DNA of 32,086 nt from NCBI GenBank assembly GCA_012841375.1, contig DUUV01000024.1, positions 1 to 32,086 on the forward strand, read 5' to 3'. The translations under genes were made by a program, and so were the position numbers. The notes beneath the pieces are model-generated. The model saw only the letters and a list, made by a program, of their open reading frames with translations. It had not been told where the DNA came from and did not search any database. This DNA is from Candidatus Fermentithermobacillaceae bacterium. GTDB lineage: Bacteria; Bacillota; Sulfobacillia; Fermentithermobacillales; Fermentithermobacillaceae. Each line of letters opens with the position of its first letter. Position 1 is the first letter of the stretch. Shown here one piece after another: positions 1-32,086 of the stretch.

Positions 1-188
1 GATCGGTGCTTGCAGTTGTTAACCGCCAAAAGGTAACTGTGCCGGGGCATGCCACCGACAAAAAGTCGGTGCTCGCAGTTGCTAACGGACAAAAGATCGG
101 TGCTTGCAGTTGCTAACCGACAAAAGGTAACTGTGCCAGGCCATGTCACCGACAAAAAGTCGGTGTTTGCAGTTGTTAACCGACAAAA
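1..188. repeat. 94-bp tandem duplication with internal hairpins
   Basis: Two head-to-tail copies of a 94-bp unit (1-94 and 95-188) differ at only a few positions, and the left copy may be cut by the window edge. Each unit itself holds two copies of a roughly 30-bp sub-repeat (near 1, 65, 95 and 159) with the core TCGGTGCTTGCAGTTG. Between the sub-repeats lies a perfect 7-bp stem with an A5 loop, CACCGAC-AAAAA-GTCGGTG (53-71 and 147-165). A decayed partial copy may continue to about 235. No gene is evident here. The function is unknown; I see repeat structure only. Confidence 0.85.
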
Positions 189-389
189 GGTAAGTGTTCG
201 AAGTTCCGTCATGGCCGAAAGGTAGCCGAGTCGGTGCCAATAGGCGACGGAGTCGGACTATGCAAGTGACGGGCGGTTCAGAGAGACTGTCAATAGGAGG
301 ACCATCCTGCGGGGAGAGACAGGCCGCGCAAGAAGACTGAGCGAGGTAAGTGAACCTGACGTGCAGGTGCGGGAGTGCACCTTCTGAGT

Positions 390-593
390 TCACGCTGAAG
401 AGGACATTCCGCCATCCAGAGAGTCCGGTTCACCCGTTTCGATCGCGAAGTCCGGGGCACCGTCACCGTTGTAGTTACTGCCTCTTACGACCGTGTCGAA
501 GAAGCCCGGGGACACCCGGACGATAGATCGAGTGTGAAGGCATCCTGCATCCGCGCTCGTGTAGACGATGAGGATATGGCAGTTGTTCCAGCG
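390..593 (-). pseudogene. Possible 3' remnant of a secreted FG-GAP-like protein gene
   Basis: The minus-strand frame ending at 390 reads with strongly G/C-biased third positions over its last 45 or so codons and contains SNYNGDGAPDFAIE. This resembles the Ca-binding DxNGDGxxD motif of FG-GAP or dockerin-like extracellular repeats. No believable start codon with a ribosome binding site precedes it, and the segment upstream loses coding character. It is best read as the decayed C-terminal end of a longer gene, or as chance. The motif and codon bias are seen directly; the family link is inferred from one motif only. Confidence 0.2.
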
Positions 594-789
594 ATGGCAA
601 TTCTCGCCTGTCCTGACCGACCAGCGGGTCCGGAACGAGCCGACCACTCGCGGGTTAGGACATCTGACAGACTCAAGTCAAACCGCCTGTGTATCTTCAC
701 GAGTTATCTACTAATACTCTCGAGGGCACGATCACAAGCAGCCATGCCTCGCTACGAGACATGGCTGCCAGAGGCAGGAGGCGGCTCTT

Positions 790-951
790 CTATCCAACCT
801 CGCAGAAGGGACAGACCAGAGGGAGCATTTCCGAAGCTTTGATCACGTACTCGAAGGCGCTGTTGGCTGAATTGCCGCTGTGCACGCTGACAAAAGCCCG
901 GATCCTCGCATCAGGCGTGGCCGTGCAGATGTCTTCTATGTCTCTGTCCAC
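790..951 (-). CDS. Possible small protein (53 aa), unknown
   Basis: A short minus-strand frame starts at a GTG that follows AAGGGGG by about 9 bases and ends with TAG. Its codons are G/C-biased at the third position and the translation (MDRDIEDICTATPDARIRAF at the start, CPFCEVG at the end) looks protein-like. An in-frame TAG lies a few codons upstream of the start, so it is not the tail of a long open frame. It ends with a CxxC-like CPFC. I recognise no family. It could be a genuine small protein or the end of a decayed gene. Confidence 0.3.
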   Translation of the reverse strand: MDRDIEDICTATPDARIRAFVSVHSGNSANSAFEYVIKASEMLPLVCPFCEVG

Positions 952-1045
952 CCCACGATACCCCCTTGGTTTCAAATAAACCTATGTGGGCCGCATCTCA
1001 TGAAGAACGGACTGACACGGTTCTCAGGCTACCTTGGGAGTACTG

Positions 1046-1145
1046 GGGGCATGTCCCGTCGGGGCTGTAGCATGTCGACATGGCTCTCAGGCCATTTTTG
1101 GGTTCTCGGGGCATGTCCCGTCGGGGCTGTAGCATGTCGACATGG
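1046..1145. repeat. Direct repeat, 38-bp identical core, 62-bp period
   Basis: The 38-bp segment at 1046-1083 recurs identically at 1108-1145. Each copy begins with the near-palindrome GGGGCATGTCCC and ends in the perfect 12-bp palindrome CATGTCGACATG (1071-1082 and 1133-1144). The intervening bases also resemble each other (CTCAGGC and TTCAGGC after each core, and TTCTCAGGCT at 1021 before the first). No coding function is apparent. The element lies about 190 bp upstream of the first plus-strand gene. Confidence 0.85.
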
Positions 1146-1194
1146 TTTTCAGGCTGGCTTTCGGACCGGCGCAATATGACTAAATGGGATTATA

Positions 1195-1228
1195 TCTCGC
1201 GCGAGACAAACCTGGTCCTGACGCGTCA
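1195..1228. promoter_or_regulatory. Two perfect palindromes, candidate operator sites
   Basis: TCTCGCGCGAGA (1195-1206, perfect 12-bp dyad) and TGACGCGTCA (1219-1228, perfect 10-bp dyad) are centred 23 bp apart, about two helical turns. A TATCAT -10-like hexamer follows at 1230-1235, without a recognisable -35. The same TATCAT hexamer is used by the better promoters at 2437 and 28526. Paired dyads on the -35 side of a -10 suggest regulator binding. Regulation of the gene at 1337 is inference. Confidence 0.35.
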
Positions 1229-1336
1229 ATATCATGATAGGATCTAGTGTATCGCCTTCGCTCACGAATGGCGTACCGAAAAGGATCACAAGAATTCTCT
1301 ACTTGCAGCGAGGCGCGAAAGGAGCTACCGGACCAC

Positions 1337-2347
1337 ATGCCAGCTAGGTCTTGGAAACGAATAGCGTTAGGGCTGATCTTATGGATAGCGGTGATGGCTA
1401 TCTTCATGTACCTCTCAGAAGACGCCCCCAAGCTTCATGTATCTTCCGCAAGCGCTATGGAAGAGCACGTGGAGAGCCCGGGCGACGTTGTCTTTGACTA
1501 CGAGACGGAAGATCTGAGGGTATTCGCAGTCACCTCGGGAGAGGGTAAGGATCCCGAGATATTCGCCCTGACAAAGCGCCTGGGGTTTTGGGTCTACGAT
1601 TACCCCTCCAAGGGAAACATCCAGGGAATTACCTGTCTTGGAGACGATGCGTACATTTACCTCCTGCATGAGGCGAATAGAACCCTCCGTCTCGTTGCGG
1701 AAGACGGGACTAGGATAGATCCGGTGGAATCCCGCCCATTGTCCGCAAACGGTGCGGAAAGCACCATGAAGAAGGCCATATCGATACTAAGGATCGGGGA
1801 CTACGCCCATCGCCCCGGCAACTACCGGCTCTTGATTGTGGACGGGACCGGAGGACCGGTCAATGCCAGGACTGACGAATACGATCTGGACTCCATCGCC
1901 TTCTCACTCTGTGGACAGGACGATGGAGACGGCGAGGTCCTGGAGTATACTCCCGAGGAGCTCGCAAGATTTGACGATGACAGAAGCCGGGCAATCGACC
2001 TGTTTGAAGACGCAGTCTCCAGGAGGACACCCACCGAAGCGGTTGTGTTCGAAGGCTCAAGGATGCCTGATACGCAGAAGGACATCTACGCACGGACGAC
2101 TCTGGGCACCTATTACAAGGTAGAAGGGAAGAACAGAGTGTTCCGGTGGGAACACGACATAAGCTACCACCTGGTCATGAACGGAGAGTACAAGGATACC
2201 CTCCTTCGCCACGAAACCAACTATATGAAACACAGCCTCTTCGAGGACGGCTTGAGCTCCATAAGCTCATCGTACAAGGTGGAGCACACGGAAGCGCTGG
2301 ACGACCTGAATCGCGTCTTTCACTTGTTTTTTCCGAGCACACCGTAG
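1337..2347 (+). CDS. Unrecognised membrane-anchored protein
   Basis: The predicted product is 336 residues: a short basic N-terminus (MPARSWKR), one hydrophobic segment at about residues 9-24 (IALGLILWIAVMAIFMYL) and a long soluble domain predicted outside the membrane. The C-terminal domain is acidic and rich in beta-type sequence (for example DDAYIYLLHE and NYRLLIVDG). I recognise no family or catalytic motif. The frame is open back to a GTG at 1247 and an ATG at 1268. I chose 1337 because AAAGGAG precedes it (spacing about 12) and because it puts the basic residues directly before the membrane segment. It stands alone, downstream of repeats and palindromes and about 140 bp before the SPFH gene. 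Confidence 0.7.
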   Translation: MPARSWKRIALGLILWIAVMAIFMYLSEDAPKLHVSSASAMEEHVESPGDVVFDYETEDLRVFAVTSGEGKDPEIFALTKRLGFWVYDYPSKGNIQGITCLGDDAYIYLLHEANRTLRLVAEDGTRIDPVESRPLSANGAESTMKKAISILRIGDYAHRPGNYRLLIVDGTGGPVNARTDEYDLDSIAFSLCGQDDGDGEVLEYTPEELARFDDDRSRAIDLFEDAVSRRTPTEAVVFEGSRMPDTQKDIYARTTLGTYYKVEGKNRVFRWEHDISYHLVMNGEYKDTLLRHETNYMKHSLFEDGLSSISSSYKVEHTEALDDLNRVFHLFFPSTP

Positions 2348-2414
2348 ACTCGACATCAAGCTCGGCCACAACCCTACGTGGCGCAGATGTATGCCGAACC
2401 AAGTGATAATGGGA

Positions 2415-2442
2415 TTGACCAAGGCGCCGGATGAGATATCAT
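2415..2442 (+). promoter_or_regulatory. Sigma-A-type promoter for the SPFH gene
   Basis: TTGACC (2415-2420) and TATCAT (2437-2442) are separated by 16 bp and match the consensus at five of six positions each. The start codon of the SPFH gene follows at 2491, behind a strong AGGAGGG. This is prediction from sequence only. Confidence 0.55.
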
Positions 2443-2490
2443 ATTGATAGCATTAACATAGCAATGTCTCTGTATTAGGAGGGAATCGGC

Positions 2491-3495
2491 ATGAAAGCCC
2501 GCTATACCGAGGAGATCGAACTCAAGGCGCCAAACGGGATGGGCATGCTCATAGTGAGTATCATGCTCGTGCTCTTGGACATAGCGGTTATCGTTCTGGG
2601 AGCGTTCCTCGTCTCCCGGGACGTCACGGCTCCAGGAACCATCCTGCTCATCGTGGGTATCCTGTACTCTCTCGTGTGCTGGATACCTTTCCTGGGACTC
2701 AAAGTCCTGAAGCCCCAGGAAGCCCTTGTCCTCACTCTGTTCGGCAAGTACATCGGTACCCTCAAGGGTGAAGGGTTCTTCTACGTGAACCCGTTCTGCG
2801 TGGCAGTCAACCCGGCGGCAGGCGCAGGCACGGCAACGGGAACCGAAGACGAAAATCCCGTGGTTAAGTCAGCCGGCCGGTCAGCCAACGTCTCTCTTCG
2901 CGTCCCAAACAAGGTCATCTCCCTAAAGGCCATGACCCTCAATAACAACAAGCAGAAGGTCAACGACGAGCTTGGCAACCCTGTAGAGATCGGGGTCGTG
3001 GTGATCTGGCGCGTGGTCAATACGGTCAAAGCAGTGTTCAACGTGGACAACTACAAGGCCTTTCTGTCCATACAGTGCGACGCCGCGCTCCGTGACATCG
3101 CCAGGCTGTATCCCTACGATGTGGAAGAAAACGGCGAGATGAGCCTCCGCGGGAGCAGCCGCGAAGTCGCCGACAGGCTGAGGGCCGAGTTGCAGTCGCG
3201 AGTGGAAATCGCGGGGCTTGAGGTGATGGAAGCCAGGATCACTCATCTTGCCTACGCCCCCGAAATCGCGGCCGCGATGCTTCAGAGGCAGCAAGCCTCC
3301 GCCATCATCGCAGCGAGAAAGATGATAGTGGATGGCGCGGTGGGGATGGTCGAGATGGCCCTCAACAAACTCGGTGAGAACAACGTCGTTCACCTCGATG
3401 AGGAGAGAAAGGCTGCCATGGTCAGCAACCTGCTGGTTGTGCTGTGCGGCAATAGAGACGCCCAGCCTGTAGTCAATAGCGGAAGCCTATACTGA
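2491..3495 (+). CDS. SPFH-domain (stomatin/prohibitin-like) membrane protein
   Basis: This 334-residue protein has two N-terminal hydrophobic segments (about 17-41 and 48-70), followed by a band-7/SPFH-type domain that begins around LKPQEALVLTLFGKYIGT (73-90) and includes a beta-rich stretch and VIWRV (about 171-175). A helical C-terminal region rich in Ala, Arg and Gln follows (about residues 225-300), as in the oligomerising helix of the family. SPFH proteins assemble into membrane-bound rings that organise membranes or proteases. The specific role here is unknown. The start is fixed by AGGAGGG about 8 bases upstream. Only 3 bp separate it from the ribbon-helix-helix gene, so the two are probably co-transcribed. 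Confidence 0.85.
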   Translation: MKARYTEEIELKAPNGMGMLIVSIMLVLLDIAVIVLGAFLVSRDVTAPGTILLIVGILYSLVCWIPFLGLKVLKPQEALVLTLFGKYIGTLKGEGFFYVNPFCVAVNPAAGAGTATGTEDENPVVKSAGRSANVSLRVPNKVISLKAMTLNNNKQKVNDELGNPVEIGVVVIWRVVNTVKAVFNVDNYKAFLSIQCDAALRDIARLYPYDVEENGEMSLRGSSREVADRLRAELQSRVEIAGLEVMEARITHLAYAPEIAAAMLQRQQASAIIAARKMIVDGAVGMVEMALNKLGENNVVHLDEERKAAMVSNLLVVLCGNRDAQPVVNSGSLY

Positions 3496-3498
3496 GTC

Positions 3499-3702
3499 AT
3501 GGATAGAAAGAACGATAAGGACAAGAAACAGGTACTGCTACGCCTATCGGCCACGCTATGGAGGGAGATCGCCGCATGGGCCGAAGAGGACTTCCGCTCG
3601 GTAAACGGCCAGATCGAGTACCTCCTCACAGAATCTGTTAGAAGGCGCAGAAGGTCGCGATCGGACGGCGGGAAGGGTCTTCCTGACAAGGCGTCATCCT
3701 GA
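3499..3702 (+). CDS. Small ribbon-helix-helix (Arc-type) protein
   Basis: The product has 67 residues. After a charged N-terminus, KQVLLRLSATLWREIAAWAE fits the beta-strand plus first helix of the Arc/MetJ ribbon-helix-helix fold. SVNGQIEYLLTESVRRR fits the turn and second helix, and a basic disordered tail follows. Such proteins bind DNA as dimers, often as autoregulators. The gene follows the SPFH gene after 3 bp. From memory, small Arc-like proteins with an RSVNGQIEYLL-type helix recur next to SPFH genes in Gram-positive bacteria, so the pair is likely a functional unit rather than a toxin-antitoxin system. No toxin gene is adjacent. The role is inferred. Confidence 0.75.
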   Translation: MDRKNDKDKKQVLLRLSATLWREIAAWAEEDFRSVNGQIEYLLTESVRRRRRSRSDGGKGLPDKASS

Positions 3703-3929
3703 CAAAGTTCCCCGGCATCTCAAGGCGGTGTTGCCTGCGACAGCGGGAGATGAGTAGACCACGTCTCCGGTCTCGAAGGTCGGGCGACTTGAGGCGTGCC
3801 GCCGGGTATGGAAGCATCCAGTTAGCTAATGGATTCGGAGGAGGCGTGGATACCGGCTAGGCCTGATACCGAGAAGGTAGCGAACGAAGATGAGGTACTA
3901 GACACCGGCGTGACTCCTGCGGAGAGCGT
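3703..3929 (+). other. Gene-less stretch resembling group II intron domain I RNA
   Basis: This 227-bp stretch lies between the convergent SPFH/RHH genes and truA. It has no open frame of note and no obvious intrinsic terminator for either side. Purine-rich segments such as GGATACCGGCTAGGCCTGAT (3849-3868), GCGAACGAAGATGAGGTAC (3880-3898) and GGCGTGACTCCTGCGGAGAG (3907-3926) remind me of the 5' domain of bacterial group II introns. No intron-encoded reverse transcriptase and no domain V were found, so it would be a truncated remnant. This is pattern memory only, not an alignment. Confidence 0.3.
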
Positions 3930-4733
3930 TCAAGATGATCGGCCGCAAGACACATGAGTCCTGAACGCCACCTCCTCCAGGCACAGGCCCTTCCCCGGGG
4001 CGCACTGCCCGGCCCGGCCTAACCCGGGCTCTTCCAGGAGACGCTTCACCGTGCTCTTAGGAAGCTTGCCCCTCCCCACGTCGATAAGCGTGCCAACGAT
4101 AAGTCGCACCATCTTGTAGAGAAAACCGTCGGCGGTTATCCAAAACTCCCACATCTCTCCCCGGGATCCCCCGGACTTCCTCACCCATCGGGCTTTCATG
4201 ACTTCCCTGACGGTCGTCACGGCCGAGGACCCGGTTGCCCTCAAGGAGGCGAAGTCATGCCGTCCAATAAGCCAAGAAGCCTCTTCCTCCATGAGCCCCA
4301 AATCTAGTGGCCCCGGCCACCGGTAGGTGTACCTGTCCCAAAGGACGTCGGGCCTCTCTCCCCGCCATATCCGGTAGCAGTAGGTCTTTGAGACTGCGTC
4401 TTTCTGGGGATCGAACCCTTCATCCACTCTGTCGGCCGAGGAGATGATCACATCGCGAGGCAAGAAAGGGGTGACTGCGCCCGGGATTTTCGATGCCGGA
4501 ATGCCGCTCTCTGTCAAGAAGGAGATTACCTGACCTCTCGCGTGGACTCCCGCGTCGGTCCGTCCGGCAGCCTTGACGGTGACGGGATGCCCGACGAGCT
4601 CCCCCAGGGCTTGCTCCAAGACACCTTGAACGGTACGGCCCTTCGCCTGCCGCTGAAACCCGAGGAAGTCGGTCCCGTCGTACTGAACTGTGGCCCTTAT
4701 TCTGCGCCGCTGGCTGACTCCTGGTTCTACCAT
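3930..4733 (-). CDS. truA: tRNA pseudouridine(38-40) synthase TruA
   Basis: TruA isomerises uridines 38-40 of the tRNA anticodon arm to pseudouridine. The 267-residue product has the usual length. The N-terminal VQYDGTDFLGFQRQ (16-29) is typical, and the signature GRTDAGVHARGQV (57-69) contains the catalytic Asp60. The start ATG follows GGAAGGTGG at suitable spacing. It is the last gene of the minus-strand super-operon, 114 bp downstream of ecfT. The tail RTHVSCGRSS after the conserved EEV region looks extra. In many clostridia rplM and rpsI follow truA, but here they do not. Confidence 0.95.
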   Translation of the reverse strand: MVEPGVSQRRRIRATVQYDGTDFLGFQRQAKGRTVQGVLEQALGELVGHPVTVKAAGRTDAGVHARGQVISFLTESGIPASKIPGAVTPFLPRDVIISSADRVDEGFDPQKDAVSKTYCYRIWRGERPDVLWDRYTYRWPGPLDLGLMEEEASWLIGRHDFASLRATGSSAVTTVREVMKARWVRKSGGSRGEMWEFWITADGFLYKMVRLIVGTLIDVGRGKLPKSTVKRLLEEPGLGRAGQCAPGKGLCLEEVAFRTHVSCGRSS

Positions 4734-4847
4734 AGCGCCACCTTCCGCGGGGCAAGCCAGGTTCGGGCCTCAAGTGGTCTTTGAGACATCTTCGAGATAG
4801 TCATCGGGGTTGTCTCCATAGCACCCACCCCCAGAACCCGGCACCCG

Positions 4848-5672
4848 CTACACCCGGCTGACGACCGGGCCGAACCTAATCCTGACCACGATAACCAAGG
4901 CGGCGATCACGATGACCAGGCCGAAAGCTACAAAGTCCCTGGCAGCCATGCGAAGCTGGCGCATCCTGGTGCGCCCTTCTCCACCTCTGTAGCACCTTGC
5001 CTCCATTGCCATGGCCAGGTCGTCGGCCCTTCGGAAAGCGCTCACGAACAGGGGGACCAGGAGCGGCACAAGACTCTTCGCCCGCTTCACCATATTTCCC
5101 GACTCAAAATCGGCCCCTCTGGCCATCTGGGCTTTCATGATCCGTTCGGCCTCTTCCAAGAGGGTGGGGATGAAGCGAAGGGCGATCGTCATCATCATCG
5201 CCAGCTCGTGGGCGGGAACACCCAGACGGGTGAAGGGTTTCAGGATATCTTCCAGCCCGTCGGTCAGCTCGATGGGCGAGGTGGTGAGCGTGAGGAGCGA
5301 CGTGAACATGATGAGGATGACCAGCCGCACTCCGATGAAGAGCCCCTGGATCAGTCCGGCCCAGGTTGCTGTGAACGACCCTATCTTGAATATCGCCGGC
5401 CCGGGAGTGAGAAACAGGTGTAGGACCATGGTGAACGCCATGATGAACAGTATGGGGCGTAGACCCCTGATCAGAAGCCTCACGGGCACCTTGGACGCGG
5501 CTATCGCCAGTCCCGCGAAAGCCCCCATGATGGCAAAAGCGTAGAAGTTGTTCCCCACGAAGAGGACGACCATGAACACCACGGAAATGAGGATCTTGGC
5601 CCGCGGGTCCATGGCATGGACCGGCGACGAAGCCGGGTAATACTGTCCCATGATAACGCCGGATGACATCAT
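4848..5672 (-). CDS. ecfT: ECF transporter transmembrane subunit EcfT
   Basis: EcfT is the membrane coupling subunit that joins the two ATPases to interchangeable substrate-binding S components for vitamin and metal uptake. The 274 residues include five or so hydrophobic segments (for example ILISVVFMVVLFVGNNFYAF). The cytoplasmic coupling motifs are recognisable as MARGADF (Ala-Arg-Gly) and MEARCYRGG. Its ATG overlaps the TGA of ecfA2 (ATGA), indicating translational coupling. A start at the later ATG (MGQYYP) is also possible. No S component is encoded nearby, so this is a shared (group II) module. Confidence 0.93.
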   Translation of the reverse strand: MMSSGVIMGQYYPASSPVHAMDPRAKILISVVFMVVLFVGNNFYAFAIMGAFAGLAIAASKVPVRLLIRGLRPILFIMAFTMVLHLFLTPGPAIFKIGSFTATWAGLIQGLFIGVRLVILIMFTSLLTLTTSPIELTDGLEDILKPFTRLGVPAHELAMMMTIALRFIPTLLEEAERIMKAQMARGADFESGNMVKRAKSLVPLLVPLFVSAFRRADDLAMAMEARCYRGGEGRTRMRQLRMAARDFVAFGLVIVIAALVIVVRIRFGPVVSRV

Positions 5673-6532
5673 GAGAGGACCGGAGCCTCCTTCCCCAGCT
5701 CCCTGAGTATCTCCTTGAGAGCCTCGTCAACATTTACTATGTCGGTCCTCACGTTCCATCCGCGCTCCCTGAGCTTCTCCATGAGGTTCACGACGTCGGG
5801 CGCCCTGAGTCCGATCTTCTTCACGAACTCGTTCCTCGAGAAGACCTCTCTGGGAGTCCCGTCGGCCACAAGTTCTCCCTTGTTTAGCACCAAGAGCCTC
5901 CCACACAGCCTGGCGACATCCTCCATGTTGTGGGATACCAGGATAACCGTCATCCCGCCGCGGTGCATCTCTTGAATGCGGGAAAGGATTCCGTCTCGCC
6001 CCCTGGGGTCCAATCCGGCTGCAGGCTCGTCCAATATCAGTACCTCGGGCTTCATGGCTGCGACACCCGCGATGGCCACGCGCCGGAGCTGCCCGCCAGA
6101 AAGCTCAAAGGGCGACCTGTCCAGGAGGTCCGCCGGCAACCCTACCATCCTTGCGGCTTCCTCGACCCGCTCCATTACTTCTCTCTCGGAAAGGCCGAGG
6201 TTGCGCGGGCCAAAAGCGATGTCCTGCCGCACTGTCTCCTCGAAAACCTGTTGCTCGGCGTACTGGAACACAAGCCCCACCCGCTGCCGGAGTTTCCGGA
6301 GGCTCATCCCTTTGTCCCAGATGTTCTGACCGTCCACAAGCACCTCTCCGGACGTAGGTTTCAGGAGACCGTTTAGGTGCTGTATGAGCGTTGACTTGCC
6401 CGACCCGGTCGGACCGATGAGCCCGACAAACTCGCCGTTATCGATGCGGAAGCTGACGTCCTTAAGCGCCACGGCCTCTGACGTGCTTCCCCTGTGGTAT
6501 ATGTGAGTTAAGCTCCTGACTTCAATCGGCAT
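5669..6532 (-). CDS. ecfA2: ECF transporter ATPase EcfA2
   Basis: This is the second ATP-binding subunit of the energy-coupling factor complex (287 residues). It shows the Walker A motif GPTGSGKST (40-48), Q-loop Gln90, signature LSGGQ (144-148), Walker B LILDEP (165-170) and switch His200 (VSHNM). [10 protein letters not shown] follows Walker B, as in EcfA2 proteins. The start ATG is preceded by GGTGGAAG and lies inside the end of ecfA1 (25-bp overlap). The C-terminal extension after residue 230 is of the type that forms the EcfA dimer interface. Confidence 0.94.
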
Positions 6533-7365
6533 AGTTCTTCCACCAATTCCTCGACAGAAAGGGCGTCGGGCCGCACGGATACGCCGGCTCTTCCCAAGGC
6601 TTCCGACAGACGACCCAGAGGCGGGACGTCCAGACCCAGGCTTACCAGCTTCTCTTTCTCCAGAAACACTTCTCTCGGCGGACCCTCCATTATTACTCTC
6701 CCTTGGTCCATGACCAGTACCCTGTCTGCGTAAAGAGCTTCATCCATGTAGTGGGTGATATGGATGATGGTAATCCCGTGCTTCTTGTTGAGGTCAAGGA
6801 CTGTCTTCATGACTTCTTCTCGGCCCCTGGGGTCGAGCATGGCCGTCGGTTCATCCAATACGATACAGCCCGGACGCATGGCGAGGACGCCCGCTATGGC
6901 GACCCTTTGCTTCTGCCCGCCCGAGAGAAGGTGGGGGGCGTGCCTGCGCATATGAGCCATGTCTACAGACGTAAGTGCCTCATCCACTCTCTGGCGGATG
7001 GCTGCGGGCTCGACGCCCAGGTTCTCGGGTCCGAACGCGACGTCTTCCTCGACGACTGTCGCTACGATCTGGTTGTCGGGGTTTTGGAACACCATCCCCG
7101 CGTTCCGCCGGATCTCCCACGTGAGTTTCTCGTCTTTGGTGTTCATCCCAAATACCCAGACATCGCCGGACTCAGGCAAGAGGAGCACGTTAAAATGCTT
7201 AGCCAGGGTAGACTTGCCCGACCCGTTGGGCCCGATGATCGCGAGGAACTCTCCCCGCGACACCTTCGCATCCACCCCGGCCAACGCCGTTACGTACTCT
7301 TTGTCCCCTAACTCGTACCGGTGATAAAGACCCCTCGCCTCTATGGTCCCGGTATCTTCGGCCAT
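6508..7365 (-). CDS. ecfA1: ECF transporter ATPase EcfA1
   Basis: This is the first ATPase of the ECF module (285 residues from the ATG; a GTG one codon upstream at 7368 is an alternative). It shows Walker [10 protein letters not shown] (45-53), Q-loop around Gln94 (VFQNPDNQ), signature LSGGQ (147-151), Walker [15 protein letters not shown] (169-182) and His205. The VFQNPDNQ stretch is characteristic of EcfA1. The gene follows rplQ by only a few bases, as in most Bacillota, so transporter supply is tied to ribosome synthesis. The ribosome binding site is weak. Confidence 0.94.
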
Positions 7366-7372
7366 CACACCG

Positions 7373-7723
7373 TCACTTCTCAGGCTGGATCAGTTCCAGT
7401 ACGGCCATGGGAGCCCCGTCTCCGCGCCGGTTCTGGATATCGAGGATCCTGGTGTAGCCGCCGTTACGGTGGGCGTATCTCGGGCCCAGCGTCTCGAAAA
7501 GCTTCTTGACGACGTCTTCCTTGGTAAGGTAAGCCAATGCCCGCCTCCGGGCCGCAAGGTTGTCCTCTTTGGCCAGAGTTATCATCTTCTCCGAGATTGA
7601 CTGGGCGGCTTTGGCTTTGGCGAGCGTGGTCTCGATCCGTTCGCTCTCCAAAAGCGAAGTCACAAGGCCCCGGAGCAGCGCGCGACGCTGCGCCATCGGC
7701 CGGTCAAATCGCGAGTAACCCAA
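7373..7723 (-). CDS. rplQ: 50S ribosomal protein L17
   Basis: L17 binds 23S rRNA near the exit tunnel on the solvent side of the large subunit. The 116-residue product has the bacterial core length. It shows the typical start [19 protein letters not shown] and the [11 protein letters not shown] helix. It begins with TTG behind GAGGTGCACTAGAG. It closes the alpha-operon portion and lies 12 bp after rpoA. Confidence 0.97.
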
Positions 7724-7735
7724 CTCTAGTGCACC

Positions 7736-8686
7736 TCATTCCTCTTCAGGGCGGAAAGCGAGTCCCATCTCGGCAAGCTTGTTCTTGACTTCCTCAAGGG
7801 ACTTCTTGCCCATGTTGCGTACTTTGGATATCTCTTCCTCTGTCTTCTGGATGAGCTCGCCAACCGTGTTGATCCCGGCCCGCTTCAGGCAGTTGAACGA
7901 CCTCATCGACAGCTCCAGCTCCTCGATGGGCATCTCAAGCGCTTTCTCGACCTCGCTCTTCTCGCCCGGCTCTTCCTCTTGGTCCTCTTCCATTACCTTG
8001 TCCGAGAGGTTCCGGAAGAGCTCGAAGTGCTGGATCAGGATACCGGAGGCGTTCTCCAGAGCCTCGTCCGGCCTTACGCTGCCATCGGTCCAGATCTCCA
8101 GGACCAGCCTGTCGTAGTCGGTCCTCTGCCCTACACGAGTGGCCTCTATGCTGTAGTTCACCTTTGTCACAGGGGTGAACCGCGCGTCCATGGCTATGAC
8201 ACCGATGGGTTGACCGGGGATCTTGTTTGCCTCGGCCGTCACGTACCCGCGTCCTTCTTCGACGGTGAGTTCCATGAAGAGGCGGGCGCCCGTGTCCAGA
8301 TCAGCAATGTGGATCTCCGGGTTTATGATCTCCACGTCGGCGTCTGCGATGATATCGCGGCCGGTGACTTCCGCGGGTCCCTCTTTGTCTATACGGACCA
8401 CCTTCGGTCCGGGGCTGTGCAGCTTTACCACTAGAGCCTTCACGTTCAGCAGAATATCCGTGACGTCTTCTCTGACGTTAGGTATGGTTGAAAACTCGTG
8501 AAGTACCCCGTCGATACTCAGCCTGGTAACCGCCGCTCCCGTAAGGGACGAAAGGAGCACTCTGCGAAGAGAATTGCCGACCGTGACTCCATACCCGCCT
8601 TCGAGCGGCTCTACCACGAACCGGCCAAACTTACGGTCCTGCGAGATCTCCTCGCACTCTACCTTCGGCTCTATGAAATTGAACAC
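7736..8686 (-). CDS. rpoA: RNA polymerase subunit alpha
   Basis: RpoA (316 residues) nucleates assembly of RNA polymerase. The N-terminal dimerisation domain is evident from GNSLRRVLLSS near residues 37-47. The C-terminal domain runs from about residue 258 with RSFNCLKRAGINTVGEL, the surface that contacts UP-element DNA and activators. An acidic linker (EEDQEEEPGEKSEVE) joins them. It starts with GTG 9 bases after AAGGGGGG. The neighbours rpsD and rplQ are the standard alpha-operon partners. Confidence 0.97.
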   Translation of the reverse strand: MFNFIEPKVECEEISQDRKFGRFVVEPLEGGYGVTVGNSLRRVLLSSLTGAAVTRLSIDGVLHEFSTIPNVREDVTDILLNVKALVVKLHSPGPKVVRIDKEGPAEVTGRDIIADADVEIINPEIHIADLDTGARLFMELTVEEGRGYVTAEANKIPGQPIGVIAMDARFTPVTKVNYSIEATRVGQRTDYDRLVLEIWTDGSVRPDEALENASGILIQHFELFRNLSDKVMEEDQEEEPGEKSEVEKALEMPIEELELSMRSFNCLKRAGINTVGELIQKTEEEISKVRNMGKKSLEEVKNKLAEMGLAFRPEEE

Positions 8687-8729
8687 TCTTTTGGGCCCCC
8701 CTTATTCCCAAGGCTTCAAATGGGGTAAC

Positions 8730-9350
8730 TTACTTCGAGTACAGCTCGACGATCAGGCGCTCGTCAACCGGAACATCCACTTCGTCTCGCTCGGGCAACC
8801 TAAGGATGGTTGCTTTCCAGTTTTCAGCGTCAAGAGACATCCACGCAGGCACGTTGTGCCCCGCCAGGCCCTCGGCCATGGCCTTGAACTTCTCGAGTTT
8901 GAGCGCTCTGGGCCTTAGTTTGACTTCATCCCCCGCCGAAACCAAGAAGGACGGGATGTCCACCTTCCGGCCGTTCACCTCAATGTGCCCGTGGCCGATA
9001 ATCTGCCGGGCTTCGGGACGGGAACGCGCAAATCCTGCCCGGTAGACGACATTGTCAAGGCGCCTCTCCAAGAAGAGCATAAGGGTCTTGCCCGTCTCTC
9101 CGCGAACTCTGACTGCCTTGGCGAAGTAGTTCCGGAACTGCTTCTCACCCACGCCGTAGAAGCGTCTGGCCTTCTGCTTCTCTCTAAGCTGGGTACCGTA
9201 CTCACTGGGTCTTCTCGATCTACCGTGCTGTCCCGGCGGAGTCGGCCTCTTTTCAAGGGTGCACTTTGTGAAACACTTGTCACCCTTGAGATACAGCTTT
9301 TGGCTCTCGCGGCGGCACAACCGGCATACTGCTTCAGTATGTCTTGACAT
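8730..9350 (-). CDS. rpsD: 30S ribosomal protein S4, zinc-binding type
   Basis: S4 is a primary 16S rRNA-binding assembly protein and, in many bacteria, an autoregulator. It is 206 residues from the ATG that follows AAGGAGTGAGACC; the open frame extends further upstream but without a ribosome binding site. An N-terminal zinc knuckle is present (Cys9, Cys12, Cys26, Cys30). The S4 RNA-binding fold follows (LERRLDNVVYRAGFARSRPE, then GHIEVNGRKVDIPSFLVSAG). The last Cys pair is spaced C-x3-C, where I expect C-x4-C in most relatives. Confidence 0.96.
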   Translation of the reverse strand: MSRHTEAVCRLCRRESQKLYLKGDKCFTKCTLEKRPTPPGQHGRSRRPSEYGTQLREKQKARRFYGVGEKQFRNYFAKAVRVRGETGKTLMLFLERRLDNVVYRAGFARSRPEARQIIGHGHIEVNGRKVDIPSFLVSAGDEVKLRPRALKLEKFKAMAEGLAGHNVPAWMSLDAENWKATILRLPERDEVDVPVDERLIVELYSK

Positions 9351-9361
9351 GGTCTCACTCC

Positions 9362-9751
9362 TTACACGCGGCGCCGCTTGGGCGGCCTGCATCCATTGTG
9401 GGGAACCGGGGTGACGTCCTTAATGGCGGTCACTTCCAGACCCGCAGCTTGGAGAGCGCGAATAGCGGCTTCGCGACCTGAACCGGGACCCTTGACCATG
9501 ACCTCGACTTCACGCATGCCCTGGTCTATGGCCGTCTTAGCGGCACTCTCGGCGGCCATCTGGGCCGCGAAGGGAGTGGACTTCCTGGAACCCTTGAAAC
9601 CCATCTTCCCCGAGGTTGACCACGAGACGGCTCCCCCTTGGGTATCGGTTATTGTGATGACGGTGTTGTTGAAGGTCGACTTGATGTGGGCAACGCCCTT
9701 CTCAACCACACGCCGTTCTCTTCTTCGAACACGTTCTCTTCTTTTTGCCAA
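9362..9751 (-). CDS. rpsK: 30S ribosomal protein S11
   Basis: S11 sits on the small-subunit platform and helps form the mRNA exit channel. The 129 residues include [19 protein letters not shown] and the conserved C-terminal [20 protein letters not shown]. It begins with TTG about 10 bases after GGAGG. It lies 11 bp upstream of rpsD and 15 bp after rpsM, the usual alpha-operon order. Confidence 0.97.
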
Positions 9752-9766
9752 GAATAAGTCGCCTCC

Positions 9767-10138
9767 CTACCTCTTCCGTCTGACGCCTACGGTCCGTTTG
9801 GGTCCCTTACGCGTCCGGGCGTTGGTCTGGGTCCTCTGTCCCCTCACAGGAAGACCTCTCCTGTGGCGTAGACCCCTGTAAGTGCCAAGGTCTATGAGCC
9901 TCTTGATATTCATCTGGGTCTCGGTGCGAAGATCGCCCTCGACCTTGTAGTTCGTATCAATAAACTCTCTGATGCGCGATACTTCCTCTTCGGTCAGGTC
10001 TCTCACGCGTGTATCAGGGCTAACCCCGGTGCTTTCCAAAATCATCTTCGCGCGAGTGCGGCCGATCCCGAAGATATAAGGAAGGGCAGCCTCAACTCTC
10101 TTGTCTCTGGGCAAATCTACTCCTGCTATACGAGCCAT
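9767..10138 (-). CDS. rpsM: 30S ribosomal protein S13
   Basis: S13 lies in the head of the small subunit and contacts the P-site tRNA and bridges to the large subunit. The 123 residues begin [20 protein letters not shown] and include the helix-hairpin-helix-like [11 protein letters not shown]. They end in the basic tail ([20 protein letters not shown]) that reaches tRNA. The ATG start follows GGGGGTGAG. The gene heads the alpha part of the operon, just after rpmJ. Confidence 0.97.
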
Positions 10139-10153
10139 TTACTCACCCCCGTG

Positions 10154-10267
10154 TCAGCCCTGCTTTTGCTTGTGTTTGGGATTTGAGCAGAGCACCATCA
10201 CCCTGCCGTGCCGTCGGATGATCCGGCACTTCTCGCATATCTTCTTAACTGAAGGACGTACCTTCAC
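10154..10267 (-). CDS. rpmJ: 50S ribosomal protein L36 (zinc-type)
   Basis: This 37-residue gene is easily missed. It starts with GTG and reads [19 protein letters not shown], then [18 protein letters not shown]. The zinc ligands Cys11, Cys14, Cys27 and His32 (C-x2-C-x12-C-x4-H) mark the zinc-containing form. L36 binds 23S rRNA late in large-subunit assembly. The start is supported by AAGGGGG about 8 bases upstream. Position between infA and rpsM is the standard location. Confidence 0.96.
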
Positions 10268-10280
10268 CCTGAAAACCCCC

Positions 10281-10499
10281 TTATCTCAGGCGGCGGGTTA
10301 TCCTGCCGCGCGTGAGGTCATAAGGACTGAGTTCGACGAGAACCCGGTCTCCCGGAAGGATCTTGATGAAATTGATCCTCATGCGCCCTGAAATGTGAGC
10401 GAGAACTTTGTGTCCTCCCTCAATCTCTACCCGAAACATTGCATTGGGAAGCGGCTCCACAACTCTGCCCTCAATCTCAATGCTGTCCTGCTTCGGCAT
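10281..10499 (-). CDS. infA: Translation initiation factor IF-1
   Basis: IF-1 occupies the A site during initiation and assists IF-2 and IF-3. The 72-residue S1-like OB-fold protein begins [20 protein letters not shown] and contains [19 protein letters not shown] and [17 protein letters not shown]. The length is exactly that of the family. ATG follows AAGGGGG. It is 78 bp downstream of map. The KOW-domain (L14e-like) gene that Bacillus relatives often have between map and infA is not present. Confidence 0.97.
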
Positions 10500-10577
10500 C
10501 GAATTCCCCCTTATACACCTATAAAAGTCTGTCCACCCGCTGGCAACTTATACCAGCCAATCTCTTCGCGGCAGGGT

Positions 10578-11321
10578 CTAGACCTTTGTAAGACACCTGG
10601 TACCGCCGGCCGTGATAGCGACCGTATGCTCGAAGTGAGCCGACAACGACCGGTCCTGTGTCACAACCTTGAGGTTCCGGAAAGTGACCACCTCATGGCT
10701 GCCCGCGTTTACCATCGGCTCAATGGCCACGACCATGCCCCTGCGGAGCATTGGCCCGGTACCGGGGATCCCGAAGTTGGGCACAGACGGATCCTCGTGC
10801 ATCTTCCTACCGACTCCGTGTCCGGCGTAATCGCGAACCACGGTGAAACCGTATCTCATGGCCACCGACTCTACGGCATGACCGACGTCGCCCAGGGTCT
10901 TACCCTCAACGGCAGCCGCGATACCTGCGTAGAGCGATTCCTGTGTCGCCCGGATGAGCTTCTCCGCGAGCGGGCTCACCTTGCCCACAGGAAAGGTGGC
11001 CGCCGTGTCCCCCACGAAACCGTTAAGCGTAGCGCCGACATCGATCGAGATGATGTCGCCTTCTTCCAGTCTCGTGCCGTCGGGAGTGCCGTGCACCACT
11101 ACGTCGTTGACTGAAGTGCAGATACTCGCCGGAAAGCCCTGGTACCCTTTGAAGGTGGGGATAGCGCCCATCCCTCGTATGAACTCCTCGGCCATCCGGT
11201 CCAGTTCCGCCGTAGTGATTCCCGGCCTAATCTTGCTGCCAAGCATCTTCAGGCAGAGCCCCGCGACTCTCCCTGCGCCGGCCATCAGTTCGATTTCCTG
11301 CTCGTTCTTGAGAATGATCAT
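10578..11321 (-). CDS. map: Methionine aminopeptidase type I
   Basis: The enzyme removes N-terminal Met from new proteins. From the ATG at 11321 (behind AAGAGG) the product has 247 residues; the longer upstream frame overlaps adk out of frame and is not used. The metal ligands are visible: Asp in SIDVGATLNGFVGDTAATF (two Asp), His in AGHGVGRKMHEDP, Glu in VAIEPM, and Glu in AHFEHTVAI. There is no N-terminal zinc or linker extension, so this is class Ia. It lies between adk and infA in the spc cluster. Confidence 0.95.
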   Translation of the reverse strand: MIILKNEQEIELMAGAGRVAGLCLKMLGSKIRPGITTAELDRMAEEFIRGMGAIPTFKGYQGFPASICTSVNDVVVHGTPDGTRLEEGDIISIDVGATLNGFVGDTAATFPVGKVSPLAEKLIRATQESLYAGIAAAVEGKTLGDVGHAVESVAMRYGFTVVRDYAGHGVGRKMHEDPSVPNFGIPGTGPMLRRGMVVAIEPMVNAGSHEVVTFRNLKVVTQDRSLSAHFEHTVAITAGGTRCLTKV

Positions 11322-11332
11322 GAAACCTCTTC

Positions 11333-11992
11333 TTACTCCAACAGATTCCGTTTCCTGAGGGCTTCCACGACCCTCTGGAATACCTCGTCTACTTGGCCTT
11401 CCCCGTCGGTGACCTCTAGGAGGCCCTTCTCTCCGTAGTAGGCCAGAAGCGGTTCGGTGAACTCGCGGTAGACCGCCAAACGATCCCTCACGGTCTCCTC
11501 GAGGTCGTCCTTCCGCGTAGTGAGATCGCCGCCGCACTCGTCGCACTTACCTGCAACCTTGGGAGGCTGCATGACGATGTTGTACGGCTTGCCGCAAACG
11601 CCGCACACCCTCCTTGAGAGGGCTCGCCTTAGAATGGCGTCTTCGTCGACCTCGAGACCCACCGCCAGATCGAGAGACTCGCCGCGGCCGGAGAGGATTC
11701 GGTCCAAAGCCTCTGCCTGTGAGATGGTTCTCGGAAAGCCGTCGAGGACAAATCCATGCTTAGCCTCTTCCGATGAAAGCCTGGTGTCAATGACGCGGAC
11801 GGTCGTGGCATCGTCCACCAACTCGCCGCGCGCCAGAATGCTCTCAACCAAACGCCCTAACTCGGTGCCGGAACGGATCTCGGCCCGAAAGATGTCGCCT
11901 GGCGCAACATGCATGAGGCCAAACTCTGAAGCCAAGAGCTTGGCTTGGGTCCCCTTGCCCGAACCGGGCGCTCCCAGCAAGACGAGCCTCAT
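11333..11992 (-). CDS. adk: Adenylate kinase (zinc-lid form)
   Basis: Adk interconverts AMP plus ATP with two ADP. The 219-residue product has the P-loop GAPGSGKGT (7-15), the AMP-binding DGFPRT (84-89) and a long LID domain. The LID carries four cysteines (130, 133, 150, 153), the structural zinc site typical of Gram-positive enzymes. I chose the ATG at 11992 because AGGGAG lies 8 bases upstream; a GTG two codons earlier is only 2 bases from it. Position between secY and map is standard. Confidence 0.96.
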   Translation of the reverse strand: MRLVLLGAPGSGKGTQAKLLASEFGLMHVAPGDIFRAEIRSGTELGRLVESILARGELVDDATTVRVIDTRLSSEEAKHGFVLDGFPRTISQAEALDRILSGRGESLDLAVGLEVDEDAILRRALSRRVCGVCGKPYNIVMQPPKVAGKCDECGGDLTTRKDDLEETVRDRLAVYREFTEPLLAYYGEKGLLEVTDGEGQVDEVFQRVVEALRKRNLLE

Positions 11993-12004
11993 GTCCACAT
12001 CTCC

Positions 12005-13270
12005 CTATCTCAAGAAGCCCTGGTAGTTTCTCATTACCAGCTGAGCTTCTATCTGTTTCATGGTTTCAAGAGCCACGCCGATCACGATAATGAGAGCCGT
12101 GCCGCCCAGCGCGTGGAAGCCGGGGAGCCCGGTGATCTGGATCATGAAGTTGGGAAGGACCGCGATAATGGCGAGGAACAAGGCGCCTACGGCCGTGATC
12201 CTTGTCACAATCCGTGACAGGAGATCGGCCGTCGGCTTGCCCGGCCTCATGCCCGGCACGAAACCGCCGTACTTCCGCATGTTATCCGCTACTTCCAACG
12301 GGTTGAAAACCATCCCGGTATAAAAGAACGTGAAGCCGAATATCAAAATGGCATACATGGCAGTATACCACGGCTGGGTGTAGTCGAAGAACTCACCCAG
12401 CTTCGCGGCCCACGGCTTATCGGCAGCGAACGACGCTATGGTCGCCGGGAATGAAAGAAGCGACGACGCGAAGATGACCGGGATCACGCCTGCCTGGTTG
12501 ATCCTTAGGGGGATGTTGGTCGCGTACCCCCCCATCATCTTACGGCCCACAACTCTCTTTGAGTACTGGACAGGGATCCTCCGCTCTCCCTCGGTGATCC
12601 ATATGACCAAAAACACGGTAGCCACAGAAACCAGGAGGAGCAGGAGGCCGTTATACCACTTGGCTTGACCTGAGCGGAGAAGCGCCCAGATCTGGGCCAG
12701 TTCCCTGGGCATGCCCGTGACGATACCGGCGAAGATAAAGAGAGAGATCCCGTTCCCGATACCTTTCTCCGTTATGACCTCGCCGAGCCACATAAGGAAA
12801 GCCGTACCCGCGACTAGGCTTAGTACGGCCTCAACAACCAGCCACGGCGAATCGGTGACAAGGGCGCCTCTCGCCCTAATCGCCAGCGTCATGCCCGTGG
12901 CCTGGATGGCCCCCAGGATTACGGTACCGTATCTTGTGTATCCCTGCAGTTTCTTACGCCCGTCCTCGTCTTTGGACATTTCCTCCCACTTGGGGATCAC
13001 CATCTGCATGAGCTGCATGATGATTGAGGCGTTGATGTAGGGATATATGCTCATGGCAAAGACCGAGTAGCTGGAAAGGGCACCTCCGGAAAAGAGGTCC
13101 ATGAACGCGAACAGAGTACCCCCGCTGAAGAGCTGCTGGATTACCTCAGGGACTATGCCCGGCACAGGAACCGCGACACCCGCTCGAAAAGCCACAAGCA
13201 GTGAAACCGTAATGAGAATCCTCTTACGGAGGTCCGGGATCTGCCATGCGTTCCTGAGCGTTGCGACCAT
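12005..13270 (-). CDS. secY: Protein translocase subunit SecY
   Basis: SecY forms the protein-conducting channel of the Sec translocon. The 421-residue protein shows about ten membrane segments and begins with the typical amphipathic ATLRNAWQIPDLRKRILITV. It contains the plug-region type sequence after the first segment and the conserved VQYSKRVVGRKMMGG cytoplasmic loop. It also has GFVPGMRPGKPTADLL and ends with the conserved MKQIEAQLVMRNYQGFLR. Its ATG directly follows the stop codon of rplO, with GAGGTGAT as ribosome binding site inside rplO. Confidence 0.97.
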   Translation of the reverse strand: MVATLRNAWQIPDLRKRILITVSLLVAFRAGVAVPVPGIVPEVIQQLFSGGTLFAFMDLFSGGALSSYSVFAMSIYPYINASIIMQLMQMVIPKWEEMSKDEDGRKKLQGYTRYGTVILGAIQATGMTLAIRARGALVTDSPWLVVEAVLSLVAGTAFLMWLGEVITEKGIGNGISLFIFAGIVTGMPRELAQIWALLRSGQAKWYNGLLLLLVSVATVFLVIWITEGERRIPVQYSKRVVGRKMMGGYATNIPLRINQAGVIPVIFASSLLSFPATIASFAADKPWAAKLGEFFDYTQPWYTAMYAILIFGFTFFYTGMVFNPLEVADNMRKYGGFVPGMRPGKPTADLLSRIVTRITAVGALFLAIIAVLPNFMIQITGLPGFHALGGTALIIVIGVALETMKQIEAQLVMRNYQGFLR

Positions 13271-13711
13271 CTATATCACCTCGGCCTTGCCGCCGGCGGC
13301 CTCGATTTTCTCCTTTGCTGATTTGGAAAATGCGTGGGCCTTGACGGTAAGCGTCTTCTTGATCTCTCCATCGCCGAGGATCTTGAGGTATCCGGAATTC
13401 TTTCTGAGCATACCGGCCTCTTTCAATACCTCGGGCCCCACCTCGGTGTTGGCTTCAAACCTGTCCAGATCGCCTACGTTCACAAGGTCGTACTCCACAC
13501 CGAAAATGTTGTGGAAACCCCGCTTGGGCAACCTCATGGTAAGCCTCATCTGTCCGCCCTCAAACCCCGGCCCCTTGGTGCCACCTGAGCGCGCCTTCTG
13601 GCCCTTGTGTCCCCTGCCGGCGGTCTTGCCGTTGCCTGAGCCCAGTCCCTGACCCTTCCTCTTGGCCTTTCTGACTGAGCCCGGGTTTGGCCTTAGGTCA
13701 TGCAATTCCAT
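13271..13711 (-). CDS. rplO: 50S ribosomal protein L15
   Basis: L15 is a late large-subunit assembly protein. The 146 residues begin [20 protein letters not shown] and carry the Gly-rich basic arm [20 protein letters not shown] followed by the globular domain. The ATG lies inside the last 14 bases of rpsE and is preceded by GGAGG, 9 bases upstream. No rpmD (L30) gene intervenes, contrary to the usual rpsE-rpmD-rplO order. Confidence 0.97.
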
Positions 13712-14282
13712 TGACTCCGACCTCCGATTCCGCTCTGGCTTCCGCCTTCTTGATCTTTCCGCGGAGCTCCCTCACCTCGGTCGCGGTGCGGAGCTGCTTG
13801 AGAGCGTCGATGGTGGCGTAAACCACGTTATACGGGTTGGCTGAGCCAAGAGACTTGGCCAAGACGTCCTGAATGCCCGCCAGCTCCATGAGAGGCCTCA
13901 CGCCGCGCCCGGCGATGACTCCGGTTCCCGGTGAAGCGGGACGCAAGAGTACCATACCTGCTCCATGACGGCCGATCACCTCGTGGGTGATGGTGCTCAG
14001 GTGACGGGGAACCTCAATGAGGTTCTTCTTGGCATCGTCAATACCTTTCCTTATGGCATCGGTAAGGTCCAGAGCCTTCCCAAGCCCTGCCCCAACTTTG
14101 CCGTCTCCGTTGCCGACAACAACCAGCGCGCGGAAGCTGCGCCTGCGGCCGCCCTTGACGGTCTTGGATACAGGTCCGACGCTTACTACTTCGTCTCTAA
14201 ACTCTTCTTGAGGCCTATCAAAAGGACCGTCCTTCGAGGACCTATCCTCCCGGCCTCTCTGTCTCTGACGTCCCGAACTCAC
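13698..14282 (-). CDS. rpsE: 30S ribosomal protein S5
   Basis: S5 is a small-subunit protein important for decoding accuracy and mRNA entry. The product is about 194 residues, with the N-terminal dsRNA-binding-like domain ([20 protein letters not shown]) and the C-terminal [20 protein letters not shown]. The start is uncertain. I prefer GTG at 14282 because GGGGTGAT lies 6 bases before it. An ATG at 14300, one base after the rplR stop, would add six residues but has no good ribosome binding site. The 3' end overlaps rplO by 14 bp. Confidence 0.95.
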
Positions 14283-14301
14283 CAAGTAATCACCCCGCAT
14301 C

Positions 14302-14667
14302 TTAAAAATCCAGACCGCCCTCTCTGGCGGCTTCCGCAAGCGCCTTAATCCTTCCGTGGTAGAGATATCCGCCACGGTCGAAAACAACCTTCTTAAGCCC
14401 CTTTTCAACGGCCCGTTCGGCAAGAACCTTCCCGACTTGGGCCGCGCCCTTCACGTTCCCTCCGGATGTCTTCATCTCTTTGAACCAGGGTTCAACGGAA
14501 GAAGCGGAAACAAGAGTCCGCCTCAAGGTGTCATCGATCACCTGAGCGTAGATGTGCTTCTCGCTCCTGAACACGCAGAGCCGGGGCCGCTCGGCCGTGC
14601 CTACGACACGTTTGCGCACCCTAAGGTGGCGCCTTTGTCTCTTCTCTTCCTTGGTCTTCAAAGCCAT
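14302..14667 (-). CDS. rplR: 50S ribosomal protein L18
   Basis: L18 binds 5S rRNA in the central protuberance. The 121-residue product shows the basic N-terminus ([20 protein letters not shown]), then [19 protein letters not shown] and the ending [23 protein letters not shown] follows GAGGAGG. It lies between rplF and rpsE, as expected for the spc cluster. Confidence 0.97.
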
Positions 14668-14690
14668 AGAGTCAATCCTCCTCGAGCGGC

Positions 14691-15227
14691 CTACTTCGTC
14701 GCCTTGGCGACCTTGCGCCTGATCTTCTCACCTGCGTACTTTACGCCGGAACCCTGATAGGGCTCAGGTGGACGCAGGGCGCGGATCTCCGCCGCCAGTT
14801 GCCCGACTCTCTCCTTGTCGATACCACGCACAGTGACGGAAGTGGGGCCATTCACAGTGACCTCAATGCCCTGGGGCGGCACAATCTCAACGGGCCGAAT
14901 GAAACCTAGATTGAGCACAACCTTATCGCCTTGCTTAGTGGCGCGGTATCCCATCCCCGAGATCTCCAGAGTCTTCTCATATCCTTCGGTCACACCGTGT
15001 ACCATATTGGCGATGAGAGTCCGGGTAAGGCCGTGGAGCGACCTGTGATGCCTCTGGTCCGAGGGCCTCTCAACCAGTATCTGGTCGGCTTCCACTTTCA
15101 CGATCATCTCGGGGTGAAACGTCCGTGAGAGGACACCCTTGGGGCCCTTAACGGTCAGGGTGTCTCCGTCCCGGGACACCGTTACTCCTTTGGGGACCGG
15201 TATTGGTTTTAGTCCGATTCGTGACAC
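14691..15227 (-). CDS. rplF: 50S ribosomal protein L6
   Basis: L6 lies near the factor-binding site of the large subunit. The 178 residues form the typical duplicated domain: [20 protein letters not shown] at the start and [20 protein letters not shown] at the end, the latter being the most conserved L6 signature. It starts with GTG behind GGAGGTCTTTATC. The spacing to rpsH and rplR is 16 and 23 bp. Confidence 0.97.
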
Positions 15228-15243
15228 GATAAAGACCTCCTGC

Positions 15244-15639
15244 TTACCAGACGTAGCAGATCACTTCGCCCCCGAGCCTCAATTCTCTCGCTGAACGGTC
15301 GGTCATAACCCCTCTGGAAGTTGAGACCACGGCGATGCCGAGACCGCCCAGTACCCTGGGGATTTCGTCCTTGTGTGCGTAGACGCGAAGTCCGGGCTTG
15401 GATATCTGCCTGATCCCGGTAATTGCCCGCTTCTTCCCGGGCCCGTATTTCAGGTACACCTTGATCTTGGGTACCGGTTTCTCGGCGACTACCTCAAAGT
15501 CCCTGATGTACCCCTCGTCCTTCAGGACTCTTAGCACTCGCTCCTTCATCTTGGATGCCGGTAGCTCCACCTTCTCATGTCTGGCCATGCCGGCGTTGCG
15601 GAGCCGAGTAAGCATATCCGCAATTGGATCATGTGTCAT
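15244..15639 (-). CDS. rpsH: 30S ribosomal protein S8
   Basis: S8 is a primary binder of the central domain of 16S rRNA and, in some bacteria, a repressor of the spc operon. The 131 residues begin with [20 protein letters not shown] and end with [20 protein letters not shown] and ICYVW, all family signatures. ATG start. It follows rpsN by 13 bp. Confidence 0.97.
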
Positions 15640-15652
15640 GGTAACGTCCCTC

Positions 15653-15838
15653 CTACCAGCTGGCCTTGGTCACGCCAGGGATCTCTCCCTTATGGGCCAA
15701 ACTCCGGAAACAGTGCCGGCAGACTCCGAACTTACGGATGTACGCACGTGCCCGCCCGCAGATCTTGCAGCGGTTTACCCGCTGGGTCCGGTACTTTGGC
15801 TCCTTCTGTGCCTTCAGAATCTTGGCTAACCCTGCCAT
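15653..15838 (-). CDS. rpsN: 30S ribosomal protein S14, type Z
   Basis: This is the short (61-residue) zinc form of S14, found in the head of the small subunit. The zinc ligands are Cys24, Cys27, Cys40 and Cys43, in [20 protein letters not shown]. The product ends [12 protein letters not shown], as usual. The long zinc-free paralog is not seen in the window. It lies between rplE and rpsH, the standard position. Confidence 0.97.
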
Positions 15839-15849
15839 CTATATCCCCC

Positions 15850-16386
15850 CTACCTCTTGAACGGCATGCCTAATGCCTTGAGGAGGTACAAACCCTCTTC
15901 GTCGGTCTTGGCAGTTGTGGTGATGGTGATGTTCATGCCCCTCACCTTGGAGACCTTGTCATACTCGATCTCCGGGAAAATGAGCTGCTCCCTGAGGCCC
16001 AGAGAATAGTTGCCGCGCCCGTCAAAGCCGTCGGGCGAGACGCCCCTAAAGTCTCTTACCTGGGGGAGAACGACGAAAAACAGCTTCTCGAGAAAATCGT
16101 ACATCCGCTGTCCTCTGAGAGTGACCTTGCACCCCACGTTCATGCCCGCTCTCACCTTGAATGCCGAGATCGACCTCTTGGCCTTGGTGATAACAGGCTT
16201 CTGACCGGCGATCCTGGCGAGATCGGACGCGGCGGCCTCCAGCGCGTCAGCGTTCTGGGTCGCCTCTCCTACTCCCATATTGATGGTGACCTTCGTGATC
16301 TTCGGCACCTCAAGAGTGTTCTTGTAACTGAAGGCCTTTGCCATCGCCGGAATGACTTCGTCACGATAGGTATCCTTTAGCGCCAA
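15850..16386 (-). CDS. rplE: 50S ribosomal protein L5
   Basis: L5 binds 5S rRNA and contacts the P-site tRNA and S13. The 178 residues include [38 protein letters not shown] and the C-terminal [20 protein letters not shown]. It starts with TTG, preceded by GAGGT at about 9 bases. It lies 11 bp after rplX. Confidence 0.97.
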
Positions 16387-16397
16387 GTCAATCTACC

Positions 16398-16712
16398 TCA
16401 CTTGTCAATGGCTTCGCCACACTTATGGCATACTCGGACCTTCTTGCCGTCGTCGGCCTTGCCTGCCCCGATGCGGGTAGGCTTTGAGCACTTCGGGCAC
16501 ACGAGAAGAACGTTGGACCTGTCGATCGGTCCCTCGGCCTCGACTATGCCGCCCTGAGGCAGATCCTTGCTGGGCCTCCGGTGACGCTTCCTAAGGTTGA
16601 CGCCCTGGACCACTACGCGGTTCAAGGAAGGCATCGCCCTTACGACCCTTCCCCTCTTACCCCGGTACTTCCCGCTGATGACGAGCACGGTGTCGTCTTT
16701 GCGAATGTTCAT
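16398..16712 (-). CDS. rplX: 50S ribosomal protein L24
   Basis: L24 initiates large-subunit assembly and sits near the exit tunnel. The 104 residues contain an N-terminal KOW motif (VISGKYRGKRGRVVRAMP). The C-terminal part holds two CxxC pairs (CPKC and CHKC), a probable zinc ribbon that many but not all bacterial L24 proteins have. ATG start. It lies between rplN and rplE. Confidence 0.96.
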   Translation of the reverse strand: MNIRKDDTVLVISGKYRGKRGRVVRAMPSLNRVVVQGVNLRKRHRRPSKDLPQGGIVEAEGPIDRSNVLLVCPKCSKPTRIGAGKADDGKKVRVCHKCGEAIDK

Positions 16713-16734
16713 CGTTACACCACCTTCGAGGTCC

Positions 16735-17103
16735 TTAAAGGACTTCCGGAGCCAGGGACACTATCTTGGTGAAGTGCTTCTCCCGAAGCTCCCTCGCTAC
16801 AGGCCCGAAAATGCGGGTGCCCTGCGGTTCCCTGTCGTCCCTCAAAATGACCGCGGCGTTATCATCGAACTTGATATAGCTGCCGTCCGGCCGCCTAACA
16901 TTCTTGGCAGTCCGAACTACTACCGCCCGGACTATCTGCCCCTTCTTGACAACGCCTCCGGGAGTGGCCTCCTTTACCGTTGCCACTATGATGTCACCCA
17001 GCCCTGCGTAGCGGTGAACGGCACCGCCCAGGACTTTGATGCACATAATCTCCCTGGCGCCGGTATTGTCGGCCACCTTGAGCCTGCTCTCCTGCTGGAT
17101 CAC
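16735..17103 (-). CDS. rplN: 50S ribosomal protein L14
   Basis: L14 forms part of the intersubunit face and bridge B8. The 122 residues begin [20 protein letters not shown] and include [20 protein letters not shown]. They end with the conserved [20 protein letters not shown]. The length equals the family standard. It starts with GTG that overlaps the rpsQ stop (GTGA), with CGGGGGTGA upstream. Confidence 0.97.
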
Positions 17104-17375
17104 GCTCGGTCACCCCCGGCGCTCTTGGACTTCTGGAGAACTTGGGCCACCCGCCATTTCTTGTCGCGGGAAAAGGGCCTGGACTCCACTATACGGACAA
17201 GATCGCCGACGCCGGCCGAGTTTTCCTCGTCGTGCGCTTTGACCTTCCGGGTTGAGCGAACCCTCTTCCGGTATTTTGGAACGACCTTCCACGTCTCAAT
17301 GGCTACGACGCAGGTCTTATCCATCTTGTCAGAAACGACCACGCCCGTCATCTCTTTGCGCATTCCGCGTTCCAT
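17100..17375 (-). CDS. rpsQ: 30S ribosomal protein S17
   Basis: S17 is an OB-fold primary binder of the 5' domain of 16S rRNA. The 91 residues include [20 protein letters not shown], the [10 protein letters not shown] segment and [19 protein letters not shown]. The tail [10 protein letters not shown] is a little longer than usual. ATG follows GGAGG at 7 bases. The 3' end overlaps rplN by 4 bp. Confidence 0.96.
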
Positions 17376-17377
17376 AT

Positions 17378-17587
17378 CTAGACCTCCTGGGCGAGCTTGC
17401 CTAGCTCGCGCTGGCGCTGAACCGTCTTCACCCTGGCGATGGACCGCTTAACCTCCCTGAGACGCATGACATTGTCAAGCTGTCCCGTGGTCATCTGAAA
17501 GCGCAGGTTGAAGAGCTCTTCCTTCAGGTCGTCCAGCCTCTTCTCCAAGTCCTTGTCGTTCAAATTCCTAATCTCCTGCACCTTCAT
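17378..17587 (-). CDS. rpmC: 50S ribosomal protein L29
   Basis: L29 is a two-helix protein at the tunnel exit and part of the docking site for trigger factor and SRP. The 69 residues include [20 protein letters not shown] and the signature [20 protein letters not shown]. The ATG lies inside the 3' end of rplP (20-bp overlap). Two base pairs separate its end from rpsQ. Confidence 0.97.
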
Positions 17588-18032
17588 CCTTGTTCACCGC
17601 CTTATCTTGTGCCTCTCCTTGAGCTCCCTGCCGCATCCGGAACCTGGTGTGGATCGGCAGCTTGGTGCCTGCGAGCCGGAGAGCTTCTCTGGCATCCGCT
17701 TCGGATACGCCGGCGATCTCAAAAAGGATCCTTCCGGGCTTCACCACGGCCACCCATGACTCCGGGTTTCCCTTACCGCTGCCCATACGGGTCTCGGCCG
17801 GTTTCTTCGTCATCGGCTTGTCGGGGAAAATCCTGATCCATACCTTTCCCCCACGCCTGATGGAACGGGTGAGAGCCACGCGAGCGGCCTCGATCTGCCT
17901 GTCGGTTATCCAAGCCCCTTCCAGAGCCTGAAGCCCATACTCTCCGTAAAAGACCTCGCTTCCCCTCTGCGCCTTGCCTTCGTAGGGAGTCTTGTGCTGC
18001 TTCCGCCACCGCACTCTCTTGGGCATCAACAT
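17568..18032 (-). CDS. rplP: 50S ribosomal protein L16
   Basis: L16 organises the A-site region and the 5S/23S contact. The core shows [30 protein letters not shown]-type sequence (here [20 protein letters not shown]) and [20 protein letters not shown]. At 154 residues it is about 10 longer than usual because of an acidic tail ([16 protein letters not shown]), encoded in the overlap with rpmC. I chose the first ATG because GAGGGGGG lies about 10 bases upstream. Confidence 0.96.
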
Positions 18033-18035
18033 GAC

Positions 18036-18710
18036 TTATTTCCCCCCCTCGGCTGAGGTCTGAGCTGCTCTGGTCTTCTGTGGGAGGATGTCACCTTTGT
18101 ACACCCACACCCTAATGCCGATACGACCGTAGGTCGTGTGCGCCTCGGCAAACCCATAATCAACGTCGGCGCGCAGGGTATGCAGTGGAACGGTGCCTTC
18201 GCCGGCCCTCTCGCGACGGGCGATCTCGGCTCCGGCCAAACGGCCCGAAGCCCTGATCTTGATGCCCTTGGCGCCAGACCTCATGGCCCGCATGATGGCC
18301 TGCTTCATCGCTCTCCTGTAAGACACGCGCCTCTCGATGGACTCGGCCACGTTCTCGGCTACGAGCTGCGCGTCGATCTCAGGGTTCTTGACCTCCACCG
18401 CGTGGAGGATAACCTTTTTCTTGCCGGTAAGCTCCACCAGCTCTTTGCGAAGGGCCTCGATACCGGTACCGCCCCTGCCTATCACCACTCCGGGCTTGGC
18501 CGCATGTACCGTCACCATGACTTCCTGGGGCTTTCTCTCGATTTCGATCCTGGCTATGCCGGCCTGACGGAGCTTGCCTTTCACATAATCCCGAATCTTC
18601 TTGTCTTCGAGGAGGAGTTCGGAAAAGTTCTTCTTCCGGGCAAACCACCTGGAATCCCAGTCATAGATGACTCCAAGGCGAAACCCCTTCGGATGAGTCT
18701 TCTGTCCCAA
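18036..18710 (-). CDS. rpsC: 30S ribosomal protein S3
   Basis: S3 forms part of the mRNA entry tunnel and its helicase. The 224 residues begin [20 protein letters not shown]. The KH domain is seen at [17 protein letters not shown], and the C-terminal domain at [20 protein letters not shown] and [15 protein letters not shown]. It starts with TTG, preceded by GGAGGGTTAATT. The gaps to rplV and rplP are only 2 and 3 bp. Confidence 0.97.
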
Positions 18711-18712
18711 AA

Positions 18713-19054
18713 TTAACCCTCCTCTCTTTCCCGGACTACGACCGTGATGTGGGAAGTCTTCTTCTGAATCGGAAAAGCCTGCCCTCTTTGACGGGGATGG
18801 TACCTCTTCAAAATGGCCCCCTCATCGACATATATCTCTGACACCACGAGAGCGTCCTTGTTCATCTCAAAGTTGTTCTCGGCGTTGGCGGCAGCCGACT
18901 CGATCACCTTTTTTATGAGGTGGGAAGCCCGCTTGGGAGTGTACCTCAAAATCGCCAACGCTTCACTTACCGCTTTCCCCCGCACAAGATTGGCCACGAT
19001 CCTCACTTTGGAGGGGGATATCCTCAGGTGCCTTGCTATCGCTCTGGCTTCCAT
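18713..19054 (-). CDS. rplV: 50S ribosomal protein L22
   Basis: L22 extends a beta-hairpin into the peptide exit tunnel, the site of macrolide-resistance changes and of sensing by arrest peptides. The 113 residues include [20 protein letters not shown], the helix [20 protein letters not shown] and the hairpin [23 protein letters not shown] start. Normal length and position between rpsS and rpsC. Confidence 0.97.
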
Positions 19055-19073
19055 GTCTACCTCAAGAACCCCC

Positions 19074-19358
19074 TTACTTCAAAGCGGTGGAACGCTGCGT
19101 GTGCGCTCCGTGACCCCTGAATGTCCGTGTGGGAGCGAATTCGCCCAGCTTATGGCCAACCGCGTCCTCGGTGATATAGACGGGCACATGCTTTCTTCCA
19201 TCGTGTACCGCGATGGTATGACCCACCATCTCCGGGACTATGGTTGAAGCTCTGGCCCAAGTCCTCAAGACGCGCTTCTCACCCTTCTGGTTCATGGCGC
19301 GTATCTTCGCCAAGAGCTTGGCGTCGACATACGGTCCCTTCTTTGACGACCGGCTCAC
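19074..19358 (-). CDS. rpsS: 30S ribosomal protein S19
   Basis: S19 pairs with S13 in the small-subunit head. The 94 residues begin [20 protein letters not shown] and contain [20 protein letters not shown], then the conserved [20 protein letters not shown]. It starts with GTG behind GGAGGGGGC. It lies between rplB and rplV. Confidence 0.97.
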
Positions 19359-19379
19359 AATCGCCCCCTCCTTCCTCGT

Positions 19380-20207
19380 TTACTTTCTGCGCTTCTCAAT
19401 AAGCTTGTCAGAAGCTTTGTTCTTCTTCCTGGTCTTGTAACCAAGGGCGGGCTTACCCCAAGGCGTAAGAGGCCCGGGCAGCCCCACGGGCGATTTGCCT
19501 TCGCCGCCACCGTGAGGGTGGTCAACCGGGTTCATCACGACACCGCGGACACTGGGACGCCATCCCTTATGGCGAGTCGCTCCCGCCTTGCCCAGGGACT
19601 TATTCTCATGCTCAACGTTGCCGACCTGGCCGATTGTCGCCCTGCACATGACAGGCACCTTGCGCTGCTCGCCGGAAGCGAGCCTGAGGAGCGCGAAACC
19701 GCCTTCTTTAGCCATGAGCTGTACCGCCGCTCCGGCGCTCCTGGCGATCTGGGCCCCTTTCCCGGGGACCATCTCTACGCAGTGCACCATCGTACCTGTG
19801 GGAATGCTGTCCAGAGGCAGCGCGTTCCCTGGCTTTATGTCGGCGTTGGGTCCCGACATCACTTCATCGCCCACACCGAGACCCAAGGGAGCAACGATAT
19901 ACCTCTTCTCCCCATCGGCATAGGTAAGAAGCGCAATCCTTGCCGAGCGGCCCGGGTCGTATTCTATGGCCGAAACCTTGGCCGGGATATCATCCTTGGA
20001 CCGCTTGAAATCGACTATTCTGACCTTCTTCTTGGCACCGCCGCCTCTGTGGCGTACCGTAATCCTGCCTTGACTGTTGCGGCCAGAGTATCTCTTTTTC
20101 GAGAAGACCAAAGACTTCTCAGGAGTAGTCTTTGTGATCTCTTCGAAAGTGCTTGCCGACCTTCCACGAAGACCGGGGGAGGTTGGCTTAAAGCTCTTTA
20201 CAGGCAC
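19380..20207 (-). CDS. rplB: 50S ribosomal protein L2
   Basis: L2 is essential for subunit association and peptidyl-transferase activity. The 275 residues include [14 protein letters not shown] at the N-terminus, the RNA-binding core [20 protein letters not shown] and the invariant [20 protein letters not shown] near the C-terminus. This holds the His close to the peptidyl-transferase centre. It starts with GTG preceded by GGAGGGAGAC. A 443-aa plus-strand frame opposite it is a shadow. Confidence 0.97.
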
Positions 20208-20219
20208 TTAGTCTCCCTC

Positions 20220-20510
20220 CTACACACCCTCGAAGAACTCGATCTTCTGACCGGGCGCCAGTTTCACTATGGCTTTCTTCCACCCAGGCGTACGGCCGGT
20301 CCTAAGGCCCAACCTTCTGGGTTTGCCTACGACATTCATGGTGTTGACCTTCACGACCCGCACCTTGAATATCTCCTCAATCGCGTTGTGAATATCGGCC
20401 TTGGTGGCTTTGGGGTGGACCCTGAAGGTGTACGTCCCCAAACCCATGGCCTCGTTGGTCTTCTCAGTCACCAGAGGCTGGATGATGATGTCTCTCGCCG
20501 TAAGATTCAT
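20220..20510 (-). CDS. rplW: 50S ribosomal protein L23
   Basis: L23 lies at the tunnel exit and docks trigger factor and SRP. The 96 residues include DIIIQPLVTEKTNEAMGLGT, then FRVHPKATKADIHNAIEEIF and VNTMNVVGKPRRLGLRTGRT. The ATG overlaps the rplD stop (ATGA), implying translational coupling. Confidence 0.97.
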   Translation of the reverse strand: MNLTARDIIIQPLVTEKTNEAMGLGTYTFRVHPKATKADIHNAIEEIFKVRVVKVNTMNVVGKPRRLGLRTGRTPGWKKAIVKLAPGQKIEFFEGV

Positions 20511-21130
20511 GTGAGCGCCTCCTCCAGCTTTCTCACCGCGTCCTCGGTGATGAGAATGTGTTTCTTGAGCATAGTCTCGTATGTCGACAGCTCCCTGGCA
20601 GTGGTCACCCTAGCGCCGGGGATGTTCCTGGCCGACAAAACTACATTGGGCTCGTTGTCGCCGGTGACGATAAGGACGCTTTCGTGCACTCCCATCTTCT
20701 TGAGGAAGGCGTACAGGTCCTTAGTCTTTGGCGCAGCCATTGTAAGGCCGGTCAAGACCGTTATCTGCCCGTTCTTCGCCTTGGCCGAAAGAGCCGACTT
20801 AAGGGCCAGCCTTCTTACCTTCTTGGGAAGGTCCCAGCTGTAATCTCTGGGGTGGGGACCAAAAGCCACGCCTCCGTGTCTCCAAATGGGAGACGTAATG
20901 GTGCCCGCCCTGGCCCGACCGAGTCCCTTCTGCCTCCAAGGCTTCCGTCCGCCGCCCCGCACCTCGCTCCGGGTCTTGGCCTTGGCAGTGCCGACCCTGG
21001 AAGCGTTCAGGTGAGCGAGCACGGCAGCCCTGATCAAGCCCTTGTTGGGCTCTCTGCCGAACAGCGCCTCAGAAAGGCCAATCTCGCCGACCTTTTCACC
21101 TTTTGGACTGAAAACCTCTGCCTGTGGCAC
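20507..21130 (-). CDS. rplD: 50S ribosomal protein L4
   Basis: L4 lines the peptide exit tunnel and, in some bacteria, autoregulates the S10 operon. The 207 residues contain GTAKAKTRSEVRGGGRKPWR, QKGLGRARAGTITSPIWRHG and VAFGPHPRDYSWDLPKKVRR, which form the extended tunnel loop and flanks. It starts with GTG. No separate S10-type leader structure was recognised upstream of rpsJ, so L4 control of that kind is not evident here. Confidence 0.97.
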   Translation of the reverse strand: MPQAEVFSPKGEKVGEIGLSEALFGREPNKGLIRAAVLAHLNASRVGTAKAKTRSEVRGGGRKPWRQKGLGRARAGTITSPIWRHGGVAFGPHPRDYSWDLPKKVRRLALKSALSAKAKNGQITVLTGLTMAAPKTKDLYAFLKKMGVHESVLIVTGDNEPNVVLSARNIPGARVTTARELSTYETMLKKHILITEDAVRKLEEALT

Positions 21131-21153
21131 GAGGATCCCTCCTTAACCTCGTC

Positions 21154-21780
21154 TCAACCTTGCCGTGATGATGCTTTGACCGTAACGAGGGAACCCCTCG
21201 CCCCTGGGACGGCACCCTTAATGAGAAGCAGGTTCTTCTCAGGATCCACGCTCACGACCTTAAGGCCGGTTACCGTCACATTCTCGTCTCCCATGTGCCC
21301 CGGCAGCTTCCTGCCCGGAAACACCCTGGAGGCATCTCTCGCCTGCAGCGAGCCCACGCCGCGGTGATACTTGGACCCGTGGGACATGGCGCTCCGCCTG
21401 AAGTTGTGACGCTTGATGACGCCGGCGAAACCCTTGCCCAGGGACCTTCCGCTCACGTCCACGACGTCACCTGCCTTGAATACCGTGACCTTGACCTCGT
21501 CGCCAATTTCCAGCTTCTCGTCCTCTCCAACGCGGACTTCCCTAAGGTACCTGACCGGAGTCAGATTCCTCTTCTTGAACTGCCCCAGGACGGGCTTGGA
21601 AAGCTCGCGCTCCTTCACGAAACCAAATCCCAGCTGAACGCCAAGGTATCCGTCCTTGTCAAGAGTTCTCTTCTCAACGACTGTGCACGGACCGGCTTCA
21701 ATGACGGTAACGGGTACGAGCTCCCCATTATCCTGAAAAACCTGGGTCATCCCGACCTTCCTGCCGAGGATGGCCTTCAT
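21154..21780 (-). CDS. rplC: 50S ribosomal protein L3
   Basis: L3 is an early assembly protein with an extension that reaches the peptidyl-transferase centre. The 208 residues begin [20 protein letters not shown] and include [30 protein letters not shown] and [23 protein letters not shown] start preceded by GGAGGTAGCGTGCT. It lies between rpsJ and rplD. Confidence 0.97.
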
Positions 21781-21812
21781 AGCACGCTACCTCCTCCATC
21801 ACGAAGCTTGGT

Positions 21813-22124
21813 TCATACACTCTTGATCTCGATGTCTACCCCTGCAGGGAGATCGAGTCTCGTGAGCGCGTCCATGGTCTTGGTCGTAGGCTCCATGATG
21901 TCAATGAGCCTCTTATGCACTCTCATCTCAAACTGCTCTCGGATATCCTTCTCTCCGTTGGGGGCAGTGAGGATGGTGTAGACGCTTCTCTCGGTCGGAA
22001 GCGGGACCGGGCCCGAAATGAGCGCGCCGGTCCTCTTGGCGGTGTCGACAATGCGACCCGCCGACTTATCCAGGACTTCGTGGTCAAACGCCCGAAGCCT
22101 AACCCGGATGCGCTGCCTCCTCAA
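21813..22124 (-). CDS. rpsJ: 30S ribosomal protein S10
   Basis: S10 is a head protein that also serves as the NusE antitermination factor. The core reads [20 protein letters not shown] and [21 protein letters not shown] prefer the TTG at 22124 (103 residues, the family length) because GAGGAG lies 8 bases upstream at the end of tuf. A GTG at 22133 adds three residues and overlaps the tuf stop (GTGA), but it sits directly against the Shine-Dalgarno. There is no promoter-sized gap after tuf, so the str and S10 clusters form one unit. Confidence 0.96.
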
Positions 22125-22129
22125 AACGA

Positions 22130-23332
22130 TCACTCCTCGATCTCAGTTACGACCCCTGAAGCTACAGTTCTTCCACCCTCACGGATAGCGAAGCGAACTC
22201 CCTCTTCGATGGCGATGGGGGAGATAAGCTCTGCCTTGATGCGCACGTTATCGCCAGGCATTACCATCTCGACACCCTCCGGGAGCTCTACCGAGCCGGT
22301 GACGTCGGTGGTCCTGAAGAAGAACTGGGGCCTGTAACCGGTGAAGAACGCGGTGTGACGGCCGCCCTCTTCCTTGGTCAAAACGTAGATCTGGCCAACG
22401 AACTTCGTGCGGGGCTTGATGGTTCCGGGCTTAGCCAGGACCTGGCCACGCTCGACTTCGTTCTTGGCTATACCGCGCAGGAGGCATCCAACGTTGTCTC
22501 CGGCTTCGCCCTGGTCCAGGATCTTCTTGAACATCTCAACGCTGGTGCAAACCGTCTGCCTGGGCTTCTCGGTAAGTCCAACGATTTCGACAGTGTCGCC
22601 GGGCTTGATTACTCCGCGCTCGATCCTTCCGGTGGCGACTGTGCCGCGGCCGGTGATGGTGAATACGTCCTCAACCGAAAGCAGGAACGGCTTGTCGACG
22701 GCGCGCTGGGGGGTCGGGATGTAGGAGTCAACGGCTTCCATGAGTTTCATGATGCCGCTGCACCACGGGCAATCCTCTTTGCCGCAGCCGCACTCAAGGG
22801 CCTTCAGAGCCGAGCCCCTAACCACAGGCACTTCGTCGCCGGGGAACTGGTACTTGGACAGAAGATCCCTAACCTCGAGTTCGGAAATCTCGAGGAGCTC
22901 CTCGTCGTCAACCAAGTCAACCTTGTTCAGGAACACAACCATGGCAGGAACGCCGACCTGACGGGCGAGCAGGACGTGCTCACGGGTCTGGGGCATGGTG
23001 CCGTCGGCTGCGGACACAACGAGGATAGCGCCGTCCATCTGAGCGGCACCGGTGATCATGTTCTTGATGTAGTCAGCGTGCCCCGGGCAGTCTACGTGGG
23101 CGTAGTGCCTGTTGGCGGTCTCGTACTCAACGTGAGAGGCGGAGATGGTGATGCCTCTGGCCTTCTCTTCAGGCGCCTTGTCGATCTTGTCGAAGGGAGT
23201 GAACTCGGCGTTCCCTATGCTCGCCATGACTCTCGTGATGGCTGCCGTCAAAGTGGTCTTGCCGTGGTCGATGTGTCCAATCGTACCGACGTTGACGTGG
23301 GGTTTGGTTCTCTCAAACTTCTTCTTGGCCAT
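22130..23332 (-). CDS. tuf: Elongation factor Tu
   Basis: EF-Tu delivers aminoacyl-tRNA to the ribosome. The 400-residue product has the GTPase motifs GHIDHGKT (19-26), DCPG (81-84), NKVD (136-139) and GSAL (173-176), followed by domains II and III. A Cys-rich insertion [14 protein letters not shown] (Cys181, 183, 188, 191) sits at the end of the G domain before the [10 protein letters not shown] linker and looks like a metal site. I recall similar insertions in thermophilic clostridia. ATG start, 20 bp after fusA. Confidence 0.97.
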
Positions 23333-23352
23333 TTGCTGATTGATCCTCCTTT

Positions 23353-25440
23353 TTAGTCCACTGGCCGCCCGAGGTACCGGGCGATGATCTTGTCCGCCTC
23401 GTTGGGCGGAACTACGTCGTAACTCTGAAACTGCATCGTATACGTGCCCCGACCCTGGGTCCTAGACCTTAGGTCGGTGGCGTACCCAAACATTGAAGCA
23501 AGCGGGGCCGAACCGTCAATGACCTCGTAGGCTTCCCTGCTCTCAATGCCCTGGACCTGTCCTCTACGAGCGCTCAGGTCGGAAAGCACCTCTCCCAAGT
23601 AGTCTGTGGGAGTGGTTACCTCCACCTTCATAACAGGCTCGAGGAGGACCATCTTGGCCTTTGAAAGCGCCTCCTTCAGAGCCATGGAACCGGCGACCTT
23701 GAACGCCAACTCAGACGAGTCTACCTCATGATAGGACCCATCCTCAAGAGTCACCTTGATGTCAACAACAGGATTGCCGATTAGGGGGCCGCTCTCCAGC
23801 GCTTCCCTCACACCGACTTCAACGGCCGGGATGAATGCGGCCGGGATCGCGCCGCCCTTCACCGCGTCTACGAACTCAAAACCAGAACCCCTGCCGAGGG
23901 GCTGGACTCTGAGTTTGACGTGACCATACTGCCCGTGACCACCCGTCTGACGGACGTATCTGGCCTCTCCAACAACCTCACCTGTGACCGTCTCCTTGAA
24001 CGCCACCTGCGGGCGGCCCACCGAAGCCGTGACACCGAACTCCCGGAGGAGGCGGTCGCTGATGATCTCCAGATGCAGCTCACCCATGCCCTCTATGAGG
24101 GTCTGGCCGGTTTCGTCATCAGACTTGTAGGAGAAAGTGGGATCCTCCTCGGCCAGTTTCTGCAGGGACATGGAAAGCCGGTCTTGATCTGCCCTGGTAG
24201 CCGGTTCTATGGCGACCTGAATCACCGGCTCCGGGAATGTGATGGCCTCAAGTATGATCGGGTGTTTCTGATCACACAGGGTATCACCCGTCGCCGTGTA
24301 CTTCAGAGCCACGGTAGCAACTATATCGCCGGCGACGGCTTCTTCGACGTCCTCCCGGTGGTTTGCATGCATGAGCAGGAGCCTCTGGATCCTCTCATTC
24401 TTCTCTTTGGTGGCGTTGTACACGTAAGACCTGGTGTTGACCGAACCGGAGTACACACGGAAGTAGGTCAAGCGACCTACGTAGGGATCGGTCATGACCT
24501 TGAACGCGAGGGCGCTGAACGGCTCGTCATCCAGGGCCTTTCTCACGACGACCTTGTCGGTCCCCGGTACCTGCCCTTCCACGGGAGGTATGTCCTCAGG
24601 GGAAGGGAGATAATCAACGATGGCGTCAATGAGGCTCTGAACGCCCTTCTTCCTAAAGGAAGACCCGGGCAAGACGGGGACAATGGCGTTCGTCAGAGTA
24701 CCCTTGCGGAGAGCCCCTTTCAAGAGCTCTGCCGGAAGCTCCTCGCCGGCGAGATAAGCCTCCAACACGGCCTCGTCGTAATCCGACGCGGCCGATATGA
24801 GGCGCTCTCTGTACTCCTCGGCCAGCTCCCTGAGGTCCTCGGGGATCTGCCTCCTGTCGATCTCCATCCCCATCTCATCGGACCAGTGCAAGGCCTTCAT
24901 ATCGATGAGGTCCACGATGCCGGAGAAGTTCTCTTCCGACCCCAGAGGAAGACCTATGACCACAGGCTCGGCGCCCAACCGGTCCTTGATCATCCTCACG
25001 GCCCGGAAGAAATCGGCGCCCGTTGAATCCATCTTGTTGATGTAAGCGATACGGGGAATCTTGTACTTGTCGGCCTGCCTCCAGACGGTCTCAGATTGGG
25101 GTTCGACGCCGCCTTTAGCACAGAATATGGCCACCGCGCCGTCAAGCACCCGGAGGCTCCGTTCCACTTCCGCCGTGAAGTCAACGTGCCCTGGCGTATC
25201 TATAATGTTGATTCTACAATCTCTCCAATAACAGGTAGTGGCGGCGGAAGTAATGGTTATCCCCCGCTCCTGCTCCTGGACCATCCAGTCCATAGCCGCC
25301 GAACCCTGGTCGACTTCACCCATCCTGTGCACCTTTCCCGTGTAGAACAGAATCCGCTCGGTCGTAGTCGTCTTACCTGCGTCGATATGAGCCATGATAC
25401 CGATATTGCGGATCTTCTGAAGTGGAAACGTCCTTGGCAT
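23353..25440 (-). CDS. fusA: Elongation factor G
   Basis: EF-G drives translocation and, with RRF, ribosome recycling. The 695 residues match the family length. They show the P-loop [14 protein letters not shown] (17-30), the switch I region [13 protein letters not shown] and G3 [13 protein letters not shown] is the G4 motif, and the later domains end with [21 protein letters not shown] single copy is seen, in its usual place between rpsG and tuf. ATG start behind a GA-rich ribosome binding site. Confidence 0.97.
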
Positions 25441-25482
25441 CGAAATCCCCCCTTTCCTGAGGCCCTCTGAGGTTCCCTCGCC

Positions 25483-25953
25483 CTACCAGCGGTAGTGCGC
25501 GAAAGCCCTGTTGGCTTCGGCCATCTTGTGCATCTCTTCTTTACGCCTCACCGTGCTGCCGGTGTTGCTGGCGCAATCAAGGATCTCCCCGGCCAGGCGA
25601 TTTTCCATCCCGCGCTCATTGCGCTGCCGGGCGAAGTCCACGATCCACCGGATGGCCAGTGAAAGGCGCCTCTCGCTCCTCACTTCGATAGGAACCTGAT
25701 AAGTCGCCCCACCGACTCTTCTAGGACGAACCTCCAGGACCGGCATGGCGTTCTTAATCGCCGTGTCGAGTACCTCGATCGGGTCCTTCCCTGTCTTTTC
25801 GCGAATGATGTCCATCGCGCGGTACATGATCTTGCGGGCCACGGCCTTTTCGCCCGAGTTCATGACCTTGTTGGTGATCCTGGTCACCAGGATCGAATTG
25901 TACACTGGATCAGGTGTCCACTCCCTGTCCGGCGCTCCGCCGCGTCTAGGCAT
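25483..25953 (-). CDS. rpsG: 30S ribosomal protein S7
   Basis: S7 nucleates assembly of the 30S head and contacts the E-site tRNA. The 156 residues include [20 protein letters not shown], the helix-rich [20 protein letters not shown] and [20 protein letters not shown]. They end in [16 protein letters not shown]. Normal length. It lies 20 bp after rpsL and 42 bp before fusA. Confidence 0.97.
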
Positions 25954-25973
25954 TCAACATTACCTCCGAAAGA

Positions 25974-26348
25974 TTACTTCTTCGGCCTCTTGGCGCCGTA
26001 CAGCGAACGACCCTGTTTGCGGTCGGCCACGCCGGCGGCGTCGAGGGTGCCCCTGACTATGTGATAACGAACGCCAGGAAGATCCCTTACACGGCCGCCC
26101 CGGACTAGCACAACCGAGTGCTCCTGCAGGTTGTGCCCGACGCCAGGGATATAAGCGGTAACCTCAATACCGTTGACTAGTCGGACACGAGCGATCTTCC
26201 GTAGTGCCGAGTTTGGCTTCTTTGGCTGAGTAGTGCGGACCACGGTGCAGACGCCGCGCTTGAAGGGATTGCCCCTAAGAGCACGGGACTTGGACTTCTC
26301 CCGCACGTGTTTGCGGCCCTGCCTTACCAGCTGGTTGATTGTCGGCAC
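25974..26348 (-). CDS. rpsL: 30S ribosomal protein S12 with natural Arg88
   Basis: S12 monitors codon-anticodon pairing at the A site. The 124 residues carry the invariant [19 protein letters not shown] with Lys43, and [20 protein letters not shown] with Asp89, the usual methylthiolation site. Position 88, almost always Lys, is Arg here (codon AGG, 26085-26087). In E. coli and mycobacteria Lys88Arg causes streptomycin resistance and raised accuracy. It starts with GTG. It follows the L7Ae-like gene by 3 bp. Confidence 0.97.
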
Positions 26349-26351
26349 CTT

Positions 26352-26672
26352 CTAACCCCCTTTTTCTGCCTCAGTTTGCCCATTTCCGGGCTCTCGGCCC
26401 GGCTCTTTCAAGATGGCGCAGGCAGATGCGCCTACCTTGAGGGAACAAAACTCGCCCAACTCCTTCATAGAATCAAAAAAAGACACAGGTATGCCCTTTT
26501 CCTGACACAGCCTAAGGAGGTTCTTGACGACGCGTTCTTCGGCGTCTTTCGCTACGTAGACCGCCTTACAAAGACCGTTCTGAACTGCCCTTTCGGCGGA
26601 TCTCACTCCCGGAAGCCGGTCCTTCCCGGCCCGTTGACGGTTCCCCCGCAAACTGAAAGGCCCGTTCGACAT
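26352..26672 (-). CDS. L7Ae/L30e-family kink-turn RNA-binding protein
   Basis: The product has 106 residues from the ATG that follows AGGAGG by 7 bases. The core RSAERAVQNGLCKAVYVAKD, then NLLRLCQEKGIPVSFFDSMK and the GEFCSLKVGASACAIL strand fit the L7Ae/L30e fold of the YbxF/RplGB family. These bind kink-turn RNA and are encoded before rpsL in many Bacillota. The N-terminus (NGPFSLRGNRQRAGKDRL) and a hydrophilic tail extend the core. It is the first gene of the super-operon, downstream of the promoter at 26717-26745. Confidence 0.88.
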   Translation of the reverse strand: MSNGPFSLRGNRQRAGKDRLPGVRSAERAVQNGLCKAVYVAKDAEERVVKNLLRLCQEKGIPVSFFDSMKELGEFCSLKVGASACAILKEPGREPGNGQTEAEKGG

Positions 26673-26716
26673 CGTGTTTCCTCCTGCTTGACAAACCAAA
26701 AAAGGCACGCTTTTAG

Positions 26717-26745
26717 AGTTTAGCACCCGCCAATTCCGGTGTCAA
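26717..26745 (-). promoter_or_regulatory. Strong sigma-A-type promoter of the super-operon
   Basis: On the minus strand, TTGACA (26740-26745, perfect -35) is followed after 17 bp by TAAACT (26717-26722). The next gene begins at 26672. It is the only near-consensus promoter I noticed in or upstream of the block from 26672 to 3930, so it may drive all these genes. Internal promoters hidden inside coding sequence cannot be excluded. Confidence 0.75.
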
Positions 26746-26778
26746 CGGCAGCTTAAGAAGGTATGTAAGCAGGGAAAA

Positions 26779-28431
26779 TCACCGTCGCCGGGCGCTCCTG
26801 CGACTCTGCCTTGGCCCTCCCTCAGGCAAGACAAAGAGGCGGTCGAGATAGAAACCCTCCTTGCAGGCGGATACCAACCCGGTCGCATGGGCCTCCAACC
26901 ATCCGAACACTTCTCTGCGCTTGCGGACAATTAGGAATCCCAGCGCCAAGGCGATAAGCGATATAAAGAACGCCGCGCTGCCAAAGGTCTCCTCGACAAG
27001 ATACAGGGGCGAAATCGTGTGAATTCCGAGTCCCGGAACGGTTCTTTGAAGTTCCCCGCTCCCAATGCCTATGGACATCCAAGAGAACGCCGTCAAGATG
27101 GCCAGAATCACCATGGGGATCTCCATGGACAAGGGCGCTTCGGCCGCGCCGCGAACTACCCGTGAAGGGTTCCCGCGGAACACCCTGATGTAGGAAGACC
27201 AAGAGTAAACCACGGTAAGCACGGCGCCGAAGCCGGCCAAAGCGAGGGCCCCGTATTGATGGCCGGCGAGAGCCCCCGCCAGGACCATATCCTTAGAGAA
27301 AAAGCCGCTCATGAACGGTACGCCCGAAAGGCCCATGACACCCACCAAGAAGGCCGCTCCGGTCACGGGCATCCTCGAGGCTGCGCCCGACAGGAGGTTC
27401 ATGTCCCTAGTACCGGTCGAATGCACCACGGAACCTGCGGCAAGAAAGAGGAGTGTCTTGAAAATGGCGTGGGACATGAGATGGAACTGAGCCCCAAGTA
27501 TGGCGCCGGTCCCAACCGCGAAAAACATGTAGCCCAGCTGGCTCATGGTGGAGAACGCCAACATCTTCTTAATATCATTGGCGTAAAGGGCCATGAGCGC
27601 CGAGGCCAGGATTGTAAGACCACCCGTCCACATCACGGTGCTTGCCCATCCCGGTATGGACCTGAGGACCGGGTAAAACCTCATCACCAGATAGACGCCG
27701 GCATTCATGACCGTGGCAGCGTCCAGGAGAGCAGAAGCCGAACTGGGCGCCTCCATGGCGCCCGGCAGCCAGACGTGCAGCGGGATCTGGGCCGACCGCA
27801 CCATTGCCGCCAACATGATCGCATAAGCCCCGGGTGCAATGAGGGCCGACGTCGCGCCCGGAAGGGCACCGGCAATCTCGGCGAGACCAAAGCCCCCGGC
27901 CTCGCTCCCGTAGTACAAGAGCCCTATGCCGAGAAGAAGCAGCAGGTCACTGGCCCTGCCAAACACTAGCGCTTTCTTGGCGCACGCCGGGGCGTCCGGG
28001 TTTTCTCTGTTGAACCCGACAAGTTGACACGTCAAGGTGGAACAAGCCATCCAAAAGGCAGCCATAATGAGGGCGTTCCCCGAGAGCGTCAGGCCATTGA
28101 CCGACCCTATGGTGAGGAGCACAAGAGAGTAGTACCGGGACGCGTCCCGCTCATGTGCCATGTAGCCGAGAGAATAGAGGAGAACCAGAGCCCCCAACAG
28201 GGACGACGCGAGGGCTACGAAGAAGCCGAGACCATCAACCGCGAGTCCAAAGGCAGCCTGTCCCCCGTGAACCCAAGGGACGGCGGATACGGCTACCGCG
28301 GCGGTAACCCCCCCGGTGCCGAGCGCTACGTAAGGCGCCGCCTTACCACCCCCCAGGACCCTAGACACCCATACCAGCAAAGCGCCTAAGAACGGCAGGA
28401 CAACCACAAGCACAAACGGCAGATCGGACAT
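26779..28431 (-). CDS. NuoL/MrpA-family membrane protein, orphan and divergent
   Basis: The 550-residue product has about 13-14 hydrophobic segments. An NADH-oxidoreductase chain 5 type N-terminus (about 64-140) leads into the proton-antiporter core (SAQIPLHVWLPGAMEAPSSA 213-232; KKMLAFSTMSQLGYMFFAVG 288-307; FHLMSHAIFKTLLFL 316-330; GFFSKDM 376-382). It ends at KEGFYLDRLFVLPE plus a basic tail and lacks the last helix of NuoL. Key proton-path residues differ: the TM5 Glu is Met128, the TM7 Lys is Arg212 and the His of ALIHAAT is Asp237. No other complex I, Mrp, hydrogenase or DabA gene is adjacent. The start was chosen for GAGGTG about 9 bases upstream. Function unknown. Confidence 0.88.
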   Translation of the reverse strand: MSDLPFVLVVVLPFLGALLVWVSRVLGGGKAAPYVALGTGGVTAAVAVSAVPWVHGGQAAFGLAVDGLGFFVALASSLLGALVLLYSLGYMAHERDASRYYSLVLLTIGSVNGLTLSGNALIMAAFWMACSTLTCQLVGFNRENPDAPACAKKALVFGRASDLLLLLGIGLLYYGSEAGGFGLAEIAGALPGATSALIAPGAYAIMLAAMVRSAQIPLHVWLPGAMEAPSSASALLDAATVMNAGVYLVMRFYPVLRSIPGWASTVMWTGGLTILASALMALYANDIKKMLAFSTMSQLGYMFFAVGTGAILGAQFHLMSHAIFKTLLFLAAGSVVHSTGTRDMNLLSGAASRMPVTGAAFLVGVMGLSGVPFMSGFFSKDMVLAGALAGHQYGALALAGFGAVLTVVYSWSSYIRVFRGNPSRVVRGAAEAPLSMEIPMVILAILTAFSWMSIGIGSGELQRTVPGLGIHTISPLYLVEETFGSAAFFISLIALALGFLIVRKRREVFGWLEAHATGLVSACKEGFYLDRLFVLPEGGPRQSRRSARRR

Positions 28432-28481
28432 TACGACAGCACCTCGACGGCAGGAACGATATGGAGCTTTTTGTGACACGC

Positions 28482-28501
28482 CCACAAGTCCGTCCTTGTG
28501 G
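28482..28501 (-). promoter_or_regulatory. Leader hairpin before the NuoL-like gene
   Basis: CCACAAG (28482-28488) and CTTGTGG (28495-28501) form a perfect 7-bp stem with a 6-base loop. It lies between the predicted promoter and the start codon, about 50 bp before the gene. It could be a regulatory leader element or chance. No U-tract follows it. Confidence 0.3.
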
Positions 28502-28525
28502 TTGCGAGCACAAACCGCACTACTG

Positions 28526-28554
28526 ATGATAGCATTCGTCCACAGCCGGTTCAA
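28526..28554 (-). promoter_or_regulatory. Sigma-A-type promoter for the NuoL-like gene
   Basis: On the minus strand, TTGAAC (28549-28554) and TATCAT (28526-28531) are separated by 17 bp. The NuoL-like gene starts 95 bp downstream at 28431. Good spacing and hexamers suggest that the gene is expressed independently of rpoC. Confidence 0.6.
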
Positions 28555-28708
28555 CACGCCGCGACCCGGGCCTCACACCGGGGACCTAGGCCGCACATTC
28601 GCTGCCGCGCATGCGGATCGCGCACCAAGCGGGCGCCCGGGCGGCAGATAGTGTCTGCACACCTACGTTGCGCACCGGCGGGGAGTATTAGCCGTGGGAC
28701 ATGTGCAC

Positions 28709-28819
28709 CCGTGAGGATGTCTTGCGGGACATAGCGCCTGTAGAGATGTCTTGCAGGAAATATGCGCCTGTGGGGATGTTCTGCGGGACATACGCCCGGG
28801 TGGGGATATGTCCCGCAGA
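28709..28819. repeat. Four tandem units of about 30 bp
   Basis: Four degenerate units begin near 28711, 28740, 28770 and 28800 with the consensus GTGGGGATGTYTTGCGGGACATA followed by a CGC-rich joint. The fourth unit is altered so that its end reads ATGTCCCGCAG, the reverse complement of the previous unit's end. The array ends 6-7 bp before the stop codon of the minus-strand hydrolase. Confidence 0.8.
28781..28818 (-). terminator. 12-bp perfect hairpin just after the hydrolase gene
   Basis: CTGCGGGACATA (28781-28792) and TATGTCCCGCAG (28807-28818) are perfect reverse complements with a 14-base loop. They lie 7 bp downstream of the stop codon of the minus-strand hydrolase. The position fits a transcription terminator or mRNA-stabilising element. 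No U-run follows on the minus strand, so intrinsic termination is unproven. Confidence 0.4.
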
Positions 28820-28825
28820 TTTGGA

Positions 28826-29485
28826 CTATATTGCTGGGATCCAGACCTCTGTATCGCCGCGAGGGCCGTCGGGACTGAGTTCCACTGAGAACTCGCCGGC
28901 CGGCAGTCTCTTGACGGAGCTCCATTGGGCGGCGAACTCCTCAGGCCCGGCTATGGGCCAATCGGCGATGTAACCGGTCTTGAAATGCATGGCGACTGCG
29001 ACTCTGGGGTTCAGCGCCCTCACGACGCGGGCGGCCGTCTTCCCGTCAATGGTATAGTGACCTCCTACAGGGACCAGCAGGACATCGCACTTGCCGATGG
29101 CCGCCACGGCCTTCGCGTCGAGCTCGTGTCCCAAGTCCCCCAGGTGAACCACGGTCATCCCGGGCATCTCCATCACGAAGACGGCGTTTGCCCCTCGCTT
29201 GGAGCCTCCCTCGCCGTCGTGGAAGGAGGCGACGGTGCGGAACCGGACATCACCTATCGTCTCATCAACTTGAGCCACTTCCTTGCCCGAAAGACCCCTG
29301 AGGACTCGCGGAGACCCTTTCAACCCGTCGATGCCGTTGTGATCGTGGTGTTCGTGTGAGACCGTCACCACGTCACAATCAAGCGAGATAGGAGGGTAAG
29401 GCACCGAAGACGCGAAGGGGTCCGTTACTATCCTCACCCCTGCCGGCGAAACCAGACTGAACGCAGCATGACCTAACCACTTCAT
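28826..29485 (-). CDS. Metallo-beta-lactamase-fold hydrolase (UlaG/UPF0173-like)
   Basis: The 219-residue product begins MKWLGHAAFSLVSPAGVRIV with an N-terminal His6, like the UPF0173 and UlaG-like single-domain hydrolases. The di-metal motif HEHHDH (44-49) is followed by HLGDLGHELD and PVGGHYTIDGKTA, with a late His in AVAMHFKTGY. These are the expected ligand positions. The substrate cannot be told. I chose the ATG at 29485 because GGGAGGTG lies about 8 bases upstream. It sits between rpoC and the NuoL-like gene, where most relatives have none of these genes. Confidence 0.88.
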   Translation of the reverse strand: MKWLGHAAFSLVSPAGVRIVTDPFASSVPYPPISLDCDVVTVSHEHHDHNGIDGLKGSPRVLRGLSGKEVAQVDETIGDVRFRTVASFHDGEGGSKRGANAVFVMEMPGMTVVHLGDLGHELDAKAVAAIGKCDVLLVPVGGHYTIDGKTAARVVRALNPRVAVAMHFKTGYIADWPIAGPEEFAAQWSSVKRLPAGEFSVELSPDGPRGDTEVWIPAI

Positions 29486-29537
29486 GTTGGCGCACCTCCC
29501 GGTTATATATCTGACCTCGGTGGTCACCGTGGCCTTG

Positions 29538-29566
29538 ACCCTATAGACACCGGACGCCGGTTTCAA
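29538..29566 (-). promoter_or_regulatory. Weak promoter candidate for the hydrolase gene
   Basis: On the minus strand, TTGAAA (29561-29566) lies 17 bp from TAGGGT (29538-29543) or 15 bp from TATAGG (29540-29545). The -35 hexamer falls in the loop of the rpoC-distal hairpin. It is a weak match. The hydrolase might equally be read from rpoC transcription. Confidence 0.25.
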
Positions 29567-29580
29567 TGACCGGCGTCCGG
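29550..29580. terminator. 12-bp GC-rich hairpin after rpoC
   Basis: CCGGACGCCGGT (29550-29561) and ACCGGCGTCCGG (29569-29580) are a perfect 12-bp stem with a 7-base loop, 8 bp beyond the rpoC stop codon. The position suggests an rpoC terminator. However, the T5 run (29582-29586) is on the plus-strand 3' side, whereas minus-strand transcripts would have no U-tract after the stem. So it looks like an intrinsic terminator in the direction opposite to rpoC. Confidence 0.5.
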
Positions 29581-29587
29581 GTTTTTC

Positions 29588-32086
29588 CTACTCCAGTTCG
29601 TCTCCAGTGCCCGCTATATCCTGGGCGACTTCCTCTTCCAGTGGAGGCGCCCGCCGTACATCGATCTGCGAGTACCTGGCCATACCGGTACCTGCGGGTA
29701 TGAGTTTCCCGATGATCACGTTCTCCTTAAGCCCCAACAGGTCGTCTACCCTGCCCTTGACCGCGGCTTCGGTGAGGACCCTTGTCGTCTCCTGGAAAGA
29801 CGCGGCTGACAGGAACGACTCGGTTGCGAGTGACGCCTTGGTGATGCCGAGGATAACGGGTTTTCCAATGGCGGGCTCACCGCCTTTTTCAAAGGCAAGC
29901 GCGTTGGCGTCGGCGAACTCGTGGACATTGACGACGCCTCCGGGCAGGAGTTCGGTGTCACCCGGCTCGTCTACTCTGATCTTCCGGATCATCTGCCTCA
30001 CGATGACCTCGATGTGTTTGTCGGAGATGTCGATTCCCTGGAGCCTGTAGACACGCTGCACCTCGGCGACGAGATAATCCTCGACGGCACTGACTCCCTT
30101 GACTCTCAAGAGGTCGTGGGGGTTTATGGAGCCTTCGGTCAGAGGCTGCCCTGCCTCCACAACCTGGCCGTCGGTTACCTTGACGAGGGCGCCGTACGGC
30201 ACCACCGTTACCGTCTGGTCGCCTTCAGCCGACGTGATGCGTATCTCCCGTTTCCTGTCGCCTTCGGCGATCTCGACCACACCGGAGATCTCCGCGATGG
30301 CCGCCTGGCCCTTGGGCTTCCTGGCCTCAAACAACTCTTCAACTCTGGGCAATCCTTGGGTGATGTCCTCGCCGGCGATTCCTCCCAGGTGGAACGTACG
30401 GAGAGTCAGCTGGGTGCCCGGTTCTCCGATTGACTGGGCAGCGACGGTACCCACTGACTCACCTACCTGCACCAGACCACCCGACGCAAGGTCACGGCCG
30501 TAGCACTTCACGCATACCCCGTGCCTGGTCTCGCAGGCAAGGACCGACCGCACTTCGACTTCTGCAATGCCGGCGTCGACAATCCTCTGAGCCGCGTCCT
30601 CATCGATCTCATGGTTGGCTTCGACGATTGTCTCTCCCGTAGCGGGATCGAGGACGTCCTTAAGGGCGAACCTGCCCACAAGGCGGTCATACAAGCTCTC
30701 TACAAGCTCTCCGTCGATCTTGATCTCCCGCACGGTGATGCCGCTCTCGGTACCGCAGTCCTCTTCCCTCACTATCACATCCTGGGCTACGTCCACGAGA
30801 CGCCTGGTGAGGTATCCTGAGTCGGCCGTACGGAGAGCGGTGTCAACGAGGCCTTTTCGCTGTCCGTGGGTCGAGGTGAAGTACTCAAGCACCGTCAGCC
30901 CTTCCCGGAAGTTTGACCTTACAGGCTGCTCGACCATTCGCCCCGACGGGTCAACCACGATGCCGCGCATACCACCCAGCTGGGAGATCTGCTGCGGGTT
31001 GCCCCGGGCGCCCGAGTTAACCATCATGATAACCGGGTTGCGTGGATCGAAAGCCTTCCTCATCGCCTCGGTTACCTTGTCGGTGGTATCACGCCAGATG
31101 GAAATGATCTTGTCGTACCGCTCATCCTTTGTGAGGAAACCCATCTGGTACTGATTTTCCACCTCAGCCACTTTGGCCTCGGCTTCCTTCAGCAACTCGG
31201 GCTTCTCTTCCGGGATGGTGATGTCGGTTATGGAGATGGTCGACCCCGCCTTGGTGGCATAGGTGAATCCCAGGTCCTTGATTCCGTCCAGCATGTTGGC
31301 CGCTTTCTCCATACCGTACTTGCGTATGCAGTCCAAAAGGAGCTTACCCAAGGGCTTTCTGTCGACAACCATGTTGACGAATCTGAGTCCCTCGGGAAGC
31401 ACCTGATTGAATATGCAGCGTCCGACGGTCGTCTCGATCCTCTCGCCCGAATGAATGCGGACGAGTATTCTCTCATGCAGCCTGATGGCGCCTACGTCGT
31501 AGGCCAGTATCGCCGCGTCTTCAGACTCGAAGGGCTTCAGGTCCTTGGTCTCGCGGTCGTCCTCGTCGATCAGGGTAAGGTAGTAGACCCCCAAAACCAC
31601 GTCCTTCTGAGGGGTAACCGAGGGTGACCCGTCTTTCGGAAGCAGTAGGTTCCGGTTGGAGGCCATAAGGACTCTCGCCTCGGCCTGAGCTTCCGCCGAG
31701 AGAGGAACGTGGACGGGCATCTGGTCTCCGTCAAAGTCGGCGTTATAGGGCGGGCAGACCAGCGGGTGAATCTGGATGGCGCGCCCTTCCACCAACACGG
31801 GCTCAAACGCCTGAATCGATAGCCTGTGAAGCGTAGGAGCGCGGTTCAGGAGGACCAAGTGCTCCTTGATGACTTCCTCAAGGACGTCCCACACTTCCGG
31901 CCTTGCCCGTTCAACCAACCGCCTGGCGCTCTTGATATTGTGGGCATCGCCGCTCTCGACAAGCTTCTTCATGACGAAGGGCTTGAAGAGCTCCAAGGCC
32001 ATTTCCTTGGGAAGACCGCACTGGTGGAATTTCAGGCTGGGACCGACCACGATAACGCTGCGTCCCGAGTAGTCCACACGCTTCCC
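29588..32086 (-). CDS. rpoC: RNA polymerase subunit beta-prime, C-terminal part (partial)
   Basis: The 832 residues in the window continue in frame past the right edge, so the 5' part of the gene is missing. Present are the double-psi barrel with the catalytic Mg loop NADFDGDQM (near 31718-31741), the bridge-helix region [17 protein letters not shown], and the trigger-loop region [20 protein letters not shown]. The second zinc site ([15 protein letters not shown]) and the C-terminal switch region follow. The motif is followed by Pro-Val-His rather than Ala-Val-His and preceded by CPPY, which resembles archaeal sequences. Otherwise it is a normal bacterial subunit. Confidence 0.97.

Follow-up and report, generated by a model that had tools for sequence, protein, structure and literature searches.

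In complex I, the lateral hydrophilic axis is linked to NuoL through Lys229 and Glu144, and a role as switch between this axis and the vertical Lys305-Lys342 route has been proposed for His254 (PMC13358369). In a B. subtilis mrpA deletion, E. coli NuoL could take the place of the missing protein; in this assay the K229A mutant performed as unmutated NuoL, the E144Q and H254A mutants still grew, and M258I and V259L were the most harmful changes (PMC4938563). The assay retained the other Mrp subunits, so NuoL was not shown working entirely alone (PMC4938563). NuoL homologues have also been recruited outside redox pumps. DabB/MpsA, the PF00361 subunit of the DAB inorganic-carbon complex, has DabA as its partner, and DabB2 carries Ile151 in place of the TM5 Glu, which has been read as held 'open' (PMC13144422). 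Removal of the C-terminus has been studied in E. coli, where the NuoL mutants Y590St and K551fs lack TM16 or, in addition to it, part of the lateral helix; their complex is fragile and its quinone reductase activity negligible (PMC3274701). Finally, a group 4g hydrogenase has been described for Ca. Fermentithermobacillus carboniphilus Bu02 (PMC10215811). A question shared by complex I, Mrp and the energy-converting hydrogenases is whether a lone antiporter-like subunit can move ions, and which of its halves carries them. In the literature searched we found no description of an orphan or stand-alone NuoL, though such a case may still exist.

A lone NuoL-like gene between rpoC and rpsL

The window, that is the whole stretch of 32,086 nucleotides analysed here, encodes at 26779-28431 on the minus strand a 550-aa NuoL-like protein, with an ATG start at 28431; the coordinates and strand first assigned to it were borne out. 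In profile searches the protein matches Proton_antipo_M (PF00361; E 3.5e-60) and also Proton_antipo_N. Its best family score is NADH-quinone oxidoreductase subunit L, at 335 bits far under the curated cut-off of 556, and its best PDB sequence matches are NuoL-type chains. An AlphaFold model built from a 19-row alignment gives a complete NuoL bundle (pLDDT 82, pTM 0.86; last 16 residues of low confidence), to which complex I NuoL/ND5 chains are the closest structures (Z ~48 for NuoL chains), with MrpA close behind (Z 45-49 overall). The profile match and the NuoL fold place the protein in the antiporter-like subunit family.

A ribosome-binding site, GAGGTG (28440-28445, minus strand), precedes the gene, and further upstream lies the promoter TTGAAC-17-TATCAT with an extended -10 (28526-28554, minus strand). 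This promoter is conserved in three species of the window's genus, and the sister genus, represented by genome G009, has TTGAAG-17-TATCAT; in both genera it stands ~95-100 bp ahead of the gene. Such conservation supports the proposal of the sequence-only reading that the gene is driven by its own promoter. A degenerate 30-bp tandem repeat of ~3 copies lies at 28696-28796, between this promoter and the preceding gene.

That preceding gene, which forms the left flank of the site, encodes an MBL-fold hydrolase (28826-29485), and next to it is rpoC (29588-32077, its 5' part beyond the window). On the right the site is bordered by the gene for an L7Ae-like ribosomal protein (26352-26672) and by rpsL (25974-26348), after which come rpsG, fusA and tuf. 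These four flanking genes are on the minus strand. We used rpoC and rpsL as syntenic anchors and the MBL gene as a syntenic marker. Just past the orphan stop, the L7Ae-rpsL operon has a promoter that is strong and conserved (TTGACA-17-TAAACT; 26717-26745, minus strand) and that marks the right edge of the old operon site. Elsewhere in the window, at 1247-3495 and on the strand opposite the ribosomal cluster, a 366-aa ORF without Pfam match lies directly ahead of a Band_7/SPFH gene.

Wherever they are assembled, the flanks rpoC-MBL and L7Ae-rpsL-rpsG-fusA are conserved, and the content of the MBL-L7Ae gap varies across the order (loci L055, L054, L076-L081, L083, L085 and L086). In G010, a complete relative genome in a single contig of 2,316,832 bp that matches Bu02, the site is occupied by a complete group 4g [NiFe]-hydrogenase operon, which specifies a hydrogen-producing membrane pump. 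Here hypF, an AIRS-domain (hypE-like) gene and a NuoK-like gene are followed by a canonical NuoL, by M and N, and then by a 116-aa protein, the small subunit, 30K, 49K/NiFe, NuoH and HycI. In the 4 genomes of the window's genus and the single genome of the sister genus, NuoL stands alone at the site. It has gone from the site in two other genera of the family too (g2 and g5): genus g5 and genome G008 have nothing between the flanks, and the other g2 genomes carry one unrelated ORF, D-cysteine desulfhydrase-like by eye. Genome G002 has ORFs resembling an ABC transporter.

A species tree of RpoC, EF-G and S7 joins the window's genus and G009 as sisters (100/100), with G010 outside. The NuoL tree groups the orphans in a single clade (97/98) within the order's group 4g NuoL (100/100), and this placement makes them group 4g NuoL by descent; the stem of the window's genus is long (0.87). 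The NuoL of G010 thus represents the direct evolutionary parent of the orphan, with the same site, 49% identity, the same clade and the same fold. We are therefore close to certain that the gene is what remains, still in its place, of a group 4g [NiFe]-hydrogenase operon once flanked by rpoC-MBL and L7Ae-rpsL. The most parsimonious history is a single loss of all operon genes but NuoL in the last ancestor shared by the two sister Ca. Fermentithermobacillaceae genera. The protein had been read as a possible new type of channel or subunit; an orphan acting as an altered ion conduit is the reading we prefer as well, but with an origin in the group 4g operon it is not a new family. No standard clade whose members function with Met and Arg at the changed positions was found.

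Because these genomes are MAGs in many contigs, the lone gene could in principle reflect contamination or an assembly artefact, with the remaining hydrogenase operon on a missing contig. This is extremely improbable: five independent assemblies all have the gene embedded between rpoC and rpsL, and the hydrogenase subunits and HypF are absent in 5/5 orphan genomes. In the window only ~50 bp separate the orphan stop from the leader of the next gene, and the operon would not fit there. The synteny across the five assemblies led us to reject a missing contig, which is refuted at this site.

Search for partner subunits

The statement that no partner subunits are encoded nearby held in a profile search of the window, and further profile searches found none elsewhere in the assembly (2.37 Mb, 157 contigs, 98% complete), in which the window protein is the sole PF00361 protein. 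The NuoH-type family PF00146, PF00346, the [NiFe] family PF00374 and the NuoK family PF00420 are absent from the window's genome (G000), from three congeners (G014, G015 and G016) and from G009, and HypF is likewise absent from all five, absences that rest on MAGs but are consistent across the five assemblies. The same four families are present in G010, G001 and G002, except for PF00420 in G002.

The company expected of each known relative is therefore missing. None of the five orphan carriers encodes the protein with hydrogenase catalytic and membrane subunits, as for a group 4g NuoL. The complex I companions NuoH, NuoD, NuoK, NuoM and NuoN are absent from the genome, with its single PF00361 protein. 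For MrpA there is neither a second PF00361 protein (MrpD) nor a PF00420 protein (MrpC), and the orphan, at 550 aa, lacks the C-terminal extension of MrpA. DabA (PF10070), the partner of DabB/MpsA, is absent from the window's genome, and control genomes gave matches. We accordingly rejected both a DabB identity and a Mrp or complex I subunit with distant partners. The suggestion that the protein serves a complex encoded elsewhere is also unsupported, since the genome encodes no subunit of a hydrogenase, of complex I or of Mrp and no DabA, and those of the hydrogenase are missing from the three congeners and the sister genus too. Nor did we find a complete operon elsewhere in the genome of which the gene could be a duplicate. 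The MBL hydrolase was rejected as a partner: wherever the left flank is assembled its gene borders the site, whether NuoL is there or not.

In G010 a second pair of PF00361 genes (L057, 6908-10662) lies beside other membrane ORFs, far from the hydrogenase operon; it is a separate Mrp-like or other complex.

Changed residues and a shortened C-terminus

Met128 (TM5; codon 28048-28050), Arg212 (TM7; 27796-27798) and Asp237 (TM8; 27721-27723), all read from the minus strand, align with Glu144, Lys229 and the 'histidine switch' His254 of E. coli NuoL. Among 47 NuoL-type relatives, with only the rows covering each column counted, these columns hold Glu in 43/45, Lys in 45/45 and His in 45/46. The replacements noticed at first reading are thus confirmed by alignment and column counts, and they are exceptional, reflecting neither chance nor ordinary variation. 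The TM5 position is Met, Met, Thr and Thr in the four members of the genus and Glu in G009; the TM7 position is Arg in 4/4 congeners and Lys in all others including G009; and the TM8 position is Asp in 5/5 orphans and His in nearly all canonical relatives. Every member of the genus consequently lacks the Glu, Lys and His typical of a group 4g NuoL. Elsewhere in the class, two full-length proteins of NuoL type that belong to another family (L108 and L112; genomes G082 and G021) have Ala at the TM5 Glu and keep the Lys and His, possibly representing another group that lost this Glu.

Other positions have changed as well. The window protein retains the TM6 equivalent of Arg175, which is replaced by Leu in the other three congeners and by Val in G009. 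In the window's genus the TM8 pair Met258-Val259 is reversed to Val-Met, and a conserved Arg at 412 is Ser. The Lys and His residues of the later half remain, as had been claimed: Lys288, His317, His321, Lys325 and Lys380 correspond to E. coli K305, H334, H338, K342 and K399. T312, D400 and D178 (E. coli numbering) are kept too.

The C-terminus is truncated, again as first described. Of the lateral helix and TM16 that a group 4g NuoL would have, the window's genus has lost both, and its proteins end in a basic tail. The G009 protein, which retains the Glu and Lys and has Asp for His254 and Val for Arg175, ends ahead of TM16: its tail (L054, 9660-9783) keeps the pre-TM16 sequence RQTGGSRG (RAQTGDLNG in G010) and then stops. 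On this comparison of sequences, the G009 tail is a visible intermediate of the truncation, and the lateral helix was lost stepwise. The two E. coli truncations resemble these states, loss of TM16 corresponding to G009 and loss of part of the lateral helix with TM16 to the window's genus. Unlike in E. coli, however, there is no complex left here to hold. Since the E. coli truncations make the complex fragile, the shortened orphan fits a protein unbound from a complex.

Compared with the NuoL of G010, then, the orphan has no partners, has its own promoter, has lost the TM5 Glu, the lateral helix and TM16, and shows Lys to Arg, His to Asp and MV to VM changes, with conservation shifted to TM9-13. 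It shares with DabB2 the replaced TM5 Glu and the kept TM6 Asp and basic TM7 residue (PMC13144422). In contrast to the orphan, DabB2 keeps Lys235 and His260, and diverges in TM12-14, which the orphan conserves.

Selection on the orphan and its possible function

Within the genus, dN/dS of the orphan is 0.09-0.15, similar to that of the neighbouring MBL gene, values that are approximate because dS is near saturation (~1-2). The frame is intact in four congener species and in the sister genus, one of the assemblies having a 5' gap of Ns. It is very likely that the gene has been kept by selection, which is purifying and strong. The loss of its partners, its shortened C-terminus and its long stem branch might instead be those of a leftover without important function, with decay pending. 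We consider this highly unlikely, given the dN/dS of ~0.1 (at dS ~1-2), the intact frame, the conserved promoter and ribosome-binding site, and the 81-85% identity of TM9-13 between the congeners compared. A pseudogene was rejected on dN/dS and the conserved promoter.

Constraint is unevenly spread along the protein. The genus keeps 26/53 of the sites conserved in canonical NuoL in TM4-8 and 41/46 in TM9-13, a difference (p = 2.8e-5) that is descriptive, since the test assumes independent sites and the lineages share history. For G009 alone the counts are 33/53 and 43/46, and ten canonical controls gave no such retention bias between the two regions. Identity to the NuoL of G010 is 45% in TM4-8 and 64% in TM9-13 for the window protein, against 86% and 73% for the canonical NuoL of G001. 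On these comparisons, constraint has flipped from the partner-facing half, TM4-8, to the TM9-13 half. Most of the TM4-8 changes are fixed across the four species of the genus, and dN/dS is 0.11-0.18 in TM4-8 versus 0.06-0.10 in TM9-13.

A rebuilt partner-facing half with most changes fixed is what might be expected if the protein had become a subunit of a new, unrecognised complex, its TM4-8 face binding a different partner as DabB binds DabA, and DabB is a precedent for the recruitment of NuoL homologues. However, DabA itself is missing, the sole constant neighbours (MBL and L7Ae) occur with or without NuoL, and within the genus the faster-evolving region is TM4-8, not TM9-13, which is not how a conserved binding face behaves. 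We regard this explanation as unlikely. Rather less likely is a structural or scaffold protein that transports nothing and is retained because it aids folding or the organisation of the membrane. It would account for the change, in 4/4 congeners, of the Glu, Lys and His classically tied to pumping, but a scaffold would not need the ion-path residues K305, T312, H334, H338, K342, K399 and D400, which are all kept.

The explanation we favour as a whole, at about an even chance, is that the relic of the group 4g operon is under selection, has been remodelled and works as a partner-free vertical H+ or Na+ conduit. Taken by itself, the partner-free conduit is a tentative assignment, slightly short of even. 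With all partners lost, the orphan would act alone or as a homo-oligomer. Its partner-facing half-channel in TM4-8 (the Glu144/Arg175 pair, Lys229, His254 and Met258-Val259) has been rebuilt, and the TM9-13 route, formed by the seven ion-path residues above, has been left almost unchanged. Ions would cross the membrane vertically, uncoupled from the redox chemistry that acts via the lateral charge relay, and Asp237 may bridge Lys288 and Lys325 permanently. A little more tentative still is the proposal that a redox-pump subunit has become a self-sufficient channel or transporter, its lateral charge relay (Glu, Arg, Lys and His) and lateral helix cut, the TM8 residues proposed to govern ion specificity changed and its TM9-13 route kept.

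The B. subtilis results bear on this conduit. K229A was unimpaired there and E144Q and H254A still grew, so the residues changed in the orphan are dispensable for that activity. Both M258 and V259 positions are changed, which suggests that the ion specificity of the orphan is altered. Like the orphan, the MrpA N-terminal domain and the E. coli NuoL used in that system are NuoL-type and have been proposed as a single-subunit ion channel (PMC4938563); unlike there, where the rest of Mrp was present, no other Mrp subunit is encoded here. Conversely, a strict complex I pump view predicts that translocation is abolished once the Glu and Lys are lost.

The experiment that the question of a lone subunit calls for appears to have been run by evolution: the partners were removed, the subunit was kept, one half was rebuilt and the other preserved. 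The natural series of canonical NuoL, intermediate (G009, with Glu and Lys present) and orphan allows a direct test, and the orphan shows that NuoL-type proteins can leave the redox pumps by a second path, distinct from that of DabB.

The gene is not essential to the lifestyle, as two other genera of the family do without it. Retention of the lone gene owing to loss of other Na+/H+ exchangers proved an uninformative idea, as PF00999 is absent family-wide, including from genera without the orphan. The likely setting is an uncultured fermenter with an Rnf pump, beside which the conduit would probably serve ion or pH homeostasis. Bu02 has sodium-type V-ATPase and pyrophosphatase (PMC10215811), and Rnf is present in 17/17 genomes.
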